Shown here: positions 1 through 58,723 of the stretch, piece by piece
Layout of the letters: each line of letters opens with the position of its first letter
Position numbering within the stretch: the first letter of the stretch is position 1
NCBI RefSeq assembly: GCF_017873415.1
Contig: NZ_JAGGKD010000013.1
Span: forward strand, 1-58,723
Source: Methanolobus bombayensis
Lineage (GTDB): Archaea > Halobacteriota > Methanosarcinia > Methanosarcinales > Methanosarcinaceae
Length of the DNA: 58,723 bases
Direction of reading: 5' to 3'
The notes under the pieces: generated by a model
What the model was told of the DNA's origin: nothing
Database searches by the model: none
What the model saw: the letters and a program-made list of their open reading frames with translations, nothing else
Position numbers and translations under genes: made by a program

Positions 1-180
1 CTTAAGGTATTTCAAACATAATGCTTTGTGGACAAGCTATCAATCAATGATTGATAATCTACGACAAACAGGTTTGTTGATCGGAATCATTCCCATCAGA
101 ATGATTACGAAATGAGACTTATACTCGTAGGAAGCTCCTTCCTCGACAGCCGAAGGCTGACAGGGAGGGGTAGTTCACTG
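1..180 (+). mobile_element. IS200/IS605-type right end (remnant)
   Basis: The stretch ending in GGGTAGTTCAC (about 168-178) carries a compact hairpin, CAGCC-GAA-GGCTG at 147-159, enclosed by a C/T-rich arm (136-143) and a G-rich arm (162-170). This resembles the structured right end of IS200/IS605 elements, which also supplies the TnpB guide RNA. Upstream, one open frame runs from the window edge to a TGA at 113-115; its roughly 37 residues are not recognisable as a TnpB C-terminus. The identification rests on end structure only, and the left end lies outside the window. Confidence 0.4.
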
Positions 181-213
181 AAGAAATAAAAAAAGGAGGA
201 GAAAAGAAGGAGG

Positions 214-240
214 AATTGTTTTGTCAGGAACAAAACAATT
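214..240 (-). terminator. hairpin downstream of the corrinoid gene
   Basis: A perfect 11-bp inverted repeat (AATTGTTTTGT / ACAAAACAATT) with a 5-nt loop lies 14 nt beyond the minus-strand stop. On the minus strand it is followed by a pyrimidine-rich tract ending in seven T residues. It looks like an intrinsic terminator for the truncated corrinoid gene. Confidence 0.5.
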
Positions 241-254
241 GGTGTGACGATTAA

Positions 255-563
255 TTACATTCCGACAACGAGATTGCCGAAAAGGCATACATCATTTTTG
301 GAACCCATAATTGCAGGTCTGAGTACATCAATACCGGACTCTACAATGTGTGATGCTTCAAATATTTCTGCAAGCTGTGACTTGCCTTCTTCAAAAAGGT
401 CTCCCACGGCTTTCATGCCTTCAACAAATCCGAGTTCTATTAGTTCTACCGGACTGACTCCTGCTTCCAGGGCTTGTTGGGCTATCTTTTCGACGGCTAT
501 TTCATCGAGATTCATTACAGCATGCTTTGCCTTGTCAATGATCTCTTCCTTTGTTGGGTTCAT
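255..563 (-). pseudogene. truncated methyltransferase corrinoid protein
   Basis: The 102-residue product matches the N-terminal helical cap domain of the MtaC/MtbC/MttC corrinoid proteins used in methylotrophic methanogenesis: residues of the type PTKEEIIDKAKHAV, a helix with GVSPVELIELGFVEGM, and GDLFEEGK..LAEIFEAS. Family members are about 210 residues and continue into a Rossmann-type B12 domain with a DxHxxG cobalt-ligand motif. Here the frame stops at NLVVGM, exactly where that domain should begin, so it cannot carry a corrinoid in the usual way. The start at 563 is chosen because GGTGA lies 5 nt upstream. An IS-like right end sits about 75 bp beyond the break. Most likely a deletion remnant; a stand-alone cap domain cannot be ruled out. 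Confidence 0.75.
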
Positions 564-631
564 ATATCTCACCTTATCTTTGGTGTTTTATTATATTCAG
601 GTCATTTTTCTGATTCTTTGTTTTTTATTCA

Positions 632-1054
632 TCAAACAATACTCAGATCAAGTACCAGTGATAATGCAATTGCTATTACCGAGAAGGCAAATATCACCAG
701 GTAATTCATACGTTCTTTTGATACTGAAAGGCTCCACATGATATACTCTAATCCACGGTAGTCTTCTTCAGTCAAAGAAGTTCTATTTTCTATCTTATTA
801 AGCAACTCAAGGTTTTTCAAAACTCCAACCCTGCGTGTTGCAACATGGTATCTGTGTGCAAAGAATATCAGATATCCAAGTACTCCCAGGTAGAACAGAG
901 CTTTTGACAAAATCCCGTTGTAATAATCTGCAATTATTATCAATCTCAGGAATACAGCTGATAACAGTCCTAACCAGAAGTAGAACTGTATTCTCTTAAT
1001 GCTGTATCCTTCTGGGATGTGGAGGCCATTCAAATTCGTAACAGTTTCTGTCAT
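632..1054 (-). CDS. small membrane protein, unknown
   Basis: 140 residues with a soluble N-terminus, two hydrophobic helices at about 25-45 and 50-68, a charged cytoplasmic-looking stretch (70-113), and a C-terminal helix at about 116-138. No catalytic motif is visible. It lies 69 bp upstream of the truncated corrinoid gene on the same strand and may share its transcript. I do not recognise the family. Confidence 0.65.
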   Translation of the reverse strand: MTETVTNLNGLHIPEGYSIKRIQFYFWLGLLSAVFLRLIIIADYYNGILSKALFYLGVLGYLIFFAHRYHVATRRVGVLKNLELLNKIENRTSLTEEDYRGLEYIMWSLSVSKERMNYLVIFAFSVIAIALSLVLDLSIV

Positions 1055-1443
1055 ATTATCTATCTACCTGTTTTCTCTATGGTGTCCAGAAAGTTATTAT
1101 TTATATGGTTTTTCTGAACAGAATCCTTTTACCGTCTTTATGATATTTAAACTTTATTGCTATGGTGTAATATGGTGAATAATTGAAACTTAATCAGGTT
1201 GATTTCTTTTCAGCAAAATCATTATCATCAACCATGATAGGTTATCTTGCTTGAAAGCACACGGGAAATGGGAACTACTGTACCCGTGATTCTTCATTTA
1301 CAAATAGTAAAATCAAGTTGGCATTTCTATGGATATTCAACTCAACCATCAAAATATCTTATAAAGGAAAGCTTTGGTCTGGTATAAGTTAAAACAAGTT
1401 AAGTTTACGAAATAAAATATGAAATGAAAAGAATGGAAAAAGG
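1055..1443. other. intergenic region, no gene seen
   Basis: 389 bp of AT-rich sequence between two minus-strand genes. It holds an inverted repeat GGTTGAT (1197-1203) / ATCAACC (1227-1233), of unknown meaning, and probably the promoter of the gene ending at 632. No open frame with coding character was found. Confidence 0.5.
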
Positions 1444-1623
1444 TCAGACTTCAAGACAGTCAACAGGTCTTTTAAAGAATGCTTTTATCATTCCCTCATC
1501 ATCGACATTTTCAGTGAAGCGGATTAGTTCCCAGCCATCCATGCCGAACTTGTTTAGATCTTCTTTTGTTCTGTCCCACTCGCCGTAGTGGATAGATTTG
1601 ATATCATATTCCCATGGTGCCAT
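1444..1623 (-). CDS. small DUF4177-like protein
   Basis: 59 residues beginning MAPWEYDI, with the pattern WEY..K.I.....W....EDLNKFGMDGWELI......GMIKAFFKRP. This beta-alpha-beta layout with a 'GxDGWELI' core is like the small DUF4177 proteins; function unknown. The ATG at 1623 is preferred over an upstream TTG because AGAGGT lies 7 nt before it. It appears to be monocistronic. Confidence 0.6.
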   Translation of the reverse strand: MAPWEYDIKSIHYGEWDRTKEDLNKFGMDGWELIRFTENVDDEGMIKAFFKRPVDCLEV

Positions 1624-1823
1624 ATTATTAACCTCTGTTGAGTAATTCAATTGAGTATATAATATCGTATAATCGCGTTGTATAAAAAGCTTGTCAAAAA
1701 ATTTTCTTGCTTATTAATCAATCTGACTTGATATCATAGAATACTTATGATAAAAACAAAAAAGAATGCTAAAATCTCATTCTATTAAAAAAAGATGATT
1801 TGTAAAAAATAGTGGAATTATAT

Positions 1824-2087
1824 TTAAAGTCCCGACAGTTTTCTGATCTTGTCAATGTCTTTCTTGTCTCTGACACCTTCAAAGAGGCGGTCCTTATCAA
1901 TCCACATGTCTGATGCATTTTGCAGCCCTGCAGATTTGTGTGGCGTGAACTCTATTTTAAAACCAGGTGTGACAGGTGTTTCCGTATCAAACGGTTTGTA
2001 GAATGTATTCTCAAGCAACAGATTTCTGGTGTCTTTGTTTTCCATCTTTTCCGTTAACACTTTTTCATCTTTCTTGTTCTCGGCCAT
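1824..2087 (-). CDS. hypothetical small charged protein
   Basis: 87 residues, rich in Lys, Asp and Glu, without membrane segments or cysteines. The N-terminal 25 residues look disordered (ENKKDEKVLTEKMENK). No domain recognised. It lies downstream of the dolichol-kinase-like gene on the same strand with a 76-bp gap. An AT-rich tract follows the stop. Confidence 0.45.
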   Translation of the reverse strand: MAENKKDEKVLTEKMENKDTRNLLLENTFYKPFDTETPVTPGFKIEFTPHKSAGLQNASDMWIDKDRLFEGVRDKKDIDKIRKLSGL

Positions 2088-2163
2088 ACTCTAATAAATT
2101 GGGCTCATGGTTATTAAAGGATTCTGGTGAGTAATACTACATAATATATGAGCCTGTCATTTT

Positions 2164-2745
2164 TTACAAAAAAACAAGGGCTATAAATGCAAGTTCTGCA
2201 ACTGAAGCAGAAAATATTGGAATTACTAGGTTGTCATCGATTTTCACAAAAGTGGTTTCTACGTATGTTGCAACAAATGCCATGATGACTGAAATAAAAG
2301 GATTCCTGATGAACAAAAATGCAATGATCAGATCCACTATAAATTCTGCAATGCAACCTTCAATACTTTTACCATTTTTAATTCTGATGTTCCCAAATCT
2401 CTTTCCAATAAGTGCAGCACTCATGTCTCCGAAAGTTGTCATCAGTATGGCTGCAAGAACAACATTTTTGCTGAAAACCGATACAACTATCAAAGCACCC
2501 ATAGTGAAGTAAACATACGAACCAATTCCTGATTTTTCCTTCTGGCGTAAAACTACATGGAAAAAAGGAAGCTTGAATCCTCTGTCAAGCCTTAGATGCT
2601 CGATAATAAGAATCGTTACAAGATAACTAATTAATAATGTTTGACATGCCTGCTTTCCCATGAATGCATAGACTAGTACAATGATTATTGAAGTGAAGTG
2701 AACACCTTTCCTCAGTAATTCATTGGCAAAAGAAATGCTGGTCAT
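2164..2745 (-). CDS. dolichol/phytol-kinase-like polytopic membrane protein
   Basis: 193 residues with six or so hydrophobic helices. The signature GDMSAALIGKRFGN...NGKSIEG (about residues 107-131) matches the CTP-dependent SEC59/DGK1/VTE5 family, which phosphorylates polyprenols, phytol or diacylglycerol at the membrane. N-terminal RKGVHF is also typical of the family. The substrate in archaea is unknown; recycling of a polyprenol or geranylgeraniol is a reasonable inference. It ends in an aliphatic C-terminus. Monocistronic or co-transcribed with the small protein downstream. Confidence 0.75.
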   Translation of the reverse strand: MTSISFANELLRKGVHFTSIIIVLVYAFMGKQACQTLLISYLVTILIIEHLRLDRGFKLPFFHVVLRQKEKSGIGSYVYFTMGALIVVSVFSKNVVLAAILMTTFGDMSAALIGKRFGNIRIKNGKSIEGCIAEFIVDLIIAFLFIRNPFISVIMAFVATYVETTFVKIDDNLVIPIFSASVAELAFIALVFL

Positions 2746-2911
2746 CGGACTTAATTTAGTTTACAGATATATAAAAAGCTTGACAAATAAGAACAGAAGA
2801 AGTAGGTATAGGCGAAAGAACCTTTTAACTGAAATTATCGTTATCAGTTCTTTTTAATTAGTTTTTAGATTAAGTTACAAATTCAAAATTTGTAAAAAAA
2901 AGAAAAAAGCA

Positions 2912-3085
2912 TCACTCTAATGTGATTGCTTCAACCGGACAGACATCAACACAGTCACCGCAATCGACACATTCATTCGGGTCGACTACCGCAACATCAT
3001 CGTTCATTGAAATAGCTTCTACCGGGCAGGAATCTACACACTGCTCGCATCCTGTACATGTATTTTTATCAACAACAGCTGGCAT
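2912..3085 (-). CDS. 2[4Fe-4S] ferredoxin
   Basis: 57 residues with two complete CxxCxxCxxxCP clusters: CTGCEQCVDSCP (10-21) and CVDCGDCVDVCP (39-50). Each coordinates one [4Fe-4S] cluster with the last cysteine of the other motif. Both halves end VEAI, showing the internal duplication usual for clostridial-type ferredoxins. It is a soluble low-potential electron carrier, abundant in methanogens. The stop is followed on the minus strand by a T-rich tract (about 2893-2910), suitable as an archaeal oligo-T terminator. The gene stands alone between the kinase-like gene and the histidine kinase. Confidence 0.95.
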   Translation of the reverse strand: MPAVVDKNTCTGCEQCVDSCPVEAISMNDDVAVVDPNECVDCGDCVDVCPVEAITLE

Positions 3086-3154
3086 TTTCTTTTTACTCCC
3101 GTTGTATCTTAATTATGATACTACAATCCCATTGTGGGATTATGGAATAAATAA

Positions 3155-4429
3155 TTATCGAAGATTACTGGCCTGCTCAATTGGCAAGAGTATGGTGAAA
3201 ATGCTACCTTTTCCTTTTTCACTTTCCAATGAAATCGTCCCATCGTGCATTTGCACCAGCTTTTTTACAAGAGAAAGTCCAAGACCGGTTCCTTCATATT
3301 GTCTGCTGAGACTTGAATCTATTTGTTTAAAAGGTAAAAATAGTTGTTTTTGCTCCTCAGCTGAAATGCCAATACCTGTATCCTCTACCTGAAAACATAA
3401 ATAATTATTTTTTCTGAATGTGGATATACTCACATACCCACCGGCAGGAGTGAACTTAAGAGAATTTCCTACAAGATTGATCATTATCTGTTTTAGTCTG
3501 CTTTGATCAGCCTGTATAGTTGTATCTTCAATATTCTTTACTTCTAATATGAGTTGATTCTTTGATGCAAGAGGTTTCATTATACTTATGATTTCATAGA
3601 TAAGTTTTTTATCAGAAACCTCTCCGCAATTCAATATCATCTTACCGGCTTCGATCTTAGAAAGGTCAAGTATGTCATTGATTATTGTCAGTAGATGTTT
3701 CCCACTGTTGGAAATATTATTTGCGTATCGGGTCTGTTTTTTATTGAGGTCTCCAAAATAGCCTTCTGTGAGCATCTCTGAGAAGCCGATTATAGAATTT
3801 AGTGGAGTACGCAGTTCATGGCTCATATTAGCAAGGAATTCGCTTTTAGCACGGTTGGATGATTCCGCGTCCATTCTGGCATCAAACTCTCTGTTCTTTT
3901 CTTCCATTTCCCAGAGTGCTCTGCTATGCATAAGACAGGCTTCAAGTGAGAATGCAAATTTTGACACAACCTTGCTTAGCTGGTTCGCTACATAAGCAGG
4001 TTCATTCAGCTTGTTCGCCCAGTAAAGTTTCAGCACTCCATAATCTTTAAGTGGAAACAGCATGCACATTCCAGAATTAAAACTGTCTTCAATAACAATT
4101 TCCCTGAATTTATTTTCAGATGCACTGACAATGAATGGTTTTTCAGAATTGATCTCTCTGAGTATTGGATGAGATGCTGGGATTTTTTTCAATTTAACGT
4201 AGTATTCAGGGTTTGCATAGATCTGGGTTGCTTTGTCTGATTCTTTGAAATAAAGATATTTATCTTTGATCCATACTGAGGCAAAATTTACTTTTTTCCT
4301 GAACATAAGCTTCTTCAGAAAAACATCACAATTCTCATTTATGTCCAGGGAGTTACCAACTGAAAGTGAGAGTTCATATAGCAGGGATACTTGATTAAAT
4401 ATTTCTGCATACTTTTTCTCGTGGTCCAT
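3155..4429 (-). CDS. sensor histidine kinase
   Basis: 424 residues, no membrane segment, so probably cytoplasmic. Residues 1-165 form a GAF-like sensory region with little specific signature. A short coiled linker leads into HisKA with the phospho-acceptor His204 in MSHELRTPLN, followed by the HATPase domain: N box near 300 (LVGNSLKFTP), DTGIGIS and GTGLGLSLVKKL. It overlaps the upstream FIST gene by 35 nt, so the two are translationally coupled, and FIST probably supplies ligand sensing in trans. No receiver domain or response regulator is adjacent. The start ATG at 4429 follows GGAGTTC. Confidence 0.9.
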   Translation of the reverse strand: MDHEKKYAEIFNQVSLLYELSLSVGNSLDINENCDVFLKKLMFRKKVNFASVWIKDKYLYFKESDKATQIYANPEYYVKLKKIPASHPILREINSEKPFIVSASENKFREIVIEDSFNSGMCMLFPLKDYGVLKLYWANKLNEPAYVANQLSKVVSKFAFSLEACLMHSRALWEMEEKNREFDARMDAESSNRAKSEFLANMSHELRTPLNSIIGFSEMLTEGYFGDLNKKQTRYANNISNSGKHLLTIINDILDLSKIEAGKMILNCGEVSDKKLIYEIISIMKPLASKNQLILEVKNIEDTTIQADQSRLKQIMINLVGNSLKFTPAGGYVSISTFRKNNYLCFQVEDTGIGISAEEQKQLFLPFKQIDSSLSRQYEGTGLGLSLVKKLVQMHDGTISLESEKGKGSIFTILLPIEQASNLR

Positions 4430-5543
4430 GAAGAACTCCTATAACAATTGTTTTGTTAAAATATTCCAGTACATCTCCTTTCATAGAGGCAATTTCCCCT
4501 GCAGAGAGAACTCCTTCAGGCACCACATTTACATTTTTGCTTTCAAGTCCTTTTTTAATGGTTAATAGTTCCTCTTTAAAATCATTCTGGAGGTATGATG
4601 ATCTTCCTACACAATCAATAACAAGACAATGCTCAGCAATAATGTCATTTTCATCAATGCAGTCTTCAACAACTATTTCAGCGGCATGGATAAGTTCTTC
4701 TTTTTCTCCTTTCAATATACTGAGGACAACATTTTCAGGGATGTTGCCTGCGCAGACCAGTTCTCCGTTATCTTTGATCCTTAATATTTCTCTTATAAGA
4801 TCTTCATGGTCTTCTACATATATTCCAAAAGGATAGTGACTTAGCACATTGTATCCGTTGTCAATATTGATATCTACTTGATAGTTTGTCTGAAGTGCTT
4901 CCTTGTATACTTCTAAAGCATTTCTCCAGTTTAGTTCTTTTATGGTGTTGTCCTTACTTTTCGTTACTACCAATGGTCCTACATCGCGTTTCCATCCGTG
5001 GCGGACTCCAAGTTTGCATTCGGCATCAAGGAATGCAACAATAGCGGCATCTTTAAAGAAACCTTCTGGGGAAAATATGCAAGGTCTTTCTTCCATATCT
5101 ATGAAACCCGCACCACAGCCAAGGTATTCAATAGAGTCTGCAAACAGATTATACATGGAAGTGAGAAGGGGAGAAATATTTGATGTCATTCCGTCTACGA
5201 CTATAAATGCAGTTGTATCTTTATTGAAAGGTGAACTAAATGCTGCTATAGTATTTTCGAGCTTTTTGCGTGGTTCTTTTATTCCTTTGATGAGTATTGG
5301 TTTTTGCACTGTCGGGAGTACATGCGCAATTGTTCCAGAATCATATTTGTCAGAATCATATATGAGTCCTGGAAAGACTGCACCAAAAAAATCTATTTTC
5401 ATATTGTTTAGTTCAGATATAAGATTATTAATATCAGGGAGATTTCTCTCAGCCAGCATTAAAAGGACAGTTTCATCTTCCTTTATATCAAGAGTTTTAA
5501 TAGCATCGATGATGCAATCAATTTCAGACGATGGGATATACAT
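4395..5543 (-). CDS. FIST-domain sensory protein
   Basis: 382 residues with the FIST_N and FIST_C arrangement: an N-terminal alpha/beta part with the GCGAGFI segment near 150-157, and a C-terminal part with ALEVYKEAL and HYPFGIYVEDHEDLIRE followed by GELVCAGNIPENVVLSILKG. FIST domains are proposed to bind small ligands such as amino acids and are usually tied to signal transduction. No transmembrane helices. It lies first in a two-gene operon with the histidine kinase, overlapping it by 35 nt. The C-terminus ends at GVLHGPREKV, the usual FIST end. Ligand unknown. Confidence 0.85.
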   Translation of the reverse strand: MYIPSSEIDCIIDAIKTLDIKEDETVLLMLAERNLPDINNLISELNNMKIDFFGAVFPGLIYDSDKYDSGTIAHVLPTVQKPILIKGIKEPRKKLENTIAAFSSPFNKDTTAFIVVDGMTSNISPLLTSMYNLFADSIEYLGCGAGFIDMEERPCIFSPEGFFKDAAIVAFLDAECKLGVRHGWKRDVGPLVVTKSKDNTIKELNWRNALEVYKEALQTNYQVDINIDNGYNVLSHYPFGIYVEDHEDLIREILRIKDNGELVCAGNIPENVVLSILKGEKEELIHAAEIVVEDCIDENDIIAEHCLVIDCVGRSSYLQNDFKEELLTIKKGLESKNVNVVPEGVLSAGEIASMKGDVLEYFNKTIVIGVLHGPREKVCRNI

Positions 5544-5661
5544 GAATATCTTAAAATTTTGAATGTGGTTTTGTTGCGATTTCAGCTTTTATCTTGAGAT
5601 TAGCTTTAAATTGTATAATTATGAACAATAAACTCCAAATGGTTAACATTTACATTTTAGT

Positions 5662-5673
5662 ATAGTATACTAT
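5662..5673. promoter_or_regulatory. palindrome in divergent promoter region
   Basis: The 12-bp palindrome ATAGTATACTAT lies just before a TATA-like TATTTATATATTC (5671-5683), in the 277-bp region between the divergent FIST/kinase operon and the DUF1616 gene. It could be an operator. No gene is seen in the region. Confidence 0.3.
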
Positions 5674-5820
5674 TTATATATTCTCTTATAATCAATATGT
5701 GTATGAAAATTATATTCAGATATTATTTTTAAGGACCGTTATGGAAATATTCTTCTCCATAATTGGAAACCTTTCAGAAGGATTAAATATACTGTATGCT
5801 GTACCTAGTAAAAGAAGCAA

Positions 5821-6708
5821 ATGCCCGCTAAAAACACCATTCCTACGGACATCAAACTGGTAATAGTACTTGTTCTTCTTACAGATATCTTTGTGCTTAT
5901 TCCTTTTTTGAGCGACAGTCCTATACGTACAGTACTGGGATTACCAATGGTTCTCTTCCTTCCTGGTTATGCTTTGATAGCTGCACTCTTTCCAGGAAAA
6001 GATGATCTGGATGGTATAGAACGAATTGCTCTGAGTTTGGGGCTTAGTATAGCAGTTGTTCCTCTCATAGGACTGGGACTGAATTATACTCCGTGGGGTA
6101 TAAGGCTAGTACCTATCGTAGTATTCCTTACTAACTTTACAATTCTCATGTCCATTGTGGCCGTCTACAGACGAGAGGCACTTGGAGCAGATGCCTTCTC
6201 TGTTCCGTTCAGGGAAATGTGTGAGGCTGTTGTTGCTGAGATAAATGAAAAGCCCGAATCAAGACTTGATCGCATTCTCACAATAATTCTTGTAATGTCT
6301 ATACTTGCATCTGTCATGACTCTTGCTTATGTTGTTGTAACTCCAAAGCAAGGTGAGAAATTCACTGAATTTTATATACTGGGTCCGGAAAAAATGGCAG
6401 ATAATTATAAAACCCAGCTAGAACTTGGGGAAAGTGTGGATGTTATCATAGGAGTAGTAAATCATGAATATTCTGTAGTGAACTATTCAATTAAAATCCG
6501 GCTGAATAATGAGACCATAGATACTCCTTCTAGTCTGAATCATATTGCACTTGCTCACAATGTTACATGGGAAAAGCCAGTTTCGTTTGTGCCAGGTGTT
6601 ACAGGTGAAGATATGAAATTACAATATCTGCTTTACAAGGATGATAACATGACAGAGCCTTACAGGGATTTGCACCTGTGGATCAATGTGACAGAGGTTG
6701 CTAAATGA
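5821..6708 (+). CDS. DUF1616 membrane protein
   Basis: 295 residues. The N-terminal half has four hydrophobic helices, with the family hallmark PIRTVLGLPMVLFLPGYAL followed by LDGIERIALSLGLS. A fifth helix lies near 155-177. The C-terminal 115 residues are extracellular and beta-rich, with several N-x-S/T sites and a EFYILGPE..A.NYK motif typical of DUF1616. Function is unknown; such proteins often occur beside surface-protein and glycan genes in archaea. It overlaps the CPBP protease by 4 nt (ATGA), so the two are probably one operon. Confidence 0.85.
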   Translation: MPAKNTIPTDIKLVIVLVLLTDIFVLIPFLSDSPIRTVLGLPMVLFLPGYALIAALFPGKDDLDGIERIALSLGLSIAVVPLIGLGLNYTPWGIRLVPIVVFLTNFTILMSIVAVYRREALGADAFSVPFREMCEAVVAEINEKPESRLDRILTIILVMSILASVMTLAYVVVTPKQGEKFTEFYILGPEKMADNYKTQLELGESVDVIIGVVNHEYSVVNYSIKIRLNNETIDTPSSLNHIALAHNVTWEKPVSFVPGVTGEDMKLQYLLYKDDNMTEPYRDLHLWINVTEVAK

Positions 6709-7544
6709 AACACAAGAAAGTGCAAGGTTCCTGGACCTTCCGTAACAGCTTCAAAAATGTACATGATAATGGTGATTCCGCAGTACCGGGTTTGACAGAT
6801 ACCTACATAATATCTGTCGCAATACTAATGATAATACTTGCAGAATTGCTTTTGTATTCAAGTAATTACAGAGCTGGTATTACACTCCATGTCATTACAT
6901 TGATTTCTTTATCTGTATCATCTATATGGATTGACGGAACACATGTAGCAAGAAGCCTTCAGGTTTTGACCTTGCTTCCTATTCTTCGTCTCTTGAACAT
7001 GTCCATGCCAATATTTTCTGAGATGACAATTGACCTTTATGTGTACATTTATGCCCCTTTAGCTGTACCGGTATACTTGGTTATAAGGCATCAAAATATT
7101 TCTAAGGAAACTTTAGGTGTACAATTCAGAAATGTGGGTAAGTACATTCCCCTTGCACTTATAGTCGGTCTTATTATTGCACAGGGTGAATATTTCACAA
7201 TTGATGCAGGTAATCTTATACCTGACTTATCGATTGGAAGCTTGTTTAAGATTTCCCTTATCATGATCTTTTTTGTAGGTCTTGTGGAAGAAATTGTTTT
7301 CAGATCATTGATTCAGACGAGGCTTTCTAAATCTTTTGGAAATATTCAGGGTTTGATATTTGCGAGTATTTTATTCGGTGTGATGCACTCGGGTTATGGA
7401 ACTATTTATGAGATACTTTTCACAGGATTTGCAGGTTTGATATTCGGATATATGTTCCAGAAAACAAACAGCTTACCTTTTGTTGCATTAGCCCATGGTT
7501 TTGTCAACATATTCCTTTTTGGTATAATTCCTCTTCTGACATGA
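6705..7544 (+). CDS. CPBP-family intramembrane metalloprotease
   Basis: 279 residues, about eight membrane helices. The C-terminal half has the three CPBP/Abi (CAAX-protease-like) motifs: EEIVFR near 198-203 (EExxxR), FGVMHSG near 226-232 (FxxxH), and ALAHGFVN near 261-268 (HxxxN). These residues form the glutamyl intramembrane protease active site in Rce1. The N-terminal 130 residues are additional helices. Overlaps the DUF1616 gene by 4 nt. Together with the downstream secreted protein it may take part in surface-protein maturation, but the substrate is unknown. Confidence 0.85.
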   Translation: MKHKKVQGSWTFRNSFKNVHDNGDSAVPGLTDTYIISVAILMIILAELLLYSSNYRAGITLHVITLISLSVSSIWIDGTHVARSLQVLTLLPILRLLNMSMPIFSEMTIDLYVYIYAPLAVPVYLVIRHQNISKETLGVQFRNVGKYIPLALIVGLIIAQGEYFTIDAGNLIPDLSIGSLFKISLIMIFFVGLVEEIVFRSLIQTRLSKSFGNIQGLIFASILFGVMHSGYGTIYEILFTGFAGLIFGYMFQKTNSLPFVALAHGFVNIFLFGIIPLLT

Positions 7545-7703
7545 TTAAAATTTTTCTTAAAAACTATGATTGCATAATATCTATATTTTTAAAAAAATTT
7601 ACAGTAATTATTAAATAAATATGTGTACAGTATAATAGAAAGGGATTAAATTATTGGCACATGCTTTATATGGTTCACAAAAGTTTATGGAGATACATCT
7701 TAT

Positions 7704-8732
7704 ATGATTCAAAAAAATAGCCTGCTTTACAATTCTTCAGGCTTTATAAAAAAAAGTTCTTTGCTATTAATAATATTTGGTATTGCTATCCTGCTGATGA
7801 GTTCAACAGCATTGGCAGAAGTAACTAATATCACTATCTCACCAGAAAATCCGTCTCCAGGTGATACTGTAACTGTTAGTGGTAAAGCTTCTCCTAATGA
7901 AGAGATACCTGTATCAATAGGTTTTGAGAAGATTCAGGCTGTTTCGGATGGAAATTATGAGTATCATATAGGTAAGGTTACCATTCCCGATGGTTCAGAA
8001 TCCTTTAGTTTAAGGGCAGAAGGTGTCGATAGTCTGGATGTGACGGTTTATCTACTAGGTATTCCTGTTGCGGTTCCTGATAAATACGTTCAGGTTACTG
8101 GCGATGTGGCATCTTTTGGAACGGGTAAAATCAAAAGTGGAACTTATGATATCAAACTTAGTGGTACATCATCAAGTAATGAAGTTACTCTGAAATTTGG
8201 AGGCAAAGGTTCTATTACCGCAGATTCTGATGGAAACTTCCAGTACGTTTATACTACAGAAAATATGCCTGAAGGGGAATTCCCTCTTACTGTGGGTGGA
8301 CAGACTCAACAGATATCTCTGGGAACAACTGATGATCCCATTGATGACGATGGAGACAGCGTAAATACAGATGATGACAGTTCCAGCAGTTCTTCCTCTT
8401 CCAGTTCATCCTCAAGCAAAAAAAGTAGTAGTCACACAGGAACTGAACTTAGGATTATTGATGCAAATGCTCTTGACAATGATGAAGAAGAACCCACAGG
8501 AGTTGGAGATGAAGCAGAGTCCATGGCATCTACTCAGGATGAAAGCTCTGATAGCTCAGAAAGTTCGAATGTTGGCAGTGATTCCGGTGAAGTAGACGGG
8601 TACATACTTGAAAATAGATCCTCATCAGGTATACAGAGTAAAATTCCGGAACTTGGTGTAATGGGTGCTGTTATTGGTGTATTATGTCTGGGTGCTATTT
8701 TTATAGGATTCCGCAAGAATAGGTATAAGTAA
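7704..8732 (+). CDS. secreted Ser-rich surface protein with PEF-CTERM-like tail
   Basis: 342 residues. An N-terminal signal segment (about 18-38, LLLIIFGIAILLMSS) is followed by two Ig-like beta domains (40-210), an Asp-rich and then poly-Ser linker (about 212-245), an acidic Ser-rich spacer, and a C-terminal sorting-like tail: KIPELGVMGAVIGV, a hydrophobic helix, then FRKNRYK. The IPEx-helix-basic pattern resembles PEF-CTERM, a tripartite archaeosortase signal of Methanosarcinales, but with Leu in place of Phe. It lies 160 bp after the CPBP gene with its own AT-rich upstream region. Confidence 0.8.
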   Translation: MIQKNSLLYNSSGFIKKSSLLLIIFGIAILLMSSTALAEVTNITISPENPSPGDTVTVSGKASPNEEIPVSIGFEKIQAVSDGNYEYHIGKVTIPDGSESFSLRAEGVDSLDVTVYLLGIPVAVPDKYVQVTGDVASFGTGKIKSGTYDIKLSGTSSSNEVTLKFGGKGSITADSDGNFQYVYTTENMPEGEFPLTVGGQTQQISLGTTDDPIDDDGDSVNTDDDSSSSSSSSSSSSSKKSSSHTGTELRIIDANALDNDEEEPTGVGDEAESMASTQDESSDSSESSNVGSDSGEVDGYILENRSSSGIQSKIPELGVMGAVIGVLCLGAIFIGFRKNRYK

Positions 8733-8826
8733 AAAGGTGATTGTTTTTCTATGACTGACCAGTAAGTGGTCAGTAAATTTCATTTTGATAAAGCAAATTC
8801 TTTTTTCAATATTCAAAAAAGAAAAA

Positions 8827-8849
8827 GGTATCAGAGTATTTCTGATACC
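8827..8849 (-). terminator. terminator hairpin
   Basis: GGTATCAG (8827-8834) pairs with CTGATACC (8842-8849) across a 7-nt loop. On the minus strand it is followed by TTTTTCTTTTTT, an intrinsic-type terminator. It overlaps the end of the minus-strand gene and separates it from the convergent surface-protein gene, which supports minus as the coding strand here. Confidence 0.7.
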
Positions 8850-9094
8850 TTGAAGATCACTATTGCTACAAACGATACCAACAACGGCAAGATAGTCATG
8901 TTTAATGAGCAATCCAAAGATTTGTTCCACTTTTCAGAAGCAGATAATATTTCTTTTGCCGAAAGCAACAAGATTAGAGCAACGACGGCCAGCACTCCGT
9001 ATTCCGGCAGTCCTACTGGTGTCGTCATTGACACAGCACTTGCTGCTGAAGATATCGTACTGGTTGTTGTGGTTATTATTGTGCTTGTCAGCAT
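8831..9094 (-). CDS. small LPEY membrane protein
   Basis: 87 residues with a Thr/Ser-rich N-terminal third, then GLPEYGVLAVVALILLLSAKE (about 28-48), a hydrophobic helix followed by a short polar loop (SASEKWNKSL), and a second helix (62-83). The LPEY start of the first helix echoes the IPEL motif in the neighbouring convergent protein. The reverse strand is chosen because it encodes these helices and ends in a terminator hairpin, while the plus-strand frame does not. Function unknown; related small proteins probably occur in Methanosarcinales. Confidence 0.6.
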   Translation of the reverse strand: MLTSTIITTTTSTISSAASAVSMTTPVGLPEYGVLAVVALILLLSAKEILSASEKWNKSLDCSLNMTILPLLVSFVAIVIFKVSEIL

Positions 9095-9316
9095 TTGATC
9101 TCCACTCGTCTATTAAAACTACATGATACTATTAATACCTTGTGAAATTATGTTGTATATCTTTTCTATTTTTAATATGATATATCTTCATTGTGTTTTT
9201 AAGGATTTAATTATGGATTTGGTTGCTAAGTAATTTGTTTAGTGTAGCTTGTCAAAACAATTATTGTTCATATTTTAAACAAAAAGTAATTATATTTTTA
9301 CTATCAAGTAATTATC

Positions 9317-9676
9317 ATGTTACGACACAAGGAAAAAACCAAATCAAATCTCTATGGAATAAAAGGTATGCATAATGTTCACTCCTGGCAGGGTCTTGCT
9401 ATACATTTTAAGAACAGTTCCCGTGTAATAAAATGCGATGTATATGATACTTGCCAGTCAGATAAAAGATCTCGTGCCTGTTTTTATTCCACCAAAAGAT
9501 CAGATGCCATATATATGCTTCAGTCAGAATTCAATGTAAGTATTACTGTGGCTGAAAAATTACTTGATACTCTTGTAGATATGGGAGTCACAAAGGCTCT
9601 ACGTTGTCGTAAAGTTGATTCCTCTGGTTTTTGTGATGAAGGATGTCGTATGCTTGCGTTTGAGGAAGATATCTGA
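9317..9676 (+). CDS. hypothetical protein, possible winged helix
   Basis: 119 residues. The basic N-terminus is followed by a patch with cysteines (KCDVYDTCQ, RACFYST), then a helical segment SDAIYMLQSEFNVSITVAEKLLDTLVDMGV that reads like part of a winged-helix fold, and a C-terminal Cys pair (FCDEGC). Five cysteines could bind a metal. It lies 45 bp upstream of purA on the same strand, but purA has its own TATA element. Family not recognised. Confidence 0.5.
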   Translation: MLRHKEKTKSNLYGIKGMHNVHSWQGLAIHFKNSSRVIKCDVYDTCQSDKRSRACFYSTKRSDAIYMLQSEFNVSITVAEKLLDTLVDMGVTKALRCRKVDSSGFCDEGCRMLAFEEDI

Positions 9677-9690
9677 CAGTCAATCAAAAC

Positions 9691-9719
9691 TTTATTAAGC
9701 CAACAGTGCAATTCTGCAC
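9691..9719 (+). promoter_or_regulatory. purA promoter, possibly leaderless, with inverted repeat
   Basis: A TATA-like TTTATTAA (9691-9698) lies about 28 nt before the purA ATG, so transcription would begin at or next to the start codon. No ribosome binding site is present. GTGCA (9706-9710) and TGCAC (9715-9719) form an inverted repeat between TATA box and start, a possible operator. Confidence 0.45.
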
Positions 9720-9721
9720 CC

Positions 9722-10993
9722 ATGTTTACTATTATTACTGGTGCACAATTCGGCGATGAAGGTAAAGGCAAGATAGTTGACCTTATTTCCGGTGACTATG
9801 ATCTGGTTGTTCGTTTCCAGGGAGGAAACAACGCAGGACACACTGTTAAAGTAGGTGAGGACGTATACAAACTTCACCTTATTCCATCAGGTTTTCTTTT
9901 AGATTCAAGGGTTCTGATAGGTCCTGGTACTGTTGTAAATCCTGAAGTACTGGCAGAAGAGCTTGATATGCTGGCAGATGGTGGTATTAATTTAGATGCA
10001 ACCAGAGTTGGTGTTGATGCAAAGGCCAGTATTATAATGCCATATCATATTGAACTGGATGGTCTCAGGGAGTCCCAGAGGACCGAGAAGATTGGCACTA
10101 CCAAGCGTGGTATTGGTTTTGCATATATTGACAAGGTTGCCAGGGATGAGATCCGCATGGGTGACCTTGTGGATAAAGAAAAGTTCCTCAAAAGACTTGA
10201 AGATCTTGCAGCTTCAAAGGAAGCAGCTATAAAAGATCTTGGTGGTGATCCTTCTATTGTTATGGATCAGGAACTCATAGACAAATATGTAAAACTTGGT
10301 GAGCGCTTTGCTTCTTATGTGACTGATGTTTCCTATGAGGTTAACAAAGCACTTGATGAAGGTAAGAATGTACTCGCAGAGGGTGCACAGGGAACTCATC
10401 TCGATGTTATCCACGGGACCCAGAAATTTGTAACTTCTTCATGTACCATTGCTGGTTCTGCATGTGCTAATATTGGTGTTGGTCCTACCAGGGTTGATGA
10501 AGTACTGGCAATTGTAAAAGCATATATTACAAGAGTTGGTGAAGGTCCGTTACCTACAGAACTGTTTGATGACATAGGTTACCAGATACAGGATGTTGGT
10601 GGAGAATTTGGTACTACCACCGGCAGGTCCAGAAGGTGTGGATGGTTCGATCTTCCTTTACTTAAAAAGGCTATTTATCTTAATGGTTACACCTCTATTG
10701 CACTTACTAAACTTGATGTTTTATCAAATCTTGATTCTGTGAGGGTTTGTGTTGCGTATGAACTGGATGGAATGACAATTGATTATCCGCCAGAGGATAC
10801 TTCTGAACTTGCAAGATGCAAACCTGTCTATGAAGATCTTCCTGGATGGGACAGCGACCTAACCGGTGTTACGTCATTTGATGATCTCCCACGGCCAGCT
10901 CAGGACTATGTAACTTATCTTGAAGATAAGATGGGTGTAAAGATTGATTATATTTCTGTAGGTCCTGCAAGAGAGCAGACATTCAGAAAGTAG
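9722..10993 (+). CDS. purA: adenylosuccinate synthase PurA
   Basis: 423 residues. Catalyses IMP + Asp + GTP to adenylosuccinate, the first committed step to AMP. Visible motifs: N-terminal GAQFGDEGKGK with the catalytic Asp and the GTP loop, GGNNAGHTV with the catalytic His, IGTTKRGIGFAY, EGAQGTHLDV, TTTGRSRRCGWFD and TKLDVL. Length is normal for the family (about 425). The cytoplasmic enzyme stands alone and does not appear to be part of a pur operon. It ends in TAG, 144 bp before rps19e. Confidence 0.97.
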   Translation: MFTIITGAQFGDEGKGKIVDLISGDYDLVVRFQGGNNAGHTVKVGEDVYKLHLIPSGFLLDSRVLIGPGTVVNPEVLAEELDMLADGGINLDATRVGVDAKASIIMPYHIELDGLRESQRTEKIGTTKRGIGFAYIDKVARDEIRMGDLVDKEKFLKRLEDLAASKEAAIKDLGGDPSIVMDQELIDKYVKLGERFASYVTDVSYEVNKALDEGKNVLAEGAQGTHLDVIHGTQKFVTSSCTIAGSACANIGVGPTRVDEVLAIVKAYITRVGEGPLPTELFDDIGYQIQDVGGEFGTTTGRSRRCGWFDLPLLKKAIYLNGYTSIALTKLDVLSNLDSVRVCVAYELDGMTIDYPPEDTSELARCKPVYEDLPGWDSDLTGVTSFDDLPRPAQDYVTYLEDKMGVKIDYISVGPAREQTFRK

Positions 10994-11137
10994 TTCGGAT
11001 ATGCAAAAACTGCCGAAAAACGTATATACTACTCAATAGTTTAAACATCACAAATCCAGCTGAACTAATCACCTGATGCAATTGAGTCCTGCAGATGGTG
11101 GGTATCTTAACAGATATTATAATTCAGGAGAATATTA

Positions 11138-11587
11138 ATGACAACTGTATATGACGTTCCTGCAGCCGAGTTTATAGCAAAGGTAGCAGAAAAGTTGAAA
11201 GAGAATGACAAAGTAAATCCGCCTGAGTGGGCAACATACGTTAAGACTGGTGTCCATAAGGAGCTTCCACCACTTGACAAAGAATGGTGGTACACAAGAT
11301 GTGCCGCAGTACTCAGGACTGTATATACTCAGGGTCCGATTGGTGTTGAGAGAATGAGATCTGTCTATGGAGGAAAGAAAGACAGAGGCGTTGCTCCTGG
11401 CAAAAAGGCAAAGGGAAGCGGTGCTATTGCAAGAACTGTTCTTCACCAGCTTGAAGATGCAGGTTTTGTACGCACTCTCAAGAGCGGTCGTGTCGTGTCC
11501 CCACAGGGACAGTCCATGCTTGACAATGTCGCATATGAGGTAAAACAGGAACTTGTAGAAAGCATTCCGGATCTTGCTAAATACTGA
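11138..11587 (+). CDS. rps19e: 30S ribosomal protein S19e
   Basis: 149 residues, the full archaeal/eukaryal S19e: N-terminal [55 protein letters not shown], and C-terminal winged helix with [10 protein letters not shown] component of the small-subunit head needed for 18S/16S maturation in eukaryotes. GGAG lies 7 nt before the ATG. It is the first gene of the conserved archaeal cluster S19e-PDCD5-PP-loop-L39e-L31e-aIF6-LX-prefoldin-FtsY. Confidence 0.97.
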
Positions 11588-11658
11588 ATGCGAATTCCTG
11601 CCCGGTAACTTCTATAAAGAATCAATGCTTATTTCTTTGTACAGCATAGGTGACTTTC

Positions 11659-12024
11659 ATGACGGATGACCTTGAAGAAATAAAGAGAAAAAGACTTGCA
11701 CAACTCCAACAGCAACAACAGGCTTCCCAACAACAACAGATGGGCGGTGCTGATATGCAGGCAGCAATGCAACAGGAGCAAATGCAGGCTGAGATGGAAG
11801 CAAAGAAGCAGGCTCTGATGCGTCAGATCCTGACTCCGGAAGCGCGTGAGAGATTGACAAATCTGCGCATGTCCCGAAAGGAACTTGTTGAGCAGCTTGA
11901 AAGCCAGTTGATCATGCTTGCACAGAGTGGCAGGCTTCAGACCAAGATCGACGATGAAAAACTCAAACAGCTTCTGGTACAGATGCAGCCAAAGAAGAGG
12001 GAAACCACTATAAAGCGTATGTGA
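11659..12024 (+). CDS. PDCD5-family DNA-binding protein
   Basis: 121 residues. The archaeal homologue of PDCD5/TFAR19: N-terminal DDLEEIKRKRLAQLQ helix, a Gln-rich low-complexity stretch (about 13-45), then the three-helix core ILTPEARERLTNLRMSRKELVEQLESQLIMLAQSGRLQTKIDDEKLKQLL and a basic tail. The start ATG at 11659 has GGTGA 5 nt upstream; an earlier in-frame GTG is part of that site. The partner in archaea is not established; the position beside S19e is widely conserved. Confidence 0.92.
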   Translation: MTDDLEEIKRKRLAQLQQQQQASQQQQMGGADMQAAMQQEQMQAEMEAKKQALMRQILTPEARERLTNLRMSRKELVEQLESQLIMLAQSGRLQTKIDDEKLKQLLVQMQPKKRETTIKRM

Positions 12025-12033
12025 GCGGCCTTC

Positions 12034-12633
12034 ATGTATGTATCAGTTTTGTTCAGTGGTGGTAAGGACAGTTCTCTGTCTGCAATACTACTGGAACCTT
12101 TCTTTGAGGTTGAACTTGTAACATGTGGTTTTTCGCTACTTCCTGTCGGTGAGGTAGCTGCTGAAACTGCAGAAAGGCTTGGTTTTCCACACCGGATGAT
12201 CAAACCAGATGGTTCAATTCTCGAAAAGGCATATGATATGATACTGCAGGATGGCTTCCCAAAGAATGCTATCAATTTCATTCACAGGAATGTGATAGAG
12301 CATCTTGCTTCTGATCCTAATGTAAGTTTCATTGCAGATGGGATTCGTCGTGATGATCGGGTTCCTTTGCTTGAATTATCACAAATAAGGAGCATTGAGG
12401 ATCGTTTAGGTGTTCATTATGTATGCCCGCTTAAAGGATTCGGACGTGCTGCGGTGAATGAACTTGTACAAAAGCATCTGGTAATTGAAGAAGGTCTTAG
12501 TGAGGATATACTGAAAGCGGATTATGAAACTGAGCTTAGGGAAATGATAATTCAAAATCATGGCCCTGAAAAGGTCAGGGAAATATTCCCTTCTCATGTT
12601 CAATCTCATGTTATCGAACGCAGGAATGCGTGA
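12034..12633 (+). CDS. PP-loop ATPase-like protein (asparagine synthase/alpha-hydrolase family)
   Basis: 199 residues starting MYVSVLFSGGKDSSLSAIL: the SGGKDSS PP-loop binds ATP pyrophosphate in N-type ATP pyrophosphatases, which adenylate a substrate before amidation or sulphuration. Further conserved segments are IADGIRRDDRVP and the CPLKGFGR stretch. Length fits the archaeal single-domain family found between PDCD5 and L39e. The substrate is unknown; by position a role in tRNA or ribosome modification is possible. It starts 9 bp after the PDCD5 gene, so is co-transcribed. Confidence 0.8.
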   Translation: MYVSVLFSGGKDSSLSAILLEPFFEVELVTCGFSLLPVGEVAAETAERLGFPHRMIKPDGSILEKAYDMILQDGFPKNAINFIHRNVIEHLASDPNVSFIADGIRRDDRVPLLELSQIRSIEDRLGVHYVCPLKGFGRAAVNELVQKHLVIEEGLSEDILKADYETELREMIIQNHGPEKVREIFPSHVQSHVIERRNA

Positions 12634-12744
12634 AAGAATGAAAAAGCGAACTTAAGGACATGATTAAGGATTTATACAATAATTATGTTATAAGTTCAAA
12701 ATTCAATCAATAATTTAATACAAATCATAGCATAGGTGAGACAA

Positions 12745-12900
12745 GTGAGCCACAATACTAAAGGACAGAAGACTAGGTTGGCAAAAGCACACAGGCAGAA
12801 CCACAGGGTTCCGACCTGGGTCATCATAAAAACCGATCGTAAGGTCGTTAGCCATCCAAAGAGAAGACACTGGAGAAGAAGCAGTCTTGATGTGAAATAA
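12745..12900 (+). CDS. rpl39e: 50S ribosomal protein L39e
   Basis: 51 residues, highly basic, with the family landmarks [25 protein letters not shown] and the C-terminal [13 protein letters not shown]39e lines the peptide exit tunnel. It starts with GTG, preceded by GGTGA 4 nt upstream. Followed after 13 bp by rpl31e. Confidence 0.96.
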
Positions 12901-12913
12901 GTAGGTGACTATA

Positions 12914-13180
12914 ATGGAAGAAGATATGGTAAAAGAGCAGATCTATACGATCCCTCTCCGCAGCGTGAAATCAACTCCTCGCTGGAAGAGATCCAGAAAG
13001 GCTGTAAAAGTTATCAGAGAATACCTTACAAAACACATGAAGGTAGAGCCTGATATGGTCAAGATAGACAGGACCATCAATGAAAAAGTATGGGAACATG
13101 GTTCTGAGAAACCACCTCTGTCCATTCGTGTAAGAGCGGCAAAGTTCGAGGATGGAGAAGTTCAGGCAGAACTCGCATAA
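12914..13180 (+). CDS. rpl31e: 50S ribosomal protein L31e
   Basis: 88 residues: [35 protein letters not shown], and [22 protein letters not shown], all characteristic of L31e, which sits near the tunnel exit. The ATG at 12914 is preferred to the GTG at 12905 because GGTGA lies 5 nt before it. Confidence 0.96.
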
Positions 13181-13216
13181 ATGCTCCCGGGTATCATTCC
13201 AGTTTAAGATTAAATA

Positions 13217-13873
13217 ATGATACGAACTGCAAATATTCAGGAAAGCCCCATAATAGGGGCTTTTGCAACGTGTACTGAAGATATGGTACTTGTACCTCTG
13301 AACACGCCAGAGGCTGTCCGTGAAAAGTTAGGACAGTTTTTACAGGTAAATGTAGTGGGCACTCTTGTCAATGGAAGTACTATTGTGGGTTCACTTTGTC
13401 GAGGTAATTCCAATGCATTGCTTGTTTCAAAGGGTTCAACTATAAGAGGACAGGACCAGATCGATATTCCTATAGCAGAGTTACCAGGAAAACTCAATGC
13501 TGTTGGCAATGTGGTACTTGCGAATGATTCATCAGCATTGGTACATCCTGAACTTAACGACAGGTCTGTAGAACTGATTGAAAAAGCTCTCAAGGTTGAT
13601 GTTAAAAGGGGTACAATCGGCGGTGTAAAAGCCGTGGGTATGGCCGGGGTTGCAACAAATAAAGGTTTACTTGTAAACCCACGTGCAACGGATTCGGAGC
13701 TTTCAATTCTTGAAGAGCTATTTGATCTGCCAGTGGATATAGGCACTGTTAATTACGGAACGCAGATGGTCGGTTCAGGACTGATCGCAAATTCCAAGGG
13801 TTACGTCGCAGGTTCGCAGACCACAGGTCATGAACTGGGAAGAATAGAAGATGCCCTGGACTTTTTAGAATAA
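13217..13873 (+). CDS. eif6: translation initiation factor aIF-6
   Basis: 218 residues with the five-fold pentein repeat of aIF6/eIF6. Recognisable stretches: [56 protein letters not shown] and [22 protein letters not shown]. It binds the 50S subunit and blocks premature joining with 30S. Length is typical (about 220). Located 36 bp after rpl31e. Confidence 0.97.
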
Positions 13874-13891
13874 TGGTTTAAGGTGATTTAT

Positions 13892-14068
13892 ATGAAGACA
13901 TTTCAGGTTACAGGCACATTTAAAGCCGGAATTGCATGGGAAAAGTTCACAAAGGTCATTGAAAGCCAGAATGAGAAGAATGCAATGGATAAAGTGTATT
14001 CTCTCTTTGGCAGCAAACATGGCCTTAAAAGGAACTTTATAAAGATTGAAAGTATAACTGAGGCATGA
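13892..14068 (+). CDS. rpl18a: 50S ribosomal protein L18a/LX
   Basis: 58 residues: [13 protein letters not shown]...[30 protein letters not shown] and IKIESI, as in archaeal LX (half of eukaryotic L18a). The ATG at 13892 has GGTGA 5 nt upstream; the GTG inside that site is not the start. It lies between aif6 and prefoldin alpha. Confidence 0.94.
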
Positions 14069-14071
14069 TCC

Positions 14072-14509
14072 ATGGCAGATATGAATGAACAGGATCCAAG
14101 GGCGCTTGCAAACCAGCACCGAGAGCTTCAAAAGCGCGTGGAGATGGTACAGCAGCAGATGAGCATGGTCCAGATATCACTAGAGGATTGTAACAGAGCA
14201 ATTAATACAATAGATGAGCTCAGCAATGTTTCAGCAGGTTCTGAAATGATGTTTCCTATAGGTTCCGGTTCATTTGTATATGCCAGCATCAGTAATACCG
14301 ACAAAGCAGTAGTTGATATTGGTGCAGGGTTAACTGTTGAACGACCTATTCCTGAAGCAAAGGAGATTCTCCAGCGCCGCAGGGAAAAACTCACAACAGC
14401 TCTTGATAATATGAACGGTTCCCTGTCCCAGTTAGGTCAGCAGATGCAGTCTATTGAATCATATCTTGCAAGGCTCCAGCAGCCTCAAGGTAATCCGGGT
14501 TCCCAGTGA
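14072..14509 (+). CDS. pfdA: prefoldin subunit alpha
   Basis: 145 residues: an N-terminal coiled-coil helix (RALANQHRELQKRVEMVQQQ), a central beta-hairpin pair (MMFPIGSGSFVYASISNTDKAVVDIGAG) and a C-terminal helix (RREKLTTALDNMNGSLSQLG). Two alpha and four beta subunits form the jellyfish-shaped holdase that passes proteins to the thermosome. The C-terminal Gln/Pro tail is unstructured. Only 3 bp separate it from rpl18a. Confidence 0.95.
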   Translation: MADMNEQDPRALANQHRELQKRVEMVQQQMSMVQISLEDCNRAINTIDELSNVSAGSEMMFPIGSGSFVYASISNTDKAVVDIGAGLTVERPIPEAKEILQRRREKLTTALDNMNGSLSQLGQQMQSIESYLARLQQPQGNPGSQ

Positions 14510-14555
14510 ACCCTTTTCTTTTTTCTATTTTTAACAAATTTACGAGTTGTATTCC

Positions 14556-15683
14556 GTGTTCAATAAGCTTAAGGCAAAACTCAGTGGTTTCAAGGAAAAG
14601 ATAGGATCCAAGATCGATGAAAAAGCAGTTGAAATCGAACCTGTGGAAGGGGAAGTAGCAGGTTCCCCGGAAGGATCGGAATCCTTAGGTTCAGCTGGTG
14701 ACTCGTCTCCTTCTTCACCGGTGGAAAAAGAGGATGTAGTTCCTGTCGAAGAAAAGAATCCAGTTCAAAAAGAAGAAAACGGTGTTACTAAAAAGTTTGG
14801 TTTTGCACAAAAGGCTAAAGCTCTTGTTTTTGAAAGAGAATTCATTCTGGAAGAGGACGATCTCGAAGAGTCTCTATGGGACCTGGAGATGGCACTTCTT
14901 GAAAGTGATATTGCACTTTCGGTTTCAGAAGCTATTGTAAATTCTGTAAAAGATCAGCTTGTAGGGACCAGAAGGCGTATTGGCAGCAATACGGGGAATA
15001 TTGTGGAAGAAGCCCTTAAAAAAGCCATCTATGATGTAATGAGTGCCAATATTTTCGATCTTGATGACTACGTGAAGAATGCAAAGAAACCAGTTCACAT
15101 AGTTTTCATTGGTATAAACGGTACAGGAAAAACAACTTCAATTGCCAAGTTATCCAAACGTTTCCAGGATCAAGGAATGTCTGTTGTTGTTGCTGCAGGT
15201 GACACATTCAGAGCAGGAGCAATTGATCAGCTTGCCATTCATGCAGATAAGGTCGGAGTGAAAATAATCAAACACCAGGAGCAAGGCGATCCAGCTGCTG
15301 TTATTTACGATGCAATTCAGCATGCTAAAGCTCACAATGTTGACATTGTACTGTCTGATACTGCAGGCAGGATGCATACTAACATCAATCTTATGGAGCA
15401 GCTTAAAAAAGTATGCCGTGTAGCTCCGCCGGATCTTATTATCTTTGTAGATGAAGCGGTTGCAGGTAATGATGCTGTGGAAAGAGCAGCTCAGTTCAAT
15501 GAAGCCGTTCCTATAAATGGTTCAATTCTGACAAAAACAGATGCTGATTCCAAAGGTGGTGCAGCAATTTCCATTGCATACATCACAGGAAAACCAATTT
15601 TGTTCCTTGGAATGGGTCAGGGATATGATGATATTCGCAAATTCGATCCACAATGGTTCGTGGATCAGTTATTCGGGGAATGA
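14556..15683 (+). CDS. ftsY: signal recognition particle receptor FtsY
   Basis: 375 residues. An acidic N-terminal segment (about 25-80, rich in Glu, Ser and Val) typical of FtsY A-domains precedes the helical N domain and the NG GTPase: GINGTGKTTSIAKL (G1), AAGDTFRAGAIDQL, DTAGRMHTN (G3), TKTDADSKGGAAIS (G4 region) and GMGQGYDDIRKFD. It docks ribosome-SRP complexes at the membrane. The GTG at 14556 (MFNKLKAKLSGF) is chosen over the TTG at 14547 by family N-terminus; no good ribosome binding site is seen. Last gene of the cluster. Confidence 0.95.
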   Translation: MFNKLKAKLSGFKEKIGSKIDEKAVEIEPVEGEVAGSPEGSESLGSAGDSSPSSPVEKEDVVPVEEKNPVQKEENGVTKKFGFAQKAKALVFEREFILEEDDLEESLWDLEMALLESDIALSVSEAIVNSVKDQLVGTRRRIGSNTGNIVEEALKKAIYDVMSANIFDLDDYVKNAKKPVHIVFIGINGTGKTTSIAKLSKRFQDQGMSVVVAAGDTFRAGAIDQLAIHADKVGVKIIKHQEQGDPAAVIYDAIQHAKAHNVDIVLSDTAGRMHTNINLMEQLKKVCRVAPPDLIIFVDEAVAGNDAVERAAQFNEAVPINGSILTKTDADSKGGAAISIAYITGKPILFLGMGQGYDDIRKFDPQWFVDQLFGE

Positions 15684-15762
15684 TGTTCATTCCTTAATTT
15701 ATTTTCTAAGTTTTTATTGGTTTAATATTTTGATTTGTTTTAAAGAATAAAGAATTAAGCTG

Positions 15763-15779
15763 GCAGATAATTTATCTGC
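15763..15779 (-). terminator. trp operon terminator hairpin
   Basis: GCAGATAA-T-TTATCTGC is a perfect palindrome overlapping the trpA stop codon. On the minus strand it continues into T-rich sequence toward 15730. It lies between the convergent ftsY and trpA ends. Confidence 0.5.
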
Positions 15780-16545
15780 AGCTTTCCTTTAATTCTGATG
15801 CAAGTTTTTCTACTCTTTCATTTACATCTTCGCCAGAAGCAATTATGTTAACAAAAGCCGAACCTACAATAAATGCATCAGCACCTGCTTTGATAACTTC
15901 TGCAGCCTGCTTTCCATTGGAAATTCCAAAACCTACAGCCTTTGGCACTTCTGTATCAATGCCTGCGAGAATATTCTTTGTTGATTCAGCCACATCAACT
16001 CTTTCTCCAGTAACTCCAAGTCTTGAAACAATGTAGACAAAACCTGATGTTTTTTCCAGATTTTTTTCCATTCTTTTGCCGGTGGTCACAGGTGTTATCA
16101 GGAAGATAAGATCAACACCATTTTCCTTACATGAATCTTGCAATTCATCTGCTTCTTCTGCAGGAAGGTCAGGTACGATAATTCCTGTGATGCCTGCTTC
16201 AGCACAATCTTTTGCAAATTTCACCGTCCCTCTCTTGTATATGAGATTGTAATATGTCATACAGACAAGAGGAACATTTTCTTTAATTGATGCGGCCATC
16301 TCAAAGTAGATGTCCGGATTCATTCCTGCTGCAAGTGCCCTGGTTGATGCAGCCTGTATGGTAGGCCCGTCTGCAACCGGATCTGAAAAAGGCAGTCCAA
16401 GTTCAACGATATCCGCTCCACCTTTTACAAGTGCATGAACTATTTCTTTTGTAGCTTCAGCAGAAGGGTCGCCTGCACAGACATAGGCAATAAGTGCCTT
16501 TTCATTTTTTCCCTTAAGTTCTGCGAATTTATCTGCAATTCTCAC
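15772..16545 (-). CDS. trpA: tryptophan synthase alpha chain
   Basis: 257 residues, TIM barrel that cleaves indole-3-glycerol phosphate to indole and glyceraldehyde-3-phosphate. Catalytic Glu lies in [15 protein letters not shown] and Asp in [15 protein letters not shown]; the phosphate-binding end has [10 protein letters not shown] and [12 protein letters not shown]. The GTG start at 16545 follows AGGAGG by 7 nt and overlaps the trpB stop by 4 nt (GTGA), so translation is coupled. Confidence 0.97.
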
Positions 16546-17744
16546 TGGCAAGCCTCCTTTTCTTCTTCTTCTTTTAATTTAAATACTGTTTCAAGATCCT
16601 TGTCTCCTCTTCCGGAAAGGTTGATAACAACAAGATCTCCGAGCTCCCTGGTTTTTGCCATTTTCATAACATAAGCAACCGCATGTGATGATTCAAGTGC
16701 GGGAATTATCCCTTCAAGGCGGCTTAGCTCATAGAAAGCTTCCAGTGCCTCATCATCACTGATACTACATGGAGTGATTCTTCCAATGTCTGCAAGATAT
16801 GCAAGCTCTGGTCCGACTCCAGAATAGTCAAGTCCGGCTGATACGGAACTGGATTCAAGTATCTGTCCGTACTTATCCTGAAGTATTAGTGTGTGTGCGC
16901 CCTGTAGGATTCCTTCTTCACCAACACAAAGAGATGCAGAGTGTAAAGCTTCTTTTTCAGTAGTTTTCATTTCTTTCCCACCTGCTTCCACAGGGAACAG
17001 TTTAACGTCCTTATCATCGATAAAAGGATGGAATATTCCCATGGCATTGCTTCCGCCGCCTGCGCATGCAACAATTGAATCTGGATATCTTCCTTCTTTC
17101 TCCATGATCTGTTCTTTTACTTCTTTTCCAATAACACTCTGGAAATCCCTTACTATCATGGGATATGGATGCGGTCCCACAACAGAACCAATGAGGTAAT
17201 GTGTATTCTCCACATTTGTTACCCAGTCCCTGAGAGCCTCATTAATGGCATCCTTTAGTGTCTTTGAACCTGATTCCACGGAATGCACTTTGCAACCCAT
17301 GAGTTCCATTCTGTAAACATTCATGTGCTGGCGCATGACATCTTTTGCACCCATGTAAACTTCGGATTCAAAACCCATATTTGCAGCAGCCATTGCAGTT
17401 GCAGTTCCATGCTGTCCTGCCCCCGTCTCAGCTATAATACGTGTCTTTCCCATGTATTTAGCCAGCAATGCCTGTCCAAGTGTATTATTAAGTTTGTGAG
17501 CACCACCATGAACAAGGTCTTCGCGTTTTAGATATATTTTTATCCCATATTTTTTACTCAGATTCCTGGCAAAATAGAGGGGAGTTTCCCTACCAGCAAA
17601 TTCTTTCATGTAATAATCAAGTTCTTCCAGAAACTTCGGATCATCCTTGTAACGATTATAGGCTTCTTCAAGCTCAGTAAGTGCTGGCATTAGTACTTCA
17701 GGAACGAATTGTCCACCAAATTTGCCATACATTGCTTTTTTCAT
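16542..17744 (-). CDS. trpB: tryptophan synthase beta chain
   Basis: 400 residues, PLP enzyme joining indole to serine. The PLP lysine is in [20 protein letters not shown]. Other signatures are RPTPLYFA-like [32 protein letters not shown] and [10 protein letters not shown] (here [11 protein letters not shown]). It is the TrpB1 type that pairs with TrpA, beginning [19 protein letters not shown] lies 7 nt upstream of the ATG. It sits 21 bp after trpC. Confidence 0.97.
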
Positions 17745-17765
17745 TGTTATTCTCCGTATCCTTAA

Positions 17766-18569
17766 TTAATTATCAAGTGCATCAACAAGTTCTTTTGTTT
17801 TTGCGTATATTTTCCCGCTTTTAATAATAGATGTACCAACAAGTACGGCATCAGCTCCAGCTTCAATGACTCTTTTTATATCCTCTGCAGTATGCATTCC
17901 ACTTTCACTGATGACAATGTGACTCTGGTTATTCTCACTATCAAATCTCTTGATTAACGGTATAAGTCGAAGTGTAGTATCAAGATTGATTTCAAGATTG
18001 CTCAGGTCACGGTTATTTATTCCTATGATCTTCGCTTTTGTATCAAGTGCTTTTTCAAGTTCACTTTCATTATGGATCTCCACAAGTGGTTCAAAACCTT
18101 TTGAGATTGCTATATCCACCATTTTCACGAGCCTATCGCCAAGAATGCCGGCAATAAGTAATATAAGATCACTTTTTTCTTCATTGAATTGTTTTTCATC
18201 AATGATGAAATCCTTACGTAGCACAGGCAGAGATATATCATCTCTTACTGCTCTGAGATTATCGAGCGAACCATGGAAAAATTCAGGTTCGGTAAGTACG
18301 GATATTGCCACTGCCCCGGCTTTCTCCATTTCCGTTGCTATTATAACAGCATCCTCTGGTTCAATATCCCGAAGTTTTTTCCCTGGTGATGCAGGTTTAA
18401 CCTCTGCAATTACCGCAACCTTTCCCTTTTTTTTTCTTTCATTAATTAAAGTGAGTATGTTTCTTCTATCTTCACATATTTCCCTATTATCATAAGGTTC
18501 TGTTCTTGTTTTGAGATTCCTGACTCTCTTTTCAGTAGAACTGACTATATCATTTATTACGGCGTGCAT
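17766..18569 (-). CDS. trpC: indole-3-glycerol phosphate synthase
   Basis: 267 residues. Ring closure of CdRP to indole-glycerol phosphate. Motifs: AVIAEVKPASPGKKLRDI, AVAISVLTEPEFFHGS, LPVLRKDFIIDE, IIGINNRDLSNLEI, VISESGMHTAEDI and ADAVLVGTSIIKS, with catalytic Lys and Glu in the expected places. The ATG at 18569 is preferred to a TTG at 18593, which overlaps the operator. First gene of trpCBA; the remaining trp genes are not in the window. Confidence 0.95.
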   Translation of the reverse strand: MHAVINDIVSSTEKRVRNLKTRTEPYDNREICEDRRNILTLINERKKKGKVAVIAEVKPASPGKKLRDIEPEDAVIIATEMEKAGAVAISVLTEPEFFHGSLDNLRAVRDDISLPVLRKDFIIDEKQFNEEKSDLILLIAGILGDRLVKMVDIAISKGFEPLVEIHNESELEKALDTKAKIIGINNRDLSNLEINLDTTLRLIPLIKRFDSENNQSHIVISESGMHTAEDIKRVIEAGADAVLVGTSIIKSGKIYAKTKELVDALDN

Positions 18570-18593
18570 CGAATACCCATTTATGTTCTGCAA

Positions 18594-18629
18594 TGTACAG
18601 AGTTGTACATGAATGCTATAATATATATA
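18594..18629 (-). promoter_or_regulatory. trpCBA promoter with two TGTACA boxes
   Basis: A TATA box (TATATATATTATA on the minus strand, 18617-18629) lies upstream of trpC. About one turn downstream, around the predicted start site, TGTACA occurs twice (18594-18599 and 18604-18609), spaced by exactly 10 bp and together forming an inverted repeat. TGTACA is the known 'TRP box' bound by TrpY in Methanothermobacter, so tryptophan-dependent repression is likely. No trpY is in the window. Confidence 0.65.
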
Positions 18630-18717
18630 GGTGTCGAAAGAAATATCTCTATGATGAGTTCATTCCTAAATTTAATGCACCTAACGAGCTGGTTATTATA
18701 TTACTACTTATCTGATT

Positions 18718-19521
18718 TCAGGTTTTATTCAGATCGTCGATCAAAAAAGTTTCAATATTGTGATCTACGTGTATGTCCTGATTACTGTCAATTTGCTCCT
18801 GAATACCCAATTTTTCCTGAACGGTCATAGGTGGGAAATAAGCAAGATATGCAAGTACAGTACCTATAAGGACAAACAACCTTGCAAACAGTTGCATTGC
18901 ATCAACTATTGCGATCATGTCTGTCAGCATAAAATCAAACACAAAAGAAATGGCTACCAATGGCAGCGCAGTCCTGTAACGTATCCTTTTTGGCATTCTT
19001 TGCAACAGGATCAACAGCAACAATCCCAGGATCATGGATGTCGGTATGACAAACAGTCCCATTAGATATAAGTTAATGGCAGCATCACTATTGATCATGA
19101 ATATAGAACCCCATTCTGTAACTATTGGCCCTACAATTCCGCTGTCATAAAGAAAAGTAAGATATGCTGCTCCTATTAGTGTAAATACCAGTGCAACATA
19201 TTCTCCTATTTTTTTACTTCCTGTTATCACATATATGATAAAGAATACAAGTGGAACAGATATAAATGCAAAAGGAATTGCTGTAATAAAGTACATTATT
19301 GCATCTATTTCCTGGTTACCTGCATAAGCTGCGAACATTCTTGCTGCTGCAGGCAGGTATGTCAGTCCGACTATTGTCCAGAAAAGTATTAATGAAAAAA
19401 GAGCAGGTTTACTATTTTTGTTGTATCTCTCCTTATTTCTGGAAAGTACCCATGCAAAGGCAAGAGATGACAATGTGATTGCAAAACAAATAGTTCCATT
19501 TAAAAGCAGTCCGGGATTCAT
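18718..19521 (-). CDS. archaellin-linked seven-helix membrane protein (copy 1)
   Basis: 267 residues with about seven membrane helices: MNPGLLLNGTICFAITLSS, a helix at 40-60, one at 75-100, one at 107-125, one at 147-172, and two near 182-230. Conserved stretch RTALPLVAISFVFDFMLTDMI and YFPPMTVQEKLGIQE recur in the paralogue at 22020-22811. The C-terminal 35 residues are soluble. It is divergently transcribed from archaellin 1 (161 bp between starts). I do not recognise the family; by position a role in archaellum expression or membrane sensing is inferred. Confidence 0.75.
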   Translation of the reverse strand: MNPGLLLNGTICFAITLSSLAFAWVLSRNKERYNKNSKPALFSLILFWTIVGLTYLPAAARMFAAYAGNQEIDAIMYFITAIPFAFISVPLVFFIIYVITGSKKIGEYVALVFTLIGAAYLTFLYDSGIVGPIVTEWGSIFMINSDAAINLYLMGLFVIPTSMILGLLLLILLQRMPKRIRYRTALPLVAISFVFDFMLTDMIAIVDAMQLFARLFVLIGTVLAYLAYFPPMTVQEKLGIQEQIDSNQDIHVDHNIETFLIDDLNKT

Positions 19522-19584
19522 CTCTTTCCTTTTATTAATAACTTACATTTTATTTATATATTTTCATTGTGCAAATGTTGCTAG

Positions 19585-19625
19585 TTTGGCGTTTGAGATT
19601 TCCAACCAAATGGTATTTATATTAT
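19585..19625 (+). promoter_or_regulatory. archaellin 1 promoter with conserved 25-bp motif
   Basis: The element TTTGGC followed by GTTTGAGATTTCCAACCAA (19585-19609) is repeated upstream of archaellin 3 with a single base change. It is followed by a TATA-like ATTTATATTATT (19615-19626). TTGG and CCAA arms give it partial dyad symmetry. It lies between divergent genes and could control both. Confidence 0.6.
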
Positions 19626-19682
19626 TCATTACTATATTAGTAATATATCCAAAAATAATAGGATATAAGAGGAGGATCGTAC

Positions 19683-20495
19683 ATGAAAGCAAACAACGCA
19701 TTACATTTGAACAAAAATACCAGAGCTCAGGTGGGTATTGGTACTCTTATCATATTCATCGCTATGGTTCTTGTAGCAGCAGTTGCAGCTGCTGTATTGA
19801 TTCAGACTTCCGGTACTCTGCAGCAAAAGGCTCAGTCAACCGGTAAACAGGCAACACAGGAAGTATCTTCTAACCTTATGGTAAAGACCATTGAAGGTGT
19901 GCGTGCCAAGACTTCATCAACTAATATGTCAGAAACAATTGACCTTCTGAAACTTAAGGTCGGTCTTAATGTCGGAAGTTCACCTGTAGATGTAAACCAG
20001 GTAGTAATCTCAATTACTGATGGGACAACCGCAAACAATCTTGTTTATGCAGGCAATACAAAATCATATGCATCAGCAGGACAGGACAATGGTGATATGG
20101 ACTCATTTAGTTCTTCTGATGCATCTTCGAATCTTGAGACTCTATTAACTGGCAACACAAGTGCAAGTAGTTCTATCAACAACGCAGATCACTATTATAC
20201 TGTAGAGAAGATCCGTGATGAAGATGCATCATTTTCACAGAGCAATCCTGTTATGAACACTGGAGATCTCATCACTGTTTATATTGCAACAACTTCCGAT
20301 ACTGCAGTGTCAAGTGGTTACCCAACCCTTGGATCTGCTGATGTTTCAGCTGGTTTAATAACATCAGGTCTTAATCTTGTACCGAGGACTACTGTAAACA
20401 TTGTCCTAACACCTGAATCTGGTGCAGCCACAACTGCAGACTTTGTAGCTCCATCTTCATACGGTGTTAAGGAGACTGTACAACTGTATCCATGA
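19683..20495 (+). CDS. arlB: archaellin (copy 1)
   Basis: 270 residues. Class III signal peptide with a basic leader, then NKNTRAQ before VGIGTLIIFIAMVLVAAVAAAVLI: the prepeptidase ArlK would cut before VGIG. The helix continues as QTSGTLQQKAQSTGKQATQEVSSNL, the archaellin assembly core. The variable domain has several N-x-S/T sequons (for example NMS and NTS), and the C-terminus has VPRTTVNIVLTPESGA..ADFVAPSSYGVKE. Forms the archaellum filament. AGGAGGA lies 8 nt before the ATG. Closest to copy 3 in this window. Confidence 0.96.
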   Translation: MKANNALHLNKNTRAQVGIGTLIIFIAMVLVAAVAAAVLIQTSGTLQQKAQSTGKQATQEVSSNLMVKTIEGVRAKTSSTNMSETIDLLKLKVGLNVGSSPVDVNQVVISITDGTTANNLVYAGNTKSYASAGQDNGDMDSFSSSDASSNLETLLTGNTSASSSINNADHYYTVEKIRDEDASFSQSNPVMNTGDLITVYIATTSDTAVSSGYPTLGSADVSAGLITSGLNLVPRTTVNIVLTPESGAATTADFVAPSSYGVKETVQLYP

Positions 20496-20502
20496 TCTGT
20501 CG

Positions 20503-20527
20503 ATGTGCGATTCTTCGCACATTTTTT
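20503..20527 (+). terminator. intercistronic hairpin after archaellin 1
   Basis: ATGTGCGA (20503-20510) and TCGCACAT (20515-20522) form an 8-bp stem with a 4-nt loop followed by TTTTT. It lies 8 nt past the stop and 13 nt before the next archaellin start. Probably a leaky terminator or mRNA-stability element that sets the ratio of the two archaellins. Confidence 0.6.
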
Positions 20528-20539
20528 GGAGCTGATAAT

Positions 20540-21322
20540 ATGAAAGCAAACAATAAAAAGATAAGATCGGACACAAGTGCACAGGTTGGTATAGGTACAC
20601 TGATTATATTCATTGCAATGGTTCTTGTGGCAGCAGTTGCTGCTGCAGTCTTGATCCAGACTTCCGGTACTCTGCAGCAGAAGGCTCAGTCTACTGGTAA
20701 GCAGGCAACCCAGGAAGTTTCATCTAACCTTATGGTAAAGACCATTGAAGGTATACGTGCTAAGGACGATGCAACTACTATGGCTGACAATATCTCAATG
20801 CTTGAACTTAAGGTCGGTCTTAATGTCGGTAGTTCTCCTGTAGATGTGAACCAGGTAGTCATCTCAATTACTGATGGAACTACTACTAACAACCTTATCT
20901 ATGCTAACAACGAGCAGACATATGGGAATGCTATGAAAGATTTCTCAGGTTCTGCCACGGCCGCTGCAAATAAATATAATATGACCACGGCAACACAGAC
21001 AACTCCTGGTGACAATGCAAAGTATTTCTTTACAGTAGAAAAGATTCGAGATGAAGATGGGTCTTTTAGCCAGGCAGAACCTGTTATGAACACAGGAGAT
21101 CTTGTGACATTCTATATCTCCACAGTAGCTGTAGGTGATACTGCATTTGATTATATTGGTTCTATGGCTACCAATGATGGTCAGGATGATACTGGCCTGG
21201 TGATTGGTCCAAGATCAGTTGTCAATATTGTATTGACACCAGAATCTGGTGCAGCCACTACTGCAGACTTTGTTACTCCGTCTTCATATGGTATCAAAGA
21301 AAATGTACAGCTGTATCCATAA
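20540..21322 (+). CDS. arlB: archaellin (copy 2)
   Basis: 260 residues; leader MKANNKKIRSDTSAQ, then VGIGTLIIFIAMVLVAAVAAA. The core helix is nearly identical to copy 1 to about residue 85. The variable region has sequons such as NIS and NMT. The C-terminus reads VNIVLTPESGAATTADFV then SSYGIKENVQLYP. The start at 20540 is chosen by the leader; upstream in-frame codons cross the hairpin. It resembles copy 4 in its YANN..TYGNAM stretch, pointing to block duplication. Confidence 0.96.
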   Translation: MKANNKKIRSDTSAQVGIGTLIIFIAMVLVAAVAAAVLIQTSGTLQQKAQSTGKQATQEVSSNLMVKTIEGIRAKDDATTMADNISMLELKVGLNVGSSPVDVNQVVISITDGTTTNNLIYANNEQTYGNAMKDFSGSATAAANKYNMTTATQTTPGDNAKYFFTVEKIRDEDGSFSQAEPVMNTGDLVTFYISTVAVGDTAFDYIGSMATNDGQDDTGLVIGPRSVVNIVLTPESGAATTADFVTPSSYGIKENVQLYP

Positions 21323-21323
21323 T

Positions 21324-21355
21324 GTGAGATTTTAAATCTCACTATATTTTATTTT
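21324..21355 (+). terminator. terminator after archaellin 2
   Basis: GTGAGATT-TTA-AATCTCAC (21324-21342) directly follows the stop and is followed by a T-rich tract with seven T residues. Strong terminator for the archaellin 1-2 unit. The rest of the gap to 21664 shows AT-rich sequence with no gene. Confidence 0.75.
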
Positions 21356-21664
21356 TTTGAATTGTACATTTTATTATTGTTATCTGCTTCTATTTTATGT
21401 GGATTTCTGATTCAAATATAACTTTTGTGAAGTATTTTTGACCTTGCTTTTATCTATAGGGTAGTTTGATTGTATTACTTAAAATGGGTTCTTAAATTGC
21501 AGTAAATTCGATAAAAGTGTAGTTAGTTATAGCTGTGTATGTCAACTATTTTTAGCGTCTACTTCGTATGTTACAATGATGGGCTTATAGCTTCCGGTTC
21601 AATATTTGAAGCATATTCTTCTCTTTCAGAGTTCAAAAAAAACAATGTTTATTCTTAATAAAGA

Positions 21665-22027
21665 TCAGGGCATTCTCTCAATGATTTCTCCCATTCTCTT
21701 ATTCTTCTTGTAGAATGCAGTGCTGTCTTTCAGGAAATTTGAGGCTGTTATTCCTTTGTCAGTGACGATATATCCGCCACGTTTGACTTTTTCCACAAGT
21801 CCTTCAAGCTGGAATACAGTTTTCATCTTACTGCCTATGCTGCCTTTGTCTGCAAATTGGTCGGTATACTTTCTGATCTCGGAAAATTCTGTGATCTTTC
21901 CCTCATTTTTCCCAAGTACTCGAAGTATTAACCTGTATTGTATGTCTCCGGGTCCCTGGTGGATGCCCATTGACTGATAGAATTCTGCCACAGCCTGTTC
22001 AAGTCCTACATCAATATCTTCAGACAT
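21665..22027 (-). CDS. winged-helix regulator-like protein
   Basis: 120 residues beginning MSEDIDVGLEQAVAEFYQSMG. Residues about 30-100 read as a winged helix (QYRLILRVLGKNEGKITEFSEIRKY, then KMKTVFQLEGLVEKVKRGGYIVTDKG). No membrane segment. The start at 22027 has GGAGG 9 nt upstream and overlaps the end of the seven-helix gene by 8 nt, so the two are coupled. It is probably a local transcription regulator of the archaellin block. It has no counterpart in the first block. Confidence 0.65.
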   Translation of the reverse strand: MSEDIDVGLEQAVAEFYQSMGIHQGPGDIQYRLILRVLGKNEGKITEFSEIRKYTDQFADKGSIGSKMKTVFQLEGLVEKVKRGGYIVTDKGITASNFLKDSTAFYKKNKRMGEIIERMP

Positions 22028-22811
22028 CAACATCTTCCTCCTCTTCATCGATGTCGATGTCCTTTTCGTAGAGTTCGTACTGGTATTTTTGTATGCCCAG
22101 TTTTTCCTGTAATGTCATGGGTGGGAAATAAGCAAGGAATGCCAGCACTGTTCCTATTAATACAAATAACCTTGCAACAAGTTGCATCACATCGACCATG
22201 GTGATCATGTCTGTAAGCATGAAGTCAAAAACAAAAGAGATTGCAACAAGTGGAAGAGCTGTTCTGTATCTTAGGTGTTTTGGCATTTTCTGCAGGAATA
22301 TCAGAAGTAAAAACCCTATGATCATTGCTGTTGGAATTACAAAAAGCCCCATCATGTATATGTTAATGGCAATATCGCTATTTATTGTAAATATAGATCC
22401 ATATTCTGAAACAATTGGACCTATGATTCCTTTTGTGAAAAGAAACATCAGGAATGAAGCTCCAAACAGTACAAAAAGCAGTGAAATGTATGCACTTATC
22501 TTTTTGCTGCCTGCTATTACATAAAGGATGAAAAATACCAATGGTACTGCAACAAAAGAAAATGGGATTACTGCAAGGCTGTACATCATAATGTCGAGAT
22601 TTTCTTTTCCAAAGTAAGCCGCTATCATCCTTATGGTGGTTGGCAGGTAAGTGAGTCCTACAAGGGACCATAAAATTACAAGTGACCAGAGAGCAGGTTT
22701 ACTCTTCTCGCTATGTTCTTCTTCGTTGCGAGCAAGCACCCATGCAAAAGCAAATGATGATATGGTTATTGCAAAACAGATTGTTGCATTTAATAGCAAG
22801 CCTGCATTCAT
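22020..22811 (-). CDS. archaellin-linked seven-helix membrane protein (copy 2)
   Basis: 263 residues, clear paralogue of the protein at 18718-19521: same start (MNAGLLLNATICFAITISS), same helix order, the same RTALPLVAISFVFDFMLTDMI and YFPPMTLQEKLGIQ. The C-terminal tail differs and is very acidic (EKDIDIDEEEEDVDV). Divergent from archaellin 3 across 155 bp. Overlaps the downstream winged-helix gene. Function unknown. Confidence 0.75.
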   Translation of the reverse strand: MNAGLLLNATICFAITISSFAFAWVLARNEEEHSEKSKPALWSLVILWSLVGLTYLPTTIRMIAAYFGKENLDIMMYSLAVIPFSFVAVPLVFFILYVIAGSKKISAYISLLFVLFGASFLMFLFTKGIIGPIVSEYGSIFTINSDIAINIYMMGLFVIPTAMIIGFLLLIFLQKMPKHLRYRTALPLVAISFVFDFMLTDMITMVDVMQLVARLFVLIGTVLAFLAYFPPMTLQEKLGIQKYQYELYEKDIDIDEEEEDVDV

Positions 22812-22876
22812 CTAATCCCTCTGTTTTATTTACACATTGTTAATATATAATGTTTCCTCATGCCGAACTTACACTG

Positions 22877-22920
22877 TTTGGTGTTTGAGATTTCCAACCA
22901 ATTAATATATATATTATTAT
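22877..22920 (+). promoter_or_regulatory. archaellin 3 promoter with conserved 25-bp motif
   Basis: TTTGGT followed by GTTTGAGATTTCCAACCAA (22877-22901), differing from the archaellin 1 copy at one base. A TATA stretch (TTAATATATATATTATT, 22902-22918) follows directly. Same position relative to the divergent membrane-protein gene. Confidence 0.6.
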
Positions 22921-22966
22921 GTAGTATATAAATTCATCCATATTAATGGATTATAGGAGGATATGC

Positions 22967-23776
22967 ATGAAAGCGAACAATACATTATATTTGAAAAAAA
23001 ATACTAAGGCTCAGGTGGGTATTGGTACTCTTATCATATTCATCGCCATGGTCCTTGTAGCTGCTGTAGCAGCTGCGGTTCTTATACAGACATCCGGTAC
23101 TCTGCAGCAGAAAGCTCAGTCAACCGGTAAGCAGGCAACGCAGGAAGTATCTTCTAACCTTATGGTAAAGACCATTGAAGGTGTACGTGCAAAGAACAGT
23201 GCAACTGATATGTCAAGTACAATTGACCTTCTTAAACTCAAAGTTGGTCTTAATGTCGGAAGTTCTCCGGTTGACGTAAATCAGGTAGTGATATCAATTA
23301 CTGATGGAACAACTGCAAATAATCTTGTTTACGCAGGAAATGAGAAATCATATGCCTCTACAGGTCAGGATAACGGAGACATGGACAACTTTGGATCAAG
23401 TGCATCTGAAAATTTGGCGAACCTCTTGGTAAATAGTACTACTGCAAGCAGCTCATTCAATAATTCTGATAACTATTATACTGTAGAGAAGATTCGTGAT
23501 GAGGATTCATCATTCTCTCAGGGTAATCCTGTAATGAACACTGGGGATCTGATTACAGTTTACATATCAACAATTTCAGACTCAGCAGTCTCAGCCGGCT
23601 ATTCAACACTGGGAACTACAAATGTTTCATCCGGAATGAAGACTTCAGGACTTAACCTTGTACCGAGGACTACTGTGAACATTGTCCTAACCCCAGAATC
23701 AGGTGCAGCAACAACCTCTGACTTTGTAGCTCCATCTTCATACGGTGTTAAAGAAACAGTACAGCTCTATCCATAA
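22967..23776 (+). CDS. arlB: archaellin (copy 3)
   Basis: 269 residues, leader MKANNTLYLKKNTKAQ then VGIGTLIIFIAMVLVAAVAAA. Very similar to copy 1 across the whole length, including VYAGN.KSYAS.GQDNGDMD and DNYYTVEKIRDED. Sequons include NST and NNS. The ATG at 22967 has AGGAGG 7 nt upstream; an upstream in-frame ATG at 22946 is less likely. First archaellin of the second block. Confidence 0.96.
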   Translation: MKANNTLYLKKNTKAQVGIGTLIIFIAMVLVAAVAAAVLIQTSGTLQQKAQSTGKQATQEVSSNLMVKTIEGVRAKNSATDMSSTIDLLKLKVGLNVGSSPVDVNQVVISITDGTTANNLVYAGNEKSYASTGQDNGDMDNFGSSASENLANLLVNSTTASSSFNNSDNYYTVEKIRDEDSSFSQGNPVMNTGDLITVYISTISDSAVSAGYSTLGTTNVSSGMKTSGLNLVPRTTVNIVLTPESGAATTSDFVAPSSYGVKETVQLYP

Positions 23777-23786
23777 TGCAAGAGAT

Positions 23787-23815
23787 ATCTGTGGTGTTCT
23801 CACTGCAGATTCTTT
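23787..23815 (+). terminator. imperfect hairpin after archaellin 3
   Basis: ATCTG (23787-23791) pairs with CAGAT (23806-23810), with an inner GTG/CAC stem and a 2x2 mismatch, followed by TCTTTT. It sits in the 56-bp gap before archaellin 4, the same place as the hairpin after archaellin 1, although the sequence is unrelated. Confidence 0.4.
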
Positions 23816-23832
23816 TACATTGAGAGGTTACT

Positions 23833-24612
23833 ATGATCTCTAATGCCAGTTTAAAAAGGAACAATACTGCCCAGGTGGGTATTGGTACTCTCATTATTTT
23901 CATAGCTATGGTTCTGATTGCTGCTGTAGCGGCATCTGTACTTATACAGACATCCGGTACACTGCAGCAACAAGCGCAGTCAACCGGGAAACAGGCTACA
24001 CAGGAAGTATCATCAAATCTTGTTGTTAAAAACATAGAAGGCGTTCGTGCAAAGACTTCGTCTACAAGTATGGCTTCAAACATTTCCCTTCTCAAGGTAA
24101 AGGTGGGACTTAATGTCGGAAGTTCTCCTGTGGATCTTAATCAGTTGATAATTTCCATAACTGATGGTACTAACACAAATGACCTTATTTATGCCAACAA
24201 CGATAAAACCTATGGAAATGCAATGGCCAATTTCTCATCATCTGAAACAGCCGCGACAAATCTTTTATACCTATTAAATGGTACTCAGAGTAGTCCTGGT
24301 GCAAATGGCATGTATTTCTTCACCGTACAAAAAATAAGGGATGAAGATGTTTCATTTTCTCAGGCCAATCCTATTATGAATACAGGTGATCTGGTGACAA
24401 TTTACATTTCTGTTGTATCTGATGGTGACCTTTCTTACACAACAATAGATGGTGTCACCACCGGTGGAACTCAGAAGGATTCCAATCTTGACCTTGCTCC
24501 ACGTTCTACGGTTACAATAGTAATGACTCCTGAAGCCGGAGCCACTTCTATGGCAGAGTTTGTCACTCCTTCATCGTATGGTACCAGAGAAACGATACAA
24601 TTATATCCATAA
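23833..24612 (+). CDS. arlB: archaellin (copy 4)
   Basis: 259 residues, leader MISNASLKRNNTAQ then VGIGTLIIFIAMVLIAAVAAS. The core is like the others but more divergent: QQQAQSTGKQATQ, VVKNIEGVRAK, DLNQLIISITDG. The variable region shares IYANNDKTYGNAM with copy 2. The C-terminus is VTIVMTPEAGATSMAEFV then SSYGTRETIQLYP. Probably a minor filament subunit of the same locus. Confidence 0.95.
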   Translation: MISNASLKRNNTAQVGIGTLIIFIAMVLIAAVAASVLIQTSGTLQQQAQSTGKQATQEVSSNLVVKNIEGVRAKTSSTSMASNISLLKVKVGLNVGSSPVDLNQLIISITDGTNTNDLIYANNDKTYGNAMANFSSSETAATNLLYLLNGTQSSPGANGMYFFTVQKIRDEDVSFSQANPIMNTGDLVTIYISVVSDGDLSYTTIDGVTTGGTQKDSNLDLAPRSTVTIVMTPEAGATSMAEFVTPSSYGTRETIQLYP

Positions 24613-24642
24613 GGTGAATAAATATTCACCTTCACTTTTTTG
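24613..24642 (+). terminator. hairpin after archaellin 4
   Basis: GGTGAATA-AA-TATTCACC (24613-24630) abuts the stop codon and is followed by TTCACTTTTTTG. Probably a partial terminator, because the next gene begins at 24652 on the same strand. Confidence 0.6.
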
Positions 24643-24651
24643 AGGGATCGT

Positions 24652-25320
24652 ATGTCAGAAAAAATTCTGTTAATATTTATCATTCTATCTTTGTTCTTTA
24701 TTCCAGTTTCGTCTGCAGATGCCATTTTTACAAATGAGATACAGGTTTATGATTCGTCTCTGAATTTAACAATAAATGAGCGCTATATCGGGAATGATTC
24801 TGAAGCTTTCCGTTTAAGCCTTGATATCGATAACAATAGTATGGTAACTCAAGATGAAGTTGAAACCTTTGTTCAGGAATTTAAGAAGAATGGAACAATA
24901 CAGTATTTAGGTTATATTTTGATTGATGATGGAAATATGGCTCTTTCACTTGATTCATTCGACCTGGAAGTTTCAGGTGCAGAAGGTAATGTGAATACTT
25001 CGGAAATAGGAGTCAGAGCTAATATTGTTTATGGTGTACCTGGGTCACTTGAATCCGGAAAGCATAGCATATGGATTCTTGGCCATCCGGCAATTGAAAA
25101 AATGAGTATTTCTTTGCCTTCTAATATGGTAGTGAGAGATGTTAATGGAATCGATGATATGGAAACATCCTGTGATTCCGAAAGACAGTTGATTATGGGA
25201 CGTAGCGGAATTCGGTCATTTGTGGTAGATGGACGCCAGACTTTTGAGTATGCCGTTATGATAGAGGTAGGTAAATCTGACTTTGTTGCAGACCTTTCTA
25301 TTTTCCCTTCTTTATTTTAA
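24652..25320 (+). CDS. secreted protein downstream of the archaellins
   Basis: 222 residues. Signal peptide at 1-21 (KILLIFIILSLFFIPVSS with cleavage after SADA). The rest is beta-rich and extracellular, without cysteines except one near 178. Several Asn sequons (NLT, NNS, NTS). No C-terminal anchor. I do not recognise a domain. It lies 39 bp after archaellin 4, across a hairpin, and may be expressed by read-through; an accessory role at the cell surface is inferred. Confidence 0.6.
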   Translation: MSEKILLIFIILSLFFIPVSSADAIFTNEIQVYDSSLNLTINERYIGNDSEAFRLSLDIDNNSMVTQDEVETFVQEFKKNGTIQYLGYILIDDGNMALSLDSFDLEVSGAEGNVNTSEIGVRANIVYGVPGSLESGKHSIWILGHPAIEKMSISLPSNMVVRDVNGIDDMETSCDSERQLIMGRSGIRSFVVDGRQTFEYAVMIEVGKSDFVADLSIFPSLF

Positions 25321-25379
25321 TTTCTTTTTTCTAAGCCCTCTTATATACAATTAACTTAAATAAAATTAAATACTATGTC

Positions 25380-25413
25380 TATATTATAATTGTATGCTAA
25401 TAATATTGCATAC
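25380..25413 (+). promoter_or_regulatory. promoter/operator of the lipoprotein-HDAC-GNAT operon
   Basis: A TATA-like TATATTATAA (25380-25389) is followed at once by the inverted repeat GTATGC (25392-25397) / GCATAC (25408-25413). The predicted start site falls within or next to the repeat, so it could be a repressor site. A leader of about 50 nt precedes the ATG. Confidence 0.45.
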
Positions 25414-25460
25414 TCTATTGCATTACATTGATACTTATATTGATAATTTCAGGTGCTTGA

Positions 25461-26399
25461 ATGAAGAAACGTATGTATGGTTCTATTGTTGTTATTTTTG
25501 TTATTCTGTTGAGCATATACAGTAGTGGTTGTGTCAGTAGTGATCCTGAGGAAGAAGTACCTGAAACAGTTAACACATTTATGACTGCTATTAACGACGG
25601 TGACTTTAACGCCGCTTTTAATATGTATACGGGTAAGGATTTCCTGGCAGTTGCAAGTATAAAAATGATTTTTGCCAACAAGGGTATCGAACCTGGTACT
25701 ATTGAAGAAGTAAACATTGTTTCTCAGGAAATTGCTGAATCAATTGCTGTTGTTGAAGTTGACTGTACAGTATCAAATTCTGAGGGTGGCACAAGTAATA
25801 TTCCTATCTATTTCAGTCTCCAGAATAGCCAGCTTGGATGGATTATTACAAGAGTATCTTTCACAGTTCCATTAACTCTTGATAATGCAGAAGTAGTGGA
25901 TGTTGATGTGGAATCTACGAAAATAGATGTTATTGCAAACAATGCTCCGCTTATATTTGTTTTTGCTTTAGTCATGCTTGTTCTTGGTCTCTATCTTGAC
26001 AGAAAAGACAAAGCTAAGAAAAAGGAAAACAGCAGGACTATAGATGTTTCCGGTGCAACTCCTATACAGAAGGAGTCTATTGCACAGTATGTCAAATTCG
26101 TTCCTTCTCAGCAGATCACAGTAGGCAAAACAGCTACAGTTGATGTATGGGTGAAGAATTTCACGCAACAGCCTTACAATGATTTTGCCATTAAAGCTAA
26201 ATTCGCAAATTCTCTTGAGCCTGAAAAGATCAATCTTTTCTTTGATAATATAGCTCCTGGTGAAACCGTAAAAAGAACATGGGTAGTAAAACCAAAACTT
26301 TCAGGCTGGGCTTCAATTGAAGAACCAACTGTGGTATTCAATTTCGGAGGGAACAAATACATAGGTGTGCTCGACCCTGTGTGGTTGCAGGTGCAGTGA
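25461..26399 (+). CDS. lipoprotein with internal membrane helix and C-terminal Ig-like domain
   Basis: 312 residues. N-terminal signal with a lipobox-like YSSGC near 24-28. Residues 30-150 resemble a cystatin/NTF2-like DUF4878 fold (VPETVNTFMTAINDGDFNAAFNMYTG). A hydrophobic helix follows at about 160-178 (APLIFVFALVMLVLGLYL), then a Lys-rich stop-transfer, and a C-terminal Ig/CARDB-like domain (210-312). By charge the C-terminal domain would be cytoplasmic, which is unusual for this fold. Probably first gene of the operon; 34 bp separate it from the deacetylase-like gene. Confidence 0.65.
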   Translation: MKKRMYGSIVVIFVILLSIYSSGCVSSDPEEEVPETVNTFMTAINDGDFNAAFNMYTGKDFLAVASIKMIFANKGIEPGTIEEVNIVSQEIAESIAVVEVDCTVSNSEGGTSNIPIYFSLQNSQLGWIITRVSFTVPLTLDNAEVVDVDVESTKIDVIANNAPLIFVFALVMLVLGLYLDRKDKAKKKENSRTIDVSGATPIQKESIAQYVKFVPSQQITVGKTATVDVWVKNFTQQPYNDFAIKAKFANSLEPEKINLFFDNIAPGETVKRTWVVKPKLSGWASIEEPTVVFNFGGNKYIGVLDPVWLQVQ

Positions 26400-26433
26400 A
26401 TTTATAGACTGAATTATATTGTGGGTGATATGG

Positions 26434-28497
26434 GTGTCGTCAGATACAAACAAAAACGAGGAATCTGCTAATCATTTGTCTCCGGATGTTATGAAAAAAT
26501 TAAATGAGGCATTTTTGTCTTATTTCGATGGAAAACAGCCTGGGAAAAGCAGTATTGATCTCTCAGAAGAAAATGCTATTCTTGATCTGATCAAATCCGG
26601 TATAGAGGAAAAATCCAGTAAATCCGTTGAAGGCAATGAAGCCAAAAAAATGATTGTTATTGGTGAAGGATTTATTGAAGCCGGAGATGAGACCATCACC
26701 TACTCTGATGACCAGGATATGCAAATGGAGCCTGCAGTATCATCTCCTGCTTTTGGCCAGGGGGTTCCGGATGTTTTATCAAATGCTTTTGATGATGTGT
26801 CCTATCAGTCTGTTGAAATCGAAGTTGAAGAACCGGAAAAATCTTCTGAAAGCAAGGACCGGGATTACTCAAAAACCGTTTCTGATATTTTGGAACGAAC
26901 TTCTAAAGTTCCAAAGGTTTCCTCTTATCATCATGATGAATCTTCTGGTACCGTTCCGAAAAAAGAGACTCTTACTGCTAAAAACACCAGTAAACCGCAA
27001 AATGAGTTTAACCTTAAGGAAAAAACAGGTGCACCCAGAAAGCCAATAACTTCACAACAAACAAAGGCTGCACCTTCACAAGTTAAACAGGAACCAATGG
27101 TTGAAACTACCAGAAGCGTTCCTTCATCATCAGAACCTTCTCCTCAAAGAAAGAAAGTTAATGATAAGGTTTCGACATCTTCCCCATTAAAGCCTGAAGT
27201 TTCAGGAAACATAAAAAAAGAGCCTTTCTCTTCTGTACAGACTTCAGAAAAACATCCTTCTCAAAAAGTATCTGACTCACAGATATCTAAACTATTCCGT
27301 AAAGCTTCTGAAAAAACTTCCGTAGATGCATCATTTTCAAATAATCCGCCTGCAATTTCTGGTGCAAAGAAGACAGCAAAACCCATTAACAAAGTTCCGG
27401 ACAATCCTTCATCTCCTGTAAACATAGCTTTCCTTTACAGTAAAGATCACATGCAACATGATGCATCCTTACTTTCCATCATTACTCATGAAAAACCGGA
27501 GCGTATAATCAAAGCCATGTGGTATCTGGAAAAGAACAATGTGTTTTCAGATGGTACATGTACACTGATCGGTGATTTCCAGGCAGCAAGTGAAGAGGAT
27601 CTGCACAGGGTTCATGGAAAGGAATATATTTCTTTCGTTAAGTCCTATTCAGGTTCAGGTGGTGGTTTCCTTGGTGACAGTACCTATATGACTTCAGGTT
27701 CTTATGAGATTGCCAGGACTGCAGCAGGTGCAGCCATGCAGGCAGGTGACCTTCTTGTGGACGGTAAATTCACTCATGCTTTTGTCCTGACACGTCCTCC
27801 GGGACATCATGCAAGTTCCCAGAAGTACGGTGGTTTTTGTCTTTTTAACAATGCAGCAGTGCTTGCTAGACATCTTCAGCATAACAGAAAGGTGGGAAAG
27901 GTGATGATCCTTGACTGGGATGCACATGCAGGTGACGGTACTATGGAAATATTCTATGAAGATCCCAGTGTAATGTTGTTATCTCTGCATCGTGATCCTC
28001 ATGGATTTTATCCGCGAAAAGGTTTTAGTACTGAGGTTGGTGAGAATGCCGGCAAGGGTTATACAATGAACGTGGAAATGCCTGAAGGTTCAAGCAATGA
28101 TGAATATATGCTTGCTTTTGACGAAGTGGTTCTTCCTATGGTAGAACATTTCAACCCTGATTTTATAATATTGAGCTGTGGTTTTGATGCACACTATCAG
28201 GAAATGAATATAGGACTGGAACTTGATTCTGATGGTTATCACCAGATGACTGCAAAACTGCATTCTGTATTCAAAGGACCAATTGTATTCCTGCTTGAAG
28301 GTGGTTATCATGATTTTAATGGCCAGTTATGCCACAGTGTACTGAGTTCCCTGCAAGGACGTCCGAATCCTGTAAATGATAAACAGCAAACATCCAGCTA
28401 TAAACGTAATCAACAGAAGCAGATATTTGAAGAGGCCAGGAAAAAAGTTGCTGAATCTAAACGAAATCATCCTGTATTCTCATCACAGGTGGCCTGA
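26434..28497 (+). CDS. histone-deacetylase-fold protein with long disordered N-terminus
   Basis: 687 residues. The first 325 or so are low complexity, rich in Ser, Lys, Pro, Glu and without fold signature. The arginase/deacetylase domain spans about 328-645: RPPGHHA (catalytic His pair), FCLFNNAAVLA, DWDAHAGDGT (zinc Asp and His), SCGFDAHYQE (second zinc Asp) and LLEGGYH. These are all the residues needed for zinc-dependent deacetylation. A basic tail of 45 residues follows. The GTG start at 26434 has GGTGA 5 nt upstream. It overlaps the next deacetylase-like gene. Substrate unknown: acetyl-lysine or acetyl-polyamine are both possible. Confidence 0.85.
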   Translation: MSSDTNKNEESANHLSPDVMKKLNEAFLSYFDGKQPGKSSIDLSEENAILDLIKSGIEEKSSKSVEGNEAKKMIVIGEGFIEAGDETITYSDDQDMQMEPAVSSPAFGQGVPDVLSNAFDDVSYQSVEIEVEEPEKSSESKDRDYSKTVSDILERTSKVPKVSSYHHDESSGTVPKKETLTAKNTSKPQNEFNLKEKTGAPRKPITSQQTKAAPSQVKQEPMVETTRSVPSSSEPSPQRKKVNDKVSTSSPLKPEVSGNIKKEPFSSVQTSEKHPSQKVSDSQISKLFRKASEKTSVDASFSNNPPAISGAKKTAKPINKVPDNPSSPVNIAFLYSKDHMQHDASLLSIITHEKPERIIKAMWYLEKNNVFSDGTCTLIGDFQAASEEDLHRVHGKEYISFVKSYSGSGGGFLGDSTYMTSGSYEIARTAAGAAMQAGDLLVDGKFTHAFVLTRPPGHHASSQKYGGFCLFNNAAVLARHLQHNRKVGKVMILDWDAHAGDGTMEIFYEDPSVMLLSLHRDPHGFYPRKGFSTEVGENAGKGYTMNVEMPEGSSNDEYMLAFDEVVLPMVEHFNPDFIILSCGFDAHYQEMNIGLELDSDGYHQMTAKLHSVFKGPIVFLLEGGYHDFNGQLCHSVLSSLQGRPNPVNDKQQTSSYKRNQQKQIFEEARKKVAESKRNHPVFSSQVA

Positions 28498-29573
28498 TGA
28501 ACCGGGTAGGTCTTACTTTCAACAGTAACCATCATTTGCATGATTCCTTAATGAATGGTTATCCCTGTCCTGAAAATCCTTTAAGGATCAAGAATATAAT
28601 GGAATATCTTAAAAACAGTGGTCTTATTGATGATGAAAACTGTCGTTTTTATGATGCTTTACCTGCATCTGTAAATGATATACTGAGAGTTCATACTCAG
28701 GAATATGTTGAACTGATAAGGACTTGTACAAAAGACCCACGACAAAGCCCGGGAAATGACGTTTATGTTTGTCCTTCCTCTTTTGATGTGGTTCTCGAAG
28801 CACTTGGTTGTGTTCTGAAAGCCGGTGATCTTGTTGTTTCAGGAGAATGCAGGCATGCATTTGCAATTGTTCGTCCACCTGGTCACCATGCAGGTCCTGA
28901 TTCGTGCAGTGGTTTCTGTATTTTTAATAATTCGGGGATTCTTGCCCGTTATCTTCGTGAGGTAAAGGGTCTGGAACGAATTGCTATTATCAATATTGAT
29001 GCCCATGCTTCAGATGGCACTTATGATGCTTTTGAAGCTGACACGAATGTATTATGTGTATCAATGCATCAGGATCAGAAAACCCTTTATCCTTTCAAGG
29101 GTTTTATCAGGGATATTGGTGTTAGGCCGGCACTTGGTTATTGTATCAATATGGAAATGCCAACAGAATCAGGAAATCCGGAATATTCACTTTTCTATGA
29201 TGAGGTTGTTGAAAAGGTGCTTGATAAGTTCAATCCTCAAATAGTTATTCTTGAATGTGGTTTTGATGCTTATTACAAGGAGCCGCTGGCAAAACTTAAT
29301 TTAACTGTCGATGGTTACTATAGAATAATATTTAAACTTGCAAGTAAATGGGACGTTGTAACCCTGCTTGAAGGTGGCTACCATGAAGATCTTGGTCTTC
29401 TTGCATCAGTTGTCCTTCGTGCATTGGCAGGGTTTGAGAATGTAAAGGATGATGTCGATCAGATAGACCTGCTTGCATCGAGACATGTTAAAACCAGAAA
29501 AGAGTTCAACAATAATCTCTCTCTTCTGAAAAGCAGGCTGGAACCATATTGGGGTCCATGGAATCGCAGTTAA
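28497..29573 (+). CDS. histone-deacetylase-fold protein (second copy)
   Basis: 358 residues, a single deacetylase domain: NSNHHLHDSLMNGYPCPENPLRI at the N-terminus, RVHTQEYV, RPPGHHAGPDSCSGFCIFNN, IINIDAHASDGT, ECGFDAYYKE and LLEGGYHED. Zinc ligands are kept; the residue after FDA is Tyr where the first copy has His. The ATG overlaps the stop of the upstream gene by 1 nt. The pair may form a heterodimer or act on different substrates. Confidence 0.88.
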   Translation: MNRVGLTFNSNHHLHDSLMNGYPCPENPLRIKNIMEYLKNSGLIDDENCRFYDALPASVNDILRVHTQEYVELIRTCTKDPRQSPGNDVYVCPSSFDVVLEALGCVLKAGDLVVSGECRHAFAIVRPPGHHAGPDSCSGFCIFNNSGILARYLREVKGLERIAIINIDAHASDGTYDAFEADTNVLCVSMHQDQKTLYPFKGFIRDIGVRPALGYCINMEMPTESGNPEYSLFYDEVVEKVLDKFNPQIVILECGFDAYYKEPLAKLNLTVDGYYRIIFKLASKWDVVTLLEGGYHEDLGLLASVVLRALAGFENVKDDVDQIDLLASRHVKTRKEFNNNLSLLKSRLEPYWGPWNRS

Positions 29574-29589
29574 AGGATAGTTGGTCGAA

Positions 29590-30444
29590 ATGTTCGAACT
29601 TGGGATAAGTGATGATGATATAACTTTTTATAAACTTGAACATGCTTTTGAGCTGGACAAGTTAACAATAGGCGAATTCACTTATTTCAGAAAATATCTG
29701 GGCATGTCGGACTATGTCTCAAATTTCAAGAGCTGGCTTAAAAGACCTTCTGTGGTTCTTGTGGTTGCGGTCAGGGACAATACTGTTGTTGGTTGGTCTA
29801 TGAATGAGCGATGGAGTTCTCCTGCCAGCGATGGTAGGCCAGTATATGTTCTGCGTGGCATAGAAGTATCTCCCAAACTTGCCAGAATGGGTATGGGGAA
29901 GAAGATTTTCTGCTTTATCTCAGGGATACTTGTGGGACACATTATCACCAAACCCGTAAATAAAATAGCAAAATTGTTCTTTGAATCATTGAATTTTGTA
30001 GAGCCAACACACAATAGTTCTGTTGATCTTGGTAATTATCCGGGTTATCTTGTACTTGAAGAGAACAGAAAGCAGATAGTTGTGTGTGATGGGATCACCC
30101 CTTATGATGACAAAGTAAAATCCTGCAGACTCAAACTTTTCCCTAAGGAAGCAGTTAGTGATTCTCTTATTAATATGAAGAAGGAATCTGAAGTATCAGA
30201 ATCTTCTGCAGAATGTTCTGCACATGTGACTACGCATGTTCCTGGTGAAGAACCTCCGGAAGATGAATCAGGTCCTGTAGATTTCGAAGGAAAGTTCCTC
30301 GGAGAACAAAAAATGATGTCTCCTTGTAAATGTGGGAATTTCCTTGTGAACAAATACATGGTTACAGGTAAAAGAAGTGGTACTGCTTTTATATGCACTA
30401 GCTGTAGTGTCGAACGGTATTTCCTTCCTGTGAGGAAAAAGTAA
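29590..30444 (+). CDS. GNAT acetyltransferase with C-terminal zinc ribbon-like motif
   Basis: 284 residues. GNAT fold in the N-terminal half: VVAVRDNTVVGWSMNERW, then YVLRGIEVSPKLARMGMGKKIFCF (motif A, acetyl-CoA binding RxGxGK) and a C-terminal strand FFESLNFVEP. Residues about 190-240 are acidic and disordered, then CKCGNFLVNKY...FICTSCSVERYF, a four-Cys zinc-ribbon-like end. The ATG at 29590 is taken; a TTG at 29581 is possible. Located 16 bp after the second deacetylase-like gene, so acetylation and deacetylation enzymes are made together. Confidence 0.75.
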   Translation: MFELGISDDDITFYKLEHAFELDKLTIGEFTYFRKYLGMSDYVSNFKSWLKRPSVVLVVAVRDNTVVGWSMNERWSSPASDGRPVYVLRGIEVSPKLARMGMGKKIFCFISGILVGHIITKPVNKIAKLFFESLNFVEPTHNSSVDLGNYPGYLVLEENRKQIVVCDGITPYDDKVKSCRLKLFPKEAVSDSLINMKKESEVSESSAECSAHVTTHVPGEEPPEDESGPVDFEGKFLGEQKMMSPCKCGNFLVNKYMVTGKRSGTAFICTSCSVERYFLPVRKK

Positions 30445-30511
30445 GTTCACATTTATATTTTGACTTTTATCAGTATTTGATTCTGATATAAATTTAATTA
30501 TGTATTTTTAA

Positions 30512-30538
30512 TTGCACTTTTTTGTGTTGAAAGTGCAA
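30512..30538 (+). terminator. terminator hairpin of the deacetylase-GNAT operon
   Basis: TTGCACTTT (30512-30520) and AAAGTGCAA (30530-30538) form a 9-bp stem with a 9-nt loop, 67 bp after the GNAT stop. The downstream T content is modest. Confidence 0.5.
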
Positions 30539-30567
30539 AAGTTATGATTTTCCTTATTTCAACAGAA

Positions 30568-30625
30568 GGGTATTAATACCCTCAATACAATAGTATCTAT
30601 AATTATAATACTAGATATATATTTA
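30568..30625 (+). promoter_or_regulatory. promoter region of the CheF-KaiC-scaffold operon
   Basis: The 14-bp perfect palindrome GGGTATTAATACCC (30568-30581) lies upstream of TATA-like stretches at 30595-30606 and 30612-30625. It is a good candidate operator for the eight-gene operon that follows. Confidence 0.45.
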
Positions 30626-30641
30626 TATGGGGTCTTTTCAT

Positions 30642-31229
30642 ATGGCTCAAGAGCAGGGTATCGCAAAAGTTGATTTAAGTTATATTTATAAAGCAGTGAT
30701 GATGGGTAATTCCCTTTACTCTGATAATTGGGAGAAAGGTGTTCTCTACCTTACCAATCTAAATCTGTGGTTCTCAGAAGGCGGAGGATGGCTGACAATT
30801 CCTCTTAAAAACATTACAATGGTAGGCAGAGAAGTTCCTAATCCAATCAGGGTAAAGTCTCAGCGTACTATCGGAACTTCACATATTCTTATGATAGATT
30901 ATCTTCAGCCATCATCTGTTGTAGAAGGAGCCACGGCGTCAGCTACCGCTTTACTTGCAGGTAATGAAGCAGTGATCAATACACTCAAAGCTTATCTGCA
31001 ACCAATGTGTGGCACACCTCCAAAACAACAATCACTTTCTGATGTTGATAAGAAGCTTCTTTACATGCTTCACACAGGTGTGAACGATCTACAAAAACTG
31101 ACTTTCTTTATTGGTGTGGACAACGACACACTTGCAACAAGTTTCAAGAGCCTGAGGGAGGCAAACATGTGTGACACCTCGGGTAAGCTTACAGAACAGG
31201 GACTGAAACAGATCAAGGAGATGATGTGA
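30642..31229 (+). CDS. CheF-like taxis adaptor (DUF439-type)
   Basis: 195 residues. N-terminal beta-rich domain (YSDNWEKGVLYLTNLNLWFS...LTIPLKNITMVGRE) and a C-terminal winged helix (LSDVDKKLLYMLHTGVNDLQKLTFFIGVDNDTL) in the order seen in archaeal CheF, which links CheY to the archaellum motor. It is shorter than haloarchaeal CheF. The ATG at 30642 has GGGG upstream; the ATG at 30627 is an alternative. First gene of an eight-gene operon, a short distance from the archaellins. No CheY, CheA or MCP in the window. The match is by pattern, so moderate confidence. Confidence 0.55.
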   Translation: MAQEQGIAKVDLSYIYKAVMMGNSLYSDNWEKGVLYLTNLNLWFSEGGGWLTIPLKNITMVGREVPNPIRVKSQRTIGTSHILMIDYLQPSSVVEGATASATALLAGNEAVINTLKAYLQPMCGTPPKQQSLSDVDKKLLYMLHTGVNDLQKLTFFIGVDNDTLATSFKSLREANMCDTSGKLTEQGLKQIKEMM

Positions 31230-31263
31230 TATGGATTTAATCACCACAAAGGAGGAATTATAA

Positions 31264-32181
31264 TTGGCTGATCCTGGTCTCCCTCCGTTTATGACAGATT
31301 CTGCCGGTGGCCCGCCTCCGGCACAGGAAGGTAGTTTTGGCCAATCGATGGGTGCTTTTGGGGCATTGCTGAAGCTCCAGCAGAACATAAGTGATAAGTT
31401 CCCAAAAGCCAAAGTTCCATGGAACGAAACCAGAAAATTCCTTAAAGCGAGTACAATAGAGTTGATAAGATCAACATCTCTCTACAAGTTCCATATGAAA
31501 TTCTTCAAGGATATCGGTCTTGGGAACATGCAGCTGATATCTTATGCACCAATGCATTACATATTTGCAGTCCCGAACAATCCGGTGTGTAATTTTTATC
31601 CTGCACTGCAGAATCAAAAGGTATGTGTAGCCACAACAGATGCACTTCACAGATTCTTCAGGGAAGACCTTGAACTTGAATGTTCCGTTGAAGAAACAGA
31701 ATGTATCAAGAACGGTGATCCTGTATGCAAATTCAAGGTTGATCTCCAGCCTATATCCGCATATCAGGTAATGCTTGATGAACATGACAAAATGATACTT
31801 TCCGGTGTCAGACCGCCTGTTGATGATAATGAACTAAGGGACAGAGTAAAGACATTGACAATTTATAAATTACTTGAGAGTGGTCGTCTCTCGGAAATAG
31901 GCAATGCCTACATGCAATTTGCCAGCAATATGCCGGTTCAGGAGAAGATATTCGATCCACCGTGGAAGCTTCAGGAAGAACTCTCCTCAATCGCTGAATC
32001 GCACAATACATTTGGTGGAGCTTTCGGTGAAATGGCCAAAAAGATACAGGTTCCACAGCAGAAAGAACAGAAGGAACCTTCGCCGGAAGTATCTGAAGAA
32101 ACCGCAAAAATACAGGAAGAAGCTAAAAAGACGGATAGTTTTGCCGAGCTTCTTTCTAAAATGAAGAAGGAGCAATCGTGA
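31264..32181 (+). CDS. V4R-domain protein
   Basis: 305 residues, TTG start with AGGAGG 9 nt upstream. Residues about 60-165 fit the V4R (4-vinyl reductase) small-molecule-binding domain: HYIFAVPNNPVCNFYPAL, ALHRFF, and EETECIKNGDPVCKFKV, which is the typical C-terminal E-x-C-x-x-x-G-D-x-x-C-x-F signature. The N-terminus is Pro/Gly-rich, the middle is helical, and the C-terminal 55 residues are Lys/Glu-rich. Such domains sense or bind ligands and are common in archaeal signalling. 34 bp after the CheF-like gene. Confidence 0.7.
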   Translation: MADPGLPPFMTDSAGGPPPAQEGSFGQSMGAFGALLKLQQNISDKFPKAKVPWNETRKFLKASTIELIRSTSLYKFHMKFFKDIGLGNMQLISYAPMHYIFAVPNNPVCNFYPALQNQKVCVATTDALHRFFREDLELECSVEETECIKNGDPVCKFKVDLQPISAYQVMLDEHDKMILSGVRPPVDDNELRDRVKTLTIYKLLESGRLSEIGNAYMQFASNMPVQEKIFDPPWKLQEELSSIAESHNTFGGAFGEMAKKIQVPQQKEQKEPSPEVSEETAKIQEEAKKTDSFAELLSKMKKEQS

Positions 32182-32588
32182 TTTTTATGGCAGGTTACAG
32201 ATCAGTTTCGCCATACACTCATCTGGATGATTTTGCAGGTGAGAATGTAAGGGTGATCACAAATAATTCACACTACAGGGGTGAATGTGAAAAGATAGAC
32301 CGGAAAAACAACAATGTACTTCTGAAAAATGTTGTTGTTAAAAATGAAACCGGATGGGTTGAAGTTAGTGATTACATGTTGATCATGGGTCACTCCATTG
32401 AGTCGGTCTATATTGAAAAAAGCTTTCCTTTTGACAGTAATGAGTCACTTATTCTTTCAATAGAGGATGGGTCTCCTTTACCAGATTCAGAACCAGGACT
32501 TGAAGGGATTACAGAGAATACAGAAATTATGGATATTGGTGAATTAGGCAACCTTGATGAAATTAAACTTCCGGAGGAACTCAAATGA
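32178..32588 (+). CDS. LSM-like small protein
   Basis: 136 residues. Residues about 18-60 (DDFAGENVRVITNNSHYRGECEK then DRKNNNVLLKNVVV) have the strand pattern of an Sm/LSM fold: 'G..V.V.T.....Y.G....D...N.VLL.......'. The rest, about 80-136, is acidic. LSM folds bind RNA or act as assembly rings; whether RNA is bound here is unknown. GTG start with AGGAG 5 nt upstream; ATG at 32187 is an alternative. It overlaps both the V4R gene and the KaiC-like gene by 4 nt, so the three are tightly coupled. Confidence 0.5.
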   Translation: MIFMAGYRSVSPYTHLDDFAGENVRVITNNSHYRGECEKIDRKNNNVLLKNVVVKNETGWVEVSDYMLIMGHSIESVYIEKSFPFDSNESLILSIEDGSPLPDSEPGLEGITENTEIMDIGELGNLDEIKLPEELK

Positions 32589-33655
32589 GCAGTGAAGATA
32601 GGATACCAACCGGAATTGCAGGTCTTGACAGGGTAATTGAAGGCGGTGTACGTGATAACACCACTATGCTGGTAGTAGGTTCAAGTGGTACGGGTAAATC
32701 CACTTTTGCAATGCAGTACCTGAATTACGGACTTGAACATGGTGAGAACGGACTTTATATAAGTATGGAAGAACCACCTGAGCAGATCCTGCGTGAAGCA
32801 AAGATGCTGGGTTTTAATCTTGATGGTTATTATGAAAAAGAACTTTTCTTCTTCCATTCAAAAGGTAAGGACTTTGTAAAGCTTGTCGATGAACAACTTC
32901 CGGCACTTGTAGAGGCAAACAAGAACTATGCGGTAAAGACCCGGGTGGTCATCGATCCGCTTACTCCGCTTATATGGGCCGTTCAGGATAAGCAGGAGCA
33001 GCGTGAGATTATAACAAAGCTGTTCTATACTCTGAAGCAGCTTGGCCCTGTTCTCATCACAACAGAAGAACATGCTTCTCCCGGTGAGACCATTGGTGAG
33101 GATGTACTTATCCCTATTTACATGTCTGATGGTGCCGTGCACCTGACATACAGGCCAATTGGAGGAGCATTTAACAGGGCCCTTGAGATTGTAAAAATGC
33201 GTGCAACAAGACATGGTGAGGAGGTCTATCCTTACATCTTTGTCCGTGGTGTCGGTGTTGTGGTCAGGACTACTCCGCTTGTATCTGCTGAGGATGTACG
33301 CAAGTATGATGATGTCTTTGACAAAGCCATTCGTACGGCTGCTGACCTTGGTGCCAATGAAAGAATGCTTGAACGTCTTGTGTATGTCAAAGAGAACTGG
33401 TCATATCCATTCTCTCCAAAGGAAACACTGCAGATATTCTTCGAATCCCAGGGTCTCAATGATACAATTACCAAAGAAGAACTTGAAAAACGCAGGGAAG
33501 AGACAGCTTCTCAGATTACAGAACCCGAAGTCGCAGAATCTGCAGAAGTTATACAGCAGGATGTTGAACCCGTTCAGGAAGAAGAATATTCCCAGGATGA
33601 TGAACCACTTATTGAAATAGACAATCTGAGCGAACTGGAAGAAATGATCCAGTGA
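32585..33655 (+). CDS. KaiC-like RecA-family ATPase
   Basis: 356 residues. KaiC/RAD55 domain with N-terminal RIPTGIAGLDRVIEGGV, Walker A GSSGTGKST (about 33-41), a Walker B-type hydrophobic strand ending VVIDPLTPL, LITTEEHAS, and LEIVKMRATRHGEEVYPY toward the C-terminal end of the domain. Beyond residue 225 is a helical region followed by an acidic tail (QPEVAES...EEEYSQDD). Such ATPases act in circadian clocks, chemotaxis and archaellum assembly (ArlH). ArlH itself is shorter (about 230), so this is a different branch. It sits in the middle of the operon. Confidence 0.8.
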   Translation: MSSEDRIPTGIAGLDRVIEGGVRDNTTMLVVGSSGTGKSTFAMQYLNYGLEHGENGLYISMEEPPEQILREAKMLGFNLDGYYEKELFFFHSKGKDFVKLVDEQLPALVEANKNYAVKTRVVIDPLTPLIWAVQDKQEQREIITKLFYTLKQLGPVLITTEEHASPGETIGEDVLIPIYMSDGAVHLTYRPIGGAFNRALEIVKMRATRHGEEVYPYIFVRGVGVVVRTTPLVSAEDVRKYDDVFDKAIRTAADLGANERMLERLVYVKENWSYPFSPKETLQIFFESQGLNDTITKEELEKRREETASQITEPEVAESAEVIQQDVEPVQEEEYSQDDEPLIEIDNLSELEEMIQ

Positions 33656-33674
33656 TCAACTGAGGTGGGTTGAC

Positions 33675-34445
33675 GTGTCAGCAAAAAAAACAAAAGATGA
33701 CCTTGAGGATGTTTCCCTTTTGAAGTTTGCTCTGGTCGCACAACTTAAAAGGACACACCAATCCAGTGATGTGGATGTACTGCTCTTTGCCGGTGCTGAC
33801 GGAAAGATCTATGCATCCTACATACCGGAAAGTATTGGTCCCAAGATATTCGAACTAACAAATCTTATCAGCAACAACCTGTTGCATGTGAGCCAGCAGC
33901 TTGCCATGGGACTTAAACAGTCAGTTATTGAATATGAGTTCGGTACGGTTATTTTCTCATCAGTGGGACGCGGAGCACTCTTAATATCCTTGTTCACAGG
34001 AAAAGCAGATCTTGCAGAGAACATGGATAAGATAGAAGTTGCCAAAGCTGTTATGCAGCATATTTTTGAGCAGCGTCCAATGACAAAGGAACAACTGGAC
34101 ACCTATCCTGCGGAAGTAGCCAGTGAACTTAGAATTCTGTCAAAGATCGTGTTCGATGAAATGTACACACAATCTTCTGAATACAAGAAGAATATGGAAA
34201 TTCTTGCTGATATCAAAGAGAAGATCACAGGTGTCATGGGCAGGGGAGAAGTTGAGCAGGTACTTGCCATGGCTTTCAATGAAATTGCTTCATCTCCTAA
34301 ATGGATGACAGAGGATTTGTGGCCATTACTTGTTGAAATGATAATCCGGGACCAGATACGACCGCTCCATGGGGATTATGTGGCAGATGTGTGTGAAGCT
34401 GAATGGATACCCGATATTCAGCATAAACTTGAGTCTTTCGTGTGA
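33675..34445 (+). CDS. roadblock/LC7-like protein
   Basis: 256 residues, GTG start after GAGGTG. Residues about 8-135 resemble a roadblock/LC7 fold: VDVLLFAGADGKIYASYIP, a helix, then FGTVIFSSVGRGALLISLFTGKADLAE and a final helix. Roadblock proteins (MglB type) regulate small GTPases or act as dimer platforms. Residues 140-256 are helical with no signature. No partner GTPase is in the window. 19 bp after the KaiC-like gene. Confidence 0.5.
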   Translation: MSAKKTKDDLEDVSLLKFALVAQLKRTHQSSDVDVLLFAGADGKIYASYIPESIGPKIFELTNLISNNLLHVSQQLAMGLKQSVIEYEFGTVIFSSVGRGALLISLFTGKADLAENMDKIEVAKAVMQHIFEQRPMTKEQLDTYPAEVASELRILSKIVFDEMYTQSSEYKKNMEILADIKEKITGVMGRGEVEQVLAMAFNEIASSPKWMTEDLWPLLVEMIIRDQIRPLHGDYVADVCEAEWIPDIQHKLESFV

Positions 34446-34457
34446 AGGTGATCTGTT

Positions 34458-37193
34458 ATGGATGAAGAAATATGTGTACTGGAAACATGTGACCCTGGAA
34501 ATATAGATCATGGTGTTTCACAAAACGGATCACGGGATTATGCAATGGAAGATGCTGAAGCTCATGTTGACAAAATTACAGACGGTGAGCTGAATGAAAG
34601 TAGTGACATAGATGATGAGATGGAAGCCAGTGAAGGGACTATGGATGACTATTCTGTAATTTCAGAAACTTCAGAACAGGCAATTTCTGATACTGAAAAA
34701 TCCCTCATGATAATTGACGATGACCCGGATGTTGTGGCAAAAGGAGAAAAGGGTAGAGGAGACCTTAATGGTTCTGATATCAATGATGATAATTCGGCAT
34801 TGCAGGAAGAACTGTTTTTAAGAATTAAAGATGCTGAAACCCGCTATTCTGAGCTGGAAACACGTTTATTCATGTTTGAAGAAAAATTCAACGATCTGCA
34901 TACAAAGATGACCGAATCCCTGGATTCAAGTGAAAACCAATTATCAAGTGTACAGAATGATCTTTCCTCAAAGGCACATGATTCTGACTTCCAGGAGCTT
35001 AAGAAAGATTTTGATCAGTTTTCCAAGAGGCTCAGACGTGTTGCAGAAGCAGAGGATTCTGTAAATGCTGAATCCCTGGACCCTACAAAGGTACCTCCTG
35101 ATGTCCTGGAAATAACCTATGCAAAGACCCTGAACGACCTCTATTTCGCAATGATCGAGATATATGGTGACCGTGAGTCATGTGATATGGTTGAAGCCGC
35201 AAGGGACAGTGTCCGTGAATTCAGTGCAGGAGTAGATTTTTTCAGGTTTGAGAATGAAATATTTGCTGTACGTGGATTGTCAGATGCCATTTCTTCAAAG
35301 ATAGTTTCTGTTAAACAGATACATGGTACTTATGTGGAATTATTCAAAATGCTGTACCAGCATGTTCCTAATTATAATTCCCAGGATTTCCGTTCTTTTG
35401 TTGAGACCGGAAGCCGTGAATATACGATTGAAAAAGTCGTTTCACATGAAGAACACCTTGAGGAAGTTTATTCCACTCTTCAGGGCCATGGTGATGAACT
35501 AGCCAATCTTACTGAAAATGTTAGTTTCATTGCAGAATTACAGAATAACCAGCTTGAAGATATTGCTTCCAATAATCAGCAGCTTGAAGATATCAAGGAG
35601 CAGATGAAAAGCATTGCAAAAGCAGTGAACCTGCATACCAAGGCAATCAGTAAGCTTAATCAGACGCTAGTCGAGATAAAAGATACTTCTTATGCATCAT
35701 CTTCGGAAGCATCTGACCAGAGAAATATCGACGAAACCATCACAGAATCATCAATAGCTGAAACACAGAACGCTGATGCTCATGATATGGCTAAACTTGA
35801 GGAGATCGTTACTTCTAAAGCAAGCAAAGAGGAAATTATGTTGATAGCCTCAGAAATGGAGTCATTTAAGACCATGGTGGGTGGAATGTTCAATTCCCTG
35901 CAGGAGCAGCTCCAGATACATATTCCGGCCAATGATGAATCAGTCCAAACTTCTGAATCCGATCTTGATGCTCAGGATGCCGAAGGTTCTTCTCCCAGAC
36001 CTGTGGAGGAAGATGCTTTATCCCTTGAAGAAACCACAGAAGCAAATGCTGATATTTCCACTGAACCACTGAACCTTGAAGATTTCGCACCAGATGAGGA
36101 TAATTTATTTTCAGAAACTGAAGACGTCCCCGTTAATTTTGAATCTGTTGAGCCTGAGTTTGCCGAAGTTGCTCCAGAGGAAATACCTGATGATCATGAA
36201 TCTGATCTTGAATCTCTGAGCTTAAATCCTGAAGTTACTGTAAATGGTCCGGAACTTATTGAAGAATCCGGAATGCAGGTAGAAACATCAGATCATTCTC
36301 CGCAACCATTGAATCTGGAAGATTTCACCCCTGATGAGGACTCTCTTAATCTGGATTCTGAAAGCGTTCCTGTTAATTTTGAATCCGTTGAAACCGATGG
36401 TGTAGGACCTACTCTGGAAGAGTTCCCTATTGATACGGAATCTGCGGACATGAATTCGGAAATAAGTGTAGATGACCCTGAAGTTTTAGAGTTTTCTTCC
36501 ATACAAGAAGACATATCTGAAGTTGCTCCCGGTGAACCACTTAATTTTGAGGAGTTTGCTCCTGATGAGGATACTTTACTTCAGGATTCTGAAAATGTCT
36601 CTGTTGATTTTGAATCTGCTGAACCTGAGTCTGTAGATCTTACTTATGAAGAACTTCCTCTTGATCTTGAACCTGATGACATCAGTTCAGAAGTTGTTCC
36701 CGGTGAAGCACTGAATCTGGAGGACTTTGCCCCTGATGAGACCACTTTACTTCAGGATTCTGAAGATGTCCCTGTTAATTTTGAATCTGTGGATTATGAG
36801 CCTGTAAACAACGAATCTGATGCTGCAGAAATTATTACAGAGGAACAAACCCTTGATCCTGATTCTGTGACTATTGATTCTATGGCGGTTCCCGATGGCT
36901 CGGTGGAAATTCAATTATCAGGATCTGAGCTGGATGAACCTTATATTTCAGGACAGCCACAGCCAATAAGACTTATTGACATGCCAATAGAGGAAGTTAT
37001 AATCGGACAGCTTTCTATTGCAGGCTCTGCAACAATGAAGCAGCTTGAGAAACAGATCAAGGAAAATGGTTATCCTATTGACTTTGAAAAGCTTTCTCTT
37101 GTAATGGGTTATCTGGAACAGGAAAAACTTGTGAGTGCAACTAAGAAAGGAAGATACACATTCTATTCAGTCACAGGTACTTTGAATGTTTAA
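34458..37193 (+). CDS. large acidic coiled-coil scaffold with four repeats and C-terminal winged helix
   Basis: 911 residues, no membrane segment. Order: acidic disordered N-terminus (1-115), coiled coil (118-195), a globular helical part (215-330, with EITYAKTLNDLYFAMIEIYG), second coiled coil (335-400), a long acidic region (410-840), and a 75-residue C-terminal domain with winged-helix character (PIEEVIIGQLSIAGSATMKQLEKQ). Four copies of a motif built on PLNLEDFAPDED...PVNFESVE occur near residues 537, 616, 693 and 749. It is probably a scaffold with repeated docking sites. I do not recognise the family. Confidence 0.7.
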   Translation: MDEEICVLETCDPGNIDHGVSQNGSRDYAMEDAEAHVDKITDGELNESSDIDDEMEASEGTMDDYSVISETSEQAISDTEKSLMIIDDDPDVVAKGEKGRGDLNGSDINDDNSALQEELFLRIKDAETRYSELETRLFMFEEKFNDLHTKMTESLDSSENQLSSVQNDLSSKAHDSDFQELKKDFDQFSKRLRRVAEAEDSVNAESLDPTKVPPDVLEITYAKTLNDLYFAMIEIYGDRESCDMVEAARDSVREFSAGVDFFRFENEIFAVRGLSDAISSKIVSVKQIHGTYVELFKMLYQHVPNYNSQDFRSFVETGSREYTIEKVVSHEEHLEEVYSTLQGHGDELANLTENVSFIAELQNNQLEDIASNNQQLEDIKEQMKSIAKAVNLHTKAISKLNQTLVEIKDTSYASSSEASDQRNIDETITESSIAETQNADAHDMAKLEEIVTSKASKEEIMLIASEMESFKTMVGGMFNSLQEQLQIHIPANDESVQTSESDLDAQDAEGSSPRPVEEDALSLEETTEANADISTEPLNLEDFAPDEDNLFSETEDVPVNFESVEPEFAEVAPEEIPDDHESDLESLSLNPEVTVNGPELIEESGMQVETSDHSPQPLNLEDFTPDEDSLNLDSESVPVNFESVETDGVGPTLEEFPIDTESADMNSEISVDDPEVLEFSSIQEDISEVAPGEPLNFEEFAPDEDTLLQDSENVSVDFESAEPESVDLTYEELPLDLEPDDISSEVVPGEALNLEDFAPDETTLLQDSEDVPVNFESVDYEPVNNESDAAEIITEEQTLDPDSVTIDSMAVPDGSVEIQLSGSELDEPYISGQPQPIRLIDMPIEEVIIGQLSIAGSATMKQLEKQIKENGYPIDFEKLSLVMGYLEQEKLVSATKKGRYTFYSVTGTLNV
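36066..36800 (+). repeat. four-copy motif within the scaffold protein
   Basis: Copies begin near 36066, 36303, 36534 and 36702. Consensus PLNLEDFAPDED followed after 6-8 residues by VPVNFESVE. Spacing is irregular (79, 77 and 56 residues), while the codons have diverged, so the protein motif and not the DNA is being kept. Confidence 0.75.
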
Positions 37194-37209
37194 TATCAGA
37201 TGGTAAAAA

Positions 37210-37974
37210 ATGTCAGTTAAAGATTTGAATATATTGCATGTGGCAGGAAATATCCAGTATGGTGTGCTTGAAACAGGCTCATCGATAGACCAGCTTGATA
37301 TTGATATTGGAAATGCCAGCAATGCGGGGTTCAATTATTTTCATAATAAGTTTGGAATGCCATATGATTTCCTGCTGAAAAGTTCCATTAGTTCCGGTCA
37401 TTCATTATTTATTGCAATACAGGATGAGAATAAACTCCTTGGTTTTGCACGATTTGAGCAAATTTCAGAAGAAACAGAAAGAACATACCGTGGAAAAACC
37501 AATGTTGTAAATCATTCCATTCATTTGCTCAGGAGTATAGAGATCCATCCATCGCACAGACATGTTGGTATTGGCAGATTGCTCTTTGCTATTGCTGTTA
37601 AGCATTTGAAAAGCAATGTAATAACGATGCCTGACAATCCTGGAGCATCAAGGTTTTTTAAGGAAAAACTTCGGTTCAAACCGCTGAATCCTAAAAACAG
37701 TGGACTCTCTTCAAGATATGAAGGTTATCTCATCCTTCAATATCCACGTGCAAAGAACATGCTTAAAACCATGGCTGGAAATTATCCCAGGATGGTGATG
37801 CCAGAACTTATAGGAAGTTACGAAGCACTTAAATTCAGGCATAATATGGGTAAGAATATCTCTTCTGAAGATATAAGTGATTTCTTAACTCTCTTTGAAA
37901 GTTCAAGGGAACTTCTGGATAACAAACTTAAAGGTGAGATGAACTCTTTTATCAGAGGATTTGATTTCAAATAA
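37210..37974 (+). CDS. GNAT acetyltransferase (second)
   Basis: 254 residues. GNAT core at about 70-165: LFIAIQDENKLLGFARFEQ, LRSIEIHPSHRHVGIGRLLFAIAVKH (motif A, RxxGIG), then NPGASRFFKEKLRFKPL. The C-terminal 75 residues are helical. Shares a general layout with the GNAT at 29590 but with no zinc ribbon. It is 16 bp after the scaffold gene, in the same operon. Substrate unknown; a protein lysine of the scaffold or archaellins is one guess. Confidence 0.75.
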   Translation: MSVKDLNILHVAGNIQYGVLETGSSIDQLDIDIGNASNAGFNYFHNKFGMPYDFLLKSSISSGHSLFIAIQDENKLLGFARFEQISEETERTYRGKTNVVNHSIHLLRSIEIHPSHRHVGIGRLLFAIAVKHLKSNVITMPDNPGASRFFKEKLRFKPLNPKNSGLSSRYEGYLILQYPRAKNMLKTMAGNYPRMVMPELIGSYEALKFRHNMGKNISSEDISDFLTLFESSRELLDNKLKGEMNSFIRGFDFK

Positions 37975-37996
37975 TTTAGATAATTCAGGTGATATT

Positions 37997-38578
37997 TTGG
38001 CAAATTTAGATGTCCAGCGTTTGCGTAAGAATTTATTGAAATATTATGGAAAATTCAATGTATTACCGTCAAATACGTACGAATTATCCTCAGATATGGA
38101 CAGTGGCAATTGTGCAGCTATAATCGATGATATTACCAGTTATCTTTTAAAGCCTGCAGAAAAGAACATACGTCTGGAATTGTCACAGCTTTTTAAGGAA
38201 TGCGAAAATCCTGAGATCCCGTATTTTGAAGTTGTCATGGATATCATGCAGTTCATGAATGAGTTTGTCGGTGATCCTCATACAGTGGAGCTGATATTTG
38301 CCAGGGTTAACAATGACGTTGCCAGGAAGAAGCTTGAAGTTGAGGACAAGATCTATTATACGAATGATGAATGGACTCCTGAAGCTTCAGAGGCTGCTAT
38401 ACAGAAACTAAGGGACATGGGCACTGAAAGGGATTATCAGTTCATGGTGGATCAGCTCACGGATGTTCTATCTCATTTCACCAGTGAGGAAGGCATTAAG
38501 ACAGTACGTATGAGACTTAACAATATTATTAAAAATCACTGCCAGCGGGAACTAAATGATTTGAACTTCCATCTCTGA
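37997..38578 (+). CDS. all-helical protein, unknown
   Basis: 193 residues. TTG start at 37997 with GGTGA 4 nt upstream. The sequence is helical throughout (RLRKNLLKYYGKFN, ELSQLFKECENPEIPYFEVVMDIMQFMNEFVGD) with no recognised motif and no membrane segment. Last gene of the eight-gene operon. It is convergent with the KaiC-like gene on the minus strand, 17 bp apart. Confidence 0.55.
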   Translation: MANLDVQRLRKNLLKYYGKFNVLPSNTYELSSDMDSGNCAAIIDDITSYLLKPAEKNIRLELSQLFKECENPEIPYFEVVMDIMQFMNEFVGDPHTVELIFARVNNDVARKKLEVEDKIYYTNDEWTPEASEAAIQKLRDMGTERDYQFMVDQLTDVLSHFTSEEGIKTVRMRLNNIIKNHCQRELNDLNFHL

Positions 38579-38595
38579 ATTGTTCCCATTTTATA

Positions 38596-39282
38596 TTAAA
38601 AGGAGATTCCATCGTTTGTGATGGTGAATTTGTGTTTGCCTGTAATAAAGTCACTTCCTCTTTCCTTGATTATCTCAAGATACCTGTAATTGTTTTCATC
38701 ATCATTTTGAATGTCGAGCACAATAACAGTATCAAAGATATAAGACCATATGCTCTCATTAATATTTGATGCAGGAATTTCTCCGGTAGCCAACAGCAGT
38801 ATTTCATTCTCATCAAATTCCTGGAAAAGGTTCTGCACAAAGGCCCTTAATTCGGATTTATGGAAAGGTCGTTCATCGAATGTGCTTTCGATGTCTTCCA
38901 GGACGTTCATGGTGTCAATAACGACTCTTGATGGCTTATCCTTCAGGATGTTCTCATTGATGTATTCGAATATCGCAAAATCACCTTTTGCCACTACATC
39001 TGAGTTAATAGAGAAAATCTTCAGTTTGTCCTCTATAAGATTCTCATCATAAAATGTAAATGAAGACATTGCCCTGGTTATCTTTGTCTCTGATTCAGAA
39101 AGTAAGGATACGTAAGCACATCTTTCACCTTCTTTGGCAGCATTGAAAAGTGATTGCATACAAAGATTCGTTTTCCCCACTCCACATGAACCTGCAATCA
39201 GGATGCATGATGGTTTTATAAGTCCCCCGCAAAGAAGATCATCCAGTTTTTTAATGTATGATGGGCTTCTCATTCCGTCCAT
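38596..39282 (-). CDS. KaiC-like RecA ATPase (second)
   Basis: 228 residues. Begins YIKKLDDLLCGGLIKPSCILIAGSCGVGKTNLCMQSL: GSCGVGKT is a Walker A. SRVVIDTMNVLED gives the Walker B strand, and the C-terminal LEIIKERGSDFITGKHKFTI is the typical KaiC-family end. It is closer in length to ArlH or GvpD-type ATPases. It faces the eight-gene operon and is divergent from the HTH/MinD operon (165 bp). Confidence 0.75.
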   Translation of the reverse strand: MDGMRSPSYIKKLDDLLCGGLIKPSCILIAGSCGVGKTNLCMQSLFNAAKEGERCAYVSLLSESETKITRAMSSFTFYDENLIEDKLKIFSINSDVVAKGDFAIFEYINENILKDKPSRVVIDTMNVLEDIESTFDERPFHKSELRAFVQNLFQEFDENEILLLATGEIPASNINESIWSYIFDTVIVLDIQNDDENNYRYLEIIKERGSDFITGKHKFTITNDGISF

Positions 39283-39379
39283 TGCTTTTATTTACGATTT
39301 GATATTTTATATATTTGTCGTACATCTGAAAAGATTAGTGATAAAGTCCTTAGATATTATCGGATGTATTTAAGCAAGC

Positions 39380-39408
39380 TTATATATAATCAGTTCAATT
39401 AAATTGAA
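39380..39408 (+). promoter_or_regulatory. promoter and palindrome of the HTH-MinD operon
   Basis: TTATATATAAT (39380-39390) is followed by TTCAATT-A-AATTGAA (39394-39408), a 15-bp palindrome just downstream of the TATA box. It is a likely operator, perhaps for the HTH protein encoded next. Confidence 0.5.
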
Positions 39409-39446
39409 TAGTAAATATCAAAAAACTTTCCTTCATGTTGATGATT

Positions 39447-39854
39447 ATGTCTGAGCTTCATAACAATAATGGGATTTTGGAATATCTTAAAGATATAAAT
39501 GATCGTTTGAAATCATTGGAGTTACGTATAGCAGATCTTGAAGCTCGTAATTCTCCTGCGATCAATGATAAAATGGCTGTTTTCCTTACCGTTCCTGATT
39601 CTATCCGCAAATCACTTTTTGCTGTTTCAAAGTTGACTTCATGTACAGCTGATGAAGTAAGTGAGGTTACAGGAAGACACCGTTCAATTGAGAACAAATA
39701 TCTTAATGAACTCTATAGGGCCGGGTGGCTTGAAAGAGAAAGAAAGGGTAAAAAGATTTATTATTCACTTAGCCAGAAAGTGGATAACAAGAGTAATGAA
39801 TACTGGTCTGCGGTGGAAGAGGTTGAAAGCAAACTTGATCAGTTACTTGGGTGA
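39447..39854 (+). CDS. coiled-coil winged-helix regulator
   Basis: 135 residues. An N-terminal coiled coil (NGILEYLKDINDRLKSLELRIADLEA) is followed by a winged helix (IRKSLFAVSKLTSCTADEVSEVTGRHRSIENKYLNELYRAGWLERERKGKKIYYSL), ArsR/MarR-like. Several alternative ATG codons lie upstream (39435, 39441). It overlaps the MinD-like gene by 4 nt. A local regulator or ParB-like partner are both possible. Confidence 0.65.
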   Translation: MSELHNNNGILEYLKDINDRLKSLELRIADLEARNSPAINDKMAVFLTVPDSIRKSLFAVSKLTSCTADEVSEVTGRHRSIENKYLNELYRAGWLERERKGKKIYYSLSQKVDNKSNEYWSAVEEVESKLDQLLG

Positions 39855-40597
39855 GGAAAATGCTTCTGAGTTTTCATTCTTATAAGGGAGGTACGGGTAA
39901 AACAACTTTTGTAGGAAACCTGGGTGTCATGCTTTCTCAAAAAGGAAAGAAAGTGTGTATTATTGATACTGATGTTAACGGTCCCGGTTTGCATTCCCTT
40001 TTTGATATAAGATATGAAATGACGCTTATCGACTTCTTGCAGGGCGTCTGTGCTGCAGAAGATATTGTTTACAAATATGGGGACACTGATCTCTATATAG
40101 TTCCTTCTAAAGCCTGTGAAGAAGATATCTCTGCCATGTTCAACACCCCCGGAGAAGCCAGGGATAAATTACTTAATCTTATGAAAAAGCTGCAAGAAAA
40201 GCTTGGCATTGATGATTTCCTTTTTGACTGCAGTCCTGGTATTAACAAGTCCAGTCTTCTGACAATGAACCTTGTGGATAAGGCAATAATTGTTTCAACA
40301 ATTGATGTTCAGGACATAAGGGGAACCTATGTGCTTTCCAGCATGTCTTCAAAACTGGGAACCCATGCGGCTCTGCTGTTTAACAGGATACCTGTGGAAA
40401 AGAGAAATGATATAACATCCATAGTTTCTGATTTCAGTGATAAGCTTGGAACGGAACTCCTTGGACTCATCTCATATGATGATTTTGTTGGAAAAACATG
40501 GTCCAGGAAGATTGCTATGCAGGATGATCCTGAATGTGATTATTGCGTAGAACTGAAAACTATATCAGAGAAGATTTTAGAAGAAAAATATACATGA
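39851..40597 (+). CDS. MinD/ParA-family ATPase
   Basis: 248 residues. Deviant Walker A KGGTGKTT at 12-19, IIDTDVNGPGLHSLF (switch I), LFDCSPGINKSS (switch II) and a C-terminal domain with LFNRIPVE. These proteins position complexes or chromosomes; MinD4 positions archaella and chemosensory arrays in haloarchaea. Its C-terminus has a DPECDYCVELKTI stretch. No amphipathic membrane-targeting helix is obvious. GTG start overlapping the HTH gene. Located beside the KaiC-scaffold cluster. Confidence 0.8.
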   Translation: MRKMLLSFHSYKGGTGKTTFVGNLGVMLSQKGKKVCIIDTDVNGPGLHSLFDIRYEMTLIDFLQGVCAAEDIVYKYGDTDLYIVPSKACEEDISAMFNTPGEARDKLLNLMKKLQEKLGIDDFLFDCSPGINKSSLLTMNLVDKAIIVSTIDVQDIRGTYVLSSMSSKLGTHAALLFNRIPVEKRNDITSIVSDFSDKLGTELLGLISYDDFVGKTWSRKIAMQDDPECDYCVELKTISEKILEEKYT

Positions 40598-41281
40598 TTA
40601 CAGGGATGTTCTGTATTCATCAAAACTCTGGCCAACTATTTTGTCCAGCTCTTTTTTCTCTTCGGCTGTCAGGCTGAAGATTTCTTTTATTTTATTCAAA
40701 TCATCCTGAAGAACAGGTTCCAGATATAATCTGTCATCCCTGATTGAATATTTCAGGTTGGGAATTTCCTTATTATCGATTATTAGTTTCCCATTTTCTA
40801 TCAAATAATAGTTGTTAAAGTGTGGTATAAGTTCAGATCTTATAAGTGGTGTCTGTGAATCAGAATCAATGGTTGTTATCATTGTACTCCCATATTCTTC
40901 ACTCTTGCGAAGCAGGATTGACAGAAAGCGGAGATATGGACGTGAATTCTGCCCCTCTTCCAGTTTACTTATGTCTGATACAACAATCAGGTACTTTTTT
41001 CTGGAAATTTTTTTTTGGATTTGTATCAGTGAAGTGGTATAATTCCTGAAAATATAGAAAGAGCATGTATCACTGGGAAAATTGTGATTCTCCTGTTCGT
41101 TCTCGTTCCAGCAGATTCGGATCACAGGTAGATTATCTTCTTTTTGGATTTCCTGTGCAAGCATAGTTGCAAAGCCCCTTGCTTTTGAATCACTTTTGTA
41201 GCAAAAAACTGAGCTTTTTTCTCTGAGCAAAGAAAGAAGTTCTATAAATGCCCCCTGATTCTTACTATTATCCACCTGCAT
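40598..41281 (-). CDS. RecA/KaiC-like protein lacking a P-loop
   Basis: 227 residues. The layout is like the neighbouring KaiC-type ATPases: an N-terminal helix and SSVFCYKSD where a Walker A would be, a strand KKYLIVVSDISKLEEG, then STMITTIDSDSQT and YYLIENGKLIIDN. There is no GxxxxGK[ST], so ATP binding is unlikely. The C-terminal helix region is EIFSLTAEEKKELDKIVG. It may be a regulatory partner of the active ATPases. Convergent with the MinD-like gene, whose stop codon it abuts. Confidence 0.5.
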   Translation of the reverse strand: MQVDNSKNQGAFIELLSLLREKSSVFCYKSDSKARGFATMLAQEIQKEDNLPVIRICWNENEQENHNFPSDTCSFYIFRNYTTSLIQIQKKISRKKYLIVVSDISKLEEGQNSRPYLRFLSILLRKSEEYGSTMITTIDSDSQTPLIRSELIPHFNNYYLIENGKLIIDNKEIPNLKYSIRDDRLYLEPVLQDDLNKIKEIFSLTAEEKKELDKIVGQSFDEYRTSL

Positions 41282-41491
41282 CTTTTTCACTATTTTTTTA
41301 TTATTTGTGATGTATAATTATACTATGCCAGGTAGCATTTATATTTTTCTAATTGACACTACACTCTATCATTTTTTTAGGATTTAAAGTGGTTTGTACT
41401 TTGGTCTTTTCAATGACTCAGCTTATCTGATTGATTCCTTCCCGAAAAGGTTAATAACTATTGCATTAGATTTTATTTGAGGTGTTTTTGT

Positions 41492-41617
41492 ATGTCAAAG
41501 TTCCATAAAAGAGACTATGAAAGAAAAGGTGAAAAGAAATACGAAGAACTAGATGCAAAACTTATACAGGAAAACCTCGAAGACCTGATTTCCCCGGAAG
41601 GTGAAAAAACAGATTGA
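41492..41617 (+). CDS. small Lys/Glu-rich protein
   Basis: 41 residues beginning MSKFHKRDYERKGEKKYEEL, with about half of residues charged. AGGTG lies 12-16 nt upstream. Its stop overlaps the start of the beta-grasp gene by 4 nt (TTGA), which supports translation as a coupled pair. Below the usual ORF cut-off. Function unknown; a helical partner is possible. Confidence 0.6.
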   Translation: MSKFHKRDYERKGEKKYEELDAKLIQENLEDLISPEGEKTD

Positions 41618-41826
41618 CAATAACGATTGATATTGAACTAATCAATTCGGACATGGCAGGTAAAAAACTTGAGGTTCCGAATGGTTCTACTTATGAAAAT
41701 GTTCTGGACTTTCTTGGTATAAACCAGGAAACTGTCCTTCTTTTAAAAGATAAAAAAGCTGTTCCTATAGATGGAATAGCTGTGCCCGGAAATCTGACTA
41801 TCATGTGCATTGCTTCGCAGGGATAG
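41614..41826 (+). CDS. beta-grasp ubiquitin-like protein (ThiS/MoaD/SAMP-like)
   Basis: 70 residues: TITIDIELINSDMAGKKLEVPNGSTYENVLDFLGINQETVLLLKDKKAVPIDG...LTIMCIASQG. It matches the small ThiS/SAMP-type fold, with the sulphur- or protein-conjugating C-terminus. The end is QG where the family has GG, so activation by an E1-like enzyme is uncertain. TTG start. No E1 (UbaA) gene is in the window. Confidence 0.65.
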   Translation: MTITIDIELINSDMAGKKLEVPNGSTYENVLDFLGINQETVLLLKDKKAVPIDGIAVPGNLTIMCIASQG

Positions 41827-41847
41827 GACCGGACACACTTAACAACA

Positions 41848-42228
41848 TCACATTCTCTTAGTAATGTCTTTAAGTTTTGTGATGGCATCCATCGTTGTCT
41901 TAGTGTCTTCTATGATCTTCTGCTCATAGTGTTTGATGATATCTTCAACAGGAGCGGAAAGTCTGTAGATTTTTGTAGGTCTGCCTTTTCCAACTGCTTT
42001 CTTGTTGTGGATATCAATCCAGTTTCTTTCACGCATGTGCCTCATGGCAACGCTAACTTCTGGCTGTCTCAGACCGGTGCTCATTTCAATCTCCTGAGAA
42101 GATGCTTCATCCACGTTTGAAAGGTAGGTAAGCGTGGTTGCAACATTCCTGGACATTCCCAGGCTTTTCAGTGCTTCTATGAACTTATAGTCTGTGTCAT
42201 CAAGTATCTTTACTTCAAAGTCTTTCAT
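41848..42228 (-). CDS. HTH transcription regulator (ArsR/TrmB-like)
   Basis: 126 residues. Winged helix at about 15-90: FIEALKSLGMSRNVATTLTYLSNVDEASSQEIEMSTGLRQPEVSVAMRHM and a basic wing NKKAVGKGRPTKIYRL. C-terminal helix EDIIKHYEQKIIEDTKTTM for dimerisation. Family common in Methanosarcina. GGGG lies 7 nt upstream of the ATG. It may autoregulate through the palindrome at 42265-42276. Confidence 0.75.
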   Translation of the reverse strand: MKDFEVKILDDTDYKFIEALKSLGMSRNVATTLTYLSNVDEASSQEIEMSTGLRQPEVSVAMRHMRERNWIDIHNKKAVGKGRPTKIYRLSAPVEDIIKHYEQKIIEDTKTTMDAITKLKDITKRM

Positions 42229-42264
42229 AATAACCCCTTATTACGTTGTGCTCTAGTGAGCTCT

Positions 42265-42276
42265 ATACTATAGTAT
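42265..42276 (-). promoter_or_regulatory. palindrome before the HTH gene
   Basis: ATACTATAGTAT, a 12-bp palindrome 37 bp upstream of the HTH start codon. Compositionally like the palindrome at 5662-5673, but not identical. Confidence 0.35.
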
Positions 42277-42327
42277 GACATTATTATATTTAAAGTTATA
42301 TATGCGCAAATTTAAAGCAGATAATAA

Positions 42328-43503
42328 TTAATAATCTTTTCTAAAAATGATGAATTCTTTCGACAATGTGAATATATTGTTCTTTAATGTATTAATTGAG
42401 CTGAAGTCTCCAGTCGGGTTTCCATTAAAAAGAGTCTCCTGGATCTTTTTCCCGATTATGTCATCATTTCCGGGTTTCAGGCGTATCACTGTTGAGCCGG
42501 GATAAATGTGTTTCATATGTGAAAATCCATCAATATCTCCATCAGTGATCCCAATAATGGGGATTCTGAGTCGATAGAGTATATCTGCGGCAATATCGGT
42601 TGTATCGTCACCAATCGTTACAGCGATATCTGCTTCACCGATCAGTTCAAATGTTCTCTCTGCTTCGTGATCAATGATGACCGCTCTGATCATTCCTTGT
42701 AATGCTTCAGATTTATTGTTGGAAAAGGCTTCTGAGAGTGCTATATTTCCTGATTTTCCATTAGTAAGCTTTTTCTTTCGTAGAAAGAATTTACCACTTC
42801 GAAGAGGTCCGCTCTTGACCCAGCATGTGCGCAGATCAATTGGGATTCTGTTCTTATACCCGTGAAGCTTTTCCAGCCCGTGGTCTTTTATTCGGGCACC
42901 CCGGATCTCTGTAATGAACCCATTCTCACTCACAATATGGATGTCTTCGGATTCCGCAAATCCTACTATGATCCCGTTGACCATGATCTTTTCTCCGACA
43001 TGAACACCATATACATTCCTGATAATACGATGTCCATGGTCTTCGATGTTTATGGTTCTGACAAGCTCAGGCAATTTTTCAAGTTTCATTTCAAACATTG
43101 CCGACACTTTTTCTGCCATGGACACAGAGAGATGATTCCATGGTATTATTTTTCCGTCGGGTAGTCCCGGACGTTCGATGTGTATCAGAGGTTTTACGTT
43201 TCGGTCATTGACCCTTGAAACAACAATATTTGCAAAAAGAAGCCCGTTATCAGTTGTTTTGCCGTGATTCAGAAGTATGACCAGGTCTTTTGTAAGAAAA
43301 AATTCTTCTATGCATTTACTTGGCTTCAGACTTTTGCTAATATCAATTATTTTTTCAAGGTGTGCATCAAGGACAGCTGTTTTCCCTATTGTCCCTGCCA
43401 TTATGGCATTAATATTTCCCAGTGATTCCAATTTTTCAATAACTTTTGCTGCCATTCCTGAATCCACAACATCAGGTCCATGCACAACTATACCTATTTC
43501 CAT
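42328..43503 (-). CDS. DUF2117 protein
   Basis: 391 residues, soluble. Begins MEIGIVVHGPDVVDSGMAAKVIEKLESLG..NAIMAGTIGKTAVLDA, the hallmark of archaeal DUF2117. Further stretches are LILLNHGKTTDNGLLFANI, IERPGLPDGKIIPW and EADIAVTIGDDTTDIAADIL, the last like a small-molecule or nucleotide-binding loop. Family found in methanogens; function unknown. Divergent from the UPF0173 gene, 81 bp. Confidence 0.85.
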   Translation of the reverse strand: MEIGIVVHGPDVVDSGMAAKVIEKLESLGNINAIMAGTIGKTAVLDAHLEKIIDISKSLKPSKCIEEFFLTKDLVILLNHGKTTDNGLLFANIVVSRVNDRNVKPLIHIERPGLPDGKIIPWNHLSVSMAEKVSAMFEMKLEKLPELVRTINIEDHGHRIIRNVYGVHVGEKIMVNGIIVGFAESEDIHIVSENGFITEIRGARIKDHGLEKLHGYKNRIPIDLRTCWVKSGPLRSGKFFLRKKKLTNGKSGNIALSEAFSNNKSEALQGMIRAVIIDHEAERTFELIGEADIAVTIGDDTTDIAADILYRLRIPIIGITDGDIDGFSHMKHIYPGSTVIRLKPGNDDIIGKKIQETLFNGNPTGDFSSINTLKNNIFTLSKEFIIFRKDY

Positions 43504-43584
43504 GGCAGTCTATTCTGCTTCTCAACATAAATTTATTACTGCCCCTGTCGATAAGCTCATATTCTCATGTAATGTATTTCATAC

Positions 43585-44280
43585 ATGGAAAACCTTGTAC
43601 TTACCTGGCTTGGACATTCATGTTTTCAGATAGACCTGGAGGACATCACGGTCCTTATTGATCCTTTCATAACAGGCAATCCATCAGCAACTGTCAGGGC
43701 TGATGAACTCTTCCCTGATATTATAGCAGTCACTCACGGGCACAGTGATCATCTGGGGGATACTGTGGAGATAGCTAAAAGGTCAGGATCTAAAGTGGTG
43801 TGTATACATGAACTTTCGCAATACCTGAAGTCAAAAAATGTTAAAACAGAAGGAATGAATATCGGTGGAACAGTAAATATTGGAAACTTAAGTTTTACAA
43901 TGACAGATGCCAGACATTCTTCCTCCATTGATGAATCAGGGAGGGAGATAGATGGTGGAAAAGCTGCCGGTTTTATTATAAAAGCAGATGACAGGTCTAT
44001 ATATCATGCTGGTGACACGGGTCTTTTTGGTGATATGGCACTTATATCCAGGCTTTACAAACCTGATGTTGCAATTCTTCCTATAGGTGGACGCTACACC
44101 ATGGGTCCTGAAGATGCCGCACTGGCTGTGAAGATGTTGCGCCCGCAAATTGCAATTCCAATGCACTATAACACTTTTGATGTAATTTCAAAGGATCCAA
44201 ATGTTTTTGCATCTCATGTAAAAACGATGTCCAATGCAGATGTGATTATCATGGAAATTGACAGCCCAATTATTTTATAA
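43585..44280 (+). CDS. UPF0173 metallo-beta-lactamase-fold hydrolase
   Basis: 231 residues. Begins LTWLGHSCFQIDLEDITVLIDPF, then THGHSDHLGD (zinc HxHxDH), DARHSSS, HAGDTGLFGDM and PIGGRYTMGPEDA, with AIPMHYNTF at the end: the full set of UPF0173 metal-dependent hydrolase motifs. Binds two metal ions; the substrate is unknown. Stands alone. Confidence 0.92.
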   Translation: MENLVLTWLGHSCFQIDLEDITVLIDPFITGNPSATVRADELFPDIIAVTHGHSDHLGDTVEIAKRSGSKVVCIHELSQYLKSKNVKTEGMNIGGTVNIGNLSFTMTDARHSSSIDESGREIDGGKAAGFIIKADDRSIYHAGDTGLFGDMALISRLYKPDVAILPIGGRYTMGPEDAALAVKMLRPQIAIPMHYNTFDVISKDPNVFASHVKTMSNADVIIMEIDSPIIL

Positions 44281-44370
44281 TCGTAGGGGTATAAAATAAT
44301 TTATAAAATAAAATCTTCTTCATATATATACTACGGATAGGTTTATATTTCATTATGTCGAAGATGTGTT

Positions 44371-44439
44371 AGGCAAAAGTCGAGTTACATTTATTTATAA
44401 CATATATCCCCTCTAGTTCTCGTCATACGGCTTTTGCCT
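44371..44439 (+). ncRNA. candidate small structured RNA
   Basis: AGGCAAAAG (44371-44379) pairs with CTTTTGCCT (44431-44439), with inner CGAG (44381-44384) / CTCG (44419-44422). A TATA box (TTTATATTT, 44342-44350) lies about 25 bp upstream of the first stem base, so the RNA would start at the stem. TTTATT follows. The rest of the gap 44281-44729 has no gene. Confidence 0.4.
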
Positions 44440-44729
44440 TTATTGTCATTTGTTGTGGTTATTTTTGGTATTGACTCATAGATATGTTCAGATGCGGCAT
44501 GATTATTTGTTAAAAGGAAATGCATTTCTTATTCATTTCTATTTATTTTTACTGATAATTTTGTTCTCATTTTATTATTATGTTTTATTCACAGACACTA
44601 TTAAAAAAAATAGACTTCAAATGTAACTATGTTTCCTATTGTTATATATATGATTATGTATTGATTGGAACAAAATACGTTTATGTTGCTTTTTTACCTA
44701 GCAGCTATAAGTGTTGAATAGTGGTGACT

Positions 44730-46058
44730 ATGGAACATGGATTTACTGACCTTGTAAATATCGGGCAATTACAGGATCTTATGGATTGTTTTTCCAGAGC
44801 TTACAGTATCTCATGTACCGTGTTTGATCCACTCAATGAAACAATTTTGTTCTTGTCTAAAGATCATTCTATTCCATGTATTGATGAGAATAATGAGTTA
44901 GATTGTTCTATATGCCATTGTCCGTCCATCCGGGAATCTTCACTTTCTTTCTTCAGCAGGAAAGAAAAAATGAGAGATGGAAAAGATAAAAGCAAATGTG
45001 AAATTGGCAGCCGTTTTTTGAACACAAAATATCAATTATACAAATGCAGGCATGATCTGGAGCATGCTGTTTTTCCTTTTGTCTTTGAGGGTGAGCATCT
45101 GGCTTCGGTGATCATGGGACCATTTTTATCTGAATCTAATGTGAGCTGTGAAATACCTGCTCATGATATACCGGTGATTTCACATTCGGAAATTGAGAAT
45201 ATGGTAAACAGGTCTGAAAAATTTCTGGATCTGCTTGTGAATGCAGGTATGCTCAATTTAAAACTTATGGGATATAAATCCCTTCTTATTAGTAATGAGA
45301 AGGAACTTTCCCGCAGCAGGGAAAAAGTGAGTTCTTTAGATCGTATGAAAAAGGAACTTATATCCATATTCAGCCATGAACTGAGAACTCCACTTTCTAT
45401 AATCAAAGGTTACAATGAACTTCTCTATGATGGTATCTTGGGTACTGTTTGCAGTGAGCAGACAGATGCACTTGATAAATCTCTTCTTAGTATAAACAGG
45501 CTTGAAAGAATTGTTGATTCCCTGCAGTATATTGATGTAAGTCACCATGAGTCCCATATTTATGATTTCCTTCCTTTGAACCTTTCAGATGTAGTTGAAA
45601 CAACCCTGGTTCATTCTACCCGGGCAATGAAAGAAAAGAAACTGAAAGTGCATACGGACTTTCCTGATAACATGCCAGTTATCCATGGTGATGGTAAAAA
45701 GCTCTTTCATGCACTGAGTTATCTGCTGGATAATGCCATCAAATTTTCCCCCCGTGGCAGTACTATATCAATTTCAGCACGCAAGGAAGATGATCGTGTC
45801 TGTCTGTGCATCAGGGACAATGGTGTTGGTATTCCTGAGGACAAACTACCTTATATATTCGAGGCTTTTTATCAAGGCGATAGTCCTCTGACAAGAACAC
45901 AATCCGGAATCGGATTGGGTCTTAATATCTGCCAACGTATCATACACTGCCACAATGGCAATATTCGTGTAGAGAGCAGGAAAAATGAGGGTTCGGCTTT
46001 CCATATTGATCTGCCTTTAATAGCTCCTGAAGACCGTTTGATCTATCAGGCTGAATGA
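44730..46058 (+). CDS. PocR-domain sensor histidine kinase
   Basis: 442 residues, cytoplasmic. N-terminal PocR ligand-binding domain (about 1-180) with its Cys-rich core (CSICHCPSI, CEIG, YKCRHDLEHAVFPF and the GPFLSE end). HisKA with SHELRTPLSIIKGY, His at about 216. HATPase: LDNAIKFSPRG, DNGVGIPEDKLP and SGIGLGLNICQRI. PocR domains are thought to bind small hydrocarbon derivatives. No response regulator adjacent. The ATG at 44730 or the GTG at 44721 could be the start; GGTGA is too close to the ATG (2 nt) for a normal site. Confidence 0.88.
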   Translation: MEHGFTDLVNIGQLQDLMDCFSRAYSISCTVFDPLNETILFLSKDHSIPCIDENNELDCSICHCPSIRESSLSFFSRKEKMRDGKDKSKCEIGSRFLNTKYQLYKCRHDLEHAVFPFVFEGEHLASVIMGPFLSESNVSCEIPAHDIPVISHSEIENMVNRSEKFLDLLVNAGMLNLKLMGYKSLLISNEKELSRSREKVSSLDRMKKELISIFSHELRTPLSIIKGYNELLYDGILGTVCSEQTDALDKSLLSINRLERIVDSLQYIDVSHHESHIYDFLPLNLSDVVETTLVHSTRAMKEKKLKVHTDFPDNMPVIHGDGKKLFHALSYLLDNAIKFSPRGSTISISARKEDDRVCLCIRDNGVGIPEDKLPYIFEAFYQGDSPLTRTQSGIGLGLNICQRIIHCHNGNIRVESRKNEGSAFHIDLPLIAPEDRLIYQAE

Positions 46059-46126
46059 TCAGTTGAAATTATCAAAAAAGAAAATGAGGGCAACTTGTGC
46101 CCGGAGTAAAATTCTATTTTTAAACT

Positions 46127-47713
46127 CTATTCCTTAAAGCAGGTGTCAAGGTGTTCCTTTGATGTTGGTTTTGTCATAAGACTGACAACAATAGCTACAA
46201 CAAATGCCAGTGGTGTAGCTACAAGTATCGGATCTACAACTGTCCAGGTTCCTGTGAGTATGGTGTCAACACCAAAGATCGCCTTGCTGATTCCCAGTGG
46301 CACTGCTTCTGAGCTGTGGACGAATGCAAGCCAGAAGAGACTGCTGAAGGTTCCCACAAGAAGACTTGCGATTGCACCTTCTTTTGTCATACGTTTCCAG
46401 AAAAGGGCACCTGTGTACATTGGCAGGAATGCTGCTGCACAGAGTCCGAAGAATATTGCTGTTGCCCTTGCAATGATACTTATCGGAAGTATGTATGCCA
46501 GTATGACACTTGCAAGGATAGTGAATGCTATTGCAGCCCTGGTTATGTTGATGGTCTGTCCAAGTTCTCCTTTTTTGAGGAACTCACGGTAGAAATCATG
46601 ACCAATAGAGGTACCCATTGTATGGAACTGGGAACTTAAGGTTGACATTGCTGCTGCAAGCAGGGTCAGCATGAAGAGTATGACAAATGTTTCTGGCATG
46701 GCACTGTTGATGAATTCCGGCATAATGAGGTCAGTGTTTCCACCTGCAACCACTACAGATATCTTTCCAAGTGTGTTATAAAAGTATGCGTTAGAGAGTG
46801 CACCGACTGTAAAAGCCACACCTGTCATCATGAGAATAAAAGGTCCTCCCACAAGTACTGCCCTGTTGAGTGCTGTGTCGTTCTTTACTGTCATGAACCT
46901 GACTGCAAGTTGTGGCTGTGCTATCACACCAATTCCCACACCAAGTACCAGTGTTGAGACCAGTGTCCACCAGATGGGCGAACCAAAAGCAGGCATTGCT
47001 GTCCAGCCAAGATGTCCTCCGGCTGCAAGGCTGTCGGGAACCAGGTCACTCATGGATGTAAGAGCCGAGTGGGCTGCAGTGACCCCTCCAAGTTTTATGT
47101 ATGTGAACACAAGCAGGATGGCCATACCAATGAACATCAGGGTTCCCTGCAGGGCATCTGTGTACATAACAGCAATAAGTCCTCCTGTTATAACGTAAGC
47201 AGCTACAATAACTGTAAGAATAAGAACTGCAACGTCATAGTCAATACTCAGGGTTGATTCGAGGAACCTTGCTCCTCCGATAAGTACAATACCTGCGTAC
47301 AGTGGCATGAATATGCCTATGAGTCCACCTGAAAATCCCTGGATGAATCTTGATTGATAACGTCTTCCAAGCAGTTCAGGGAATGTGACTGCGTTGAGAT
47401 TTAAGCCCATGCGGCGGGTTTTGGAGCCGAATATTACAAATGCTATAAAGATACCTACGAAAATGTTCATAAATGCAAGCCATAAAAGTCCCATACCAAG
47501 GGCACCGGCGGCTCCACCAAAACCGATAATTGCTGAAGTACTGATAAATGTTGCACCGTAGGAAAGCGCAAGGATATAGGGATGAATTTTTCTCCCGGCT
47601 ACCATATAGTCTTCAGTTTCTTTTGTTTTCTTGTATCCAAGCCACCCAAGGTAAAAGATCACCATCAGGTATACAAGTATAATTACTCCGAGAACTGGTG
47701 TACTGAGTGCCAC
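46127..47713 (-). CDS. sodium:solute symporter (SSS), copy 1
   Basis: 528 residues, about 13 membrane helices of the SSS family: VMYTDALQGTLMF, LSTLSSQFHTMGTSIGHDFYRE (a family motif), ATAIFFGLCAAAFLPMYTGALFWKRMTKEGAI and GGARFLE. Transports an organic solute with Na+; the substrate cannot be told from sequence. The GTG start at 47713 is chosen by alignment with the paralogue (ALSTPVLG against AVSTPVLG) and by GGTGG upstream. It overlaps the small accessory gene's stop. Confidence 0.9.
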   Translation of the reverse strand: MALSTPVLGVIILVYLMVIFYLGWLGYKKTKETEDYMVAGRKIHPYILALSYGATFISTSAIIGFGGAAGALGMGLLWLAFMNIFVGIFIAFVIFGSKTRRMGLNLNAVTFPELLGRRYQSRFIQGFSGGLIGIFMPLYAGIVLIGGARFLESTLSIDYDVAVLILTVIVAAYVITGGLIAVMYTDALQGTLMFIGMAILLVFTYIKLGGVTAAHSALTSMSDLVPDSLAAGGHLGWTAMPAFGSPIWWTLVSTLVLGVGIGVIAQPQLAVRFMTVKNDTALNRAVLVGGPFILMMTGVAFTVGALSNAYFYNTLGKISVVVAGGNTDLIMPEFINSAMPETFVILFMLTLLAAAMSTLSSQFHTMGTSIGHDFYREFLKKGELGQTINITRAAIAFTILASVILAYILPISIIARATAIFFGLCAAAFLPMYTGALFWKRMTKEGAIASLLVGTFSSLFWLAFVHSSEAVPLGISKAIFGVDTILTGTWTVVDPILVATPLAFVVAIVVSLMTKPTSKEHLDTCFKE

Positions 47714-47838
47714 TAGTCCACCTCTCCATTGTCGGAATCGTCGTTCCATTTAAAGGCTCCATAGATTATGCAGCCAACGGCACTTACAAAACAGAGTATG
47801 TAAGCAAGCCATATCTGTGGGTCATCTATTCCAAGCAT
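47713..47838 (-). CDS. symporter small accessory protein (copy 1)
   Basis: 41 residues: MLGIDDPQIWLAYILCFVSAV then GCIIYGAFKWNDDSD. One membrane helix with a polar C-terminus. Almost identical in design to the small protein before the second symporter. Its TAG stop overlaps the symporter GTG start. Such single-helix partners are known upstream of SSS transporters in methanogens. Confidence 0.8.
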   Translation of the reverse strand: MLGIDDPQIWLAYILCFVSAVGCIIYGAFKWNDDSDNGEVD

Positions 47839-48010
47839 TTTTCTCTTTCCATATATTTGGTACAAATAATAATGATAATTGTTAACATGTCATTTGTTAG
47901 CATGACACTCTATTTAAAGTTTAGTAAATGAAATTGTATGCCTGTGGCTGATAAAAAATTTTAATGGAAAGTAAATAGTGGAATCTTGAAAAATTTAAAA
48001 GAGAAAAGTA

Positions 48011-48508
48011 TCACTTTGAATCTTGCCAATTAACTGGCATACAGATATCTACTATATGATGCTTCTGCGGATGTTCCTCAGGATCATTCAGATATATTTC
48101 ATAACTTGCTCTTGACATATCGATCCCAAGCTTGTTCTGCATCAGCCATTCAACAATCTTTTCCCACGCAATACCATAATCCTCGGCTCCTGAAAGTTCA
48201 GCACGCATTGTCACATATTTTCCGCCGGGAAGCGTTTTCTTTTTTATCTCTCCCTCAACTTCAACACTATCTTCAATTGTCATGCATGCGTCCAGTTTAA
48301 GTTCTTCAGGTGGTGTAACGCCTGGGTCATCATAATAGGCAGACATGAAAACAGTATTCGGTCCCATCAAATGTTTCGACCCTGCCCAATTGCCAAGTTT
48401 GCCAAAAAGGCTCGCAAATACTTCTACATTTCCTATGTAGTTACCAACAAATGATACATAGGCCACTCTTTGTTCTTCTATATTTTTTATAGCTGGTTTT
48501 CTTAACAT
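48011..48508 (-). CDS. GyrI-like small-molecule-binding protein
   Basis: 165 residues, a stand-alone GyrI-like/AraC effector-binding fold: AYVSFVGNYIGNVEVFASLFGKLGNWA, FMSAYYDDPGVTPPEELKLDACMTIED, LPGGKYVTMRAEL and YEIYLNDPEEHPQKHHIVDICMPV. The two-fold SHS2-type strands and the YLNDPxxxPxxxxxxDICxPV end are typical. Possibly binds a toxic hydrophobic compound. Start at 48508 chosen; GGTGA lies 10 nt upstream. Between the two symporters. Confidence 0.8.
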   Translation of the reverse strand: MLRKPAIKNIEEQRVAYVSFVGNYIGNVEVFASLFGKLGNWAGSKHLMGPNTVFMSAYYDDPGVTPPEELKLDACMTIEDSVEVEGEIKKKTLPGGKYVTMRAELSGAEDYGIAWEKIVEWLMQNKLGIDMSRASYEIYLNDPEEHPQKHHIVDICMPVNWQDSK

Positions 48509-48696
48509 TTTCAAACTAATCACCAATCCATATCATTAGTTTTCTTTTTGTATTGTTTACTATAAAAGTTCATTTTATCCTGGGTGAAAGTAATGTTGAA
48601 GACTTGTGGCAGTGATCTTCCAATGTATAAGAAAAAAGAAGAAAAAATAGATCAATCAACAAATCGTGTTAATTGATCGTTAACAGAAAAGATATA

Positions 48697-50286
48697 TTAG
48701 TTTTTCTTGAAGCACATTTCAACATGATCTTCTGCCATTGGTTGTGTCATGAGGCTCACGACAATTGCCACCAAAAATGACAGTGGTGTAGCAACAAGTA
48801 TCGGGTCTACAACTGTCCAGGTTCCGGTGAGTAAAGTATCAACACCAAAAAGGGCCTGACTGATCCCAAGTGCTGCTGCTTCTTTTCCATGCACGAATGT
48901 AAGCCAGAAAAGACTGCTGAAAGTACCAACAAGAAGACTTGCAGTTGCTCCCTGTCTGGTCATGCGTTTCCAGAATATCGCTCCTGAATACATCGGGAGG
49001 AATGCTGCTGCACAGAGTCCGAAGAATATTGCTGTTGCTCTTGCGATAATTCCAGGTGGAAGTATGTATGCAAGGACAACACTGATGAATATTGTTACAG
49101 CGATACCGACTCTTGTAACAGTTATTGTCTGACCGAGTTTACCATTCATAATACCCTGACGATAGAAATCATGTCCGAAAGCCGTCCCCATGGCGTGGAA
49201 CTGTGAACTCAGGGTTGACATTGCTGCTGCCAGAAGTGTTAGCAGGAAGAATACTACAAAGTAATCCGGCATTGCACTGTTAATGTATTCAGGCATGATC
49301 TTGTCGATGTTACCACCTGCAACCTCAAGAGAGATCATTCCTTGCGTGTCAAAAAAGTAGACATTGGAAAGAGCACCGACGATGTATGCAACTCCTGCCA
49401 TCATGAAAATGAAAGGACCTCCTGAAAGCACAGCTCTTTTCAGGGCACGGGTATTCTTTACTGTCATAAATCTAACCGCAAGTTGAGGCTGTGCAAGTAC
49501 ACCGATACCGACACCAAGGATTATGGTTGATACAAGTGTCCACCATGTTGGTGAACCGAATGCCGGCATTGTAGTCCATCCTGTATGACCGATAGCTGCA
49601 AAGTTATCCGGTACAAGGTAGGCCATGTTCGTAAGAGCCTGGTGAGCTTCAGTAACTCCTCCAAGTTTTGAATAGGTGTATATAAGCAAAATACCCATTC
49701 CTACAAACATAAGTGCGCCCTGCAGGGCATCTGTGTACATGACAGCAATGAGCCCACCTGTAATTACATAGGCTGCTACTATAATGGCAAGAATTAGAAT
49801 AGCGATATTGTATTCGATATTAAGAGCAGTTTCCATGAAACGTGCACCGCCTATAAGCACACTGCCTGCATACAGTGGCATGAATATCGTGATTAACGCA
49901 CCTGAAAATCCCTGGATGAACCTTGACTGGAACCTTCTTCCGATCAGTTCCGGGAAGGTGACAGCTTTTAGATTGACACCCATGCGCCTTGTCCTTGACC
50001 CGAATACTACAAAGGCGATAAAGATTCCCACGAAGATATTCATGAAAACCAGCCATAGTATTCCCAGACCGAATGCCCCGGCATAACCTCCGAATCCTAT
50101 TATGGCTGAAGTACTGATAAATGCAGCACCATAGGAGAATGCCAGGACGAAAGGATTTACCTTTCTTCCTGCGAGCATGTAGTCATCGTTGTCTTTTGTT
50201 TGTTTGTAGCCGATCCACCCAAGATAGAAAACAACCATCATGTAGGCTAGTACGGCTAGTCCAAGAACAGGAGTACTGACAGCCAT
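48697..50286 (-). CDS. sodium:solute symporter (SSS), copy 2
   Basis: 529 residues, very similar to copy 1 over its full length (same VMYTDALQG, LSTLSSQFHAMGTAFGHDFYR and ATAIFFGLCAAAFLPMYSGAIFWKRMT). A tandem duplicate that may differ in substrate or regulation. ATG start overlapping the small accessory gene stop (ATGA). Confidence 0.9.
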   Translation of the reverse strand: MAVSTPVLGLAVLAYMMVVFYLGWIGYKQTKDNDDYMLAGRKVNPFVLAFSYGAAFISTSAIIGFGGYAGAFGLGILWLVFMNIFVGIFIAFVVFGSRTRRMGVNLKAVTFPELIGRRFQSRFIQGFSGALITIFMPLYAGSVLIGGARFMETALNIEYNIAILILAIIVAAYVITGGLIAVMYTDALQGALMFVGMGILLIYTYSKLGGVTEAHQALTNMAYLVPDNFAAIGHTGWTTMPAFGSPTWWTLVSTIILGVGIGVLAQPQLAVRFMTVKNTRALKRAVLSGGPFIFMMAGVAYIVGALSNVYFFDTQGMISLEVAGGNIDKIMPEYINSAMPDYFVVFFLLTLLAAAMSTLSSQFHAMGTAFGHDFYRQGIMNGKLGQTITVTRVGIAVTIFISVVLAYILPPGIIARATAIFFGLCAAAFLPMYSGAIFWKRMTRQGATASLLVGTFSSLFWLTFVHGKEAAALGISQALFGVDTLLTGTWTVVDPILVATPLSFLVAIVVSLMTQPMAEDHVEMCFKKN

Positions 50287-50402
50287 CAGTTCTCCTCCTC
50301 TTCATCGTTCCAGTGTATAAGTCCATAGATGATACATCCAATGGCACTTACAAAGCATAAGATATATGCAATCCATATCTGTGGGTCTGTTATTCCCAGC
50401 AT
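50286..50402 (-). CDS. symporter small accessory protein (copy 2)
   Basis: 38 residues: MLGITDPQIWIAYILCFVSAI then GCIIYGLIHWNDEEEEN. Single helix with an acidic tail. The stop overlaps the symporter start by 1 nt. Duplicate of the gene at 47713-47838. Confidence 0.8.
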   Translation of the reverse strand: MLGITDPQIWIAYILCFVSAIGCIIYGLIHWNDEEEEN

Positions 50403-50540
50403 AATTAGCAACTCCAATAGATAGTGTCAACTGTTAACATGAAACGTACTTTAACTTTTCGATATAATTCAGACGTTAAAACCCAGAACCTGGACTTGAG
50501 TCTGGCAAAAATTATAAATAAAAATGAATCACACTAGATT

Positions 50541-50680
50541 TAGTGTTAAAAACAAGTAGTATTTGTAACACTATAATACAACAGGTGTAATGGCAAAAAC
50601 ATGTCAGACACTTCCTCCAGAATGAGGACATTACACATTTTTCCGGCGGACGAAACACGTTCGCCCCTCCTTATTATTTC
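50541..50680 (+). ncRNA. candidate multi-hairpin RNA with own promoter
   Basis: A TATA box (TTATAAATA, 50512-50520) lies about 25 bp before the first of three stems: TAGTGTTA (50541-50548) / TAACACTA (50566-50573); GTGTAATG (50585-50592) / CATTACAC (50629-50636), enclosing TCCTC/GAGGA; and GGCGGACG (50645-50652) / CGTTCGCC (50658-50665), followed by a pyrimidine-rich tract as terminator. No open frame of note. It sits in a 641-bp gap between symporter 2 and the methyltransferase gene. The rest of that gap shows nothing clear. Confidence 0.5.
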
Positions 50681-51044
50681 CAAGTATCTAACTTTCGGTT
50701 CATTCTTATTATTCTAAATTCATTATTATTTCTGTGATCTATAAATAAAATGACCGATCCAGTAATAAACTCTATGTTAGTTGTTTTAAGTTTATTTCAG
50801 CATCAAGGGGACTATTTTACATTTAAAAAATGAATTATGTTTATATAATATGTGTTCTCATCAATATTTGATTGAAGTAGGAACTTAATTGCACAACCAC
50901 CTAAATAGCACCCTTCCAAAATCTAAAATTCATTCCTGCTTCAATTGTTGTTGCCCACACTCCCTGGAACTATCCACGTCCTCTTTAGTGTGGTCAACAA
51001 TACTTATTCTGTTAAGCTTACCACTGACAAAGGTATCTTGAAGC

Positions 51045-51911
51045 TTAGCAGTTGACTTTTGCTTTTACAAAAACCGCCCTGCTGACCTGCTGAGTCTCTA
51101 CTGAAAAGCCCGCTTTCTCAAAATGATCTACCCAGTCCTGAATTCCTCTTTTAGTTCCATGGTGATGGTCAAGTGGTTCAACTGCCAGTACAGTACCATC
51201 TTTTGAAACTACTCTTTTCACTTCTGAGAGGGCCTTTGGAATATCATCAAGGTGATGCAACATAAAAAAACATGTAATGGTTTCATAACTTCCATCAGCA
51301 AAAGGAAGCTCATAAATACTTTCAGCCTTAAACGCCACATTTTTAATATCATAAGCAATAGCATTCAGGCGGCATTGTTCCATTGTCTTTTCAAGAAGAT
51401 CGATTCCCATGACCTGTGAATCCGGATTCATTCTTGCCATCTGTAAAGTCTGGCTGCCAACACCACATCCCACATCAAGTATTGTCTTACCATTGGCCTG
51501 TGGAAGTGCGACATCCATGGTCTGTTTCTTCAGAATCTCCATTCCTGCCGGCGGGAAATCTGCATCCGGATTATCAAATGAAGTGTAAGGGACGACACCG
51601 TAAACTGAAGAATGATTTTCTGCAAAGAGTCCTTTGAAATATATCTGTTTGCCATTGACCTTTATAAGTTCGACAACTGATACACCTGCATCCTTACAGA
51701 ATCTTTTATTCCATTCATCTCTCTTTTCCGGAAATTCCATGTCAAGTGGGTCATGGACAACTATGTAATGTGTATAATCTTCATGGACCAGACTTTCAGT
51801 ATCTGTGTCCTCAAGCTCAACAATGCTCACACTCTCTTTCCAGAGAGCAAGAAGATGCATTGTTTTTTCATCTGCAAAATTAGACACTTTTCCAATGGCT
51901 TTCAATGACAT
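51045..51911 (-). CDS. SAM methyltransferase with TrmO-like N-terminal part
   Basis: 288 residues. Residues 130-288 form a class I methyltransferase: TILDVGCGVGSQTLQMA (SAM loop), GIDLLEKTMEQCR, AESIYELPFADGSYETITCFFMLHHLDD and EVKRVVSKDGTVLAVEPL. Residues 1-125 (MSLKAIGKVSNF...YTHYIVVHDPLD...VNGKQIYFKGL) resemble the beta fold of the TsaA/TrmO family, but its motifs are incomplete. It is a fusion of uncertain substrate. Confidence 0.65.
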   Translation of the reverse strand: MSLKAIGKVSNFADEKTMHLLALWKESVSIVELEDTDTESLVHEDYTHYIVVHDPLDMEFPEKRDEWNKRFCKDAGVSVVELIKVNGKQIYFKGLFAENHSSVYGVVPYTSFDNPDADFPPAGMEILKKQTMDVALPQANGKTILDVGCGVGSQTLQMARMNPDSQVMGIDLLEKTMEQCRLNAIAYDIKNVAFKAESIYELPFADGSYETITCFFMLHHLDDIPKALSEVKRVVSKDGTVLAVEPLDHHHGTKRGIQDWVDHFEKAGFSVETQQVSRAVFVKAKVNC

Positions 51912-52014
51912 AGTGCAAAATTGTATTTTTCAGATATACCTTTGGTGGTATGCTGAAAAACCAATCTCATTAAAAACAGTACTGTAAATACTCAATGGTT
52001 ATTTTTGATTATAT

Positions 52015-52740
52015 TTACTGAACAGCTATGACAGGGACATCGACATCATCCACATTGTCATAATTATAGAATTCAACACGGTTGTGTATGGCAACAGGTG
52101 ATACAAGTCCCTGTACATTCATCATGAATTCAGTATGGCTCTCTATTGCAGTAACACGATAACTCTCTTTTTCAATAAAGTATCTGATGCTATAGTCGGT
52201 CAGACGCTCATCACCTTTTAGCTTCAGCCCTGCTTTTTCCGCTTCCTGAAGTAAAGTCTTGTTATCCGGTAAAGCAGTGAGGATAAGATAAAAATCTGTT
52301 CTTTCCATACTAAGTTCAGTTGAATTTGCCAGAAGCAGGTTTGTCTGGGTCAACTGGTCATAACTATCCCACATTTGCTGATTCAGTTTCTGTTTATCCC
52401 ATAATCCGTTATTGTTCCTGCTGTAAGCACTTTCTTCAGCAACTATCAGATCCATGGAATCTTCCATAGATAACAGGCTTACAGACATCTCTTTGTTCTT
52501 ATAATCCACAATTCCCTTTCCTTCCATCAACATGAATGATTCGCCAAGCATTGATATATTACTGTAGATGTCAAACTGGTAAGAATCAACATCCTTTGAA
52601 GAATCAATAACCCTGCCTGCAAGCGTGTATGCATCATTTATTTCCCGGTACTCAACATAATAAAGAGCAGAAATGACTAAAATAACGGTGAAGACAAGAA
52701 TAAGAATTATCTGCCTGTCAATTCCTTTTTTATCTGACAA
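52015..52740 (-). CDS. membrane-anchored LolA-like protein
   Basis: 241 residues. A cytoplasmic N-terminus then one helix (11-28, IILILVFTVILVISALYYV), the rest extracellular. The extracellular part alternates strands as in LolA-like/DUF folds (SYQFDIYSNISMLGESFMLMEGKGIVDYKNKEMSVS), with an N-glycosylation site. TTG start with GGTGA 6 nt upstream. 46 bp downstream of the giant surface protein on the same strand; the two may work together. Confidence 0.6.
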   Translation of the reverse strand: MSDKKGIDRQIILILVFTVILVISALYYVEYREINDAYTLAGRVIDSSKDVDSYQFDIYSNISMLGESFMLMEGKGIVDYKNKEMSVSLLSMEDSMDLIVAEESAYSRNNNGLWDKQKLNQQMWDSYDQLTQTNLLLANSTELSMERTDFYLILTALPDNKTLLQEAEKAGLKLKGDERLTDYSIRYFIEKESYRVTAIESHTEFMMNVQGLVSPVAIHNRVEFYNYDNVDDVDVPVIAVQ

Positions 52741-52786
52741 ATGAAGTCACCTGCGTTTTGTAAACATGCTTTTTTCTCGATATCAA

Positions 52787-55700
52787 TTATATTATTCTAT
52801 ATTTTTTATTCAGAACAACCACCATAATAGACAGCAGTATTAGAATGCCTGCAACTGCCAACCAGACAAGATTCACAGGTGCCGATGTACTTTCAGGAAC
52901 AGTGGTTTCATACATGTCTTCGTGGACTTCTGATTCTTTCACAGAACCTTCAATATCATTCTCATCTGCATCCTGAACTGACCTGAATGCTACCAGCGGT
53001 TCTTCATCTTCTGAATCGATAATACCATCGCCATCGGTATCAGGGTTGAACGGGTCAGTTCCTATCCTGTACTCCACTATATTGAGGAGTCCGTCCCCGT
53101 CAGAGTCAAGTGGAGCATCATCTTCCGGTGTGACCTGTTTTCCTGCCAGGGCAAAACTGGAAAGATGCGATATTTTTACCCACACATGACCTTCGTAGTT
53201 CTCTCCATACATTTCCACATTGGAAGTATCTACACCTGTATTAGATAATTTTGTCCACCTGCCGGTATTTTCATTAAGATAGTACATGCACAGTGTATCC
53301 TCATCAATATCAGTTCTGTCAGAAAGGTCCCCATCCCCATTGCGGTCCAGCTCACTGAAGCGGTAATATATCGTTATCAGGGTGCCGTTGATAATATCAG
53401 TAGTTGCGTCCTCAACATTCTTACTAACTGTGATGTCAAGGTATTTTCCAATTGCATATTCATTTGATCCAAGTCCTGCACCTGATGCCAGAACGTGTGC
53501 CGAAGAACCTGTTTTTCTGATCTTCATCCATGGTTTGACACTGGTATCCAGAATCATTCCCACAGTGGAATCAGTCCTTTTTATCGAATCAGTGGAATCT
53601 ATGACAAAAATATCAGCAGGTGCCATGAATTCTATCATTACTGAATTAGTTGAAGTGGTGACACGCTGGCTCCTGAATGCATGCAGTATCCTGCAATAAT
53701 CGTACATATATGGTTGCGAGAGTACGACAACTGTCTGCGTACTGTTCCACACTCCATATCTGACAGCCATTCTGTCATAGACCGAATCTGTCATCTTTGG
53801 GAGGATATCACCATCTTCTTTCAGCACATCATAGCTTATGTTGCCAGCGGTTCCATTCACTTTTTCCGGTCTTCCAAGCAGAAGTACATAAGGTTCATGT
53901 GAATAGTTCATCAAAAATTCATCTGCAGAACGAACGGTTATGTTGGTATACCTGCTCAGAGTGTCAATAAGTTCTTCATTTTCCTCACTTTTATCATATA
54001 CAACCGTAATATTCCTGACATTCGTGAGGACAGAATCGGTGTCAAATGAATCATTGATATTATCATCGTCAGTATCCTCCATCAGTGGATTGGTTGCAAA
54101 GTCGATCTCCTGCATATCTGTGTATCCGTCGTTATCGGTATCTGCAGACAATGGATTAGTCTTCATTTCAAGTTCTTTATTATCCTTCAGACCGTCAAAG
54201 TCCGTGTCATTCAACAGCGGGCTGGTTCCCGCACCATAAACTTCTGAGCCGTCGGAAAGGCTATCATTATCTGTATCACTATTCAGTGGATTTGAATTAT
54301 AATACTTCTCAAGACTATCGAAAAGCCCGTCATCGTCGGAGTCCGGCTTGAGAAGGTTTGAATTGAATAGTACTTCTTCATAATCGGTCAGGTTGTCATT
54401 ATCAGTATCTTTTTTCAGTGGATTAGAGGACAGAGTGAACTCTTCCAGGTCACCAAGGCCTTCACCGTCTGTATCCTGGATAAGTGGATCACTTCCAAAG
54501 AATACTTCTGTACTGTCATCCAGTCCGTCTGCATCTGTATCATAATTTATCAGGCTGGTGTTAAGGGCTTTTTCTGTAAAATCATTAAGACCATCGTTAT
54601 CCGTATCGGAGTTTTGGGGATCAGAACTGCTGTTCTCATCAAGGTAGCATTCTTCATGGTCGCTCAGGCCATCAAAATCGCTGTCCTTGTAGCGAGGATC
54701 ACTGGTCACATGGATAGTGTAGGTACCCGACGAATCAGTTATGATCACAGGCCATCCGATCTGTTCATTCACATCTATGAGACTGTCCTTATCCTTATCA
54801 GCACCGGAGCTTACCCACCCTTCCCTGGCAGGATAATAGCTGGTGTCAACAATTCCTATGACTTCCCTGTCATCTTTTTCAGGAGCTTGCAGGGATGTAT
54901 TCCATGTCTGGTAGAATCTAAGTGCAAAGATGTCGGTGCTGTTAGGTGCGCTGAAGTTCAGGGTTACAGACCCGTAGGTTTCATTGCCAATGGCAGGTGT
55001 ACCGTTGTATATTTCATCATGCAACGTGGAGTTATCCAGGCTTACAAATAGCCAGCACTTTGAAGGTTTATTTGTGGAATTAGCTTTTCCTATCAGAGTA
55101 TAATCAATTACTGCTGTAATGTTGGTTTTTGGATCGGTCTTAATACTACTACCGAATCCATTCATGTCGACATTGCTGATATATGCCTTCGCTGTAAAAT
55201 TCAGGTCATCAGAGTCTGGAATGCCGTTTCCGTTAGTATCTTTGGATTTTGGGTTCAGTCCTTTGAGGAACTCATAGAAGTCGGTCAGTCCGTCATCGTC
55301 CGTATCGCTTACAAGCGGGCTTGACCAGACATGCTGTGTAAAGGTGTCTTCATAGAAATCAAATTCAATGTCCCAGCCATGATATTCTTCGAAGTCACTG
55401 AGTTTGTCATTATCGGTATCCCACACAAGCGGGTCGTAACCATTACGTAACTCAAGTCCGTCTTCAAGTCCATCACCATCTGTATCCTTATCCATGGGGA
55501 TGGTTCCATAGTCAAGTTCATATCCATCGGACAGTCCATCGTTATCAGTATCCAATCTTAAGTAGCTTGTACCATTACTCAGTTCATCAGTGTAGAGCAC
55601 ACCGTCACCGTCAGGGTCATTGGATGAAATGGCTGTCCACTCTACGAAATCATTAATATCTGCAGGTATGACATCAAAGTAGAGTGTGGATGGATCTGAA

Positions 55701-58543
55701 TCGGATGTACCTGTATTGCTTTTTTCACTACAGTGCCATCCAAACAGCCACCAGCATTTATTATAGTAAACTCTGTAATCAGTTTCCAGCCAGAACTTGA
55801 AAGGGAAATTAACAGCTGCATCAGGTTCAACCCACAGGTCAGTGGTATACTGTGTTTCTTTCTTGCGGTAATTGTTCAGATAGGTGGTCGGGCCTGCTGT
55901 AGTGGAACTACCACCTGCAAGCGTGTATGCGGAACTGTACTGGTACTGTGGACGTATGTAACTGTTCTGAAGATTTGTATATGAACCATGGGATGTTCTT
56001 GTTACGATTCCTTTGAACTCGCTCTCCATTTCGATACGGTCGCCTGCTGTCAGACCATTTTCAGTGTAATCCACCACATTCACTGAAGTATCCAGCATTT
56101 GCAGGTCTACTTCCGTTTTTACCCTCACATCAAGGAAAAGTCCGATAAACCATTCGAAGAACATCTGCGACCAGCCTTTTCCGAATATCCATCCGACTAT
56201 CAGGTCCGACAGAGCAACAAGTAATGCAATGGCCCAGCCCACCACCGGAATTGCAGCTATGGCTGCCAGAACAACTGCATAGATTATCATCAGCACAGCA
56301 TACATTGTACCTACGAATATTCCATATCCTGACCACCCTTCGCTGGACGCTATTGACCAGAATGCATAGAAGGCTATTGCACCTATGACGACCCAGCCTA
56401 TTGCAGAGAGCACACTGGATATCCTGTTAACAGCACCCATAAAACCACTACGTATCTTGGAGACAGATTCGGTCATTGCTCTCATAAGTTTCCAGCTTGT
56501 CTGACCGGCAACCGGTGCAAGCGGTTCAAGTCTTACAAAGGTGATGTAAGAGTAAACCGCAGCTCCTCCAATTATGAGGTTACATACGAAGTCAATAGCT
56601 GATATACCGAAACTGTCGATAGCATCAAGTACATCATTTCCTTCAGGGAACTCGAAATTTGTATTCATGGAACCGATTTTTGTTACAGTGGACTCACCGG
56701 TTTCCCAGGCGATAATGAGATTCATAAATATTCCAAGTGTCTCCACATCAAGATTTCTTGACTGACCCCATTTTCTGGTTTCTTCCAGCATTTCTTCAGT
56801 ATTGATACTTTCACTGGTATCCGTATCGTACCAGGTCATCTTCATGCTCTTTGTGGTAATTAGCGGCTGACTCTTAAGTCCTATATCAAAACTATTCCCT
56901 GTAATGTATGGGCCCACAGCCATTTCATCCATGGATTTGTATCTGAAATCGTCCTCGAACAAGCTTATCACAGGCAAAACCATTCCTTCGGGCATGGATG
57001 ACAACACATCAGGAGTTATTTCACCTGTTATCTTTGCAAGAGCTTCATCCTGGTGGGTGGCAGAACCTGTTTCATAATTGATGGTCACATTATAGTCATT
57101 CTGCAATTTTTCCGGCATCTGTTCAAGGGGAGTCTGGTCCCTTAAGAATGCATAGGAAAAAACGAAACCTGCTTCAAAGGTACGGTTCATATCTTCACTG
57201 TAGAATAGTCCGAAATCAGACCCATGATTCTCTTCAACATTAAAACCTGTGAGAATAAAATTCTCATGATATTGTGCAAGGGTTGTGGAAACAGATTCAT
57301 ATTCGCTTGTTTCAAGTGTGAAAGATTCCCAGTCTCCTTTTTTCTCACTATTTGCAATCAGTATGTTTCCTCCACCGTCTTTTGCAGAGACGTAAAGTCC
57401 GTTGTTAGCTTTGAGAGCTATCTGATTATTCTCAAGATCTAACAGTTCAAATCTTTCATTGGTACCGATGTCACTGCTGCCTGCGATAAGTTCATGTTCT
57501 CCAGCATCGGAAACATAGATATATTTACCGTCGGCTGATCTCAATGCTACTTCATTGTTATTGATATAAACTATCACAAACGTTTCAGCATCTGTGGCAG
57601 AAGTGCTTCCTGCAACAAGTCCGGAGTCAGTGCTGCTGATCGCAAGATATTGACCCTTGTGAGCCTTTAGAAGTACTTTTTTTGGTCTGTCTGTTTTTCC
57701 TGAGACCATCCACGTAAGTTGCGCCAGTGTAATGGTTTCCATTGCAGAGTCCTGTGGATAGAACATGCGACCATTCAAGGCAACCGTATCGCCAAAATCC
57801 TTTACAGGAGAAAGGGGAACGTAGGCTTTGCCTAATGTGGTGACGATTCCGTAATCTTCCTGTGCATCAGTGTCGGACGCTATGCCGCCAACAAGTTCAA
57901 GATCCCATAGCTGCATGTCTGTTCCTGCAGAGCTGTTCTGGATTACACTAGTTCCATTGTTCTCTGAAATAACTTCCAGACATTTTCCACTGTGTTTGGC
58001 AGTGATCTGATATACTCCGTCACTGTTCAATTCCAGTTTCCATAGCTGATGTTCATCACTGGTGTAATTTCCCAAGGTGACATTTGCCATATTCTCATTG
58101 CTGGCATTGAAAACCTCAAGACATTTGCTATTGTTGCTGGAAATGATACTATAGTATCCATCATCTTTCTGTTCAATTCTCCATAGCTGGTAGTTCTCAC
58201 CGGAATGATTTCCAGTGCTCACATTCTGCTCTTTAGCATCGGTAAACGGAGCTTTCAGGTCTTCTCCATTCTCGACAGATATAATTCTGCATTCCACAGG
58301 AATTTTTAGTTCCAGCATTGGCGTGACAGTAACATCTTCTTTTGAACTGTTGAGATCCTTCATAGTTGCCAGATCGTCGTCAGGCCAGTCCCAGCTCTGG
58401 GCAAGCAATTTCAAATGCTCCGTGTTTTCAGGTCTGATCTGGAAATTAAGATAGGTAGGCTTTCCACTTGATGAAATATTGAATTTAAAACTTTCATTTG
58501 GGTTGGTTTTTGAAAAAGGTGAAAGGTCAAGAGCATCTATCAC
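52787..58543 (-). CDS. giant cell-surface protein with type 3 repeats, 5'-truncated
   Basis: 1918 residues from the first usable start (GTG). Order: ricin-type trefoil (about 95-215, three QLW motifs), fascin-like repeats (275-415), a beta-rich region, an internal polytopic segment with several helices (about 640-800), beta-rich region (815-970), calcium-binding type 3 repeats of the DxDxDG type (975-1120 and 1260-1515), a further domain, a last repeat pair (1811-1848), and a C-terminal membrane anchor (about 1889-1911). The frame continues upstream of the GTG with another repeat (DNDNDG) to two stops at 58634-58639, so the natural N-terminus and signal peptide are missing. Confidence 0.8.
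54010..55620 (-). repeat. type 3 calcium-binding repeat arrays
   Basis: Repeated units with [13 protein letters not shown] or [13 protein letters not shown] pattern (thrombospondin type 3-like), about 36 to 39 nt for the core, divided by non-repeat segments near 54730-55180. The Asp residues bind calcium and stiffen the stalk. Confidence 0.85.
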
Positions 58544-58636
58544 TCCATCATTGTCGTTGTCCAGATCCCATGCGTTTGCAAATCCATCCTCGTCTATGTC
58601 ATTAGAAGATACATTGTGGACCTCAAAATATAGTCA

Positions 58637-58723
58637 TTAACTAAACATTTCTAACTTATCGCTCATGAACTTTTCTATCCATCTTTTTGCAAAACTAAGT
58701 TTTAATGAACATTTCATGAACTC
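58637..58723 (-). other. C-terminal end of an unidentified reading frame
   Basis: 28 residues run from the window edge to TAA (58637-58639), followed at once by TGA in the same frame, then the giant-protein frame. The composition (FAKRWIEKF, basic and aromatic) is not like a secreted repeat protein; it could be the end of a transposase or of a separate gene. Too short to identify. Confidence 0.3.

Follow-up and report, generated by a model that had tools for sequence, protein, structure and literature searches.

The archaellin region of Methanolobus bombayensis lies within the window (the whole 58,723-nt stretch of DNA analysed) and is made up of a pair of blocks, each about 2.6 kb long, in which a gene for a seven-helix membrane protein (7TM) on the minus strand accompanies two archaellin genes on the plus strand, and the open reading frames that the initial annotation had placed in this arrangement are genuine. 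Block A contains 7TM-A (18,718–19,521, minus strand), which has no adjacent winged-helix (wHTH) partner, and the archaellin genes fla1 (19,683–20,495, plus strand) and fla2 (20,540–21,322, plus strand; its reading frame is extendable upstream to 20,492). Block B contains 7TM-B (22,020–22,811, minus strand), fla3 (22,967–23,776, plus strand), and fla4 (23,833–24,612, plus strand), and it alone carries an extra gene behind 7TM-B, encoding a wHTH protein of 120 aa (21,665–22,027, minus strand) that overlaps the end of its operon partner by 8 nt. The two 7TM proteins of M. bombayensis are 69% identical. All four archaellins score 102–116 bits against PF01917, for which the gathering cut-off is 29.5 (E = 3.6e-33, 4.8e-29, 1e-32, and 2.3e-31 for fla1 to fla4, respectively), and each bears a class III signal peptide in which QVGIGTLIIF follows a basic leader. 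A fused archaellin frame of 549–558 aa, considered in genomes G004 and G008, was ruled out by the presence of separate stops.

When 80 archaellins drawn from 20 genomes are placed in a tree, they split into the clades {1,3} and {2,4} with an SH-aLRT support of 100, all 20 fla4 sequences forming one branch (support 98); the proposal that copies 1 and 3, as well as copies 2 and 4, are alike through duplication of an ancestral block of about 2.6 kb is thereby borne out, and the alternative pairing of 1 with 2 and 3 with 4 is contradicted. The two-block layout is found again in the Methanolobus genomes with contigs spanning the region, a recurrence that is far beyond chance. In the 7TM tree, 7TM-A forms a clade confined to Methanolobus (support 99), whose sister clade unites 7TM-B with the single 7TM of Methanomethylovorans. 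Because Methanomethylovorans lacks 7TM-A but keeps four archaellins in unchanged order, and in view of the 7TM tree, the duplication is placed before the split of Methanolobus and Methanomethylovorans, with a later loss of 7TM-A in the latter; judged from these sequence comparisons, the block duplication is older than the genus Methanolobus. Whether the wHTH gene had been gained in block B or lost from block A had been left undecided. The gene is confined to block B, and in other families the single-copy genomes have a 7TM followed by a wHTH; block A is therefore concluded to have lost the gene, and gain in block B is ruled out by the ancestral nature of the 7TM–wHTH operon. In lineage g24, which carries tandem 7TM copies, one genome has a pair of wHTH genes and two further genomes have a single one, which shows the same loss taking place again.

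The copies have not diverged uniformly. Within one genome, the DNA identity of fla1 and fla3 ranges over 71–98% (98.4% in G005, 93.7% in G137, 93.4% in G024, and 81.4% in M. bombayensis), that of fla2 and fla4 over 67–72%, and that of 7TM-A and 7TM-B over 65–72%. Several fla1/fla3 pairs cluster by genome in the archaellin tree, and the identical tract of G005 starts about 180 nt upstream, counted from the 7TM-to-archaellin boundary, and extends over most of the gene. On this sequence evidence, fla1 and fla3 are homogenized by gene conversion in several genomes while the 7TM copies diverge, which shows that archaellin genes can be kept alike as their linked sensors drift apart.

Neither protein of the pair could be assigned to a curated family above cut-off in scans of Pfam and NCBIfam, and profile searches of the PDB returned no solved structure similar to the 7TM in sequence and no useful match to the wHTH. 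The AlphaFold model of 7TM-B (pLDDT 82) has seven membrane-length helices; a hairpin connects helices 4 and 5. The charges of the loops predict an N-terminus outside and a C-terminus inside. R61, D196, D201, Q210, and R214 are among the residues that do not vary across families, and the cytoplasmic tail retains a QEKLGI-like stretch. Fold comparison brings up GPCRs and microbial rhodopsins with VIA Z values of 13–15 over 200–230 residues, values that can arise merely from the way helices pack in a bundle, and the best Foldseek E is 2.7e-3; the predicted fold is a generic 7TM receptor-like bundle. The Schiff-base lysine that defines microbial rhodopsins is absent from helix 7 (residues 207–228). 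The tail carries a mean charge of −9.7 in 7TM-B vs. −4.2 in the wHTH-less 7TM-A, a difference that fits contact between tail and wHTH but does not show it.

The wHTH model (pLDDT 86) combines a winged helix with a long C-terminal helix; its nearest solved folds are of the MarR type and weak (top Z 8.5, rmsd 4.7 over 103 residues), and no Foldseek E falls below 0.02. Nine members of the wHTH family gave no match to PF07381, the EarA family, at E values up to 10 (HMMER filters apply), and pfam13463, looked for in comparison with ArnR/ArnR1, was likewise not matched. Regulators of arCOG03067 are described near flaB in many euryarchaea by Makarova et al. 2016 (PMC4858521), and the wHTH may already have been assigned an arCOG number.

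Profiles of both proteins were searched in 186 genomes of the order, where the 7TM occurs in 69, the wHTH in 68, and both in 67 of the 70 genomes that have either (Fisher p 4e-47, uncorrected for phylogeny). A high-scoring ArlH, the mark of one archaellum type at a 244-bit cut that was picked by the analyst from the score table, is present in 65 of 69 7TM carriers and 11 of 117 others. The pair is carried by none of the Methanosarcina genomes, and Methanosarcina acetivorans lacks the promoter motif described below as well. The p-values overstate the evidence because genomes are treated as independent; the repeated appearance of the pair in new contexts carries more weight. Extending the search to 393 genomes sampled from the phylum Halobacteriota yielded three more carriers outside the order; in each, the two genes adjoin one another and a lone archaellin, and the contexts are unrelated. 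No wHTH-profile match linked to an archaellin was found beyond pair carriers in these 393 genomes; a weak match in G266 (E 9e-4) was dismissed, there being no archaellin nearby. Outside Methanolobus, whose loci were left out of the count, an archaellin adjoins the pair in 39 of 45 testable loci (those whose contig shows the flank of the pair), from Methanococcoides to Methanoperedens and including the three genomes outside the order. The pair lies within the archaellum cluster itself in Methanoperedens and in three f2 genomes; in Methanoperedens, for example, 7TM, wHTH, and archaellin run in one direction and are followed by homologues of arlF, G, H, and I. The six exceptions all belong to ANME-2c, in which the pair is located between FBPase and a RimK-like gene. 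No fused 7TM–wHTH form occurs among the loci inspected. The 7TM and wHTH genes thus constitute an ancestral, translationally overlapping operon that is inherited and lost together. The initial annotation had read the membrane protein's company with archaellins as a hint of a functional link. That reading is supported, with two refinements: the linkage holds in most testable loci without being absolute, and the unit that travels is the 7TM–wHTH pair with a promoter motif and not the 7TM alone.

This motif precedes the first archaellin of both blocks and reads GTTTG-NN-GTTTGA-N-ATTTCCAACC, followed by 5–6 nt and a TATA-like run. It is a 17-nt near-palindrome, GTTTGANATTTCCAACC, whose core GTTTGANA-TTTCCAAC has imperfect dyad symmetry, matching at 12 of 16 positions in the M. 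bombayensis copy. Perfect copies of GTTTGAGATTTCCAACC lie before fla1 (19,591–19,607, plus strand) and fla3 (22,883–22,899, plus strand), and these are the only two matches in the 3.12-Mb genome with at most one mismatch. A dinucleotide-shuffle control confined to the window with three mismatches was uninformative; the genome-wide count and a reversed-pattern control were informative. Across the 186 genomes of the order, 58 perfect matches are spread over 40, and 38 of these 40 have a 7TM; the two that lack it (G064 and G065) are ANME-2c assemblies 68% and 82% complete. Because some of the perfect matches are contributed by close relatives, the counts are not all independent. Among 58 distinct perfect contexts taken from the loci examined, including G443 outside the order, 57 are situated 124–216 nt before the GIGTLI codon of an archaellin, the remaining one being cut by a contig end, and the gap between element and TATA box measures 5–6 nt in 56. 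A near-invariant dyad element abuts the BRE/TATA region at the archaellin promoters of pair-carrying genomes. Methanoperedens has the variant GTTAAGAATTTACAACC at the equivalent promoter position, and no clear element was seen at the archaellin promoters of Methanosalsum, despite the presence of the pair.

Natural losses and displacements help to separate the parts of this association. In ANME-2c, the pair lies away from the archaellins, yet a perfect element still precedes them; the element is therefore part of the archaellin promoter, recognized in trans, and the possibility that it forms part of the 7TM promoter is ruled out. Two complete Methanococcoides genomes (G117 and G119) have kept the arrangement of trpC, archaellin, and p312 but have lost 7TM, wHTH, and element. 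A further genome (G120) has no archaellins and retains the wHTH with a 7TM reduced to a remnant. Two Methanomethylovorans genomes (G142 and G144) keep an element with one mismatch before fla1 despite having no 7TM-A.

Because the pair is nearly always co-encoded, usually beside archaellins, and a near-invariant element is unique to archaellin genes, the two proteins probably represent a hitherto undescribed switch for archaellum construction. That they make up a two-gene module regulating archaellin genes is considered likely, although there are no binding, expression, or motility data. In the inferred scheme, a wHTH dimer would bind GTTTGANA-TTTCCAAC and recruit TFB/TBP to the archaellin promoters, activation being likelier than repression, and the 7TM would sense an unidentified cue and control the wHTH, perhaps holding it through the acidic cytoplasmic tail. 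The sensing role rests on genomic association, topology, and the generic 7TM fold, and the element could be bound by a factor other than the wHTH. In Methanolobus, the loss of the wHTH from block A would leave two sensors and two archaellin pairs sharing one trans-acting wHTH. The fuller version of this scheme, in which the receptor-like 7TM signals directly to its operon-encoded wHTH as that protein reads the archaellin dyad, and two receptors in Methanolobus share one regulator in setting archaellin output, is a two-protein, kinase-free route from membrane to promoter; it is offered tentatively and with somewhat less than even confidence.

The choice between activator and repressor is argued only from the position of the element, and a wHTH that represses until the 7TM sensor releases it, so that the module limits archaellin synthesis, remains an unlikely but serious alternative: many MarR-like wHTH proteins repress, and an acidic tail could titrate a DNA-binding protein. 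Against this, the site is upstream of BRE/TATA at a fixed gap of 5–6 nt and covers neither the TATA box nor the start site, a placement usual for archaeal activators such as EarA (PMC10665913); its resemblance in position to the activator sites of EarA and CsmR was counted in favor of the regulatory module (PMC10665913, PMC13286277). Moreover, the element has decayed in the two Methanococcoides genomes after loss of the pair. Less plausible still is that the 7TM serves as a structural or assembly factor of the archaellum (an anchor, an archaellin insertion factor, or a stator-like part), with the wHTH alone regulating; although the 7TM is a membrane protein that adjoins archaellins, and the archaellum requires membrane assembly parts, it is transcribed divergently from the archaellins and together with the wHTH, in ANME-2c it accompanies the wHTH rather than the archaellum genes, it is missing from Methanosarcina even though archaellum genes are present there, and other archaella do without it. 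Shared ancestry and synteny near trpC, without any functional link, can be given very little credence, for although much of the linkage in Methanosarcinaceae is inherited beside trpC, the pair also occupies the archaellum clusters of Methanoperedens and f2 and unrelated contexts beside lone archaellins outside the order, and synteny leaves unexplained both the element retained at unlinked ANME-2c archaellins and the co-loss in Methanococcoides.

In the open-licence literature, no description of the 7TM–wHTH pair or its element was found, nor any archaellum regulator for Methanosarcinales or the methane-oxidizing ANME archaea. If the regulatory module is real, a membrane receptor coupled to one class of promoters would be an unusually direct archaeal sensory circuit, and a kinase-free route of this kind would be a new class of archaeal signaling; a concrete gene pair, a 17-nt site, and natural cases of co-loss make the proposal directly testable.

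Elsewhere in the archaea, archaellum activators are known as EarA in Methanococcus and Pyrococcus (PMC10665913) and CsmR in Haloferax (PMC13286277). EarA, too, is an archaellum-specific wHTH that works at archaellin promoters, where its site lies immediately before BRE/TATA, but it uses TACATA-type repeats about 9–11 nt from the BRE (PMC10665913), whereas the promoters here carry the GTTTGANATTTCCAAC dyad, and no TACATA-type site was seen upstream of the BRE in the aligned archaellin promoters, where GTTTGANATTTCCAACC is the conserved element. EarA belongs to arCOG03422/pfam07381 (PMC4858521), which the wHTH does not match, and no 7TM partner was found described for it in the literature consulted. 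CsmR of Haloferax volcanii is likewise a small wHTH (13 kDa) encoded beside archaellins, is required for motility, and binds a semi-palindrome upstream of BRE/TATA (PMC13286277); however, its motif is TATCA-N4-TGATA (PMC13286277), a dyad different from that in the promoter columns aligned here, and it is Lrp/AsnC-like with a beta-sandwich dimer interface, whereas the wHTH is modeled with a long C-terminal helix. The seven helices, N-out/C-in orientation, and helix 4–5 hairpin of the predicted 7TM fold recall GPCRs and microbial rhodopsins, but without sequence similarity to solved structures or a helix 7 lysine for retinal. Membrane-linked, DNA-binding control of arlB transcription is also described for ArnR/ArnR1 of Sulfolobus (PMC6396743, PMC4858521), whose target is the archaellin promoter, the second arl promoter being left unaffected (PMC13286277); this regulator unites wHTH and membrane segment in one polypeptide, unlike the two overlapping reading frames and seven-helix membrane part described here. 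Like EarA, CsmR, and ArnR, the proposed module would bring a DNA-binding protein to archaellin promoters. By sequence and by motif, however, the pair does not qualify as EarA; its motif likewise sets it apart from CsmR, and its two-gene architecture from ArnR.

Directly behind the four archaellin genes (19683-24612, plus strand) lie two genes that belong to no known family, the first at 24652-25320 and the second, which encodes a lipoprotein-like product with a membrane segment, at 25461-26399. In the locus comparison, Methanolobus, Methanomethylovorans, Methanococcoides and the lineage g24 all retain the second gene after their archaellins, and its product is possibly an archaellum accessory protein. 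Farther along, a tandem pair of histone-deacetylase-domain proteins (PF00850, 1.7e-86 and 4.1e-79) is followed by a weak GNAT-type protein (26419-29573). The stretch at 30627-33655 encodes three products in this order: one whose match to CheF-arch is weak and fell below the cut-off (E 0.0015), one that is V4R/MsvR-like, and a KaiC-like ATPase.

The pair formed by the seven-helix membrane protein (7TM) and the 120-aa winged-helix protein (wHTH) varies in other genomes. In Methanococcoides (G120, L205), the wHTH gene is retained next to trpC with just a C-terminal remnant of the 7TM gene, and no archaellins were detected in a search of this genome. In Methanosalsum (G147, L185), a second wHTH gene adjoins trpC without a 7TM gene, divergent from an archaellin and about 11 kb away from a complete pair; the promoters at this locus carry no clear copy of the 17-nt near-palindromic motif. 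In g24 (L186-L188), 7TM copies stand in tandem with no archaellins between them; one of these genomes has two wHTH genes, and the two others have one each.
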